NCBI RefSeq assembly: GCF_030269925.1
Contig: NC_085129.1
Location: forward strand, 16,049,501 to 16,113,500
Direction of reading: 5' to 3'
DNA length: 64,000 nt
Origin: Bombyx mori
Lineage: Eukaryota; Arthropoda; Insecta; Lepidoptera; Bombycidae
The number at the start of each line of letters is the position of its first letter. Position 1 is the stretch's first letter. This document shows, one piece after another, positions 1 to 64,000 of this stretch. Position numbers and translations under genes: made by a program. The notes beneath the pieces are model-generated. The model was given only the letters and a program-made list of their open reading frames with translations, searched no databases and had not been told where the DNA came from.

Positions 1-686
1 GAATTACATAAATCTCGAGTGGCTTGCAGAAAGAGCAATGTTAGCTGCAAAAAATGTGGACGTTGACATTTTAAATCTGAAGATACAACAGTTATTGCCA
101 GGGGACTTGGTATTATATAGATCTATTGATACAGTTTGCGATGGCACTGAAGCTGTAAATTTTCCAACAGAGTTTTTGAACTCACGGGATTTGCCAGGCA
201 TGCCACCACATAACTTACAATTGAAGCTTGGATCTCCAATTATTTTGCTTCGTAATTTGAACCCGCCACGGCTATGCAACGGTACGCGATTAGTCATTAA
301 AAAAATAATGAAAAAAGTTATCGAAGGCACCATTTTAAATGGCAAGTTTCGAGGTGAAAATATATTGATACCACGAATACCTATTATACCCACAGATGTG
401 CCAATTCAATTTAAGCGGGCTAACAAAAAATATTGTTCACGCTGCAGCATTAAGAGATTAATATTATGTAATTAATTAATTATATGTATAATTATTACTT
501 TTAATAAATTAAAACAATTAATGTTTGGTGTTTTGTTATTTTTAAACAACATTCCCTCATCGTTCCCAGCGCTCCAGGCCTTTTTCACTCATATTCCACA
601 TCCTTATACACTTCCAATAAGTTAGTATTTTAGAAATTCTCTAGAAATCTTATATATGGCAAGACACCGTTTGCCGGGTCAGCTAG
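1..686 (+). mobile_element. Helitron, 3' portion of an autonomous-type copy
   Basis: The helicase remnant is followed by about 200 bp of AT-rich DNA ending in TTTGCCGGGTCAGCTAG at 670-686, with a T next. Helitrons end in CTRR and insert next to T. The same last 16 bases terminate the three short non-autonomous copies at 30977, 47748 and about 50206, so this copy represents a plausible enzyme source family for them. A (TA)n run follows at 687-706. Confidence 0.8.
2..475 (+). pseudogene. Helitron PIF1-type helicase, C-terminal fragment
   Basis: The frame is open from base 2, before the first ATG at 38, so the fragment begins upstream of the window. The text around residues 60-90, with 'LQLKLGSPIILLRNLNPP' followed by 'RLCNGTRL', is the diagnostic C-terminal block of Helitron Rep/Helicase proteins, the rolling-circle transposon enzymes. 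After the 'PTDVPIQFKR' block, family members continue into a terminal helicase motif with a conserved 'INKSQGQ'-type sequence. Here that is missing and replaced by a short unrelated tail ending in a stop, so the copy is deleted and inactive. It lies in a Helitron whose 3' end is at 686. Identification is strong at family level; which Bombyx Helitron subfamily it is cannot be told. Confidence 0.88.
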
Positions 687-784
687 TATATATATATATA
701 TATACAAGACTTGCTCGTTTAAAGGTATAAGATATAGTTCGAGTGGTGCGACAGGGGGCGCGCGAGTACTGTGACACCTTAGTA

Positions 785-1262
785 GTTTTTTTTTTTTTAT
801 TGCTTTGATGGTTGGACGAGCTCACAGCCCACCTGGTGTTAAGTGGTTACTGGAGCCCATAGACATCTACAACGTAAATGCGCCACCCACCTTGAGATAT
901 AAGTTCTAAGGGTCTCAGTATAGTTACAACGGCTGCCCCACCCTTCAAACCGAAACGCATTACTGCTTCACGGCAGAAATAGGCAGGGTGGTGGTACCTC
1001 TCCGCGCGGACTCACAAGAGGTCCTACCACTAGTAATTACGCAAATTACAATTTTGCGGGTTTGATTTTTATTACACGATGTTATTCCTTCACCGTGGAA
1101 GTCAATCGTGAACATTTGTTAAGTACGTATTTCATTAGAAAAATTGGTATCCGCCTGAAATTCGAACACCGGTGCATCGTTTCAACACGAATGCACCGGA
1201 TGTCTTATCGCTTAGGCCACGACGACATAAATAGGCCACGACGACATCTTAGGCCACGATGA
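785..1262 (-). mobile_element. Bm1 SINE, near full length
   Basis: The poly-T (A-tail in reverse) at 785 is followed by the Bm1 3' body with GACGAGCTCACAGCCCACCT, then the central body, ending in a degenerate tRNA-like head at 1150-1262. The last part, with AGGCCACGACGACAT, is duplicated at 1214-1255. It lies upstream of the first visible exon of the 1375-5120 gene, probably in an intron. Confidence 0.92.
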
Positions 1263-1374
1263 TTTAGTATCCTATTATAAAAACAAAACAAAAGTGTTTT
1301 CGTATATTGACGATATTCACTAAAACATATTGAGTACTGTGACCTCTATATACATGATACGCGCCCGTCCGCAG

Positions 1375-4300
1375 AGTGTGCAGGGACCGCGCCGACCCAC
1401 GCGACCCCCGCAACGAGCTGCCGGAAGATCCCCCGCGCAACCCCCCTCCCTGCATCCCAGACGAACCCCCGCGCGCGCCCTCCGCCGCGCCGCCCGCCTC
1501 CGCGGTGAAGCTGAGGTAAGTGTGCTAGCCGCGTGCACGTAGTGGCATCGTTGGGCATTGCCGTGTTTCTTTTAAGACTTTTCTAGCAAAACTAACAAAT
1601 CTATTAATAATTTTGTGCGAGATAAACGTGTCGAGCCCCTATCGCCCTCCCCCGTGCAGTGCGCACGCCGCCCCCGGAGCGCTCGGACGCCATAATGCTA
1701 CCTGTTTATTTACGTGTTAGCGAGTGTCCGGGGGATATTCAACTGATTATATTCAATGTCGTGTCGGCGGATATTAACAGGGTGCCGCAGCCTGTGTTGT
1801 GAATACGGTTTCGGCCCCCGGGCGGGGGGAGACGGGTTGGGGGGTCTGTACTATAATATTTGTATTGTTCGTTGTTTTCGTTTCGTTCGCATTTTAATCG
1901 TATTTTATTTTGAAAATTTTGGCCAGTTGAAATTTTTGGTTATGCTTAACAAATTACAATTTCAATCGATGATGAGTTTATATAAGATAATTTATTTTGT
2001 ATTCGTATTGTATTTTATTTGTATTCAAAAACTTTTGTATTTATTTTACATTTTATAATAAAATACTATAAAATGTTAACGACTTTACATATATACATAT
2101 TGTGAGCACTGAGTTATTCTAGTAGTTAGTGTAGGAGTAGCACGTGCCCAGGGGGGGCGAACCTCCTGGATGAGGTGCCCCTTGCGTCCCCGGGCTGTGG
2201 GGGGTCGCTGTCTGGGGAGGAAATACAAAACCGCTTACTAATAAATAAAAAAACTACTGAAGCGTTCCGTTTAATATGAACGGAGAAAATAATATTTTGT
2301 ACAGTGACGTCATTGTACGAGTGCGACTGTGGTAAATTCTTGTTTTTCAAAGTTAAATTGCTCATAGCTTTCTTGTGTACATTTTAATGCATGCGTTTTA
2401 AGGCATAATGAAATCTAATCAGATCACGAATAGCTGTTAGTTCTGATGTGACGCCGGAGTACCAGAGGATACTCCTAACCTAAACGTTATCCGCTCAGTA
2501 CAGAGTCATTGTCCAGCACTTACAAACAGACAGTGACGTCATCACAGTGACGTCTCAAACTGACCGTCCTTAAAAGTTTTAGTGTTCCTTGAACCGGTAC
2601 AGACTGACAAGTTTGTACGTGAGTGACGTCACTGTCTGGCCGCACGCTCAGCACTAACCCTAACCTTTGCAGAGAGCGGAGCTCGCCCCGGAGGATGAGG
2701 AATGGCAGGTACAGCGGGGTGCACCACTGCTCCGACGACAGGAACGTCACCATCAACCGCCTCAGCTGGCACGGGAAGGACGGACATTCGACCCTCATTA
2801 AAATCGACTGGCCCATCGAGAATATATCTGTTGGCAACCTCACGACCAGCACCCTCAACTCCAGCCCCCTCACCCCGACCACCCCCCTGTACGGCCCGCT
2901 GGAGAGCGACTCCGAGCACTCGGACTCCAACAAGCGCACCATCAGGGTTAGTGACGGCGCCTGCGAGGGGTGCGTTGACGAGAAGTGCCTCAAGTGTGAG
3001 CTGCGCGGCGCAGAGCGCGGGCGGACCCACGCCAAGGTCATGACCTCCTCGCACGAGAGCTCCTCCAGCTACTCCAACAGCCTCCAGCAGGACGAGCTGT
3101 ACGAGTGCTGCACGCGGCCCGACTACATTAACCTACAGTCTTCCAGCACCAGTAAGAGCTCGCCGGGCTCTCCCCTGAAGAGTCCTTTAAAATCAACAAT
3201 CAGCATCACGTTCAGATCCCCCACCAGAGACAGCGACGGAGCTGAAGGCGCCTCAAGCGATAGCAGAGACTCGGTGTACGAAGACATCGATCTCGAGAAG
3301 AACCTGTCCATAGTGGAGGACGCGCCCGTGCCGCAGAAGGACGCCAGCCTGCCCACGCAGCAGGCCTGCCAGCCCCAGGACTTCGTTCAGGACTTGATCA
3401 TCTTAGAGACGCCGCTAGAGACACACTTCGACGCCGACCTGTACAGCCAGGTTAAGTTCTTCAAACAGAGCATCGAGGAGGTGAACGCGCTGGTGTCGGA
3501 CGCGCCCGTCGCGGACCGGCACTACGAGAACGTGCGCTTCCAACCCGCCACCAACGACTACGAGAACATCAACGTGCGCGATGCGGTCGACAGCAGGCTG
3601 GGAACCGACGAGGGGAACGACGACCTCGCCCCCCATACTGAGAACGGCAACGTGGATGAATCCAAAAACTTAAACGTCAGAGAGTTGGCCGTCAGATTCG
3701 AGAGTCCGACAGAGCAGAGGCAGGCCTTCACCTTCCAGAAGTTCAAAGCCGAAATCAAATATCCCAGCCTAGAGCGAGAAGAGCCCCCGGGGACGCGCCG
3801 GCCCCCCGGGTCGGGCCGCCTGTCCCGGGGGGCCGGCAACGCTCGCTCGCTGGACGAAAGCGCTTTCACGAAAGAGTTCGGCGACAGAACGTACGTCGAC
3901 CGAAGGAAAAGCTTAGAAATGAACTTGAAGAAGAAACTGCCCGATCTGAACTTGAACATCCAAGAAGTTGAAGCGAAGGGCGGCACCACGCCCGCCACCG
4001 AGAACAAAATGTCCTTAGTGCAGCGCTTCCATGAGAAGAGGAAAACGGACATCAAAACCCTGATCGGAGTGGACACGGAGAGGAAGCTCAGCAGGGAGCG
4101 GATAGAGAAGTACAAGGAGGAGCGGCGGATGTTCCTCCGCGAGAAGTACAGCTCGCAGTCGTTCCGCAGCAGCCCCGAGCAGCTCACGAGGATCAAGATC
4201 AAAAAAGACGACTGCAGGATAGACGACCTCCCGAAGTTCGAGAGGAGAAACACCGTGGACTTGGGTCAGAGGATGAGGTACAGCCTCGCCAGGGGCTCGC

Positions 4301-5120
4301 CCGACCCGGCGCTACCCGCGGCGCCACCATCCCCGTGAGTGCACTGACTTACTGCCGCGCTCTGGGATTGTAACGAACACGCCACCTGTTAATGTTCATG
4401 TTAATGTCACACCTACACGCAGCACGACGCAGCCGCGACGCGTCGCTTAGCACAACTTATGTTCCAATTAAATTACTCAATTGCATTAACTGGCTCTCGA
4501 GATTCTTAATTGGATTCTCAATCGTCCAATTAATCTGCTGTTCTGTTACAAACTCAGGTGCTTTTTTTTGTTTTTTATTTAATTGTTAACGTTTTTTTAT
4601 GTTCCGTAAACGATTGGCGTAACAATTGACAGTTTGTTTCATTACAAACTAACAATAATCAGATTTTTTTTGTCAAAATTTGAACTAAACACCCTGTAGT
4701 TTATTAGTATTAGTTCTCTTTTGGTTGACGACGCCGACAGCGGCCACACGAGCCGCTCCACCGTGAGGGGGGGACCGACGCACGCGGACCCCGCACGAGG
4801 TCCTTTACAACTTGTCTGAGAGAAGAGACGAGGTCACAATCTGACGCTTAAATACTTAGTGTCTCACTTCTTACAATTGTGTCGTTGGACCCCCGGTGGG
4901 GGGCTCGCTGCGAGGCAAGGGTGTCAGGACCGCCCTAGAGCCCCCCGGCCAAACCCGGTATGGGTGCTCGGTAACCAGTACTTCAGTTAACACAAAATGC
5001 AACGGGTAAGTTTAATATGTATTATTTGTTTTGATTGCTTCTAGAGAAGACAAACTGTCTCCGCACTCCATCCGGGACATGGCGGCCCTGTTCGAACACA
5101 AGTCGCAGCGCACGGGCTGA
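1375..5120 (+). CDS. 3' part of gene for a disordered, Ser/Pro/Arg-rich protein with a supervillin-like motif
   Basis: Exons inferred: 1375-1515, 2673-4334, 5045-5120. Junctions are in phase: AG + A gives Arg between exons 1 and 2, and CC + A gives Pro between 2 and 3. Donors are GTAAGT and GTGAGT; acceptors are GCAG, TGCAG and CTAG. Exon 1 starts with a codon split with an upstream exon, so the 5' end lies outside or is unseen. The big exon encodes about 554 residues of low-complexity, acidic and Ser/Pro-rich sequence with no membrane segment. Near its end is a charged helical stretch, 'RERIEKYKEERRMFLREKYS', which resembles a repeat in the N-terminal tail of supervillin (an actin/myosin-binding villin-family protein). 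The last exon encodes about 25 residues ending 'FEHKSQRTG' and stop TGA. No gelsolin/villin domains follow, so it may be a short isoform or an unrelated cytoskeletal adaptor. Coding status is strong; the name is only a suggestion. Confidence 0.85.
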
Positions 5121-5437
5121 CCCTAGCGATATTATTTGTTTATTATTTAAACGTTCTTGTGGTGAAATCTTAAAAAAATAATTTTACTTTTAAAAATTCG
5201 AAAAAAATGTAGATTAAAAAAGTTACAAATTAAAATGCCAACGCACAACGACCGAGTGCCAGCCTCGGTGATGACCGTGGACCGCTGTGAGGCAGTCGCT
5301 CTACCACCACGTGACCCGGTTTAGAGCAATATGTCTCGCTTAATAACTTGTTATAAAACAAAACCCGCAATGTATTGTAAAATTATTATTTTTAAGATTT
5401 TATCATAAAATTCTAAAATACTCTTGTTATGTCATAC

Positions 5438-5486
5438 AATAAAATATGTAATTATTATGTACATAATATATGTGTTAATTAATAAA
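5438..5486 (+). terminator. Polyadenylation signals after the 1375-5120 gene
   Basis: AATAAA occurs at 5438-5443 and again at 5481-5486, about 320-365 bp past the stop codon at 5118-5120, on the coding strand in AT-rich DNA. More AATAAA hexamers lie further downstream (for example near 5917 and 6929), so the true 3' end is not fixed. Confidence 0.45.
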
Positions 5487-8400
5487 TATATTTTGAGAAA
5501 CCATTTTAAATCTCAACTGAGAATCTCATAGTAAGTTCCCTAACCTGCTCCCCGCTGAGCACAACAGGGTCCTGCAACCAACGGACCGCGGGTTCGACAC
5601 TGGGGACTCAATAAATCGCGTGTAATGTGTTCACTTGTCATTAATATTCTCATAACCATTTATTTCAGAAAACTAGAAACATAAAATTTTCAAAATATAT
5701 TTATATCAATATAAAGAAATGGTCTCACGCTGTCAAATGTTTGAAGTCTTTTTTAAACTTTTTTATTGCATTTCCTCAGCCTCTATATTCAAATAAATGT
5801 TAATCATTAGATAAAGCTCACAAATTCTATGAGTAAAATAATTTAATTATTTCTTTGTATTTATATTACAACAAGGTAACAGTTTGCTTGTAACTAATAT
5901 GTCTTATTGTTGAAAAATAAAGTCTAATAATCTAATATCTATTTTAGTTAATAATGTTAAGGACGCGCGGGGACCATTACATTATTTATTATATACATAT
6001 AATTATTTTATAATTAAGATGAAGCTTTTGTTACGTTATTTAATTTATTATTAAATGAAGAAAGTTTAAATGTTAATTTAGTAGAATACCAAATAATTGT
6101 AATGTAATTATAAATTGGTTTAGTTGCCCGTACTTAGGTTACCTCGGCTGCGGACCTCGTTATGGACTCGGGAACTTATTGACAGTGTTATTGGTAACGG
6201 GGATGCCGACCCGACTCGAAGGCCTTTCTACAAATATTAATTCAAATGAAGTATGGGGGTCGTATTTAGTGGGGGGTCATTAATGTTTGCGAAATGAGTT
6301 CCGAAATAACAATTTTCACTTTTTAATGATTAAATATAACACGTGCAGAGGTGTACTAAAGGAATATTAAAATAAATTAATTCGATTTTTGCGCCCAATT
6401 TAGAGAAATCATTTGAAACGGTGTCGGTTTGTGGGAGTCCTCTGTAGTCTGGTTGTCGTACTCTGGCGAGGGGAGTGCTGTCTCTGCAGACCTGGACAAC
6501 TAGAACGAGAACACAGATTTTCAAATGGAAAAAAGAAGTTCTGATGCAACACACATAAACTCAATACAGTCGAATTGATCATCTCTCTTTTTTTTAGGGC
6601 GGTTAGAAATGGGAATCGCGTTGAATATTTTTATGCGTAAACCGTCGCAGCTTCTGGAGGTGAGGATATACGAATCGAAACCTAATTGGACTGCCTGTGT
6701 GTTACTGCGCCTCCGTGCGCCCCCGTGCGTACTACTTGTTAACATCTCAGCACTGTGGTGTATTTATGTACATTTTAAAAGCGTTAACATGTATTGTGGT
6801 ATGATATTATGTACATATAATTAATTATTTTACATCACAATTTCTATTTTATAATCGCGAATTTGTTAAAAAAAATGTTGCCATAATAAATATGAGGAAT
6901 CTGGACAGTTGCATTTATATAAAATTAATAAAGGAAATACAACGGAGGCTTTATTTGTTTATGCCGTGGGGGGCTGGTTTCTGCTGCTCCAATTGATATA
7001 ATGAAGGTTGTGGCGATTGTGAACAAACACAATGAGACACGTTGAGTCATTGGGATGTTTTGTATAAGCATAGTTGTCTTGTATTAGCGGTTCTTTGTTG
7101 CGGCGGCACGTGTCCCTGCCTTCGTACTGTGAGCCCACGTGAGCATTGAGCACTAGCGGCCACTGGCAGTACACTCCGCGTCGTGTGCGCCGCCGTCTCC
7201 AGACAACTACCTTCAGCTAACACGAAATTTGCTGACGGACAAAGGATAGAGCTAATAATGAGCTGTGACCCCAGAATATGTATTTTTAAGTAAAATTTGT
7301 ACTATTTTTTTGGTTGCCAGAAATAAAGGCCCTATCCCCTAGTCGAGACAGTAATGTGGCTAATGTTATCGCCCCCGGTCGCCTCACCTCATGTATTTGA
7401 TACGTTGTTTATTTTTGGTAATCAAAGTTATAGTCGCGAAAAAAATATTAGGTATATCTCAAACGATTTAATAAAAATAATTATATGAGAAAAAAGTCAT
7501 TTTCAAACATATTATTGTTGAAGTGGGTGAATTGATTTTTTAATGTAAGTATAAATGTCTTGTTTGGAATCTGATTTGGGGTTAATATCCTATGTGTCTT
7601 GGCGGGTTTGTGACGCATTGACGCACCAGACACCAGAAAGTCGCTCTCAGTTGTTTCTAAAACTATGATCCTTAGACTCGGATTTGTAATATAAATATTG
7701 GACTGTATGCCGCGCCGCCCCTACATCAGTGACCCCGTTCTCGCCCAGGCGGGTCACGAAGCAAGCGTCTTCTCTGGTTAGAATACAGGATGGTCGACAT
7801 TCTGATGCAAAACAACGCGTCTACGGTTTTGTATATAAGGTCCTGTCAGACCGCGGCGGACCCAGGGAAGGCTTACGTCCGGGTCGATGAAGTTGTCACT
7901 CTTAGAATTTGTCTCCTCAATTATACGCTGTTGTCGAATCTATATAATTCTATGATTATCCACGTGCGTCTCCATGAACAATTGATAGCGCTTGTTTGAG
8001 CATTAAGACATCCGACATTTTTCCCGAATCGATTCGAAACAAGATTTTGTTAAGGAAATAAAGCTTTAAGCAACTTTAATGTACGAGCTACGCGCGGACC
8101 AAAGTCGGCTGCGAAGTGACCCCTCATTTACTGAAAAATTACCCAATTTGGAGATCATGTCTTGGAAATTGTCGAAAAGTTTCCCTTTCCTTCAATATGA
8201 GGACTCATAAATGAGATACTCAAATTACTCGGATAACAACAATCAAACGAGTCAGAGAGTGAAAAATAATGCTCCTAATTATAATCAATTTATGCGTATA
8301 ATACTGGTTTTCAATTCGTTATTATTGGGTTATGTGACATAAATAATGAAGCTATATTCATAATTGGTGCATTGGTATCATGAAAGCTATTCAACAAATT

Positions 8401-8868
8401 TATAATTTACAATAATTTCTTAATTAATGAATGCTTAGGACACAAGGGGGTAATTTCCGTGGGGGTCAAAACGCGTCTGATTTCGGTCCTGTATAAATCT
8501 CTTGTGTAAATTATACAAACTATGTTTACCTATAATAATAGGCTTGTGTAGAATGTAGTGATAACAAAAATGGAATATACACGAATAAACAAAGTATTAA
8601 ATTGAATTTGTTATTTTTATTGGGTGCCCGGGTAGAGAACCGCCACCCACCATCTGGCCGTGAAAACAACTGGTTCTACACAAATTGCCAACTCATGTTC
8701 TAGTGAGTGTCGGCCAATAAAATAAAATATTGTATGTTCCGTTTTTTTAAGAAATAGGTGAACAAATATCACCCGACGATAAGTGATTGCAAGGGCAATC
8801 AAAATGCTCCTACCACGAAATCTAAGTTGCATAAAATAACCTCAAAACCGGAGCGCGGCAGAAATAAG
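5487..8868. other. Intergenic or 3'UTR DNA without a recognisable gene
   Basis: AT-rich sequence between the convergent ends of the 1375-5120 gene and the SIDT gene. Short open frames here (for example 6609-6824, 6959-7174, 7790-7999) have no family resemblance, no convincing splice sites and no codon bias. A small imperfect inverted repeat with GTGACCC and GGGTCAC arms lies near 7728-7753. No transposon family was recognised in this block. Confidence 0.6.
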
Positions 8869-8870
8869 CA

Positions 8871-9032
8871 GTTTTTTTATTTGCTGCCCGTATAGGCAGA
8901 TGATCATGCGGCCCACCGAATGGTGAGTTGTTACCGTCGTCCATGGGTTTCGGCAATGCCAGGGACAGAGCCAAGCCGCTGCCTACCGTCTAATACTCTC
9001 TGGAAGCCTCGTTTGAAAAAGAACATGTCACC
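8871..9032 (-). mobile_element. Non-LTR retrotransposon (jockey/CR1-like) 3' end
   Basis: Read on the minus strand it encodes 'FFKRGFQRVLDGRQRLGS', ending about 11 residues later in 'ETHGRR' and a stop, then a short 3'UTR and AATAAAA. This is the C-terminus of a lepidopteran non-LTR reverse transcriptase ORF. The same end recurs at 14475-14832, 50285-50600 and 56811-56940. It is 5'-truncated, as usual for LINEs. Confidence 0.75.
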
Positions 9033-9237
9033 TTAGTCTCAGGTAAAAGGTTTACAATCCCTGAGGCCGGCGGTCATTGCATCTGTGCGAGCGAGACTCA
9101 TTATATTTACGCGGAAGTGAGAGACAGGTAATAACAGGTTAACGATTGGAATTCTTCCTGCTTCGCGCCCGGTGTGTATCAATACAAGTTATCCGCGGTA
9201 CTGACGTGTCAGTATTTGTTTGAATATCATATATTGA

Positions 9238-9516
9238 GCACCCGCAAAATTATAATTTGCGTAATTACTGGTAGTAGAACCTCTTGTGAGTCCGTGCGAG
9301 TACGTACTACCACCCTGCCGATTCTACCATTCTGCCGTGAAGCGGTAATGCGTTTCGGTTTGAATGGTGAGGCAGCCGTTGTAACTATACTGAGACCTTA
9401 GAACTTATATCCCAAGGTGGGTGGCGCATTTACGTTGTAGATGTTAATGGGCTCTAGTAACCACTTAATACCAGGTGTGCTGTGAGCTCGTCCACCCATC
9501 TAAGCAATAAAAAAAA
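9238..9516 (+). mobile_element. Bm1 SINE, 5'-truncated
   Basis: Begins in the CCCGCAAAATTATAATTTGC segment, runs through the central body and ends at CCACCCATCTAAGCAATAAA with an A-rich tail. The tRNA-like head is absent. Confidence 0.92.
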
Positions 9517-10360
9517 CTTCACACGCGTTTCCTGGATTCAGCGGAAAATAAAACCATTCTACGTATAAAACTTTTTATTACTTTTTAAGATCACAAGCGA
9601 GTCTTTCATAATACGAAATATAGATAATAAGAACTTTCATCAAAATTACAACACGATTGTTTCGTACCGTATAATTAATAATTTAAAGGCAGTAGAAAAA
9701 AAAGGAGAAAAGTAAACGCCATTCGTACTTCAACAACAACAAGAGGCATCGCCCGGGGACCACACCAGCTTCGCGTGAGACACGCGAGGTCGGGCGTCCA
9801 CGGACTGGCGCTCTCTAATTGTAACTGTCTATGGTAGGACCAAACATCAACAGTACCAAAGTATTTTATTTATCAAGCAGTTACGATCTTGCCACATTGA
9901 GACATGGCCCAGAGTTCCAACTTTCATATAATTTAAGCACGATTACGAAATATACACTTTTAAACTTTTGTAAAATAGTTTACGAAATAAGAAAGCACCA
10001 TAATGACGTCACACACACGGCTTTACTCGCGCCCCCTCCCCCGGCGTCCAGGTCCCTCATAGTAGAACACGTATACATATCATTTTAAACTAATCTCAAT
10101 TAAGTATATGATTACAATAATTTCCATAAGCTTTGGTTTATACTCTTGAGCATTAATGCGCATCCACAAATCTACAAATCGCTCAACTCTTCTTATTTCT
10201 AAAAATAAAAATATACAATAAATCACAAATATAAAAAATATTAGATCCTAATAATTTACAATAAAATTAATCATTAGTAATTACTTAATTTAAATTCGTT
10301 TAAATAAAAACATAAGGCCATCGATTAAATTACGATTTATAATTCTTTAAAGAATTATCA

Positions 10361-10366
10361 TTTATT
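10361..10366 (-). terminator. Polyadenylation signal of the SIDT gene
   Basis: AATAAA on the minus strand, about 90 bases past the SIDT stop codon at 10456-10458. It is the first such hexamer downstream of the stop. Confidence 0.55.
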
Positions 10367-10455
10367 ATAAACAATTGAGAGAGCGTGCAATTAGTGGCTG
10401 GACGGCTGGTGGGGGCGCGTGGGGGTCGGTGGGGGCCCGCGTGGGAGGCGGCGGC

Positions 10456-13400
10456 TCAGAACACGGGAACGCGCGCGCGGTCGGCTCCGGCCAGCCCATC
10501 GTCCAGCGTGAGGTACATGTTGAAGGAAAGGAACATGGCGACGGCGGACATCGCGTGCCAAGCGTCGTGCGCGTCGAACAGTCGCAGCACGCTGCACGCC
10601 GCGTTGCGCTCCCGGGACTGCGCCGGGCTGAGCTGGGGGGCCGGAGGGGCGGACTCTCAGTACCAATTGCGCAGACTATACCTTATGTAGTTTTGATTCT
10701 TATTACACCATGTTGTTCCTTCACTGTGGAAGTCATCCGTGAACACAGTTACGATACTCAGTGCGAGTGCACGGTCTAGCTCGTGATCTAGTTCAGGGAC
10801 TCACAAACTGTTCAAGAAAAGAGACCTCTTTACCAAAATGCATTGACACTTCTGACCCCCCTAAGCAAAATTGGTCGGTCAAGTGAGCAACTCGACATGA
10901 GTTTCTCAATAAAATTTAACAAAACAAATAAACGTCCACCGCCCCGCCGCGGCGCCGTGCTCCAGCAGCTATAGACCTCGCAACGAGCAGGTGCAATGTA
11001 CTGAATATTTCATACAAGAACTTGTGGAAATTAGCAGGGGTCGGTCCCCGGGTCAGTGGGGGGACCCCCCCAGGAACGCGGCGCACACTCACCGCCCAAT
11101 TGGTGTTCTGGTCCAGGTAGAAGTAGCTAGACCCGGCCCAGCTCGAGTACGTCAGGACTATGAACACCCACCTGCGGAGGTGAGGGTCAGCGTGAGGTCA
11201 GCGCCCAGAGTCGTACGGACTGTCCGGGACACGATTATATCGAAAACATTTAAGTATATTGTGAGCTGCAGTGCGGGCGGCGCGGGGTCCACGACCCACG
11301 GAACACACAAACTTTTAATTTGCTTTACATTGCGCCTTTACAAAATACGAAGATAACTGGTGGTGGGGTGTCTTGTGAGTCTTTTTTTTATTGCTTATAT
11401 GGGTGGACGAGCTCACAGCCCACCTGGTCTCAAGTGATTACTGGAGCCCATACACATTTACAACGTAAGTGCGCCACCCACCTTGAGATATAAGTTCTAA
11501 GGTCTCAGTATAGTTACAACGGCTGCCCCACCCTTCAAACCGAAACGCATTACTGCTTCACGGCAGAAATAGGCAGGGCGATAGTACCTACCCGCGCGGA
11601 CTTACAAGAGGTCCTATCAGCAGTAATTACGCAAATAATAATTTTGCGGGTTTCATTTTTATTACACGATGTTTTTCCGTCACCGTGGAAGTCAGTCGCG
11701 AACACACAAACTTTTACTTTGCTTTACATTGCGCCTTTACAAAATACGAAGATAGCCGGTGGTAGGGTGTCTTAAAGTCTGCGCGGATTTGTACCACCAT
11801 CCCTACCATTTCTGCCGCTAAACAAACCTATGCCCCAGTTCGAAGGGTTATACCGTTGAGACTTCGACCTCATTTCTCAAGGGGCCGGCGGCCCGCCCGC
11901 ACTCGCTCTCGGTACTGAGGGTCAGGTAGGTAGTCACGTGTAGCAGGTGATGGTCTCCCGGTGCAGCAGCTTCATCACGATGTAGAACAGCGTGTACAGG
12001 AACAGGTTGGTCATCAGCACGAGCAGGAGGTGGGAGGCGAAGTCCCGCGAGTGCTGCGCTACCCTGCGGCACACAGACACACCACACGTACAGCAATACA
12101 TTTGTATATGTATACCAGCGGTCGGGGAACGGGGTGAATTACCCCAAATGGGGTAAAATGAAATTTTGGGGGGTAAATATGAAACTTTTGTGAGTAAAAA
12201 GTATATATTGAATAGAAACTAGGCTAATATTTATATGAGTGTTGGACTCCCTACGCCAGTTACGGAGGCGTTAATGATGAGAATCTTTGTGGGGCTGAGA
12301 AATAATAATGTTAATTTTAAATGCCCAGCGAAGCGGATGGGTACAGCTAGTTCTATATATTAATACGTGAAGCAAAAACTTTGGAGACTTTTTGGCGGGA
12401 ACGCGAGCAGTGAAGTTGTGTGGTTTGTTTTATTTTGTCTATTTAGTCAGGTTTAAATGTATAGTAACTGTATTATTAACTGTTTAATATCTGTGAAAGT
12501 GCACAAATGTGGGAAAATGAAACAAAGCCGCTGGACGTAACTTCTCGGGATCCTTCAAGAAGTCCACTGAAAAAGTCTCAGTAAATGACCACCATTTTAC
12601 TGAGATTATATTTCATCCCATATCATCTCATCTCATTTAATTTAATTTCATCTAAGTTGATTAATGTCTCAAATTATCTTCATTTCATTTCACTGCGTAT
12701 CATTTTTCATACGAAAATTGCACGGACGGAGGAGTATGAAATTTCCCACAATTATAGAGAATACAGAGGAGTGCAGACTGTTAATTGTTTTTTTAGTTAT
12801 GCATAAGAAATACATTAAATCAATAAATAAAAAGATTACACCCACTACCATGTATTTGACGCACACAAGCATGCATACTATTTGTTTATTGTCAAACTTT
12901 TCTTATTGCTTATAGTCTGTGGTCAAATTGAGAATAGATTAAAATTAAATATTGTTTGTCTTTAATATTATATATCTATAGTATAGTCTTAGCAAAATCT
13001 GTAATTATAGAAGCATAACAGTCTTTAACAATAGAATCATAATAGTGTACAAACTTATAATTACAATTAATTACAGTCGAATTTCGACTACCGGGCGACC
13101 ACTAGTTATATTAAAAAGGCCACTTATAGATTTTCTAAATACACAAATTCACTTGCGGTGGGCCGAGCTGTGTTCATAGCCACAGCGGGATAGTTACAGT
13201 TCGCAGCCGCTGTGCAATACACATGTGACTCCGACCTTATGTCTTAGGAAGCCCGCCCCCCCTCGCGCCCGCCTCATATCTGGGCCGAAACTCACCCATT
13301 TACCAAAAAAAAATCTATCTCGTGCTAATCAAGACACCGGTATACTTTAAGAGTCCCTTTGTCCGCATCTGAATTTAGACCCCCCTATAGTCCCCCATAT

Positions 13401-16400
13401 GGCCACCACATATCGGACAGTGACGTCACAATGGTCCACAAAATGTTAGTCCCAAACCTCATTTATACACAAACGACTTTGATGCCAACGTGAACTAGTT
13501 CAGTGCACGTCGTCACCCCTGACTGTAAAATTAGTGAGTTTCCTGACGAAGCACGAGTCCTCTGCGTGTTAGAGACGTGCACAGTTGGCCGCTGCGGTCC
13601 GTGGGCCACAGTGGCCGGCGGTGCGAAGTGGCTGTTTGTATACCCGTATCCCGCCAGCCCCCAGTTGATCAGGTTGGCGAGCAGCAGCATGAGACCGCGC
13701 GAGGGGCGGAGGGCGGCCCCCCGGCTCGCGGCCCTCACCCACCCCATGTCTGCAGGGACACAACGACGCTATAGGAACCACTCAGAAGCGGCGACAAATA
13801 TAACATGAGTGAGATGTAGAGGGTCGTGACGTCATCAATTCAATGAAAATAAATAATTTGATTCACCATTTTATTATTGGTGGTAGGGCCATGTGAGTCC
13901 ACACGGGTAGGTATCACCGCCGTACCTCTTTCTACCGTGAAGCAGTAATGCGTTTCGGTTTGAAGGGTGGAGTAGCCGTTGTAACTATACTGAGACCTTA
14001 GAACATATATCTCAAGGTGGGTGGCGCATTTACGTTGTAGATGTCTATGGGCTCCAGGCTGTGAGCTAATCCACCCATCTAAGCAATAAAAATAAAATAA
14101 AATAAAAACACCAAACAATGTTTTTGTAAGTTTTCTATACGATTACTCGACACCTCGGACTAGGGAGCATTTGACCACAAATGACGTCACGTCCGAACAG
14201 TTTAGTTTCTGCGTTGCAGATAGATAGAGTTCAGGAACTTACCCAGCTTAAACCTGCCCAGGTAGTATATTTGGAAGGTAATGAAGAAGCAGGTGAGGAG
14301 GTGTAGCGCGGTGAAGGCCACCCAGAAGTAAACGTTCGCGTTGAGCACACCCACCAGACCTCGGGGGAGACACAGGGGTTAGCAACCGGCGCCCCGCGCA
14401 CCACCAGGGCGTGCGGGGGCGCCGATATATATATACTAATAAACCTTTACCGTAAGCCCTTTGTGCAGTCTCACAAAATGCAACAAAAAACAAACAGTCT
14501 ATTTGTTGTTGAAAAATGATGCCATCGTCTTTATTTTGACCATCGCACCGCCCGCCACCGGAGCAGAGTCCATCCATACTACCTGGAACCACTGCGTTCA
14601 TCCACATCCAGAGGTCTTTTTTGCCCCGTACCATCCGGCTATGGAATGAGCTCCTCTCCAGTGTTTCCCGAGCGCTATGACATGTCCTTCTTTAAAAGAG
14701 GCTTGTGGAGAGTGCTTAACGGTAGGCAGCGGCTTGGCTCTGCCCCTGGCATTGTCGAAGTCCATGGGCGACGGTAACCACTCACCATCAGGTGGACCGT
14801 ATGTTGCCCAGTCGAACCGCAAGGACCGATTAGGTTACCGCGAACGTCGCACGCACTTGTGGGTAGTTTTAACAAGTTTTGAATCCTACTTATTTTGATT
14901 TATCAGAACATACACTAAAAAGTTCATATCTAAAATCAATACAATGAGTGTTCTTGAGGCACTGCGGAGTCATCGACCTCGTGTGAGGGTTCGCGTTCCA
15001 TTGCGTGTTGCGAAGGCGACACGCTCGCACCCACTCACCTATAAATATGATGAGCGCCAGGACCCCGAAAGTGGCGTGTGCTCTTGCGTTGATGTCGGGG
15101 TGCCGAGACTGGTAGATCTTCACCATGCAGAGCGCTGACGTCACGTACATGAACGACGTGTCTGTGTGTTTTAATGCATAGGCGTTTCAGTGATTTTTAC
15201 TTGTGGTAGAAACTCTTGTGAGTACACACGGGTAGGTACCACCGCCCTGCCTAAATAGAAACGGCAGAAATCTGCCGTGAAGCAGTAATGCGTTTCGGTT
15301 TGAAGGGCGGCGCAGCCGTTGTAACTATACTTGAGACCTTAGAAGTTATATCTCAAGGTAGGTGGCGCATTTACGTGTGAGCTCGTCCACCGAACTAAGC
15401 AAAAACTTTTAATGGTAGTGGCTCATGGACATCAGAATCCCACGAGCCGGCGAGCAGCCGTACATCGCTGACTGGAGCGGACGGAGCCTCGTCGGCAGAA
15501 GGTTAGTGGACTATTAGAACAGGGTCTTACCGAACTGGAAGTTCATGCTGTTGGGGCAGACGTGGTAGGCAGCCGACAGAAAGCCCTCGCTAATCAGGGC
15601 GACGCCCATCGCGTACAGCAGCCCGAAGTGCTGGGGGATGCCTTTCTGTTTCTAGAAGAACGTATCGGGAGCTCAACAAGGGCGGGACCGCACGCCGCGA
15701 GAGGGCAGGGGGACACAATACTGCCCCTATAATTTTAGAGTCAAAACCGAATAACATCTCCATTATTTCTGCCGCGGTGCAGTCATCTGTTCCAATTTGA
15801 GGAGTGGAGCAGATGTCAAATTTTATATTGAAATAGACTACAATGTCCACACCGCATCCACTAACACAATGTGCTAGTCCTGCCGAAATCCAACATACTG
15901 TTACGCCGATAAGAGTAAAGCCATCTATCGCCGAATAGTCGAACGAATATCGAAGGATCTAGTAACACTTAGAACGCTCGAGAAGTACAACGCCATCTAT
16001 TGTCAGATAGCGGAAACACCATACTGGAGATGTGTGGAATATTCTCGATAATTCTAGGGATGAGGTATCCGCTATAAAAGCGTTTCAGAGATGGCAAGCA
16101 GCCAGTCAGTAATCGGAACTAGTCGAAGCGAAACAGCGAACGGATCACCTGAAGCGAAGCGGAGCAAGCAAATTGAGAGTTTTTAAATGTTTGTTGAGTG
16201 TTTTAAAGTATTTGTGAAGTGTTTTAAGTGTTGAATACAGTTTTTAGTTGTACTCCGATAGAATTTTTATTTATCCCGAACCCCAGCGCGTCACAATACC
16301 TTTTCCTCTGGTTCGTTTCTCATGATCCTCTGCCTCCTCCAGACCTGCAGCAGGAACAGAGCCCCAAGCACCACGTAGCCCAGATTCGAGAACACGTGGT

Positions 16401-19400
16401 TAAAGTCGGACAGCATCATCAGCGGATGTGCGCAGAAGAAGTTGAAGTAGCACAGGTCCTGGTTCCCGGACTGGTTTAGGAGCTGAAAGAGATTTGTTAC
16501 TGCACTCGTCGTACTGCGTCATGGCTACGCGAACGAGGCGGCATGTGCTTTCCGCCCTTGACCTAAAGCTGAATATTGCGTGACAAGTTTATTGGCGTCG
16601 CTACTGGTGAACGTAATGTGGTGATAGCAGTTGACCCCCCCTCCCCCCATCGCGCCGTCCTTCCACGCGCCTTGCCGTTTGCAAACGTAGGGCAGAGATA
16701 GGGGGCACCTCACAGCCAGATGTCTCACGATGAGTCATAAGTATTGAGGTTGTGATGACGAGAGCTTATTATCAGGCGGCCATCGTGTTGTCACCTATAT
16801 TCCTTGTTTATGGTGTCACGTGGGAGCCGGACGGACCCCGCGGGGTCTGGACCTGGAACAGTTACAGGTGGACTTACCCGTTGGTAGGTGACCACCAGCT
16901 GCAGCACGGGCAGCGTGTAGAACACGGAGACGGTGAGCACGGTCCACAGGTACCGGTTGGAGCGCGTGGCGAGCACCCGGGCGCGGCACCTGCGGGGGGA
17001 GGGGGGGTCACCGGCGCTATGATGAACGTCAGAGCGACGACAAAAGCTTACATTAATTTCACACACATCAAAACAGTTTATGAAAAAATATGCTCACGGA
17101 CGCTCATGGCCCCTTATCAGCTAACGGCTGCATATTAGCAGTCAGTGCCGAGACTGGAGTTTTGAAGCTTATTTATATACATGTCGGGAAGAATGCTCAT
17201 GAGAGCTCATGAATGCTCACACGTAAGTATCGTCCCCTTAGGTCTCAGGTTTGCACAACGCACCTAGACAGGTCGGCCAGGCACAGCTTCGTGCCGTATC
17301 GGTACAGCTCCTTGTCCGTGGTCACGTCGTCCAGCGTCGAGTACTCCGACTCCGTGTCTGACTGAGAATCGACTGGAAGTGAACATAGATAATAACAATG
17401 ACAAAATGAGCAATCGGTAAATAGACGCTAAATTTATCAACAGGTTTGAGAAAACTGCGGGCAGTTGGTTCTCAAAGTTGTGAAATATTTGTAGGCCCTC
17501 ACCGGAGCTTCCATCCGTGGGCCGCGGGAGGGACGGTCCCTCTCCGGAGCTCTGCCCCTCACTGCCGTGTGAAGACCTCACTATAGTCTCTGCGGAAAAC
17601 AACACTTTACAAGTGATATAAGACGAAAGCGCCCCGCGTACAAACCGACACTAGAACAAACATCTATATACTATATGACGTTCGTCGCTGTTGCTACTTC
17701 ATATAGTTTTTACAAAATCATTAATGTAATAATAAAAAACCGTCTAAATTTGTTCAAACTTCTAACGCACGGACATGACAAGCTGACACTTTTTATTGAG
17801 TCATACAAAACGAAAGTCAATAAATAAAATATAGCCCCCCGATCAACCCCCCAGTCACCTCGTCCCGAATCCAGATGCCGTACATACATAAGTTTCATTT
17901 TTTTTTATTGCTTTGGTGGGTTGACGAGCTGACAGCCCACCTGGTCTTAAGTGGTTACTGGAGCCCATAGACATCTACAACGTAAATGCGACAGCCACCT
18001 TGAAATATGGGTTCTAATGTATAGTTAGTTACAACGGCTGCCCCGCCCTTCAAACCGAAACGCATTACTGCTTCACTGCAGAAATAGGCAGGGAGGTGGT
18101 ACCTACCCGTGCGGACTCACAAGAGGTCCTACCACCAGTAAAATACTAGATATATTAGACATCCAGGCAGAGCTTAAACAAAATGCAGATCACGTCCGTA
18201 AGCATTCATTACCGGACGTGAGCACCGAACCCACCGACCCCCGGTCCAGTAGCCAGGACCGCTGACCACCGCGCCATCGAGAAACTTTATCGGTATCTCT
18301 GAGGGCAGTTCAAATCTCTTACCCTGGTCCTGGTGCTCCACTCCCGTGGACTTTCTGCTTTGGTAGAGCACGAAGACGAAGAAGGCCAGGTAGAAGGAGG
18401 CGTAGAATAGCACAGTGGCCCCGGCGGCTATCAAGTACTCTCTGTACGATATCGTCTCCACGATCTTGAACCTTGCAACATTTTTTATTCTTAGTGCTAC
18501 GGATCTGACAAGCTCGCACTAAGTTATTCCTTCTTTTTTTTATTTGTTGCTTAGATGGGTGGACGAGCTCACAGCCCACCTGGTGTTAAGTGGTTACTGG
18601 AGCCCATAGACATCTACAACGTAAATGCGCAACGTACACCTTGAGGTATAAGTTCTAAGAACCCAAGTATAATTACAACGGCTGCCCCACCCTTCAAACC
18701 GAAACGCATTACGGATGAAATAGGCACAGTGGTGATACCTACCCGTGCGGACTCACAAGAGGTCCTACCACCAGTAATTACGCAAATTATAATTTTGCGG
18801 GTTTGATTTTTATTACACGATGTTATTCCTTCAGCGTGAAAGTCAATCATAAACATTTGTTAAGTACATATTTCATTAGAAAAATTGGCACTTGCCGGCG
18901 GGGTTTGAACACCGTTGCATCGCTTGATACGAATGCACCGGACGTCTTATCCTTTATCCATAGAAGAAGGCACATTTACATATTTTATATACACAAATGT
19001 ACAATACCGTGAGATGAATCTACCCTCGTTATAAGAAAAAAATGTTCACTAGAGCCGCGTCCCATTAAACTTACCTAAAATTCTTGACCCGACCCTCCGT
19101 GCTACTGACTTGGATGTTGTCCCCCCAGCCCAGCAGACGCGCCACGGCGGGCACGGACCCATTGGTCCCCGGCTCCTTGCAATCCTCGTCCGATGTTTTG
19201 ACTATGAACACTATGTAGAAGCCGATCGGAAACGTGTCTTGCTGGAAGGAGATGGAGAGTCCCAATGCTTTGTCGGTAATTAAAGGTCATCGCCGCCGTC
19301 ACCTGACCACGAGGTCGCGGCTTAGAGGGTAGGTTGCAATCAAACGTTATATACAGTCCTAAAGGTCCTTGACCGCGAGCCCGTCTCTCATTTTTTTATT

Positions 19401-22400
19401 GCTTAAGTTGGTGGACGAGCTCACAGCCCACCTGGTGCTAATTGATTACCGGAGCCCATAGACATCTACAACGTAAATGCCGCCACCTACCTTGAGACAT
19501 GAGTTCTAAGGTCCCAGTATAGTTACAACGGCTGCCCCACCCTTCAAACCGAAACGCATTACTGCTTCACGGCAGAAATAGGCAGCGTGGTGTTACCTAC
19601 TCGCGCGGACTCACAAGAAGTCCTACCACCACTAATTACGCAAATTATAATTTTGCGGATTTGATTTTTATTACACAATGTTATTCCTCCACCGTGAAAG
19701 TCAATCGTGAACATTTGTTGAGTACGTATTTCATTAGAAAAATTGGTACCCGCCTGCGGGATTCGAACACCGGTGCATTGCTCAACACAGATGCACCGGA
19801 CGCCTTATCCTTTAGTCCACGATGACTTCATTAGGTAGTCGTAGTTTAGATAGTCGACCCCCCCCCCCTCCCTGCTGTCCACGGGCCTCAGTCGGCGACT
19901 GGCGGCACTGGAGCGCGGTTCAGCGGTACTTACAGTGAGCGTGATCCCTCCTCGTCTCGTCATAGTTAAATAGTACCCGTCGTACAGTATGTCGCGTTCG
20001 TTGTCGAACACGGGACACTGGAACCAGAAACCCACGATTACATCCGGCTATCGGCTATCGACCAGTCAACAGAAATTAGATACCTATGAGTATGTGTGAT
20101 AGAGAAGCCACTACATTGAATTATGACGTCAAAAGTAAGTGGGCGACTCTAATCACATACGAGCCACCCCTCTGTCCCCTGCAATGACTTCAAACCCTTA
20201 TATCTCACAATTTTATGAAACATTGTAAATATTTCTTCAAAACGTGCACTAGATTTCATTGTACCAAGCCATTTATTTATAATTAGTGAATACTTATATA
20301 CCTGGACTATTCAAGTAGACCTCTGAGCTACGGCTCCCGGTAGCTATTTAAGTGTTTGTGTCCATATATTAAGTCAATGGGGGTGGGGCAAAAAAGTTTG
20401 AGAGCCACCGACCTAGGCACTCACCGAGAAGTTCTGTATGGAGACGACAGCGCAAAGCTCGTCGTCGGATTCGATCATGACTATGACGTTCTCGGGTCGG
20501 GAGAGCCACCCGTACCCAACCTCGTTCCTCTGCACCTCGCCATGCCCCCTCCCACCACTCGCGCCACAGATGTACTCCTTACGCATTTTCTGCTCGTCAA
20601 AATCCACCGTTTTCCCTGAGCCCTTTTTGAATGGATAGAAGTAGTATTTAGGCTGGCTCGGCGAGACCGTTATGTTGATGGTCTGATTGATTTTAATGTA
20701 GAAATCTTGGACTTTTTCCACTAAAATGGTGACTTTCAACTGTTCTGACGAGGACGACGTCAGATGGACTATAGGCGTGTTCAGGGAGGGTGCATCTGTA
20801 ATGAAGACGTACCGGTAATGTTGAGTGCGCGAACTATTTTCGATCATATTTCTAAGCTCTTTAGGTCGCTTTTTACGTGGACGCACAAGCTCAGGGACAT
20901 ATTGAAAGCACGTGGGTAGCAGCGTCAAGTTTTCCAAGCGGTGTCTTCCAGCTCGAGGAGTGAGGCAGCCGATATACCTCGTCAGATGGAGCACTGTGAG
21001 CTGTTCATCCAGAGCCATTAAAAAGGGGACTGGATGGGAGTATGTCTGAGGAGTCATATATCTATTTGTAATAGCAGCTGCAGTATAAGCAAGTCAGAGC
21101 CTCCGGGCTGCACGGCGTGCGGGATGACGGGTCGTTCAGACCGCTAGCTTACCGTGTGAACTACATACGTGAGCTTTTAGAAATCACACCAGTGCTTTTA
21201 ATTAAAATCGTGACTTCTATAAAAAAAAAATTATGAAATTATAACAAAATATTTACTTCTGAAGGAATCACAGTACAATATCATCTCCTTTTCGTTAACT
21301 ATGGAAAGCGTGAAAATTTTAATTGTAATTAGTAAAATAGTACACGACGGGAGACGAGAGGCTATGTATATATTCTTTTTATTTTCAAAATTTGACAAAT
21401 GATTCTCAAAGTTTAAATTAATTATGAAAAAACTTGTATAATACAATAAAAGCGGTTTTGTTTCGATATAGAAACAGTGCCCTTTTCAGAAATCAACGCA
21501 CAATTTAAGCAAGGCGGTGGTCGCTGATCACAACGGAACTGCCACATTCTGAAATTTAGAACTGAAAGCCTTTATAGAGACCGAAGGGTACAGCTGTCCT
21601 GAATGCCACAAAACCATTCGAGTGTCCTTATATGAAACAGGACGGATGTTTAAGCTATAGGCACGCGGGGGGCGATTGGGGGCGAGGGGGGCGGGAAGGG
21701 GGCGAGGAATTTATAGTTTCCCCTGCATATACATTGCCTTGGGCCCTTTAAGCAGGACGGGTTGGCGAGTCCGGTATACTGACACTCACCACAGGCCTCG
21801 GCGTCTTCATCGAACATGTTGTTGTGAGGGCAGAGGGTTCTGGATATGCTAGTGAACTGTTCCGTGGTTACCGGGGTCTGGACCAGCATTGGCAGTTGCC
21901 ACGAGAACACCCCTGCAACGTGTAAGCAGCTGACCGTGAAATTTTGATCATTCTTAATTATTATTATTATTATTGCTTAGTTGGGTGGACGAGCTCACAG
22001 CCCTGGTGTTAAGTGGTTACCGGAGCCCATAGAAATCTACAACGTAAATGCCGCCACCCACCTTGAGATATGGTTTTCTAAGGTCTCAGTATAGTTACAA
22101 AGGCTACCCTACTCTTCAAATCGAAACGCATTAGTGCTTCACGGCCGAAATAGGCAGGGTGGTGGTACCTACCCGTCCTTCCACCAGTAATTACGCAAAT
22201 TATAATTTTTCGGGTTTGGTTTTTTATTACACGATGTTATTATTCTTTCACTGTGGAAGTCAATCGGGAACATTTGTTATGTACGTATTTCATTAGAAAA
22301 ATTGGTACTCGCCTGCGGGATTCGAACACCAGTGCATCGCTAGACACAAATGCATCGGACGTCTTATCCTTTAGGCCACGACGACTTCGTTCGACGGTTC

Positions 22401-25012
22401 GTTCATACATACCTTTCTGCTGTCGAGCTGTGACGAACAACGGGTAGGTTCTATTGGCGCTGTCGCAGGCAACCGTCACCCTAGCGGGGACGCTGTGAAA
22501 CTCCTGGAAGTCCTAAGCAAGGGTTCAGAAAGTAGACTGTTTTTCAAACTTTTAAATCACAGGTTATTTATGAACAGAACTAAAAAACATGTAGCTTTGC
22601 ATGAATTTTTATTCAGTTTTAATAGATGTGTCATGGTAAAAAATCGGGAATTGAGTATACCTTGAATGTAACAGTAGTATGGGACCAAGTTGGTGTGAGG
22701 CAGAAGATTCATAGACCTTCACATTGTTACTTGTACAATTTGGGCCCAAAGGGCTTGTTTTCAAGAATATTAAGATTATTTGCAGAGCATGTTTTAAACT
22801 TCAACTAGTTTTTTTTTTTTTTTTAATAAATAAATAAATATTTACTAACAATCACGCCACGTTAACTGGTCCCGTGATAAGTTCGTAAAGAACTTGTGTT
22901 ACAGGTACCAGATAACGGATATAAATGTAAGATTTTTATTATACACATACATATATATATAATAGACATCCATAACCCTGGAAAAGACATTTATATTTAT
23001 AATACAAATATCTTCCCTTGGCGGGATTCGAACCCGCGACCCCCCTGTGTAGTGACCATGTCACTTACCACTACACCAGATGGCCGTTTATAACTAGATG
23101 TTTATTAGAAGAAAAATATTTTATTCCTAATATATAGTTACAATTTATCAGTGATCTCTGCACTAAGCATAGCTTGTATTGCAAAAAAAAACTATAACTA
23201 TCCCTGATTAGGTAATTAATTATACATTTAAGTTTCAAATGGGATCAATTTATAATCAAATCAAATTTAAGTTGATCTTTGAAATGTTTGCAACAATTTT
23301 ACATATTAAGAGTAAGTCTGTAGACTTTCTTCTGGTTTCTGGCTCTTCTGGAAATAACAAAAATAGAGATGGTGTTTTTGCTCACCCCTCCAAACTCCAT
23401 TATATATTCGGTGCTCTTGTTTACATATAACGTATATGTAACATCATATTTGTATCTGAAAATGACAATTTCATATTTTTTTTGAGTGTACTAGAGAATG
23501 GTTTATCAAAATGAGACACATGAGCACACTGTTATTCATCAGCTAGTGTATAAGGGCTCTCGATAAGGTTCACTCATACTTAATTTACTCATACTTTTGT
23601 GCACTGTTTTACAAAAACAAGTTTAACAGTAGTTTCAGAATTTTTGTTCATAGATTAAACCTGTTTAGTATTCTTGAATCAGCTATTATTATTATTACTA
23701 GAGGTCCCGCAGTATTCGAAATTCGACTATAATAATTAATTGGAATTGTAAGTTTGTAGACTATTATGATTGTATTTTATACCTCTATAATCACAAATTT
23801 CGCCAAGGCTACACTATAAAAAAAAAATTAATAAAGACAAACAATATTTAATCTATTCTCAATTTGACCACAGACGTCAAGAACAAAAGTTTGACAATAA
23901 ATAGTATGCATGCGTGTGTGTGCGTCTAATACATAGTATGTAGTGTGTGTAATGTTTTCTTTATTGATTTAATGTATATTTTATGCATTATTGTAAAAAA
24001 TTATTAGCATTGTGCACTTCTTCTCTATATTCTCTATAAGTGTGGAAAATTTCATACTCCTCAGTCCGCGCAATTTTCGTAAAAAAGGGATTCAAAGTTT
24101 TTGCTTCACGTATTAATATATAGATTATTATTATGATCAGTTATTACCATTATACAGAACTTGATTCAGCTATTCCAATTTATCTGTCATGGTATTGTGT
24201 CTTTTTTTTATCCGTTAAGTAAAACTATCTGTAAATTACAGGGCTATTTATGCAAGACTCCAGGTTAGGGGAATGAACTGAGTACTAGTGGCAGATGGTG
24301 AATGCATCTGATTGGCATGATTTGACTAGTGATTTTCAAATTATGTTATTTTCAATCAGACAGTTTCAAACAGACTCTTCATATTAGTTGTGCCATCGGC
24401 TTTGACAATATCTATGGGTATTACACAGTCAGATCAGCTGTACACTACCCTGCACTGGCATAGAAATCACATTTACTAACTAGTAAGGGTAATTAAACTA
24501 CTATATGAGATAAAAATGAAAGCATCCCGGTAGCATTGCATTGATAAGCGACAAGACTTGCTATCAGACAACAGTAATTCTGTTTATTTTGTTGTTATAA
24601 ATAATTAACATTGTGTTTAAAAATAAGATAAGAATGTTGACATTATGAACTTATGACTACAGACTTCATTTTTATGGTAAAAAAGTCCAATTCTTGATAT
24701 TGTTTCTTCCTTGACATTAGCTTGAAGAGACCTAAGGGGCTCAAAGATGATATGCTGCAAAAAAAATACGCATCCCCGAGGAAGCTACTAAGTTACAAAG
24801 TTAAATAAATAATGCCAAAGCGACCTTCGTTCTTTTCCGACTCTTTCATCTGTGTAACAAAGGTCCCAACATCCACTCTCAAAGAATCGGGTACGGAAAT
24901 TTATTACTTACGTGTTATTGTAGTAGAAAATAATGTCTTCCTTGTAAAAGCTCTGCTGTAGTGAGAGAAAAGGAAAACCTAATGTTATTACTAACAATAG
25001 CAACGTATACAT
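10456..25012 (-). CDS. SID-1 transmembrane family protein (SIDT / SID-1-like)
   Basis: Multi-pass membrane protein of the SID-1 family, implicated in dsRNA uptake and systemic RNAi in nematodes; the insect role is debated. Inferred coding exons, 5' to 3': 24912-25012, 22413-22512, 21790-21912, 20425-20795, 19934-20017, 19075-19241, 18323-18471, 17503-17589, 17264-17372, 16878-16989, 16300-16482, 15531-15651, 15039-15161, 14243-14359, 13644-13749, 11938-12063, 11093-11171, 10456-10632. All junctions from exon 2 on are in phase with GT-AG ends, about 811 residues in total. Exon 1 has a hydrophobic signal peptide ([18 protein letters not shown]). The extracellular domain has '[12 protein letters not shown]' and 'SIQNFSCPVFD'. 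The membrane part has '[20 protein letters not shown]', '[13 protein letters not shown]', '[12 protein letters not shown]' and '[10 protein letters not shown]'. The C-terminus has '[19 protein letters not shown]' and 'LTLDDGL' and ends in 'VPVF', all family hallmarks. Oddities: exon 1 ends two bases into a codon but exon 2 starts a codon, so a microexon or sequence difference is unresolved; a solo LTR disrupts the exon 11 donor. Lepidoptera carry several paralogues; which one this is cannot be told. Confidence 0.95.
10687..10746 (-). mobile_element. Bm1 SINE fragment
   Basis: About 60 bp of the Bm1 central segment (TTACACCATGTTGTTCCTTC, then the CGTGAACA block) in the last SIDT intron, 54 bp from the acceptor of the final exon. 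Confidence 0.7.
11303..11372. repeat. 70-bp direct repeat, copy 1
   Basis: From ACACACAAACTTTTAATTTG to GGTGTCTT. It recurs with few mismatches at 11703-11772, the two copies bracketing a Bm1 element. Confidence 0.85.
11378..11702 (-). mobile_element. Bm1 SINE, headless at 5' end
   Basis: Poly-T then TTGCTTATATGGGTGGACGA through to GTCAGTCGCGAACA in reverse orientation. It lies between two copies of a 70-bp direct repeat in the SIDT intron between exons 16 and 17, and interrupts an older Bm1-like segment. Confidence 0.88.
11703..11772. repeat. 70-bp direct repeat, copy 2
   Basis: Second copy of the sequence at 11303-11372. Its 3' part (CCGGTGGTAGGGTGTCTT) and the following 100 bp resemble a decayed plus-strand Bm1. 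Confidence 0.85.
12111..12350 (+). mobile_element. Possible Helitron-like element, 3' end
   Basis: The 3' end GCGAAGCGGATGGGTACAGCTAG at 12328-12350 has the CTAG terminus of Helitrons, followed by T and then directly by the TC start of the next element. The 5' boundary is not clear, so the start is approximate. Confidence 0.4.
12352..13105 (+). mobile_element. Non-autonomous Helitron, family 2, longest copy
   Basis: Begins TCTATATATTAATACGTGAAG and ends in CTAG at 13102-13105. A perfect 6-bp stem hairpin, GTCGAA-T-TTCGAC, lies at 13076-13088, 13 bases before the terminus, which is classic Helitron 3' architecture. It lies in the SIDT intron between exons 15 and 16. Shorter copies with the same ends are at 23698-24124 and 59982-60409. 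About 300 bp of its interior (12400-12700) is absent from those copies. No helicase coding was seen. Confidence 0.75.
13872..14106 (+). mobile_element. Bm1 SINE, headless short form
   Basis: Starts at TATTGGTGGTAGGGCCATGT and ends in CTAAGCAATAAAAATAAAAT. It lies in the SIDT intron between exons 14 and 15. Confidence 0.9.
14475..14832 (+). mobile_element. Non-LTR retrotransposon 3' end (jockey/CR1-like)
   Basis: Plus-strand frames give 'RTIRLWNEL'-like text and then '[20 protein letters not shown]', followed by a '[11 protein letters not shown]' block and a terminal 'HGRR' plus stop. This is the C-terminus of a non-LTR reverse transcriptase polyprotein, with frame breaks. It lies in the SIDT intron between exons 13 and 14. 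Confidence 0.78.
15202..15408 (+). mobile_element. Bm1 SINE, headless short form
   Basis: Starts at CTTGTGGTAGAAACTCTTG and ends at CCACCGAACTAAGCAAAAA. It lies in the SIDT intron between exons 12 and 13. Confidence 0.9.
15899..16295 (+). mobile_element. Solo LTR at the SIDT exon 11 splice donor
   Basis: A 397-bp segment starting TGTTACGC and ending GCGTCACA (imperfect inverted termini, TG...CA). It is flanked by a 4-bp target duplication, ATAC at 15895-15898 and 16296-16299. Inside are a TATAAAA box at 16073-16079 and a TCAGT initiator about 30 bp downstream, so the LTR promoter reads on the plus strand, antisense to SIDT. No internal retroelement coding sequence or second LTR is present. 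A 4-bp duplication fits Ty3/gypsy-type elements; the family is not identified. The 3' duplication overlaps the 5' splice site of SIDT exon 11. Confidence 0.8.
16073..16110 (+). promoter_or_regulatory. LTR core promoter (TATA box and initiator)
   Basis: TATAAAA at 16073-16079 and the arthropod-type initiator TCAGT at 16106-16110, correctly spaced, within the solo LTR. Transcription from here would run antisense to the SIDT gene. Confidence 0.5.
17897..18143 (-). mobile_element. Bm1 SINE, headless short form
   Basis: From poly-T and TTGCTTTGGTGGGTTGACGA to GGTCCTACCACCAGTAA, in the SIDT intron between exons 7 and 8. Confidence 0.92.
18533..18962 (-). mobile_element. Bm1 SINE, full length
   Basis: From poly-T at 18533 through all body segments to the tRNA-derived head (CCGGCGGGGTTTGAACACCG at 18894-18913, B-box-like in reverse). 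It lies in the SIDT intron between exons 6 and 7. Confidence 0.93.
19391..19832 (-). mobile_element. Bm1 SINE, full length
   Basis: From TTTTTTTATTGCTTAAGTTG to the head with GCGGGATTCGAACACCGGTG (RNA polymerase III B-box in reverse) and CCTTTAGTCCACGATGAC. It lies in the SIDT intron between exons 5 and 6. Confidence 0.95.
21958..22388 (-). mobile_element. Bm1 SINE, full length
   Basis: Tail (ATT)n then TTGCTTAGTTGGGTGGACGA, ending in the tRNA-like head GCGGGATTCGAACACCAGTG and CTTTAGGCCACGACGAC. The head lies only 24 bp from the donor of SIDT exon 2. Confidence 0.95.
22806..23092 (-). mobile_element. tRNA-derived SINE, not Bm1
   Basis: Read on the minus strand, a tRNA-like head begins GGCCATCTGGTGTAGTGGTA (A box) and carries GGGTTCGAATCCCGCC (B box) at about 23014-23035. 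About 200 bp of unrelated body follows, then a (TTTA)n and poly-A tail. It lacks every Bm1 body segment. It lies in SIDT intron 1. A free-standing tRNA gene is unlikely because the body and tail follow and the acceptor stem is not clearly paired. Confidence 0.7.
23698..24124 (-). mobile_element. Non-autonomous Helitron, family 2
   Basis: In reverse orientation it runs from TCTATATATTAATACGTGAA at 24124 to CTAG at 23698-23701, with a TCGAATTTCGA hairpin just before the end. It is 427 bp, in SIDT intron 1. Confidence 0.72.
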
Positions 25013-25326
25013 TTTGCGTTCTTTGAGACTTTTATTCTGAATTGTAGTGCATTAATGGTAAATGCAATTAAACTTAAATTAATACATTGTTTTCATTTAC
25101 AATATGTGACTATTTTAAATTTGAATTTGTTTTGAAACTACAACAATGAACTGTTGTTAAACGTCATACTCGTGTTTTGACAATTTAGCTTTTTTGACGT
25201 GTTTATTCGCTATGCAAAGACATTATTGTTCATACTACCAAAAATGGAAACAAAGGTTTCTTTCGAGTTTCTACTTTATGTATGAGTAGTGAAATGAAAC
25301 AATTTGTTGAAACTGAATAAAATTTT

Positions 25327-26575
25327 ATGAGGTGAGATAAAACCTGTTTTTGATAAGGTGAAGTCATTTTTAAGTAATATGATGTAAACTACTTACCCAT
25401 CTTGACTCGCCTTTCCACCAAAAGATCTGTTGACATTTTCTACAAGTCTGTATCTAGTATTATAGCAATTTTTTTTATGTGATTACGATTATGTTTTTAG
25501 TTTAAAAGACTATTTGGTTAAATTGAAGTATCTTAAGAAATTTTATTCATAAGAAGATTTTATGGCCTGGCAAAGAGATTACATTCATAGCCACCAACCA
25601 CCAAATTGTTAAAACAATGGTTATTTTTAAGTCGTCGTGGTTTAAATGATAGGACTCCCGTAGTCCTCGTATCGAGCGATGCGACTTTGCCTAGTGCTTT
25701 TGTTTGGCGGCCTTTAGGAGTATTTTTATTTAAAAAATCTTTACCTTTACAAAATTTCCTTAAGAAATTGAATGTGACCTTGAGGTGTCAAAGACGAACG
25801 TCGAATTTCGATTATTGGACGTAGAGTAGTTGATATAAATACACCTTTCTTTTGGATCTTTTACTGAATGTTCGGTATTTATATAAACTTAATCGCGACC
25901 TCTATTACCGACCTTCTTGAAACAATATACCGACACATAAGCCACCGATGCAGTGGCAAGTTTATGTATCACAAACGTAAGGTGGTACCAGGAGCAACAT
26001 AGTTATCACCTAATAATAATGCTTAAATAAAATAAAACACCTACAATAAATAAATGGACATTTTTATTTAATTAATAAAAAACGAAGCTTGCTTACATAT
26101 TAGATTAATTTACATGTATACACGTGTTATTATATCTATATTCTAGGAAGGTGGATCGAGAGAATCATTTGTATCCGCCATCAATGTTGCCAACCCCAGT
26201 TTTAAATGGGTATTTGACTGTTACACAGGTAAACGGAATACTTTACAAATTGTTTACATATTCTTAAATTTCAGTATTTACAATGAAAATCTATATTTTT
26301 TTTAATAAATGGTTAAATAAATACGTAAAAAAAACTACCAAAACGCATCCGTTTAGGAACCAGAGGTCAGGATGCTACAGGAGGATGCTGCGATTCCCCA
26401 GGACACAAAGTACGTTCACAAAACAAATTTGGAGCGTTTTTGGTCACGTGACGTAATCAGAGCTTGCTCAAGAATGGTAAATGTTCCGAAAGGTAATTAC
26501 AAAACATATTACGGACCTAAAATACAGTTACAATCACCGAAGGTAGCTTCAAAACAAAACACATTTCAACAGTAG
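25327..26575 (+). CDS. Candidate small gene with three coding exons, function unknown
   Basis: Two exons are well supported: 26147-26228 (acceptor TTCTAG, donor GTAAAC) and 26357-26575 (acceptor TTTAG, stop TAG), joined in phase 0. They encode 'KVDRENHLYPPSMLPTPVLN' ... 'EPEVRMLQEDAAIPQDTKYV' and on to a basic C-terminus ending 'NTFQQ'. The first of them needs two bases from an upstream exon. ATGAG followed by GTGAGA at 25327-25331 supplies exactly that and gives a 101-residue protein, but this 5-base exon is speculative. There is no signal peptide or transmembrane segment. It lies head-to-head with SIDT and tail-to-tail with wee1. I do not recognise the family; the composition would suit a small structural protein. 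An AATAAA occurs near 26832. Confidence 0.5.
25628..25690 (+). repeat. Degenerate Bm1-like tRNA head
   Basis: AAGTCGTCGTGGTTTAAATG followed by a block ending TCGAGCGATGC resembles the Bm1 5' head (GTCGTCGTGGCCTAAAGGAT...GAGCGATGC) with many changes. No body follows. Confidence 0.4.
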
Positions 26576-27216
26576 AGTGCTCGGTTTGGAGTCATTCTTA
26601 CCAACTCTGACTCGTCCTATTTTGAGAACTTTTTTTTAGCAGAGAATATTAGTGTTGTCTGTAAATAACATTCATTAATTAACAAACAAAAAAAAAAACA
26701 ATTAAATATAACGTTTCATGTAAATTTTCTAGTTTTTAATTCATTTAAAAACTGATTACAATAGACATCAGACAACTTTTCAGAGAGTTTACTGTAATCA
26801 TTAAATTATAGGTCATGTTTTTTTTTAAATGAATAAAAATTGGACTGCCCAAATTTAAAGAGGTCTTATGAAGTGACCGTGTGACTTCAGGCGTGGGTTC
26901 ATAAACGACAAGCTAAATACTCACGAATGACTTCACACTGACAGATCCAAAATGCTAATAACAAATGCATCCTATAAAACAAAATTAATTAATGAATTTT
27001 ATACAAAAGTATTGAGAATTTTGAATACATTCGTTTTTAAATATATGTATATTTTAAAAAAAGTTGAGAGTTTTCATTCTTTTCACACTTGTTATGGCTA
27101 TAACTAGGGAAGTTAGATAAACATATCGAACAATAAAAGTCTAATTGAAACATTTAGTTTTCTAGCAACTTTAGTGCGCGGATAAGGGCTGGCTACACCG
27201 TGCCTCGGGCGATAGT

Positions 27217-30200
27217 TCAGAGCTGCAACACGTCAGAGAGGCAAGTGTCGATTCGCGGCTTCTGCGTCCTCTTGGCGGCGGAGCGCGTCCGGAACTTGCT
27301 GGACTCGAGGCTGGGGGTCAACGACTTGATGCATCTGCGGACAACAATTCAATCTTCAATTGTAATAAGTATTGAAAACAGTCGCATGTACAAAATAAAC
27401 TGCGGGTATGTAGGAAGATGCTACTAGTGGAGACTTTCAATAGACACTATCTGTTCGAAACCAATCTGTAATATAACTAATCTGTGGGAACGGGTTGCGA
27501 ATTGGCACGGCGTTCGCGACTTGATATCTATCACTTCAGCTTGCTCGAACGGGACGGTACCCTCATGTGTGACAGTCTTGCTATGATACCCTACGGTTTT
27601 GCATTATCACTAATCCTTATCCATTCCTGCCCTAAAGCCTTCTCCCTAAGTGAACGGCGTGAGTCGACGAGGTCATCGATTCCGGTGAGTGATTAGACGA
27701 TATTTTGTTAAAATAGTACATACGGCGCTGTGGGTTGCGGCACATGTTCGACGGGCACCTCGTGCTGGTTTCCGGAGCCCTAGGCTGCCACGAGGGCGCT
27801 GGGTTCGGATCGCACACTATCAATAGTAATTTGGTTTAGAAATACAGAAATCGTTGATGTAAAATTACATCTTTACCCCTACTATGCAGGGCGGTGTAAG
27901 CAACTCAGCTGATGTTCAATATAAATCCGACATCTTTCTGATGTCAAGTGTATCAAGATTACTGGTTGTGTACGTACTTGGCAGCATCGTGTAGCTTCCT
28001 GGCGAGCAACTCGTTCTTCATGTTGGCGGCGGCGAGCTCGCGCCGTAGCTGCGCCCGCGACTTGATCGGCGCCGCCACGCCGCGCCACGCCCCGCCCCGC
28101 CACGCCATGCGACGCAGGCGACGCGCTGACGGACGCGCGCTCGGAGACGGGTCCACCATGCTCTGAGGAAACAACGCGATCGGTCAGGTACTACAAACCA
28201 ATACTTATTGTTTTAGATCAGACCATACATACCTTGAGGAGATCATTGAACTCTCTGGACAAGTTTGGCAAATCTGGTAATTTTCCGTCCCTGTAATCGT
28301 GCCATTTTTGTCCGTTTTTAGGTAATGGTCCCCCTCCAGCTGCCTCGAATAACGTCAAACCTGGAACCAACGGATCTTAACAACAACTGGACGGTGAACT
28401 TGTTTACTAAAATACAGTACGTATGAGCAGGGTGTACTTTGTTTAAGCTTTTCCGCAATAGTGGTTGCAGGAAATTACTCACCAAAAGCAAATATGTCAG
28501 CTTTAGGTAACTGCGAAAAGTCTTCGTGTAAGACTTCCTTGGGTAGGTACCTGCAGTCGCCTTCCTCTACAGCGGGCGAAGATACACATGTCACATGACC
28601 TAGGTCACCTGTAATCACAAATGAAAACAATTCTAAAATTATTTCATCAGACATTACTTTGTGGAGTGATGTCCCATTGGGTCAGTGCTGAGCGTCACAA
28701 ATACCCACACTGAAACCTGGCGGATGAAATACAAAAAAAAATTAAGTTAAATAAAAGTATCGTTTGTCTAACCTTAACAAACCACCAACAAAGAAATCAT
28801 TGAACTGCCATAACACTAATAATTTTGTTATTTAACATTACAGAGGTCATTTGTAAATTAAGATATTCTTTAATATATATTACTTTCATGAACATTTAAC
28901 ACATTTAATTCTTTCTTCTATCAAGCGAGAAAGCATTGGGAGGCATTAGAATGATTGTGAATACATACCGATTTTATATTTATGATTAGGAGCTGGTTCC
29001 TCGTCGTCGTAGCCGTCGTCTGACTCCCTGCAGGCGTCCACGTCACCGCTGCATATGAATATGTTACCGGGCTTCACGTCCATGTGTACTAGTTGCTGGG
29101 AGTGTATATAGCTGTAGAGAATAATTACATATTACTATAATACACATAGAATTACAAGAAAATTACAATTAGACAAAGTAACATATCATTTCTCACGAAC
29201 TAATAGTTTTTATCAAATCATTTGTGCCTGAAAAGTCATACATATTTAGTTCTCGTGATAGGCCAGGCCTGGTAGAGGGTCAATCTGAACCAGGCTGCTT
29301 AACATTTTTACTGATAACATGTTGTTCTTTGAATTTCAAATGAAAAATGTTGTATTTATTTTCATTTTTGTGTTTTAATATGATATCTAATTAGTTGAAG
29401 ATAAAGATTTTAAAGTACCGAGTTAGGTCATACATAGTCACAACAGAACAAGTGCAGTAAGACTCCGACTTCTAAAGGCAGTGTGCCCGTGGTTCAGTTC
29501 TCATGTCAACTAATCAATCCAGCGAGGCGACTGGGCCGTGTGCACTTACGCGAGTCCTGCAGCTATGTGTGAGAGTAGTATGAGGAGTTCGCTCTCCGGC
29601 AGCGGCCCGTCCTCCATCTTCAGCTGTAAGGAGCCTCCGTCGCAGTACTCGTTCTGGATTATCATGTGATCGTCCTCCGCCCAGGCCGAGTAGTATCTGC
29701 ATGTAATGCAATATTATATTTTATCAATGAGTACTGCGTGCCTGCGTGCGTGAGTGCGGGCGTGCGTACGTGCGTGCGTGCGTACCTGACCACGTGCGGA
29801 TGTTTCCCCAGGGCGGCATGCGCGTATACCTCGGTGAGGGCGGCGCGCTCGGCGGCGGAGCCCGCCACGGGGCGCAGGGAGCGCTTGAGGGCGTAGACGC
29901 AGCCGTCCAGTTTGTTGACGCACCGGGTGACGCGCCCGAACTGCCCGCGTCCGATGACTCCCAGCTCTATGAACTCCACGTTGTAACGGGATATATTCGA
30001 TTCCTGTTTTAAAGAAGAGCATTTCCTATACATTTCGACTGTTCCTAGATATAATTGTCAATCGATATAGTAATGAAACAGCCATTTCACTACAATAGAC
30101 TTGTTGAGCAATTCTTCATGACTTACCTCAATATTCTGATTAACAGAAATGTACTAGTTAAGTTATGAGATAGTGGTATGTGGTATGTGAGTGCGACTTA

Positions 30201-33200
30201 CCCTTAGTCTTTTGGCCGGCTGCTCGGGCGTGCCGTCCCAGGTCGGAGTCTTGGATAAGGCACGTTTCTTTTTGTTTAACGCTTGACCTGAACAAAACAT
30301 ACATAACGTTTCTTATAGTACACAATATTAAACCATGTATTTATTTGTGGATCGTGATGCAGTATTAATTATTATTTGATAAAATCACTAATCACTGTTA
30401 CTAGGAGATGAATGGAAATGGTAGTGCAAGGTAGAGGGGGAAGAGGTCGACCGAAGAAGACATGGATGAAGTATGTGTGAGAGAGAGGAGTGAGTGTTGA
30501 GCAGAAGAGAATGAAAGAGAAAATTTATCTGCGCCGACCCCACCTTTTGACGAAAAAAAGGAGGTAATGAAACATCTCAACTATGCCTGTATGTATTTCT
30601 TTACCTATTAAACATAGCATATAAGCAGAAAATTTCGTTTCTTCCCATATCTTGTGTGTTTGTAATGCATAATATAATCTATAATAATCTATATATATAA
30701 AAATGAATTACTGTTCGTTAGTCTCGCTAAAACTAGAGAATGGCTGGACCGATTTGGCTAATTTTATTCTTGAATTATTTGTGGAAATCCATAGGTTTAA
30801 AAGGTAGATAAATATGAAAATGCTCGGAATTAAATAAAAATAACAATTTTGTTTTCCCTTTGATGTGTTCCCCCTCGGACGGATTTGTTTGTTTGTTTTA
30901 AGTTTATTTTATACAAAAGTTTAGGTCTTTTATTTATCGATTGAGGCAGGCACTACGTAGTCTGCCGGGTCAGCTAGTTTTCTAAATAATTTTCAAGAAA
31001 AATCTCATAATCCTGTTGTAAAATACCATGTTTATAGGATAGCTAGGTAGTTGGGTAGGTAGTATTTACAGGTGTCAATTATATTAGTGTACAAAAAAGT
31101 ATTCAATCTTTGTACGTCTTTAATGAAGAGAGTATAAAGGATTCAAAAACTACTGTGATATGGTTGTTATTTATTTTAGCAAAAATGTATTTTCAGTAAA
31201 AAAAAACTCACCATCAGGCGTGAAAGGATTGATGTTGGCAATAGGACGCCTTACGGTCAGCCGGGACTCGTCCAGTTCGTCCGGGGGTAGACTGCCGAGC
31301 GCGCTGTCGTCGTCACCAGATGGCGGATGGAGGTGGTGGCTCGAGCCTGATGGCATTCCTGGAACAAGCCACATTTAACATTTTCATTTTTCCTTTTATG
31401 AGAGCACTAAAGAATAAGTCTTAGAGCATCCTAACATACACTGAGTCTGCAGTTAACTGTCACCTACCACCTGCTTATTTCTGTCACAAACAAATCAATA
31501 TTGGTAGTGTGGAAGGTTGTCAGTCCTCCAAAGCAAATTGTCTTGGGACATTCACATCATATGGTATTTACTCACTTGGTATTTAGTGATACCGATACCA
31601 AAGCCCGAAGACACCACAACGTAGATCTCGTCACAAACTGAATAGTGTGCTTGTAGTGCGAATTGCTTTGAATGAAATCTTAGAATCATAGTACCCTTTG
31701 TGTATGTATCGCTTAACATTACTTTGTAGAGGTAAAGATAGCGAGTATCAATATACAGTCAAACCTGGATAAGTGAGAACTGGATAAGTGAGAAAACTCT
31801 ATAAGTGAGAGTAATAGCCAGGACCCGTCATTTTAAGCTCCTAAAACCTCTATTAGCGAGAAACAGAAACCTCTGTAAGCGAGAGTCGTTTTTCCTTCAT
31901 GGACCTCCATAAGTGAGACTGCTACGTATCTATACCTCTATAAGCGACAGTCGAACTTTATTTATTTATATTATTTAGGAGAAACAAATGACAAAACAAA
32001 TTACAAATTTAACATCTGCTATTTTATGACTCATTCTTAACTTTCGTGGAACTTCCTACCATTGTTTTTGTATTGTTTTCTCGTCAATATTGAAACTATT
32101 CTATTTAATGGAACTAAATAACGTTATTATTTTATCGCATTCTTTTCGAATGGACACGTGTGCCTGTGTACCGTCCTGTTTGTCGGACTTACTCAGTTTA
32201 TCGTTAATTCATTGCGAAGGAAAGTTCTGTTCTGCATCATGTCAAAACGGAAAATTAAAGTACTGTCATTAAGTGATAAACTTAAAATAGTGAATGCTTT
32301 GAATCCGGAAAATCGCGAAATGAAATTCAGAGGGTGCATTAGTGAGAAACTCGGGTTAGTGAGAAACTCGGGTTAGTGAGAAACCTCTATAAGCGAGAAT
32401 GAGATAGTGCTCCCTTGAACTCTCGCTTATCCAGGTTTGACTGTATATATATAAGTTCTCAGACTGAAATCAACTTCTGTTATTGCTTCACACGGTAAGG
32501 TAGTGGTAAGGCACATAACTCACTATCCGCGGCAGAAATTGGCAGAATAGCGGGACCTGCACGTGTGGGTTTCAATTCAATATAAATTACAAACCGATCC
32601 CGTCGTGCTTCGGTTTCACTATAGCTATCGTGTTGTATACCATCTTCACCATCATCGTGCACCATCTTCCGTACATTGGCAGAAACTGTAGCAGAACCGC
32701 ACACTAGGGTTGTTCGGAGTGTCAACAACAACATTTAATTAAATTAATTACTAGACTGTGGCCGGCAGTCGTCGTTTCTTGGCTATTAGATAGGAGATAC
32801 ACATACCTGTTTGCACGTTGATCTTGGGCGGGAACAGTCTCGTCCTGGGCGGATGATGAGTCGGTGTCGAACACTTCTCTAAGAGCGTCTTTGGAGTGTG
32901 AGGACTGTCGAACAACCTGGAACAATGACGTCATATATACTCAACGCCTGCGACTTTCTTTACTACTAATAGCCGAGCGGTAATTGTACAAACAAATATT
33001 TATATTATTTATTTGGGACAGGATATATCTTGCGTGGCAATCGTTTTGGACATACGTCCTGGTAACCAGCAGGAACAAGGTCTACGTTAGAACACGTGAC
33101 CTTGGCTCTCTAGAGTCCGGCAGAGCGGCACATGGCGTCTGTATCGAAGTCTTTATTAAATAAACCCATAATTAACTATCCATTCTTACTATAAATTTAT

Positions 33201-36200
33201 TATACAAAATATTACGGTTGGCGGGACCTTTCATAACGAATAATACTGCTTCGTGGTAGAAATGGGAGAACGATGATGCACACGGGTTCACGGTGACAAT
33301 GGTGACATGGCGAACTAAATGCGTGACTATTCACAAAACATACGACCTTATAGCTCTTATTTTTTTAAACATAAAAACCGTTTCGGATCAGCTGACATCA
33401 TCTTCGCATCGAGAAAAACACAGGTAGAAAAATTAACAACGCGCATTTAACTTTCAATCGTACTCTTCTCATTTAAAGTATACTTTGCCTTAAAATCTAC
33501 AAAACATTTCAATTTTAAGCTACCTCTTAAATTCAGACAATATTAAGCTTTAAGATTTTTAGATAAGATCTTATTTTCATTATTGCTTTCATACGTGTGG
33601 GAGTGTTTTTTTACAAGGCAGATGTCAGCTGTTCCATCCACATGTTCTTTGTATTGTAAATAACTGTAATTATCAACGTTTATTTTTAAAAAGATTCGCG
33701 CAAAATTATTTTTTTACAAAAGTTCCAAGTTATTTCGATTATAGTTATGTATTAGCCAATTTAAAAAGGGGATATTATCTTTATTACCTTCTATGAATTG
33801 CACAGTTCACTTTTAAGTGGTTACAGCGTGAAAATCACGAAAGGAATTGTAATGCTAACTTTGAGACACGAGAATGAAGCCTCATTGAATTTTTTGTCTA
33901 TAAAAGCGTGTCTCAAGCCTCAAACTGGAACGAAAGATAATTTCGGGGCAGAAACAGGCGGTTTAGAGGTTCAAAGCGTATACAATATGACCTATCATTA
34001 CTGTTTTACCACTAATGATATATCTACTAAGTTTCACCTTCATCTTGGATGTCACCAGTCGACAAGTGTTACTTAGGTTTAGAACACTTATTTAAGTCCT
34101 TTTTTGGGTTGTACCAAGTTAGCTCTTTCTAAATCCGAATTCATTTGATCTCAATTATTTTGATTAAGGCAAGGAACATAATTGATATACAAGAGATTGT
34201 CCCTACTCTCACTCTTCGATAATATCTATAGGATTTTCTGCTAACATCAATGACAGCGGCATTGGCATCAGTGCCTATGAGCTTCAATAACCACTCAACA
34301 ACAGGTGTTTGTGATCACAAAATCAAATGAACAAGTATTGAAGAAATCTCCTAAAGCAATAAAAAATGTATAACAACAAACCAAACCAAAAAATTATTTG
34401 TCCCTATTGTTCCTGAGCAGTATATTAAGCAAAAGTAATCAAATATTGCCATTGATCCTTTGTAGTGTACACATTATGTTACATGGATATAATGATATAA
34501 TAAAAAACAAGCTTAGAAAAAAAAAACTTTAGTACAAATCAGGCAATAAAGGTTTCACTATCGACACTTGAAGATTGTCAGGACATTACGTTACCTCTAT
34601 AGCAAGTGACTACGTGGAGAAAGAAATAAAAAAAAATTATAATTTCAAAATATTATGATCTATTTTGGTGCCACCCTTACATGGCCTTAGTGGTTTTGAG
34701 ACCTTAGATAAAATCATAACTATGCTGTTTTGAAAAGTACTGAAATTTTAGCTTCCAAAACAGAAGAATATAAAAATTTGGTGGTCGTTGAGAAAACCTA
34801 TTATTCACTCTCCTCATGTCTATTTTATATTTATTACAAAATTTATTCAAGTTAAATGATAAAGTCATTGCGTTCATTAATCAAATTGTGTTTATTTAAT
34901 CATTGCTTGTAGTTATTGGATTCAACTGCAGTACTACAAAAGACAAGTTCAATTCTTGGTTAAAAATTACAATAAAAAAAAGCCCATAAAATTGTGTGAT
35001 TCAACATCAAAATGTGATTGACATTATCATTTTGTCTATGCTCATGAATATAATATGACTATTCCCAAAAATGAAGTTGGAACCAACTATTGATATTAAC
35101 ACTTAATCGACCACCAGCCTTTTAAGCAGGCTTTGTCAACGTTTTATTCACTAATAGCCTATAAATTGGCTTTTCATAAATTTTAGCTACCATCAGTTTT
35201 TATCCTCTCTTATATTCTTTTGAACATATTGGACCTTAATTATTTTCTAAAGTATGATTCTTGTCCTTTTGGTATATTCATTATTTATGAACTTCCAAAA
35301 TACAGCATAGTGGCAACAGGCAGACAAAACCTAAAGCCTAGATTACACTTGGCAGTTGATTTTAGTGTACTTTAAGAGAGATATCAAAAATTGTAATTCA
35401 TTATTCTAATGTTATTTTTAGTTCCAATACCTATACTCTGCTGTTTTATTTCTTATCAGTTGCCAGACACTTCTACTGTGTTTAAGATAAATAAACTATT
35501 AATTTCAAATTAAATCTATTGTTATTAATTTATCATAATCATATCATATTTTTACATACTATTTGTCCCTTATTTCAAAGAATATGTATAGATATGAATT
35601 TGTCTCAAAATAATTTGGTCACTCTACACTCACAACAGATATTTAGTGTAGCATGTCAGAACATGTTTCATCAGGTTAGGAAATAACATGAATTATATAC
35701 ATATGCATACCATGTTCTAAAAATGATCAGGTTTATAGAATGGCTAATATAGATTCACTTTGATGATAAAGTAAATATTGATTTCATTGAGATCCTGCAT
35801 TCACTACACCAGATGTAAGAGAGCTGTTCTCAAAAAGTGGCAAATATTGTGACAGGTACTGTTTACATTTCTTCTCTTTTACGAAAATAATAATTATAAC
35901 CTATACTAATATATAAATCTACAGGAGTTTCTATGGATGTTCCGTTATAGCTACTGAACCATGCCTCCGATTGACTTGAAACTTGGTATCCATGTAGAAG
36001 ATACATGTACTTAATGGATAGGCCACGGGCGAGTACACTTAGTCAATTATAAAAATTTCATTTTACTAAATTAAACTCTGTTCGATCAAGGTCTATTCGA
36101 TCTAATTTTATGTAATTTTAGGAACTTCAAAATCAAGCTATTATATCACCTGTTATGTCACCCAAAGATGGCAGATTGAACCACAGATTAATGCAATGTT

Positions 36201-36999
36201 TACTGTTATTTAGACCAAAATTAAACTGTTTATCTTTCTTTAACTATAGTACATTTAATATAATAGTTACTTACAAGGTTAATTAACAGTGGATACTTGG
36301 GTCAAGGGGTATATTAGTAATTTACAAAACACAAACATGAAAAATAATATTTGTTTGGTGTATAGCTTAAAACATTTTTTTTTTAACTCTGAATCTAAAT
36401 TTAATGAGCATTCGACAGAACATGTTGCCTTTCATTTATTACTTAGTTTAACATAATATTGACAAATTTTCAAGTATGGGAAACTAAAAAAAATGATAAA
36501 AGTTCTCAAAATACTTTGAAGTTATTTGAATTTTTTGTTTTTAATAACAAAACACGACACAAATAATTATTCACAACATTGCTGGGCGTCTTTCTGTCAT
36601 ATTTATTATTAAAAAAACTAAACGTCATTTGAGACAGTTTTTGTGCTCGCTAAATAACTCAATTAGGTTCTAGAATGTTTCTATGGCTTTGAATTGAAAT
36701 ATCGTGGGGTTTTTTATGTGTTTGTCAAACACAATTGCATTTCTAACTTACCTCAAGGCTCTGACTCTCTTATAAGGTGGGCTGTGAGATACAGGCGCCT
36801 GGGATTCATCTCTGATGCCGTCATCATCGTCCAGATTACTAAAATCTAGCTTCCTAGGCACAATGGACGCTGGTATCGGGCTCAAATTATCAGAAAATAT
36901 GTTAAAAGGATCCGACATGTCACAAGATGTCTCGACAGACAATTCAGACGAATTGTGCTTATTGTTTAGTCCTGTTTTCATTCTGTACCACTCAGTCAT
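27217..36999 (-). CDS. wee1: Wee1 kinase (inhibitory CDK1 tyrosine kinase)
   Basis: Wee1 phosphorylates the ATP-loop tyrosine of CDK1 and delays mitosis; it acts in the nucleus. Eleven exons, all in phase: 36752-36999, 32807-32916, 31212-31358, 30202-30287, 29786-30003, 29550-29696, 28969-29111, 28483-28608, 28233-28360, 27978-28162, 27217-27334, giving 551 residues. The start ATG at 36999 is the first in frame after an upstream TAA. The regulatory N-terminus has 'RLFDSPHTPKTLL' and 'NINPFTPD'. The kinase domain has the glycine loop 'GVIGRGQFGRV', 'YALKRS' lysine, 'YYSAWAEDDHMIIQNEYC' hinge region, the Wee1-specific catalytic loop 'LVHMDVKPGNIFI' in place of HRD, 'GDLGHVT' in place of DFG, 'VEEGDCRYLPKEVL' and 'LPKADIFAFG'. 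The C-terminus has 'SRAQLRREL' coiled text and ends 'DVLQL'. Exons 5-9 cover the kinase core. The exon 5 donor lies in a GTAC/GCAC microsatellite. Confidence 0.96.
29741..29786. repeat. GT/GC microsatellite at a wee1 splice donor
   Basis: GCGTGC/GTGCGTAC-type repeats run directly up to the wee1 exon 5 donor. The intron is only 89 bp and roughly half of it is repeat. Confidence 0.8.
30688..30977 (+). mobile_element. Non-autonomous Helitron, family 1
   Basis: 290 bp from TCTATATATATAAAAATGAA to TCTGCCGGGTCAGCTAG, followed by T. It shares the 3' end of the helicase-bearing copy at 1-686. It lies in the wee1 intron between exons 3 and 4. Confidence 0.82.
31756..32443 (+). mobile_element. pogo/Tigger-like DNA transposon, internally deleted
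   Basis: Terminal inverted repeats CAGTCAAACCTGGATAAG and CTTATCCAGGTTTGACTG are flanked by TA target duplications, as in the Tc1/mariner-pogo superfamily. The outer 200 bp on the left and 110 bp on the right contain many degenerate repeats of CTATAAGTGAGA type in the same orientation as the left TIR. The interior holds the start of a transposase. It lies in the wee1 intron between exons 2 and 3. Confidence 0.82.
32239..32376 (+). pseudogene. pogo-type transposase, N-terminal remnant
   Basis: ATG at 32239 begins 'MSKRKIKVLSLSDKLKIVNA', which resembles the helix-turn-helix DNA-binding N-terminus of CENP-B/pogo transposases ('KR..LSL.DKL.II'). It runs about 27 residues and then enters the TIR-like repeats and a stop. 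The catalytic DDE region is absent. Confidence 0.68.
32917..36751. other. Large first intron of wee1
   Basis: About 3.8 kb of AT-rich DNA between wee1 exons 1 and 2. One short interspersed repeat was recognised (35905-36065). Open frames such as 33798-34076 have no splice or family support. No Bm1 copy was seen, unlike most introns of SIDT. Confidence 0.6.
35905..36065 (+). repeat. Lepidopteran interspersed repeat fragment
   Basis: The block with GATGTTCCGTTATAGCTACT, then GACTTGAAACTTGGTATCCA and ATGTAGAAGATACATGTACT, is a text I recall as common in moth genomes. A related 'GACTT/AACTTGAAATTTGGTA' block lies at 55185-55210. Class not determined. Confidence 0.4.
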
Positions 37000-37429
37000 G
37001 TCCGTTTCCACATATAAAAAACAATATTAAAGATGAAACACTAAACAAATCACTGTTTTCTTAATAATACTTTCAAAACGATTTCACTTATCCCAATCAA
37101 CGTTATGGCGGATGACGCATAGCACCTGTTCGAGCGTTCGACCAATAACAGCGTAGCAGATGACCGGTGAGAGAAACATTCAAATTTTATTGGCTGTGTT
37201 TTTTTTTTTTAAATAACGATGTTCGATATCCCCTGTTCATTGGTTAGTTGATAAATGCGTTCAGGAAACGAATGCGATCAGGTTGTAATTTCGAATGATT
37301 ACTTTCTTTTTCCAAAAATAAATCGTTAAAATAAATTGTCCCTTGGCAATAATGTGACACTGTTTAAAACTTGCATAAGTTCCATCATGCTTTATGTAAG
37401 TGTAGTGTTTGCTCAACAACCCGCACTCA

Positions 37430-38290
37430 GACCTTATAATTCATTCAAGCCTGTCAGGATAGCCGTCGGAGCACCTTGGTATGTGAGGAATGAATGGATC
37501 TCAAAATAGCATCGGAACGCTTTTACGAAAAAGCGGCGCGACACTGTCTGTCGGTATTCCGATCTGGTGGTTTGGTCTGGTCAGCGAAGCATTGCTCCAG
37601 GGCAAATCTTAACAAACTGAGCCCCGTATGTCCACACATTTGGTAAAGCTGGTTTAACCCCTTGAGGTTACTAGCAGTAGATAGGTAAAAATCATGGAAA
37701 CCTGGCCTTTTGATGAAACTTTAGGCCTCGTAATCAATTTTCGACGACGATAGAGCTACATCATCAAACTTCTCCTGGTGTGGTCTGATATCCACATTAC
37801 ACTGAGTGCGATCAGGCGGTAATTCCGGCTTCTCGACGTGGTGTACTTCTGCCAATGCTGCCGGCTTAAGCATTCCCTCAGGGACTCAGCATGCGGATCG
37901 CCAGATTTTTGGATGAACGGAGAATTAATGAAGTCATTGACGACGGTGTTCTAATGCCGTTACTCTGGTATTTTACAAGCCTCCACGATTGGAAGCCTTG
38001 GGCTCAATGTTTCGAGCGTTACTAAGTATCGGAGTCATTCGGAAGGTAAAGACAAGATGACTTCAAAAACGTTGGAAGTCCTCAACAGAGCGAGCCGGTG
38101 CTTCAGGCCTGGACATACTACCTGAAACCACTGCGTTGATCCACAGTGTATAATCCCAGATATTTTTTTTGCTATGTACCATTCGGATCTGGAATGAGTT
38201 CCCCTGCATGGTGTTTCCGGAGCATAGCGGTCATAGACATATCCTTCTTCCTGGCATTGCTGACGTCTATTATGGACAGTGGCTACATGT
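37430..38290 (+). mobile_element. Decayed non-LTR retrotransposon sequence
   Basis: Frames broken by stops contain 'GAPWYVRNEWI' (37468-37500) and, near 38160-38230, nucleotide similarity to the 14475-14832 LINE end (ACTACCTGAAACCACTGCGT, then ACCATTCGGATCTGGAATGA). It looks like at least two LINE-derived pieces. No intact ORF. Confidence 0.55.
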
Positions 38291-38765
38291 CTGCATACAT
38301 ACATGCATTCTACATGGGCTGTGATATGTGAGATGGGAAAGATCCAATGCTACTAATTGGTTTGGTTTAAGAGGGAGGTAATTACTTTCATAGATAATAC
38401 ACATAAATCAATTATAGATAAGCAACTCAAGCACTCAAAAAAAATATTTACGGGCGTCGGCCACTAGATGGCTTCGCTTCGGTTAGTTTTTCATTGCTCC
38501 TGTTGATGGTGGTAATAAATTACCCATCCTATGTTTTATTTTAATGAAGGATTTTCAGAAACCACAAATTGATAAAATTTGACAGTGATATGAGTTACAG
38601 AATTATTATTTCATTAATATCTTAAAAAGCACCCCACGCTTTTTTTACAATAAAAATAATTTTTTTTTACACTATTTTCAATTTAACTTTATTAAAATTT
38701 ATTTTCTATTTTTTAGTTGAATTTTATATAAAGCGTGTTTTTTAGTTTTTTTAAAACTATTATTT

Positions 38766-38925
38766 ATTATTTAATAGATGTCACTACTATTCGTTTGCAA
38801 ACTAAATTCTACACCAAAAATAAAGAATACAAGAAGTACTTATAGTTACTACTAGATGTCGCTAATTTAAAACTGTAATAATGCTTAGTTTATTTAGCAA
38901 CAGATGTCACTACTATTTTCCTGTG
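38766..38925. repeat. Three degenerate copies of a GATGTCACTACTATT motif
   Basis: AGATGTCACTACTATTCG near 38778, TAGATGTCGCTAATTTAA near 38854 and CAGATGTCACTACTATTT near 38903, with similar flanking A/T-rich DNA, suggest an old partial tandem repeat. Confidence 0.4.
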
Positions 38926-39003
38926 GCTTATGCCTAGTTTGAAAAATATATTTAATCACAATCATATAGTTTTTAAAGAATACACACGAAAAACGCACTG
39001 AAG

Positions 39004-39466
39004 TTGTCGTGGCCTAAAGGATAAACCCGGTGCAATCGTACAAAGCGATATATCGGTGTTCGAATCCTGCTCACGGATACTAGTTTTCTAATGAAAAACG
39101 TACCTACTTAAGAATTATTATTGTTCACGATTGACTTCCACAATGAAGAAATAATATCGTGTAATAAAAATCAAACCCGCACAATTATAATTTGCGTAAT
39201 TACCGGTGGTAGGACCTCTTGTGAGTCCGCGCGGGTAGGTACCACCACTCTGTCTATTTCTGCCGTGAAGCAGTAATGCGTTTCGGTTTGAAGGGCGGGG
39301 CAGCCGTTGTACTGTTAATACTGAGAGCTTAGAACTTATGTCTCGAGGTAGGTGGTGGCATTTACGTCGTAGATGTCTATGGGCTCCAGTAACCACTTAA
39401 CACCAGATGGGCCTTAAGCTCGCCCAACCACCTAAGCAATAATAATAAATAATAATAAAAAATCAG
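39004..39466 (+). mobile_element. Bm1 SINE, full length
   Basis: Starts with the tRNA-like head GTCGTGGCCTAAAGGATAAA, has the B-box-like GTGTTCGAATCCTGC at 39057-39071, the full body, and ends in CTAAGCAATAATAATAAATA. Confidence 0.94.
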
Positions 39467-40224
39467 GTCAGCATAAGTTAAAAGTAGCAAAATAATTGTA
39501 TTATCACTTAATGTTGACATGTCTGCAAGTTTTCAAGTTAAGATGATCACGGCTCTTAGGTATGTGTTGAACAAATTGCACTACAGACCGTTCACCGTAA
39601 GGTGTCCCCTGCCGTGATGTTGGCACTTTTTTTTTTTCATATTTTTATTAGGTTATATGAGTCGTCTATTATCAAAGGTGGCAATCTGTGCATTTGGACA
39701 AAAAAATGTTATTGATATGTCAATACAGATTGATTTGAATATAATCGTCTCCTTCAAAGAATACGGTTCAAAACCTGCATTAAATAAAGGTTAATACTTA
39801 ACCTGTTATTTATCTAAGATGTAGTTCAGAAGAGTTTTGTGACTGCCAATGGAATACAAAGTCAATAATTCGTTTTTCTGATTTACCAATAATTGTCGAA
39901 AAGTCACATTGCCGGCTTTGATAATAGTCGACTCATATGTTTAAGCTATTGCATAGCTTTTATCGCGGGCTTTGAGCGCGGCGACCGAATCAAGAAATTC
40001 CATAACGAAAATAAAACCTAACACCTCCACTCCGCCTACCACGTAGGTCGCGTTCAACACATTCACACGTTGCGCTTGTGTAGTGTTTGTGAATAAGCGC
40101 GCGGCGTGACGTCGCACTGCATGCGCATCATGAAAAGTCTGCCCATCTCTCTCTTACTGCCTCTCACTTAGTGATCTTTTTAACAGTCAACAGGTTATGT
40201 GTAGGTATTATCTACGCTCACAAG

Positions 40225-40425
40225 AGAACTAGCCCACTGAGGCTCTCGCCGGATCTTTGCGGTGGGTCGTGTTTCCGATCCGGTGGTAGATTCTGCCAAG
40301 CACTGCTCATGCTAGGGCCAGTGTTAGCAACACTCCCGGTTTGAGCCCCGTGAGCTCACCTACACGTCAAGGAGAAGCTGAAATAGCCTCTCAAGGCTGT
40401 CAGCATAGGTAGGAAATAAAAGAAG
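40225..40425 (+). mobile_element. Interspersed repeat family 'GATCCGGTGGTAGATTCTGC', probable LINE 3' end
   Basis: The segment TTTCCGATCCGGTGGTAGAT through GAGCTCACCTACACGTCAAG to an A-rich tail recurs at 51265-51412 and 57785-58062 in the same orientation, and at 45400-45545 and 63690-63850 in reverse. The A-rich 3' ends and variable 5' ends fit a non-LTR retrotransposon 3' segment, perhaps BMC1-like. Confidence 0.65.
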
Positions 40426-40974
40426 AAAAGAGAATTAGTACAAAGGTTGTATATTTATGCAAACTCTTTTCTCAAAGTTAAATGTTTTAATGGCTTTATT
40501 ATCTCTCTATTTCTCTTTCTATCTCTCTGTCTGTCTCTCTTTCATACTAATGCTTCACTAGACATTTTGTCTTTTGTGAGGCCGCATGAATTTTTTATAG
40601 CTATCCGATTAATAAAACTGTTATAAGCGTAACACATTTGAATAGATTAAAAATAAAACTGCACCGTGAAATTTGTCATAAATTAATAAAAAAAGAAACG
40701 GTTTGTCAATGAATATTATCTGTTATTTGTCGAATCGCCATGTTTAAGTCTGTGATAGTGTGACCAATTATGTGACAGTGACAGGAAGTGCACGCGTCTC
40801 CGTATCCAAAAATAGTAGAGCATTATTTAACGCTAACGATATTTTGTTTAGAATTAAAATTTAAAGAATTTCAGAACATATTTTCTTCTTTTTAATGTCC
40901 TACGGGGAAGGTATTGTATTTTAAGATCCTGAATGGAAGAACAGTGAATCCGCTGTATATACTGGTAGTAGCAA

Positions 40975-41195
40975 GAAGTGGTATATATAAATATTGGTAT
41001 TATAAACGTGAAAGTGTGTCTGTTTGTTCTTCTTTCACGTCGAAACGGAGCAAGGAATTGCCATGATTATTTTAAATTTATATTTTTAGGTTTTAATCTA
41101 GAAAAAGCACCTCATTGCCATGAGTTTTTTTTTTTTTAAATTAACACTTTTCTTTCACGCCGCGGGAGAAGCCACGGGTAAAAACCAAACTATAT
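40975..41195 (+). mobile_element. Helitron-like lepidopteran repeat, degraded
   Basis: ATTATAAACGTGAAAGTGTG, then the TTTCACGTCGAAACGGAGCA block, ending GAAGCCACGGGTAAAAACC, matches the general form of a common moth repeat whose intact copies end in AAAGCTAGT. The terminus is lost here. Confidence 0.42.
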
Positions 41196-42005
41196 AGTTA
41201 GAGCATTTTTTTCTTTGACTTATCAGTTAAATATTAAGCGTATTATCTATGCTTATCAGTAGTTAAATAAAAACAGATTGGAGCAGGCATTTTCATTTTT
41301 CGCTACATAATTAGGTAGATTTATGAAAATGGTTTTTGATATTTTTCTTCCAAATACGAAGCTTTGTTCATTGGAACGTATGCTTAGTTCCATGTAAATC
41401 TTCAATAATTAATCATTTTAATACTTGTAAGCACATATTCTGCTAAATCTTAGTTTTTATGAGACATTGTTTGTTGTATCAATTTTGAGTCTTAAATTCC
41501 CACTCAAGATCTGTTTATTAAATCAACGTGCTATTGTTTAAACTAGCTTAGCAATAAGCTTACATTATTATAAACAAAACAGCCTTTGTCGCTGACCCTA
41601 AGAATGTTTTATAAACAAATGAAATATGAGACCCACGGGTGTTTTTTTAGTCAAAAGCTTAAAAACACGTGCAGTATAAAAAATTGTACCTATTGGAACA
41701 TAATATGCCATTTGGTATTATTTTTATAATGTACGTAAGATAGTATAAAAAATATATAATATTACTACTTACCTACCAATTATCCAGCAAGTTGTTTATA
41801 TTTTAATAATCGCAAAATAAAAGTTAAGTTTTAGGTAATTCACATTATTTCTCATAGAACAGAATTATGGTGTGAGAAATTATTTCTAGAAATATATTTT
41901 ATTGATAAATCTAATTGGAGTTTTACAATAATCCAATTTGATTTAGAGCAAATGGTTTTTTTAAACTTAGATTTTAAAAATTTTGTGCTCTCAAGCCCAT
42001 ATCTT

Positions 42006-42366
42006 TTTTATTATTTTCTTATTGCTTAGGTGGGTGAACGAGCTCACGGTCCACCTGATGTTAAGTGGTCACCGGAATCGATAGACATCTACGACGTAAA
42101 TGCCGCCACCTACCTTGAGATATTAGTTCTAATGTCTCAGTTTTAGCTGTAGGTACAACGACTGCCCCAGCCTTCAAACTGAAACGCATTACTAGATTAC
42201 TACTTCACGGCAGAAATAGGCAGGGCGGTGGTACTTACCCGTGCGGACTCACAAGACGTCCTACCACCAGTAATTATGCAAATTATAATTGTGCGGGTTG
42301 ATTTTTATTACATGATGTTATTCCTTCACCGTGGAAGTCAATCGTGAACATTTGTTAAGTACGTAT
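42006..42366 (-). mobile_element. Bm1 SINE, head missing
   Basis: From TTTTTATTATTTTCTTATTG to AACATTTGTTAAGTACGTAT; the tRNA-like head is not present. Confidence 0.92.
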
Positions 42367-44539
42367 CTCTGGACTTTCCCCAGATGTGGGACACACACAC
42401 ACGACCTGGTATGACAAAAATTATCTTTAGTTTTGGCAATAATGAAATAACACTTTTTTTAAACATATTGTTAACCTGGAATTGTCATTTTCACAGTCAA
42501 CACATGAATGATTAGTAGCATTATAAATCAGACGAAAGGATTTTTTTTTTTTAAATGACATTTTACATGCATTATTATTTATTTAACTATGGCTTAAGGC
42601 AAATGTCGTTTATATTGGAAATAAATTATTTCCGATAATTGACCTATTCCCTACACTACTTAGTAAAATATCATATTGACATTTAACATAATTGTATAAA
42701 AGTAGATATATCGCTACGGACTATACTTACTCTATATACGATTGAAACAAATAATACTAATGCCCATTGTACCTAATGTTTATAATGCCATCTAGGTACA
42801 TATCTACCAAAACAATCCTTTATATTTATCATTTTGAGCAGAGGGAAATCATGTTTTTATTAATTTCGCTTACCCGGCCAGAGGGCGGGATCGGTGTTCT
42901 AAAATCATTGAATTGATCGACTGTAAAGTCTTAAATAACTCTGTCGTTCTTAAATAAGCGAAGACTGCATTGAAAAATAATTGTTACCATGTAAATGAAT
43001 ACAAGTTAAGCTTAACTGATATATGAATTTGTCATCTTTCGTTATCTGTGGCCGTCGATACAACAACTGTATTTGGCGCCAAAAAAATACCGCAGGCACC
43101 TAAATTTATTTATTCCTGGTTTTTATTGTTTGGTTGATGCGTCCACCAGCCAGACAATTGCAGTATAGCTCACAAGATAAGTGCTTTGTTAAAGAAAGTC
43201 GGAGCCCATTGAAATAAGACGACATCGTAGGTGAAATAAAGTTAAATAAATGGTGGTAATTTTCGGAGTTAAATGAACTTTTCGAAAGAACCCAATAAGC
43301 GACGTCCGATGATTACCTATACCTATCCATTTAGTTACAATTGTGCACTTTCCAAGATCCTAAGCGGTTAATAAGCTACGTTTTTAACACGTTTGAATCC
43401 GAATAAAAATTTGATTAACAAAGAACACAATTAGTTTTGCTTCTGCAATCGAGTTCCCGCCAAAACAAAAAAAAAAACAGCTGGTTTATTGACATCGTTG
43501 TTCACTAAATAGTTTTCGTTGCTGTACGATACTACAGTGATTCTATTCGTATTAAATATTAGCTAAATTTATTTGTGGAAAGCGCATTGGTTACAGTTCT
43601 GCTCACCCCGTTCGTTCAGACCGTGACGATGCGCCGTCATTATTCAAATTACGTATAATATTTACGCAAACGAATTGATCCGACGCGGCCAGTTGCAAAA
43701 AGGGGCGCCCGTCAAAACAGATATTTAAAAATAATTTATAATTAGTGACGAAGGGATTTTTTTTACGAATAAGCTTAGATGTGTATTATTATTGTTACTA
43801 TTTTTAGTTATTGCTCAGGTGACATGATGAAGTCATGCCGCCATTCACCTGGATGATAGTTGTAATTATGACCGTATATTCATACTGCAATTCGCAACAT
43901 TTGACCACTTCTAGTAGTAAGCAAGACTCAGAAACCATAGTGATGATGTAAATGATTATTACAAGTAACTCAAATTGTGATTATTTATACTATGGGAGCC
44001 AGTGCTTGAAACAAATAATATAATGATATTCGAAATAATTTTAGCCGTACCTACCATTTGAAACTTTAAAATCATAGTTAATTGACTTTTTAGTTTTCTA
44101 GTGTCTAAAATTATTATACACGTTTTGTTACAGACACTGTGTACTGTACGACTGAATAACTTACTTAAGCACATACTTGTAGGATATGAATTGTCATGTT
44201 TGAAATAGGGTTGTTCAGTCGTTACAGTTCTACGACAAACAACCAATAATGGCGCGAGGGTGTGGCTACATTTCAAATTTCGAACGTTTGTTTCTAGTTT
44301 TTTTTGTTTGTTTTTTTAATCGACCAAGTGTCCTTTTCACAAACAGCCGGAATTAATAACTCGCAGTGAAGATTTTTCTGCTCATTGTATTCTCAGCTGG
44401 TGTACCTGAATTAGTCGTGAATGGTAGACATCGCGCAGAGATACGAAGGGCGCGTAAGGTGATCAAAATCAGGCCACAATGTTGTTTGTTAGAAAAGAGC
44501 CATTAAAACAATTTTAAAACCAGATTGGGAAAAAACTTT

Positions 44540-45062
44540 TTTTATTTATGTAACAAGGCAGACGAGTGTGCGGCCCACCGGATGGTGAGTGGCTGCAGGG
44601 ATACAGGGGACAAATTCCTCGAAGTGTTCAAATAAACTAAATTCAATTGAAACATTCAAAGAGTGCTCCACTTCAGACTCAAGTTTGGGTCGTCTCTCCT
44701 GCAACATGCTTCGAGAAATATTCTGATAGGCAATACATCATGCATCCCCCGTGCTGTCACCCGCATTGCAACGCATGCCATCATAGAGAGCATGTCGTTG
44801 ATATACAGGATGAAAAGCATGGGGCAGAGCACCTTGTGGGACTTCATCCATCCACAAAGCTAGCGATGCATTTTCAGAGTCCCTCGGAGATCCCGTAAGC
44901 TGGTAACTTCGACAGAATTTTCTTCTTGCGGATAGGGTGGACGTGGATAAAAGAGGCGATAAAATAATGCGAGGGCAGGTGTCAACTCCGGGGCATGTTT
45001 TCATAGACGCTGCGGGAACCAATCTTGTTTGTCTGTGTAGTAATTTGGTCATATCGCCCACA
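44540..45062 (-). mobile_element. Non-LTR retrotransposon remnant with reverse transcriptase motif
   Basis: On the minus strand, two frames around 44750-44850 give 'VPQG' and 'LCPMLFILYINDMLS', the finger/palm region of a non-LTR reverse transcriptase, followed by a mutated Y-x-DD region with 'DSTGDA'. The 3'UTR tail typical of the 8871-9032 LINE is at 44540-44600. Order and orientation fit one internally deleted, frameshifted element. Confidence 0.68.
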
Positions 45063-45399
45063 CATAGGTCCTCTTCAGAAGGTTAAATTTTACCTTTGCA
45101 GTATAACCGTCAGTCCATGAGGAACATGGATCCTCACGACGATCTGGGTGTCGAGACCATAACGTGACATCCTCGCGAGTACAGAATCTCTGCAGCTGTC
45201 AACAAATCTTCTTCTCCTGACTGAGCCTATTGACTAAGCGACAAGGTCCCTCAAGGATTGGAACCCCAACGCAGTGATGCTGGACGAAACACTAACCAAC
45301 GCAACGGGTCCATTAATGAGCGCTAACTGCGGCACAAAGCTGCAAGTGAGATAAAAGCTCTTCAATTTCAACATTAGCCTTTTTTTCTACTTATTCTAG

Positions 45400-45545
45400 T
45401 AACCTCGAGGGGTTATTCTAGATTCACCGAGCTAGTAGGTGAGCTCACGGGGCTCAAACCGGAGCGTTGGTAACATTGGCCCTAGCAAGAGCAGTACCTC
45501 GCAGAATCTACCACCGGATCGAACATTAACCAGAGACGACATAGT
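45400..45545 (-). mobile_element. Repeat family 'GATCCGGTGGTAGATTCTGC', reverse copy
   Basis: AGGTGAGCTCACGGGGCTCA through GCAGAATCTACCACCGGATC, the reverse of the 40225-40425 repeat. Confidence 0.62.
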
Positions 45546-45828
45546 GAATGAAGGCGAATTTGTCTTAAGTGCGACAAGAGATCCCACACGCAAATCAAGC
45601 TCGCTTCTATACTTGAAATAAGAGGTCGAAGTGTTTTACCAGCTTCGGCAGAAACTGTTCAAGTTTCGATGGAGACCACAAGGGCAGCTGCTTTGAGGAT
45701 CTACTACCGGATCAATACTGGGACCTGCACATTGAATGCGCAATAGAAACTTAACAGATTACATATCTAACGAGCACCATGCGAATTCTCTTCTCACTTA
45801 AAGACAGACTTGTCGTAATTTGTTTTTT

Positions 45829-46073
45829 TTATTTTTATTGCTTGAATGGTTGGACGAGCTCACAGCCCACCTGGTGTTAAGTGGTTACTGGAGCCCATAG
45901 ACATCTACAACGTAAATGCCACCACCCTTCTTGAGATATAAGTTCTGAGGTCTCAGTATAGTTACAACGGCTGTCTCACCCTTAAAATTGAAACGCATTA
46001 CTGCTTCACGGCAGAAATAGGCAGGATGGTGGTACCTACCCGCGTGGACTCACAAGAGGTTCTACCACCAGTA
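45829..46073 (-). mobile_element. Bm1 SINE, headless short form
   Basis: From poly-T and TTGCTTGAATGGTTGGACGA to TTCTACCACCAGTAA. It ends at the same internal Bm1 position as seven other copies. Confidence 0.92.
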
Positions 46074-46810
46074 AAAAAGTCGTTCGAGTCGTTAAGTCGT
46101 TCGACCAAATCGTGTACAAATAATACCAAAAAATGGTATTAAACTGTAACAATACACTTCACGTTCGCTACAAGATTGTAAAACTAAGAAAAGGCAACTC
46201 AATATTAAACATATAAAAGAATGTTTTCCGACCAATGAATATAGAGACATTAGGGTCTAACCTACACGCTTCACTTGCTAATAGCCCGCAAACAAATAAA
46301 TTTAACGACACAAGCTAAAATATATCATATAGCTCAGGGAATAGGTGCGGTAATAAGTGCGCTAAAAACCTGGTTATTAAGTATAGCGACCAGTACGTGC
46401 GGACCTTCAGCCTCTGTGGCAGTCGAACTGGTTAAACGTTAAGTTGACCCTCATCGCGGTTCATTGTACGTTGGGTGATAAAAGCAGCTAAAAAGCCACC
46501 CCGAACGTTCTGTTCACGCCCCTTTGAAGACCACTCCCTTTTTATTCAGTCGATGATTGAACTCGAACCGGGGAACACGCATGATAAACTGTTAAAAAAA
46601 ACAACACGCGTAATATTAAAAATAGCATTAGGCTTATTCGTAACAAAAAAAAAACGTAGCGTAAAATGTTTTATAACGGACGCTAATAAATTTAGTATGT
46701 ACCCGGTTGATAATTACAAAAATGGACTGAAGTTTGTTAAGAATTTAGATCACAACATTATGTTGAAGACTATACAGAACTTGTGCTACAATAAGACTTC
46801 CAATTTCAAC

Positions 46811-47414
46811 ATGACGTCACCGTTCTTGGTCGACAACATACTGCATCAGCAGAAAAGCGATTTCCAGAGCCAGTATTTAAATCAGCAGCTGGAGAACTAC
46901 GTGCTGCAGCGTCAGAGCTATTCCCGGGAGGATTCGCCGGACGCGGACGAGCCGAAATGCGACGCGGACGATGAGAACCGGGAGGATTGCGCAGAAGAAA
47001 ACAAAATCGAACTGGACGAGGACTCGAAAAGTAACGACGAATGTTATACAAACGTTAAAAATGAGTTTTACAATAACGATTACTACAACCAGGAGCCCAG
47101 GGCCGAGAAGGAGGTTCTATCAGTCCCGAGTCTGGCCAGACGCTGCCACGTATGCGGTTCAGACTGCCCGCCATTCGCGTGCAGGAAATCTGGTATAAGA
47201 CGCTTGGAGGAACTAGAGAAGCGGTTCAATTTGAACAGTTACAACGAGAATTCTGGCGACGAAGCTGACAAAGAGAAGAGTTACAACACCGAGGAGATGG
47301 TCCGCGGCTGCGAGGAGTACAGCAGTGAGCAGAAGAAGCCCTTATTGAAATTCAGTGTTAGTGCTATTCTGGGTGATCGCGGGGAAGGCATCGGAAAAAA
47401 TAGCAGCATCGGCG
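46811..47414 (+). CDS. First coding exon of a probable homeobox transcription factor with two eh1-like motifs
   Basis: The start is placed at ATG 46811 (AAC before ATG, acceptable insect Kozak). The frame is open upstream to 46475 but that text is A/T-rich and looks untranslated; ATG 46553 is an alternative. The protein begins 'MTSPFLVDNILHQQKSDFQ', an N-terminal eh1/TN-like motif as in Dbx and related homeobox factors. An acidic linker follows, then a CxxC-bearing stretch ('RRCHVCGSDCPPFACRKSG'), and a second eh1-like Groucho-binding motif, 'LLKFSVSAILGDRG'. The exon ends GGCG with donor GTGAGT, leaving one base of a codon. Motif order FLVxxIL ... LKFxVxAIL fits Dbx best, but Hlx-like or another NK-like class is possible. 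No homeodomain exon was found downstream in the window. Confidence 0.72.
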
Positions 47415-47458
47415 GTGAGTGATTAAGCTTCAATTAAATCTATCTATCTACCTATCTA

Positions 47459-47748
47459 TCTATATGTATAAAAATGAATTGCTCTTCGTTTGTCTCGCTA
47501 AAACTCGAAAACGGCTGGACCGAGTTAGCTAATTTTGGTCGTGAATTATTCGTGGAAGTCCAAAGAAGGTTTAAAAGGTGAATAACTATGAAAATGCTCG
47601 AAACTAAATAAAAATAACAATATTGTTTTTCCTTTGATGTGTCCCCTGTCGGACGGATTCCTTTTGTTTGTTTTAAGTTTATTTTATACAAAAGTTTAGG
47701 TCTTTTATTTATCGATTGAGGCACCACGAAGTCTGCCGGGTCAGCTAG
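47459..47748 (+). mobile_element. Non-autonomous Helitron, family 1
   Basis: 290 bp from TCTATATGTATAAAAATGAA to TCTGCCGGGTCAGCTAG. It follows a TATC-rich microsatellite and begins 45 bp after the donor of the 46811-47414 exon. Confidence 0.82.
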
Positions 47749-48071
47749 TAGCAAATAAAATAGCATTTATGATCAGAGCTTTCTCGTTAACGTTAAGTTT
47801 ATAAAGCATCTCTATTGTTAGGAAATAAATTATAGTTGATATTCGAGGTTTTAATATCTTATTGCAATAATTACGTCACTTCTTCTCCATCGATATTATC
47901 GTTACAATCTGTTAAGTATTGGCACATACTATTGGTTTAACTTCACTCATCGGTAGTGGTTGTAGATGTTAAGAAAGCTAACTCGTGAGCGCGACAATTA
48001 ATTGAACTGATTAGGGTAATTAAGCTAGAAGCAACACTTTGGTGCAGAGATATAGCTAGGTACATTAATTA

Positions 48072-48232
48072 GTAAAAACCAGTCCCCGGTAGTCGAAATT
48101 CAACTATTCTTAATTTAAATTATAAAGTACACTACAAGTATTACGATTAGGTATATTGTCAAAGATTATTATACTTCTATAATCACAGATTTCGCCAAGA
48201 CTACACTTTAGACAAATTATATTAGGTCCTTA
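48072..48232 (-). mobile_element. Non-autonomous Helitron, family 2, truncated by mariner
   Basis: CCCCGGTAGTCGAAATTCAA through TTCGCCAAGACTACACTTTA matches the 3' third of the family 2 element in reverse. The match stops at TATATTAGGTCC, where a mariner end begins. Confidence 0.68.
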
Positions 48233-48329
48233 GATATGAAATTGGCGTTTTGTACGGGAGGAATATATTAACCCTTTTTTTTTTGTAAAATATATTTAAT
48301 TGATCAAAGTACGCACCGTCGTTATCTAT

Positions 48330-49190
48330 GCTATATCACTATTGCCATCTCATAGGTAGTTCATTGATCCCTTTACTAAAAAAACCATGGCGGCGAAAAT
48401 CAATAAACTCTCTAAAGGCGTTTTGGACTGCCATTTCGGATTTGAATTTTTTCCTTATAAGATGTTGTCCAAATTCCGGAAAAAATGGTAATCTGTTGGA
48501 GCAAGGACCAGGAATCATGGTGGATGTCGCAGACACTCCAATTGTAGGTCATCTAACTTAGTGATTGTTTGTTGGGCAGTATGTGGTCTTGCGTTGTCGT
48601 GAAGCAGCAGTGGCCTAGAGCGATTGACCAATCTCGGTTGTTTAGCTGCTAGTTCTTCCTTCAGGGTTTGCAGTTGCTGACAATAGATATCTGCCGTAAT
48701 CGTTTGGCCAGATTGTAGAAAGCTGTAGTGAACTCCACCAGCGCTAGTCCACCAAACATTCACACTCTTTACTGGTGGTAAGACCTCTTGTGAGTCCGCA
48801 CGGGTAGGTACCACCACCCTGCCTATTTCTGCCGTGAAGCAGTACTGCGTTTCGGTTTGAAGGTTTGAGCAGCCGTTGTAACTATACTGAGACCTTAAAA
48901 CTTATATCTCAAGGTGGGTGGAGCATTTATGTGGTAGATGTCCATGGGCTCCAGTAATCACTTAACACCAGGTGGGCTGTGAGCCCGTCCACCCATCTAA
49001 GCAATAAATAAAATAAAAAAAGTAAATTTTCGAGTCAATTTTCGTTTAGGGCAGGATTTGGCTGGGTCTCCAGGGTCCGGCCATTACAAAAAGCGCTTCA
49101 GATTATCGTACATTATCCACTTTTCATCACAAGTAATGATTCGATTTAAAATCCCTTCATTATTGTGTCGGTTGAGCAAAGTAACGCAGC
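48330..49190 (-). pseudogene. mariner transposase, DD34D type, inactivated
   Basis: Minus-strand reading, N to C: 'IITCDEKWIMYDNLKR' (first catalytic Asp) from 49130-49060, then a Bm1 insertion, then 'VWWTSAGGVHYSFLQSGQTI', 'PLLLHDNARPHTAQQ' (second Asp) and 'APTDYHFFRNLDNIL' (third Asp). There are 34 positions between the second and third Asp, one of them a stop, which places it in the mariner DD34D group. Stops and frameshifts follow. The N-terminal DNA-binding region is missing or beyond 49200. Confidence 0.85.
48774..49018 (+). mobile_element. Bm1 SINE, headless short form, inside mariner
   Basis: Starts ACTGGTGGTAAGACCTCTTG and ends CATCTAAGCAATAAATAAAA. Mariner transposase similarity continues on both sides, so this insertion is younger than the mariner. 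Confidence 0.93.
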
Positions 49191-49201
49191 AGTCGATGCG
49201 T

Positions 49202-49450
49202 GTTTTTTTTTATTGCTTAGATGGGTGGACGAGCTCACAGCCCACCTGGTGTTAAGTGGTTACTGGAGTCCATAGACGTCTACAACGTAAATGCACCACC
49301 CACCTTGAGATATAAGTTCTAAGGTCTCAAGTATAGTTACAACGGCTGACCCACCCTTCAAACCGAAACGCATTATTGCTTCCCGGCAGAAATAGACAGG
49401 GTGGTGGTATCTACCCGTGCCGACTCACAAGAGGTCCTACCACCAGTAAA
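49202..49450 (-). mobile_element. Bm1 SINE, headless short form
   Basis: From poly-T and TTGCTTAGATGGGTGGACGA to TCCTACCACCAGTAA. It abuts the mariner remnant on its left. Confidence 0.93.
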
Positions 49451-49812
49451 AATATTATAATAAACATATATAAATTATAATAAATATATAAATTAAAATT
49501 TAGTTTCTCGAAAGAACGATATATTATTATGCTTTATTCCTATAAAAAATCATCGTTTTAAAACGCTTTCGATTCTAAGACTGTTGTTCTAAATAGCACT
49601 GGAAGTTTCGTTGTAATTTCAGATACTGGTCGAAGAATTTTTCGTTTGTTTACAACAGACCATACAGCGGCCTGACAATATCACGCTTAGTATATATCGG
49701 CTAGACCCTACGAGATTCGCTTACCGAACCAAAACTCTCTTGTGCGTCGGCAAATTCGCGTTTGCTAAATTAAACTTTGGTCAACATGGCCGTTCGCATT
49801 GCAAATACTATA

Positions 49813-50206
49813 TCTATGTATATAAAAATGAATTGCTGTTCGTTAGTCTCGCTAAAACTCGAGAACGGCTTGACAGATTTGGCTAATTTTGGTCTTGAAT
49901 TATTTGACTTCAACAAATAATTCAAGACAAATAATTGAAGTCCACTTCAACAAATAATTCAAGACCAAAATTAGCCAAATCGGTCAAGTCGTTCTCGAGT
50001 CGGTCAAACCTTCTCTGGAGAGAAGGTTTAAAAGGTAGATAAATATGAAAATGCTCGGAATTAAATAAAAATAACAATTTTGTCTTTTCCTTTGACGTGT
50101 CCCCCGTCGGACGGATTCCTTTGGTTTGTTTTAAGTTTATTTTATACAAAAGTTTAGGTCTTTTATTTATCGATTGAGGTACTATGAAGTCTTCCGGGTC
50201 GGCTAG
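49813..50206 (+). mobile_element. Non-autonomous Helitron, family 1, with internal foldback
   Basis: Same ends as the copies at 30688 and 47459 (TCTATGTATATAAAAATGAA; CCGGGTCGGCTAG), but 104 bp longer. The extra DNA is an inverted duplication of the element's own 5' region: arms at about 49858-49908 and 49950-49999 are reverse complements over about 48 bp. Confidence 0.8.
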
Positions 50207-50284
50207 TTACTGATAAAATTCTCTTCTCTCGATTCTCTGTCAGATGCGTTTTCTAGCGTAAACCCTGCAAGCGATCGTGTCGTT

Positions 50285-50600
50285 ATTCGGTCTGCGAGTT
50301 TTTTTGCTTTTTGTGGGCAATGGTGGTCATGGATGTTAGTAATGGCAGGGGCACAGCCAAGCCGCTGCCTAACGTTGAACACTCTTCGCAAACCTTGTTT
50401 GAAGTAAGACACGTAGCGCTCAGAAAACACCGCGGAGCTCGTTCCAGAGCCGTGCCAAATAATACCTCTGGAAACGCACTGTGGATGAACGAAGTGGCTC
50501 TATTGGATGACCTCTACTCCGGTGGCGGGCGGTGCGATGATAGAAAAGAGATGATCATCTCAAACAATTCTTCAGAGCACTCCCCGTGGAATATACGGTA
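50285..50600 (-). mobile_element. Non-LTR retrotransposon 3' end (jockey/CR1-like)
   Basis: Minus-strand reading gives 'FSERYVSYFKQGLRRVFN', then 'RQRLGCAPAI', the C-terminus of the same reverse transcriptase family as 14475-14832. Confidence 0.7.
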
Positions 50601-50728
50601 AAAATTATAGAGCGAACCGAAGTCCATTCGCAGACCCAGAGGTTCCAAGCGATCCGTGAGAATGGCATTATCGACGAACGGTGCTATCTATAGTGCAGTC
50701 ACGGAGCAGGAAGAATTTCGTACAATGA

Positions 50729-50957
50729 CCTCTTTTTTTTATCGCTTAGATGGGTGGACGAGCTCACAGCCCACCTGGTGTTAAGTGGTTACTGGAGTCC
50801 ATAGACATCTGCAACGTAATGCGCCACCCACGTTGAGATATAAGTTCTAAGTTCTCAGTATAGTTACAACGGCTGCCCCACCCTTCAAACCGAAATGCAT
50901 TACTGCTTCACGGCAGAAATAGGCAGGGTGGTGGTACCTACTCGCGCGGACTCAGAC
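50729..50957 (-). mobile_element. Bm1 SINE, truncated
   Basis: From poly-T and ATCGCTTAGATGGGTGGACG to GGTACCTACTCGCGCGGACT. A separate head remnant (GAGTGCACCGGCCGTCTTAT, then CCTTTAGTCCA) lies at 51140-51171, so about 180 bp of unrelated DNA separates tail and head. Confidence 0.88.
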
Positions 50958-51264
50958 AAGCGGACTTACCTACTAACAGTGTTCACAAATATTTCTGTAT
51001 TAAGTGCGGTTTACATAAAAAGCGGTTCTAGGAAGTATGAATGAAGTCTACTTCGTTGGTGAGCTTTGCCCTGGTCGGTACACGAGATGACAAAATCATT
51101 TCAAATAATTTCTCAGGACAATGGAACGCGCTTCGACACGAGTGCACCGGCCGTCTTATCCTTTAGTCCAGAACATCACCGGTTCTTGATCTCTCTGATG
51201 CAGATAACTTTTTCTGAAACGTAATTTCCTCTCGATACTGATGTTGACAAGCAGCGTTGACTGA

Positions 51265-51412
51265 CGTTTCCGATCCGGTGGTAGATTCTGCGAAGCACTG
51301 CTCTGGCTAGGGCTAGTGTTAGCAACGTCCTCAGGTTAGAGCCCCGTGAGCTCACCTACTCGCTCGGTAAATCTTGCATGACCCCTCGAGGTCAATAGAA
51401 AAGGAAAGAAAA
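51265..51412 (+). mobile_element. Repeat family 'GATCCGGTGGTAGATTCTGC'
   Basis: GACGTTTCCGATCCGGTGGT to GGTCAATAGAAAAGGAAAGA, an A-rich-tailed copy of the 40225-40425 repeat. Confidence 0.65.
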
Positions 51413-52370
51413 AAATTGTCTATCATATCCTTACACATTAATAAATATGTATATTTTAGATAGGTACAAACGGCTCAATACCGTACAAGTTTTCACTCTT
51501 AGCGAGACATAGAGCAGACAGTGAAGATAAGATTAAATAACAGACATTAATCCCTTAATTTTACAAATAACCATTATTAGAAAAAAAAAGCAATAAAGTG
51601 ACTGTCAGACTTAACTGTACCTACCTAAATATCGCCTAAATTATCTATAGCAACTAATAAAATGTTTACACATTGTAACTAATACTAAATTCGCCGATTC
51701 ACGATCCAATCACGGGATAAACTTCAGAAAGTTAACTACAAATCAATCTGTAACTAACAACAAGAGATACCTACTAAGATGTCCGCCAAATGTATTGGCG
51801 CGAACCGTAATTGCTTAATAGCTGACGAACACATAAAAATATATTAATATAAAAGCCTTGGAACACTAGCATCAATAATAAAAGAATAAAGGGATTGTGT
51901 CTAACGAAAATATTAAGAAAAGGATATATTAATTTCGCTGGTCGGGGGTCTCCGTGTTTTTATCTCTGTCTGGCTCATTTATTACATGTAAGTGCGTCCT
52001 TTTCGCCCGCCCGCGCTTAAGTGCTCCGCCAGATGGCGCCAGTTTTATTGAAAAACTCCGCAATATGGCGGCGACTCTGTGTTAGTGAATTAAGATGTGC
52101 CATCCAATAGACCGTTATAACCAATAACGTTTTTATAACTCGCTAATTGAAATATGCTATTTTTACGATTTATTATTTTTCTAGCATTCGGATGTTTTTT
52201 TAAATATATTATTTGATAAATGAGATTGAAACAGCTATGATTCTTAGTGGAAATTTAAAGAATTTGAATTATGTACCAAAAAGGAAATTAATTCAGATGT
52301 CACAGTTTAGAAAACATTCAGAAATGATAATTGTGACGGGAAAGGCGGAGGAGATCAGCCCAGATCGACT

Positions 52371-52490
52371 TTTTTATTTTTATTGCTTATATGGTGGGTG
52401 GACGAGCTCGTGCCCACCTAGTAAGTTCTCATAGACATCAACAACGTAAATATACCACATTGAGATATGAGTTCTAAGATCTTAGTTGAA
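52371..52490 (-). mobile_element. Bm1 SINE, 3' fragment, degraded
   Basis: TTTTATTTTTATTGCTTATA, then GGTGGACGAGCTCGTGCCCA and a decayed body up to AGTTCTAAGATCTTAG. Confidence 0.75.
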
Positions 52491-54364
52491 GGTCAGATCT
52501 TAGGTTAAGAAAATAATTTGAGATTAATGTTTTATTAAACTACAGACAACAGCATTCACAATAATGATGTCTCGAGATATTTTCTCACTCCTCTTCAAGT
52601 CATGCTTCTCGAGTCTGAGGGCCGTGACCACCTCCATCCATGACTTTCATTCTCAGTCTTAGGCTACTCGGAGCATTTATAGATGGTGGAATCAAGCAAC
52701 TATTTCAATATGGGAAATTAATTTAATTTTTTATAAAAACGTTCTAAAATCATCACGCAAATTGCACAAACCTTCCACATGAAGTCGCCGATTCACATTT
52801 CCTATTATAATAAAACCTTAAAATTTTGCTACGGAAAAATAAAATGCGTAATATGCATAAAATTAAAATTCATTATCATAATAATAACTTCGACTGTTTA
52901 CCATTCGGTCTACAGGATCGGGTATGTAAACCTCCTCCTTATGGGAGGCCTATGTCCACTAGAACACGTCTAAAAGCGTGATTTTAACTTCATTTTCGTT
53001 AATAGACTGTTAACTGTTAGTTTTTCTTATATACCTACCTATATAACGTTATATTTATAACAGTTTCAGTCCTACGCATACACATGATAAAATTGTAGTC
53101 AAAATTTCCTCCACGTACAATCCGAGTGTGTTACGTGAAAAAAGCGCGTTTCGTTTATCGACAAGATATAAAATTATGCATATCGCACCCCGGTCCCGAT
53201 ATTAACATGTCATCGGGCGCCATCTTGCGATAATATTTGAATCTCAAACGACTCGCCGATATTATTGCGAACAGATCTGTGCCAGGGTTATCGCTAGCAT
53301 TGTGTTGTGACGAAGTGGAGATCACAGTATTTAATAGGTTGAGGACCGAGATTTTTTAACGATTTTTGCCAAAAGTAATTAAATGCATATGGATAAACAA
53401 TTACTCAAATAAGCTATTCCTACTTTTAGTTTTTTGATTATGCAATTATATTGTTGAATAGTTCCCCTTCACTATGTTGTAGCTAGTGGCCTAGATGAGA
53501 CATGGGGGTCCGCGTTTCTTACATATTCAATAGAAAACTTGCAATCAGGGGTATTCTAGGCAGGTGAGTTGCGGCGGTCCCTAGGGATCGCTAGTTTTGT
53601 TTTGGCAAAGTAATAGTATCCACCCACAGATACCGCTCCGGTCCTTAACCTGTTAAGAATGTGATTATGTTATTTTTGTCTGTAATGGAGTAAGTTTTTA
53701 ATTGGATAGCAATTTCTCCATGGTTCTCGAAGACGAACTGATAGTTTTCCTTATAAATAATTTTAGATTTTGTCGGCCGTGATTGAGCGGACTATTTCAC
53801 ACCTGGCCCGTCAAGTAGCTTAAAATATAGCTATTATAGCTGATCTAATTATTTTGGAAACAGCACACATCTGCTCCCTTCATGGATGGATGATATACTC
53901 TTTCTATTAAAAAGCTATTATTCATTGAGGTTTGGATCACGCCAAAATCGAGATAACTTTCTAGGTAATGTAGTTACAATTGATATTCAACTTAAACTTT
54001 AAAAATGTCTTAGTCGTTAATAATGATAGAATATGACATTTCTCACTATCGTACAATATCGGAGTAAAAAAAAAACACATTTGACAGCCCTAGCGAGCTG
54101 ACCCTAAGGATTATGGCGCCTTCAAAGCGCATTTTAGACCTTAAGTGATCCGTACTTTCGGATTTGGGGTCGAATATACTGTTTGAGTTTGTATTGAAAT
54201 TTTATTTTGAGGATCGCGCAGTTACGAGGTCATATCAATCGAGCGACGTTCCACAGAAGGTATTTTAGTAGCACAAATGGAATCACCTGGCGTTAGACGG
54301 TTTTCTAAGCTAGGGTTGTGTTTTCCTCTTCAAAAGTTGCGACACCCGTTAAATAATACGTAGA

Positions 54365-54701
54365 TACTTAACGAATGTTCACGATTGACTTCCACGGTGA
54401 AGGAATAACAGCGTAAATAAAAATCAAACCGGCAAAATTATAATTTGGGTAATTACTGGTGGTAAGGACCTCTTGTGAGTTCGCACGGGTAGGTACCGCC
54501 GCCCCGCCTATTTCTGCCGTGAAGCAGTAATGCGTTTCGGTTTGAAGGGTGGGGCAGCTGTTGTAACTATACTGAGACCTTAGAACTTATATCTCAAGGT
54601 GGGTGGCGGCATTTACGTTATAGATGTGTATTGGCTCCGGTAACAACTTAACATCAGGTTAGCCATGAGCTCGTCCGCCCAGGCAAGCAATAAGAAAAAG
54701 G
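54365..54701 (+). mobile_element. Bm1 SINE, head missing
   Basis: Starts AACGAATGTTCACGATTGAC and ends CGCCCAGGCAAGCAATAAGA. Confidence 0.92.
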
Positions 54702-55691
54702 AACTTATGGTATCCTATCTGGAGTTTTCTCAGCGATAGAGTATGGTGAGGCCGTGCTCCACGCATCATGGCATCCATGAGCCACGAAAACTGGCACAGG
54801 ATGCCTTACAGCAATAACATATAGTCCAATTGCATACGGCACAACCCAACCCCCTCCAGCACCCCGACAACTAATAACACAAATCATAAAACACTCTAGC
54901 GATTTATATCCCATGATCTTGAATGGAAATAAAAACTGAATGTATAGTCGATTTAGTCGCGAACGAGCTCTATGGGCAGGTGCTCTGAATGGTTGTTCCA
55001 CCCGTGACCAGCTCCGCAGCGACCGGGGTCCTCGCGTTACCGACAGCCGCGCGAATTCACTTATGCCATACCGACTCGTTAGGTATTGATAGACAGTTCT
55101 AGGGTCATTTTAGTAAGCTTTTATTAACTTCAGACGTATGTATGTAACGGAATCTTTGAACATGACTTTGACCCCCTTCAAAACGTCGGATTAACTTGAA
55201 ATTTGGTATACTTATTAAGGATTGATGACAATTCAATATTAAAAAATTAATGAAAAAATTTTTTTAATTCAAATTCAACCAAAAAATGAAAAATAAATAA
55301 TAGTTTAAAAAAACTAACAAAATACGCTTTTATAGAAAATCCAACTAAAAAACAGAAAAACAATTTTAATAAATTTGAATTAAAAATATTGTAAGAAAAA
55401 ATTATTTTATTGTAAAAAAAGCGTGTCCACTCAAATGTCAACGAAATTAACAAAAGGCGTTGATATCTTTAAACGTTGGAGCGTGGTCGAATGAAAGTTC
55501 TAGGTCTTTAGTGTGAAAAGAGTATTGCTGTAAGTATGGAGGTGAAATTTAGGACATTTATTGTCGGCACTTGTCGACATGGCGTCCGAATAAACAGCAA
55601 ATGCTTAAATAATTACAATTTTAAACTCTAATTTGGCGATATTCAATGTGCTTAATAAAACATATAGATAAGATTGTTGTATCACAATTTC

Positions 55692-55990
55692 CGTGTTATA
55701 CGGTGAAGCAATAACATCGTGTAATAAAAATCAAACCCGCAAAATTCTAATTTGCGTAATTACTGGTGGTAGGACTTCTTGTGAGTCCGCACGGGTAGGC
55801 CTATTTCTGCCGTGAAGCAGTAATGCGTTTCGGTTTTAAGGGTGGGGTAGCCGTTGTAACTATACAGAGACCTTAAAACTTATATCTCAAGGTGTGTGGC
55901 GTATTTACGTTGTAGATGTCTATGGGCTCCAGTAACCACTTAACACCAGGTGGGCTGTGAGCTCATCCACCCATCTAAGCAATAAAAAAA
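55692..55990 (+). mobile_element. Bm1 SINE, head missing, internal deletion
   Basis: TTCCGTGTTATACGGTGAAG to CATCTAAGCAATAAAAAAAT. Compared with other copies it lacks about 13 bp in the GGTACCACCACCCTG region (55798). Confidence 0.9.
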
Positions 55991-56184
55991 TATATATTAA
56001 TAATATTCGTGTTGGATAAACATAGTCACAGAAGGTTCTAGTAAATGAAAGGGCGTCGCGCGTGCCACGCATATAAACGTTATAATTGACCGTTATAACG
56101 AATTAACGGTTAAATAGCCGATTAAACGATGATGTAGTAAGTTCATTAATTAATTATTTTAGTTAAGACATGCGTTTTGTTTCT

Positions 56185-56391
56185 GTAAAGTCGAATGTAA
56201 GAGGAACGAAGCTATACTGGACTGTATATACATGGGTCGCTGTGGTGCCATCTCCCATGGGATGTTACCACAGTAATTCATTGTGATGTAAATATAACTA
56301 CTAACATAGGTCTAAGTCTTATTAACAATTTATATAAGTCATGGATACTTGAAATAAAAACATTATTATTATTATTATTATTATACTTAAG
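56185..56391 (+). mobile_element. Probable non-LTR retrotransposon 3' end with (ATT)n tail
   Basis: TTCATTGTGATGTAAATATA, then GATACTTGAAATAAAAACA, and an (ATT)n microsatellite at 56362-56391, the usual form of RTE-like LINE tails in moths. The 5' limit is approximate. Confidence 0.5.
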
Positions 56392-56810
56392 CGATTCCGG
56401 TGATATATTATAGTTTTCTTTGAATTTTACACTTTGGTAAGTAAAAATGAGCACAATAAAAATTTAGACTCCACTATGTTAGAACGATGGCTGCCCTGTG
56501 CAATGTATCCTGGCACTAATTCTAAATCAGGGTCTAGGGAGCTGGAATAGGAGGAAATAGAGAGTGGGGTCGCAATAGTGAGTTTCTATTTTATTTTTTA
56601 CGTTTTTATGTAAACCTGGGTTCAGCACAATACTCGGATTACAATCTAGCTCAATAACGCTAATAAGTAATTTTAATTTAACGTAAACTGCTATTTTAAT
56701 TAATGTCTCCAAGAATAAAGGCCATTGACCTTACTTAGTGTCTAATATATTAAGGCAATACTGCGTTTATGTGTTCTTCAATTAAACACTTTGTTCGTGT
56801 GTTATTTAAT

Positions 56811-56940
56811 TTAAAAGTAGTTCGCGGTAGGCAGAGGCTTGGATCTACCCCTGGCATTGCTGACGACCATGGGCGATGGTAGCCACTCGCCATCACGTGA
56901 GCCGTATGCTCGTCTGCCTACAAGGGCAATAAAAAAAGGA
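56811..56940 (+). mobile_element. Non-LTR retrotransposon 3' end (jockey/CR1-like)
   Basis: GGTAGGCAGAGGCTTGGATC to GCCTACAAGGGCAATAAAAA, the last about 120 bp of the same LINE as at 14475-14832 and 8871-9032. Confidence 0.72.
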
Positions 56941-57784
56941 TTCCAAAATAATTCAAAACTCTTAATGTAGCTTTAACTCATTTAAATCAAGTTACGTTCA
57001 AAAGATTTCTTTGATTATTGGATGAGGATTGATGTTGCCCGTTATTATCACGTCTCACTTGGCGTAAAGTCACCGCAGTCCATAGAGGTTGGATGAAAGT
57101 CACAATCCGCAAGGAGACTACAGGCATTTGAAGCCAGAACGTCTGTATTGCTTTTAGCTAAAATAGAGAGGAGAATTGGCACTTTAAATGTTGACTATAA
57201 CTAAATTGATATTCCAAATGAAGGAAATTATAAAAAAAATTTAGAAAATATATTACATTATAGCCAAAAACGTTGAATGCAAACAAAGCAATTTCGATCC
57301 GCTACCCTAAATAACCAAGTTTCACATCCCCTAATGTAAATTACAGAAGTCTGTCTGCGATTTAGTACCTACGTAATACCGCAAGAGACCTGAGAATGAT
57401 CTACCAAATACAAAACAAGAAAATTATTTGTTATTTCAAGCTTTATTTATGTATTCGACGTCAACTCGTAATTAACGCGAAAACTATAACTTTATTAATC
57501 ATTTAAACTTTAACATGCAAAACTGGATTAAGGATTCTACTGAATGAATATCTTAAAACTTCTATTCGGAAAGATGTATTGACATTACCACCCTAAACTG
57601 AAATGCCTTATCATATCAAGTCATATGAATTGGTGTTCTTGTAAAGTGCAAACTTCTAATTTAAAAAAATATGTTTGGCTCAACTAAGGATTGAAGCGAA
57701 AGACTGACAACTGAGAAGCGTTCTAACAGCAAAATATTTAGTTTCATAATGGGGGCGAACAACTACAATACATAAACTGACTTG

Positions 57785-58062
57785 GGTCGTGTCATACCCG
57801 ATCCTGTGGACCGAATGGTAAACAGTCGACGTCGCCCTGAGCACGTCATTACGGATTCTCCCGACCCATTAATGGTGCCTTTAGGTACCTCAAGCAACGG
57901 TTACCGTCCTCGCCGAACCCGTCGCTTGCGACGAAGGGCTCGACGAGTAATTTAACCCATAGACACAGCCCACTGAGTTTCTCGCCGGATCTTCCCAGTG
58001 AGTTCTGCGAAGCACTGCTCTTACTGGGGCCAGTGTTAGCAACACACCCGGTTTGAGCCAAA
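57785..58062 (+). mobile_element. Repeat family 'GATCCGGTGGTAGATTCTGC', longest copy
   Basis: The 3' part (TTCTGCGAAGCACTGCTCTT, then GTTAGCAACACACCCGGTTT) matches the other copies. About 170 bp upstream, with CGACGAAGGGCTCGACGAGT, extends the family consensus. Confidence 0.65.
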
Positions 58063-58404
58063 AAAAATGGGTCGTGATTTTACCACCGCCTTATCGTGTG
58101 GCGGGTAGCCATCATACAACACAAGATATTTGACAAATTCCTGAATCTCGCTTACGATATTTTCAAGATGATCTTGCTTATATACAAGTTCTGAAGAACA
58201 ACATTCGGAACGTCGGTCTACCCAGCAATATCACCCGCTCGGTGGAAGATCTGCCCTTCGTCGTATACCTCCCACAATGGCATTAAAATATATGTATTTG
58301 TATCTTTGGATCTTTTTTCCTTGGCCAGATCTTCTTCTTCTTCTTTCTTTCTTGTTACTGCTGGGGTGTAGGGCTCGAATCAAATCCTTCCATTTGAGCC
58401 AGAT

Positions 58405-58597
58405 GAATGAGCTAATAGTGTTAAGCGTCTAGCATACTAGAGTCCATAGTCGTACGTAAATACCGTCACTCACATGGGTACACGAGATGCAAGTCTTAAT
58501 TGTATGTTAGATCGGCTGTCGCACACTTCAAACCATGCTAATGCTTGACGAAGTAACAGCCGTAGTGCATACACCCGCGTCAGCTCATAAAATATCC
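58405..58597 (-). mobile_element. Old, highly diverged Bm1-related copy
   Basis: Collinear but much diverged matches: GAGTCCATAG, CGTAAATACCGTCACTCAC, CGGCTGTCGCACACTTCAAAC and ATGCTTGACG align in order with the Bm1 body. It is the most diverged copy I can still recognise. Confidence 0.5.
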
Positions 58598-58645
58598 AAG
58601 TCACCATTAAAAGAAACCGTTCTGATTTTTTCACTAAAAAAACAA

Positions 58646-58876
58646 GTTTTTATTTATTGCATTGATGGGTGGACGAGCTCACAGCCCACCTGGTGTTAAG
58701 TGGAGCCTATAGACATCTACAGCATAAATGTGCCACCCACCTTGAGATATAAGTTCTAAGGTCTCAAGTATAGTTACAACGGCTGCCCCACCCTTCAAAC
58801 CGAAGCGCATTACTGCTTCACGGCAGAAATAGGCTACCCGCGCGGACTCACAAGAGGTCCTACCACCAGTAAAAGA
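58646..58876 (-). mobile_element. Bm1 SINE, headless short form
   Basis: From TTTTATTTATTGCATTGATG to GGTCCTACCACCAGTAA, with a small internal deletion at the GGTGGTACC segment. Confidence 0.92.
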
Positions 58877-58973
58877 TTAAATTATGTAATAACGTCATTT
58901 ACTTCGCCAGTCACTACTACACAGCAAGTTCGGTATGTGTCAAATCTAAATAGAGTTCACAGTAAGCGTATAA

Positions 58974-59002
58974 GCGTTGCGTTGTCGTTATTGCAACGCA
59001 AC
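58974..59002. repeat. Perfect 10-bp inverted repeat
   Basis: CGTTGCGTTG and CAACGCAACG are separated by 9 bases in otherwise unremarkable DNA. Confidence 0.75.
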
Positions 59003-59981
59003 GTTGTTAATTTAATAGCGTCACGTCGAGCGCGCCGGAAACGTAATGATGTTCGTATTTCAGCAGCAGGCAACCGCAGAGCAGACAATTCGGTTAAACA
59101 TTAACGCGTATTAATGTCGACGTGTTAATAGCTGCCGTTGTTTTATCGCGACACGTGTACGCCAATGTATACACGTCGTTTGATCGACTCAGTCGTATGT
59201 AGGACTAGTTGCAAATGAGGATGTTGTGTCGAGGAAGATGGATAGTGAATTAAGCATTAGATTAGCAGAATAATAGCACGCTATTTATTTACAATAACGT
59301 TAGACGTTATATTTGAAATAATTTTAACAGATTGTGGTTAGCTGAATAAATTATTTATTTTATTTGAAAGCCAGTGCTTCTTGCATGGTTCCATTTAAAT
59401 TATATCAAAGATATGGCGAGCAGTTTTTGAGTTAACTTTAATAATAATTTAGTGCAACTGACTTACACTACATTTATGGTTAAAGTTGGTTTTCTTTATT
59501 GTTAAAAAAATGTTTTATATTTTCAGTAATACATTAATTTTTCATTTCTCGTGGATATACTGTAGGTATGTACTGACTTCAAAATTGTAATATTAGCATG
59601 TGTTAAAAAAGCTTTCTTTAAGCCACTGCGACATTTTACCGTTACAAATATTCAGTTAAAATTTAAATATAGATGTAGAAGAATCGCAATGCCGTACTTC
59701 ATGCCAATTCTTCTGACGGATACAGTTTTGAATCGATAGCTGTGTTGCGACCGTTTAATAGTGCCCGTATCGAGTTGAATTACAATCGAATCCTTACGGC
59801 TTGATTGGGCAAAACACGTGAGTGTCGAGATCATCATCTACGTGCTGTTGCTTCTGATCAGCAGGGTACCTGTATCCCAACGAATACGGAGACTACGTTC
59901 AATTTCCATTTCCATGATGCAGTTTCCATGGCGCGAGCACCAAGACCGCAACCTCAATAATAATAATAATATCTATACTAA

Positions 59982-60409
59982 TTAGTGGTCCCCCAGCAGT
60001 CGAAATTCGAAAATAATTAATTGAAATTATAAGCTTGAACATCATTATGGTTCTATTGCCAAAGACTATTATACTTCTTTAAACACAGATTTCGCCAAGA
60101 CTACACTATAGACAAATAATATTAAAGACAAACAATATTAATCTATTCTCAATTTGACCACAGACTTTAAACAATAACAAAAGTTTGACAATAAACAAAG
60201 GAGCGTGTATCAAATACATGGTAGTGTGTGTGTAATGTTTTTATTTATTGATTTAATGTATTTTTTTTATGCATAATTAAACAAAGCATTAACACTCTGC
60301 ACTCCTTCTCTATATTCTCTTAAGTGTACAAAATTTCATACTCCTTCATCTGCGCTATTTTCGTAAAAAAAGGGCTACAAAGTTTCTGCTTCGCGTATTA
60401 ATTTATAGA
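59982..60409 (-). mobile_element. Non-autonomous Helitron, family 2
   Basis: In reverse, from TCTATAAATTAATACGCGAA at 60409 to the TCGAATTTCGA hairpin and GACCACTAA at 59982. 428 bp, close in length to the copy at 23698-24124. Confidence 0.72.
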
Positions 60410-60866
60410 TAAAATGTTTAAATCATTTTTACGGAAGCAATATTGTTTTTGATTGCGAGTCAGTGGTCCCGCGGCGGCGCCTCCCCGCGTGCGACACCGC
60501 AAAAATTCATTTTCAATAAACACAGTGTCCCTTGTTCGTATCAATTATTTTCGCACTCCGGGCGCGAGCGCGGCGCCCGGTCAATAGCCGTTATAATTAA
60601 CAACGCTATTTTTGTGTAGCGTCAATATTACGGCCCTATTTTAAAGTGACGTGCGTACACAGACGGAGATATTTTGTGTTTTAAAAGTATAATACGTAGG
60701 TAATTTAGCGCTTTTTTATTTGCCATTATATTATTTCTGAGGTTTCGAATACTTTTGTTTTAAATATAATGCATGCCGACACCATGACTTCTACATGTAA
60801 GCCGCGGTCCTATTTAAAAAAAAAAGTGTGTGTGTCCGCTCCGACGCACGACTGGAGTTTACTGGA

Positions 60867-60890
60867 TATAAATATAAATTTGTGTCAGTT
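60867..60890 (+). promoter_or_regulatory. Possible core promoter upstream of the 60905 exon
   Basis: TATAAATA at 60867-60874 and an arthropod-type initiator TCAGT at 60885-60889. The spacing (about 20 bp) is shorter than the usual 30, so this is tentative. Confidence 0.35.
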
Positions 60891-60904
60891 GAATACAGTA
60901 AAAT

Positions 60905-60969
60905 ATGGAAGTTACGTATTCTAGTGAGAATGATCCGGGAGTTGCGGAACACGTGGATGCGGTAATTAA
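60905..60969 (+). CDS. Candidate first coding exon of an unidentified gene
   Basis: ATG at 60905 opens 21 codons, 'MEVTYSSENDPGVAEHVDAV' plus Ile, and the exon ends AA with a consensus GTAAGT donor at 60970. It has a plausible TATA/initiator pair just upstream. The peptide is acidic and cytoplasmic-looking, without signal peptide. No matching second exon was found by 64000, so the rest would lie beyond the window. I do not recognise the family. Confidence 0.5.
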
Positions 60970-61364
60970 GTAAGTCTATATAATTCACTTTTACAATTAA
61001 TATATAAGTTGTCCATTCACTGATAGAAGGAATTGTTTATATTTAATAAGCTTTATTAATAAATGATTTGTAGCGGGTTATATTCGGGTATCAACCCACT
61101 AACAGTTGATACGTTCAGGAATCGAACCCGAACGGCGTCCGGCCACAAGCAAAACGATGTCGGTAAATTAAACGAAACAATACGAGAAATAGTTCTATAT
61201 TACGACAACACGATACACTATAGATTATTAACAAATTAACGAGACACAAAACAAACGACTAACAAATATATGAAAATACAATAATGAGAGAAACGCGCGA
61301 TCAGTACGAGGCTTTGTGGCGGACTGCCGGCGCAGCAGCCCGGCGTCACCTGCGATAACGCGGC

Positions 61365-61420
61365 CGCGCCTTGGCTCCTGATTGGCGCGCGCACGCATCA
61401 CCTGGCCAATCAGGCGCATA
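61365..61420. repeat. Facing CCAAT boxes (10-bp inverted repeat) in a GC-rich patch
   Basis: CCTGATTGGC near 61378 and GCCAATCAGG near 61405 are reverse complements flanking a GCGCGCACGCATCACCTG centre. The patch 61300-61430 is far richer in G+C than its surroundings. Confidence 0.5.
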
Positions 61421-61717
61421 ACGCATTTCGTGTGACATGCTATACTCTCTAGTACGATTTTGGTCCCCATAATTTTCATACCCCGGGCCTATATATGTAA
61501 ATCGATTCTTAAGGAGTAAACTCCAAAAACACATAAATCCAGACTCGTGTCGGTAAATATGTAGTGCTTTAGGTATATCACAATAGGGAAACTAACCAGT
61601 CGCATCTTTGATCAAATTGATCGAAGAATCGCATGCTATTTTGTGGCCCGGGAGGCTTACTTCAACAGAACGGGATAAATTTTCGAAAACATGATCCTAG
61701 ATTATTTACTTTTATTT

Positions 61718-61923
61718 TATTACTGGTGGTAGGACCTCTTTCAGCCTATTTCAGCCGTGAAGCAGTAATGCGTTTCGGTTTGACGGGAGGGGTAGCCATT
61801 GTTACTATACTTGAGACCTTAGAACTTATATCTCAAGGTGGGTGGCGCATTTACGTTGTAGACGTCTATGGGCTCCAGTAACCACTTAACATCAGGTGGG
61901 CTGTGAGCTCGTCCACCCATGTA
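61718..61923 (+). mobile_element. Bm1 SINE, headless short form
   Basis: Starts TTACTGGTGGTAGGACCTCT, lacks about 40 bp soon after, and ends CTCGTCCACCCATGTAAT. Confidence 0.9.
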
Positions 61924-62689
61924 ATCTTTGAAAAAAAAGAATACCTATCTACTCGATTGCTATTTACAAATGTCGTAATGGTAATAATAAAAGCTATCCA
62001 CCAACATTCACGCTACGATTAATAACATTTAAAACTTAAACGTTTGAGCCCAGATTCACGCCTTGTGTTGACGAGGCGCGTTTAACTACTGAACACCACA
62101 TTAATAATGTATTTGTTAGCAATAAACACTAACGAGAACAATACGATAGAAATAACAAAAAATAGTTTTATGATTGCAAAAAAAACATTCCCGCCAAAAG
62201 CCGCAACATCACAGATTATAAAAAAGGCAAAGGGATCCACGATCATTGTATTCGAGAATCAAAATTACCTCGTATTATTGCTATGGATTATGGTTTTTTG
62301 TTGTTCATTTTTATCGCACAATAAAAACTAAGGTTTAATTCTGTTTTCTCAAGTGTTGCATTCCTATTGTTGTTTAAATGAGCGTGTTATAGTTATTGTC
62401 CATTATTTGGCAATTAAAAAAATATGGGTGCGGTTTTTTTTCTTACGATATTGTATTTGCTTTTTGGTCATGTTAAAAGTTTTTATATTTTAGGAATCTA
62501 ATGCTTTTTTATTGAATGGCCTCAGCATTTAACGTTCACGAGAATGTTTTGGTAAAGTAAGCGAATTGAAATTCTAATATTGAATTTTTATGTTGTTTAA
62601 AACCATTCATATTTTAATACTGTTATTGATAGATGACGTGTTTTCGATTATGATATCCTAAATGATTGCAAGGTTAAAGTGACAATGCA

Positions 62690-62885
62690 CAGGGTACATT
62701 GCTTGTAGAACTTGCCGCTGGGGCAGAAAAGTTCTCAAGTGGCGACCACATACCGGATGGTGGACGGACGACCTGTTTAAGGTCCCGAGAATTCACTGGA
62801 TGCCGATAGTGCAGGACGGGTAGTTGTGACGGAATTGGGTGAGGCCTCTGTCCAGTAGTAGATGTTTGTGGGCGGACAGATAAAA
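62690..62885 (+). mobile_element. Non-LTR retrotransposon C-terminal remnant
   Basis: GTGGCGACCACATACCGGAT, then GGTGGACGGACGACCTGTTT and GTGAGGCCTCTGTCCAGTAG resemble the end of a lepidopteran endonuclease/reverse-transcriptase ORF ('RWTDDL' ... 'EAxVQQW'). Several stops are present. A similar short end is at 52915-52960. Confidence 0.55.
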
Positions 62886-63343
62886 AATAGATTACGATTA
62901 ACTTGAGCCCACTCGTCCTGAGTCGTGATTTTGAGTTGAACCTCAATACTACGAGTCCCCATGTCATTAGCAATGTAAATGTAATAAGGAAACGTGTAGG
63001 TTATTGGTATGCTTAGTGATAGTTTTTTAATGTTCTCGATAGTGTAAAAATTAGCTTTGTGTGGAGTTGGAACAACATCCCTAGCGGTCGATGACGAATG
63101 TGATTTCAACTGGGCCTTGAATCCATAATGTTTATTGGATTATTGCTTATATCTGTGTTCGTCAATCTCAATTATTCACTGACAAAAACGTCAATTATAG
63201 CCTCAAGATCAGTGCGTCTTCGAAAAAAACCCAATTGAAATTCCAATCCCTAATCGTAAAATCAAATCGAAACCCCCGTATTAATATAATGAAATAATTA
63301 AAATCACACCGGGAAACGTTTAAAATCGCTAAGGGCGTTTTAA

Positions 63344-63400
63344 GTCGGAAGTTTTCCGACGCAACGCCTCTTCCCTCCTCCGAGGGATGCTTACCCTCGG
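63344..63400. repeat. Two adjacent perfect hairpins
   Basis: GTCGGAA-GTT-TTCCGAC at 63344-63360 and CCGAGGG-ATGCTTA-CCCTCGG at 63380-63400, 20 bases apart, in a GC-richer island. Confidence 0.7.
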
Positions 63401-63689
63401 ATTACCTTAAACGCTTTTAATAATCTCGGGCTTGTTAAATAAATACAAGCTAAAGGTTTTTTATTAAGGTTATTTTTTTATTTATTTCAATTTAGGCTGT
63501 ATGGTTGTTCGATTCGATTGTTTTTTTATGACATTGACAATTGCCCCGATTTTTTGTGACTTTTATTTTTGTTGTCAAATACATTCACGTGACTCACTTG
63601 TTTTTCTAACTTTGGCCACATCTAATGGTGTAGATAGCCGCTTGGCCCATTTGATGTTATTTTTTTCCCCTACCTATTCGTTGGTAGCC

Positions 63690-63850
63690 TAAGAGGCTAT
63701 TCCAGCTACAGCCGGATCGGTAGGTGAGCTCACGGGCTCAACCTGAGAGAGTTTGCTAATACTAGCCCTAACAAGAGCAGTGCTTCTGAGAGCCCAAGCG
63801 TTCTCTGACTCACTGAGAAGATCCGGCGAGTAACTCAGTGGACTTGGTGT
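63690..63850 (-). mobile_element. Repeat family 'GATCCGGTGGTAGATTCTGC', reverse copy
   Basis: GATCGGTAGGTGAGCTCACG, then AACAAGAGCAGTGCTTCTGA and GAGAAGATCCGGCGAGTAAC are the reverse of the 57785-58062 repeat. Confidence 0.6.
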
Positions 63851-64000
63851 TAGGCGGGTACCAAATACAGGATACAGGCAATTTTATACGAATAAAGACA
63901 ATCCTAGTGGTTATGGCACTAGTGAGAATGCGTGAATATTTCGTGGTAGATACGAACAGAGCCCTAACGCTCCGTGAACGCTCCTAACATGTTCTACCAC

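Follow-up and report, generated by a model that had tools for sequence, protein, structure and literature searches.

A likely solo LTR at the 5′ splice site of coding exon 12 in a silkworm SID-1-like gene is probably tolerated

Whether SID-1-like genes determine how strong systemic RNAi is in insects has long been an open question, for which the silkworm is an awkward case with three such genes and weak RNAi, as stated in an excerpt of the 2008 report of full-length cDNAs for all three silkworm sid-1-like genes (PMC2395250). The 64,000-nucleotide stretch of Bombyx mori DNA analysed here (the window) carries on its minus strand a gene of this family, SIDT, with a probable long terminal repeat (LTR) lying against the 5′ splice site of one of its exons (Table 1). 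An earlier note on this DNA had suggested that the gene may be a damaged allele, with an inferred link to the poor systemic RNAi of the silkworm, which raises the question of whether the insertion has cost SIDT a splice donor. We consider it more probable, at roughly two chances in three, that this is a tolerated intronic LTR, with a donor that is not visibly destroyed and an LTR that is removed with intron 12; the proposed link to systemic RNAi found no support here.

Table 1. Positions of the SIDT gene and of the inserted element within the window (a slash in a donor marks the exon/intron boundary)
Feature	Position	Strand	Remarks
SIDT gene	10456-25012	-	uninterrupted reading frame of 834 aa over 19 coding exons
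Exon 17 (12063-11938) plus first four bases of intron 17	11934-12063	-	donor CAC/GTGACT, in-frame TGA
SIDT coding exon 13	15531-15651	-	holds LSAAYH; follows exon 12 without a gap in P0001
Intron 12	15652-16299	-	648 bp at present; 247 bp after subtracting LTR plus one repeat (401 bp)
ATAC target-site duplication, copy far from the exon	15895-15898	.	minus strand: start of the old GTATGT
Likely solo LTR	15899-16295	+	397 bp, antisense to SIDT
TATAAA and CAGT initiators of the LTR	16073-16110	+	antisense, toward exon 12
21-bp tandem repeat, 2.9 copies	16173-16232	+	within the LTR, beyond the initiator
ATAC target-site duplication, copy next to the exon	16296-16299	.	minus strand: GTAT, first four intron bases
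SIDT coding exon 12	16300-16482	-	donor AAG/GTATTG; exact P0001 reconstruction

Among proteins of solved structure, the SIDT product was similar to human SIDT1, human SIDT2 and C. elegans SID-1, and like the rest of the SID-1/SIDT family it matches the membrane domain and keeps the conserved His and Asp blocks. The Pfam model for this domain (PF13965, SID-1_RNA_chan, cut-off 28.7 bits) scored 543.9 bits with the database protein P0001, described below, and 436.4 bits with window exons 12–19. The zinc site of C. elegans SID-1 is formed by three His, an Asp and a Ser from helices 4, 5 and 11, according to the excerpted text of PMC11194109. In SIDT the motifs LSAAYH, FDTSF and DAHDAWH aligned with human SIDT1, and LSAAYH is likely to be the Ser/His part of the zinc site, with the Asp at the join of exons 13 and 14; the spacing of the LSAAYH serine shows no simple fit to the C. 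elegans site as that excerpt describes it. The third-position G+C of the gene was 0.38–0.45 in exons 1–2 and reached 0.78–0.98 in exons 10–19.

The exon structure was supported by P0001 for exons 1–17, and by likeness to orthologues only for exons 18 and 19. P0001 is 750 aa long, its cluster comprises 5 member sequences and 7 contigs with a longest contig of 2,500 bases, and its source label 'lgn' presumably stands for assembled public sequencing runs. Joining coding exons 1–17 of the window gave a protein identical to P0001 at 750/750 residues. GT-AG chains were searched up to 15 bases from the approximate exon ends, and the sole chain found, in line with a pairwise comparison, puts the end of exon 12 at 16300 and the start of exon 13 at 15651; by this numbering the interrupted exon is coding exon 12, and not exon 11 as first counted. 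As the exons are distributed over 13,079 bases of the window, against at most 2,500 bases for the contig, P0001 comes from spliced RNA. On the evidence of these matching sequences, the 16300–15651 splice occurs in RNA of the SIDT gene, and since exons 12 and 13 are joined exactly, the insertion is probably of little harm. The earlier note had held efficient splicing at 16300 against its own reading; the exact splice is present in P0001, whereas its efficiency and the allele it came from are beyond the reach of this protein.

At the splice site itself, the coordinates, ends and flanking repeats of the element were confirmed as described before. The last base of exon 12 is 16300 and intron 12 now opens with GTATTGTGAC, the element starting at intron position +5. 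Its ends, TGTTACGC and GCGTCACA, have the form TG...CA, with 7 of 8 inverted-end positions complementary, and the 4-bp ATAC on either side is within the 4–6 bp size of LTR target duplications; the far ATAC copy is now 401 bp inside intron 12. When the flanks were joined without the element, the exon ran into AAG/GTATGTTGG, a consensus donor, and the donor thus changed from AAG/GTATGT before insertion to AAG/GTATTG after it, with loss of the +5 G, as had been proposed. We infer that integration duplicated GTAT, the four exon-adjacent bases of the donor, and that later recombination left a single LTR. U1 would still recognise AAG/GTATTG, and the LTR would be spliced out with intron 12, making the insertion near neutral.

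The strength of the donors was estimated from predicted duplexes with the end of U1. For the exon 12 donor the predicted energy was -6.3 kcal/mol at the empty site, where GTATGT already had a mismatch to U1 at +4, and -5.7 kcal/mol in the presence of the LTR; the far copy, ACA/GTATGT, paired poorly (-1.6 kcal/mol). Of the other 17 SIDT donors four were no better, with those of exons 1 (-5.2), 6 (-4.9) and 17 (-1.7) weaker and that of exon 10 (-5.7) equal, and two of these 17 donors lack the +5 G as well, exon 16 (GTATAC), which is spliced in P0001, and exon 17 (GTGACT). A predicted pairing of -5.7 was reached by 5.9% of 3000 GT sites sampled in the window, and within exon 12 and intron 12 it was exceeded at 2 of 46 GT sites, namely CAG/GTGATC at 16148 inside the LTR (-8.2), the use of which would lead to a truncated protein, and CAG/GTCTGG at 16344 inside exon 12 (-6.3).

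The main rival is that the LTR cripples the donor in its carriers, so that transcripts run on and the protein ends in Lys-Val-Leu after its likely third helix, with P0001 coming from an empty allele. The predicted run-on agrees as sequence with the read-through stop of the earlier note, since translation past 16300 gives ...EEKVL-stop, and such a truncation would cost the protein all that follows from roughly membrane helix 4 onwards, including the zinc site. The lost +5 G, this stop directly behind exon 12 and the stronger cryptic donor within the LTR speak for a crippled donor, and P0001 may come from a strain without the insertion, but the change in U1 pairing is just 0.6 kcal/mol, inside the range of the other SIDT donors, and the identity of P0001 over 750 residues is as expected of a near strain. 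P0001 aside, the 120 matches listed out of 1268 were all at ≤71% identity, and a database search with the truncated ...EEKVL protein gave 17 matches from 70 candidates, all at ≤70% identity, so that a close truncated relative is absent among the matches listed; a truncated form may be hidden in the P0001 cluster of five. A crippled donor is thus unlikely, and together with the exon join in P0001 the small drop in pairing does not bear out the claim of a damaged allele.

A second rival, which we hold to be less probable again, is that the 397 bp are ordinary intron sequence in which the ATAC repeat arose by chance. The bare end pattern (TG..CA, 7/8 inverted ends, a 4-bp repeat and a length of 250–700 bp) is indeed not rarer than chance, with 5 occurrences in the 64-kb window versus a simulated mean of 2.75 (55 matches in 20 simulations), and no second copy was found in the window, where the best match besides the element itself was 18 bases long (E 0.87). 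A 17-mer at 40618–40634 which resembles the start of the LTR was rejected, as it has 3 mismatches and the similarity goes no further. Pieces of the element also gave no match in viral contigs or in bacterial and archaeal genome contigs, both of which are non-insect collections. However, with one end fixed at the splice donor, a partner end arose by chance in 7 of 20,000 simulations, and removal of the element restores a consensus donor. Internally, a TATAAA at 16073 precedes CAGT initiators with their A at 16104 and 16108, 31 and 35 bases further, which confirms as sequence the TATA/initiator pair of the earlier note, and in addition to the 21-bp tandem repeat there are two 37-bp repeats, 72 bp apart and 70% alike. 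Of polyadenylation signals, neither AATAAA nor ATTAAA is present in the 397 bp, and there is one AATACA at 16234. Ends, repeats and the TATA/initiator pair fit the solo LTR first suggested, which remains the likely identity of the element, although no second copy of it was found in the window.

The element shares with solo LTRs of intronic LTR retrotransposons the TG...CA, the short inverted ends and the 4-bp target duplication, as well as the internal TATA/initiator and an orientation opposite to the host gene, and it may derive from an LTR retrotransposon of the Ty3/gypsy or BEL/Pao type. It differs in sitting at donor position +5, where the duplicated target is the donor's own GTAT. In Introner elements a splice site is supplied by the target duplication, and the element resembles these in having splice-site bases in the duplicated target adjoining the exon; it differs from them in that intron 12 very likely predates the insertion, the duplication having merely kept donor bases on both sides.

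That the LTR lowers SIDT expression as an antisense promoter, independent of splicing, is very improbable: its TATAAA and initiators do aim through exon 12 and the upstream exons of SIDT, but TATAAA occurs 117 times on both strands of the window and twice with CAGT at that spacing, the element's included, and solo LTRs are often silenced.

Two unexpected findings in SIDT may weigh more than the LTR, the first being that the gene has evolved fast and the second its weak exon 17 donor, just behind the last residue of P0001. After the exon 12–13 junction SIDT shared 72.7–77.3% with 15 chosen orthologues, whereas with Manduca as reference the 14 other orthologues shared 83.8–92.1% over the same region. 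The path from Plutella was 0.831 for SIDT versus 0.201–0.476 for the other 14 after the junction, and 1.691 versus 0.856–1.291 before it. A tree built from 31 selected rows put SIDT inside a moth/butterfly clade of 23 rows (support 98), where its end branch of 1.01 was the longest (next 0.57), although the placement of a row with such a long branch is uncertain and end-branch lengths depend also on the relatives sampled. The longer branch sets SIDT apart from the compared moth and butterfly SID-1/SIDT members, most clearly in exons 13–19. The first half of the protein grouped with Dendrolimus and Manduca, and the second half most closely with Galleria, followed by Manduca.

Changes found only in the window at otherwise invariant sites numbered 20 in 281 columns after the junction, with at most 6 for any other species, and 15 in 490 columns before it, where Plutella had hardly fewer (14). 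Third-position G+C is 0.69–0.98 in exons 8–19, and amino-acid bias was considered as sole cause of the fast evolution and rejected: among the 35 window-only changes, G/A/R/P were gained 5 times and lost 3 times, and F/Y/M/I/N/K gained 5 times and lost 9 times, which makes bias alone insufficient. Relaxed constraint would fit these data, as would a gene duplicate freed from constraint.

A weakness in splicing, if there is one in SIDT, is likelier at the donor of exon 17 than at that of exon 12. The exon 17 donor had by far the weakest predicted U1 pairing among the 18 SIDT donors. P0001 ends in ...CYT, and the next codon in the window is TGA when read into intron 17 and Trp when read into exon 18; exons 1–16 of the window followed by 12063–11934 encode P0001 in full, all 750 residues, with a stop directly after them. 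P0001 is therefore likely, from these sequences, to represent RNA that keeps intron 17, and its protein would be missing exons 18 and 19, and with them the zinc-site HxxxH; alternatively, its contig may stop at that very codon. A search with a C-terminal fragment containing the exon 17–18 join returned 33 matches from 1239 candidates, none of them close (72% at best over the full query, and otherwise 76% over a sixth of it), and no full-length or C-terminal SIDT match from the same species was among the matches listed.

From the fast evolution, an exon 17 donor with almost no predicted U1 pairing left and the likely retention of intron 17, it could be argued that SIDT is decaying in the silkworm lineage through erosion of splice sites and not through the LTR, an idea which we regard as doubtful. 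If it held, the SID-1-like protein made from the gene would be short of its last membrane part and of two of the three histidines at the zinc site, and weak systemic RNAi would have a definite molecular candidate. The LTR can be dropped as a ready-made explanation of weak RNAi, and the exon 17 donor together with the fast evolution of SIDT offers a testable place instead. In titles and abstract beginnings of the literature on LTR insertions at splice sites and on silkworm sid-1 genes the insertion was not reported. An excerpt of PMC4376736 lists a 'low quality protein' model for silkworm SID1, which was not matched to the SIDT gene here, and the excerpt of PMC4526369 lists names only.

Elsewhere, sequence of one SINE, presumably Bm1, as would fit Bombyx, recurs in at least 20 places scattered over 779–61951 of the window, with matches of up to about 450 bp. 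One copy in intron 17 (approximately 11380–11704) lies between 74-bp direct repeats (11301–11374 and 11700–11773) that are 94.6% identical and very long for a target-site duplication. At 29662–30033 on the minus strand lies the beginning of a gene for a protein kinase (Pfam PF00069), Wee1-like by eye.
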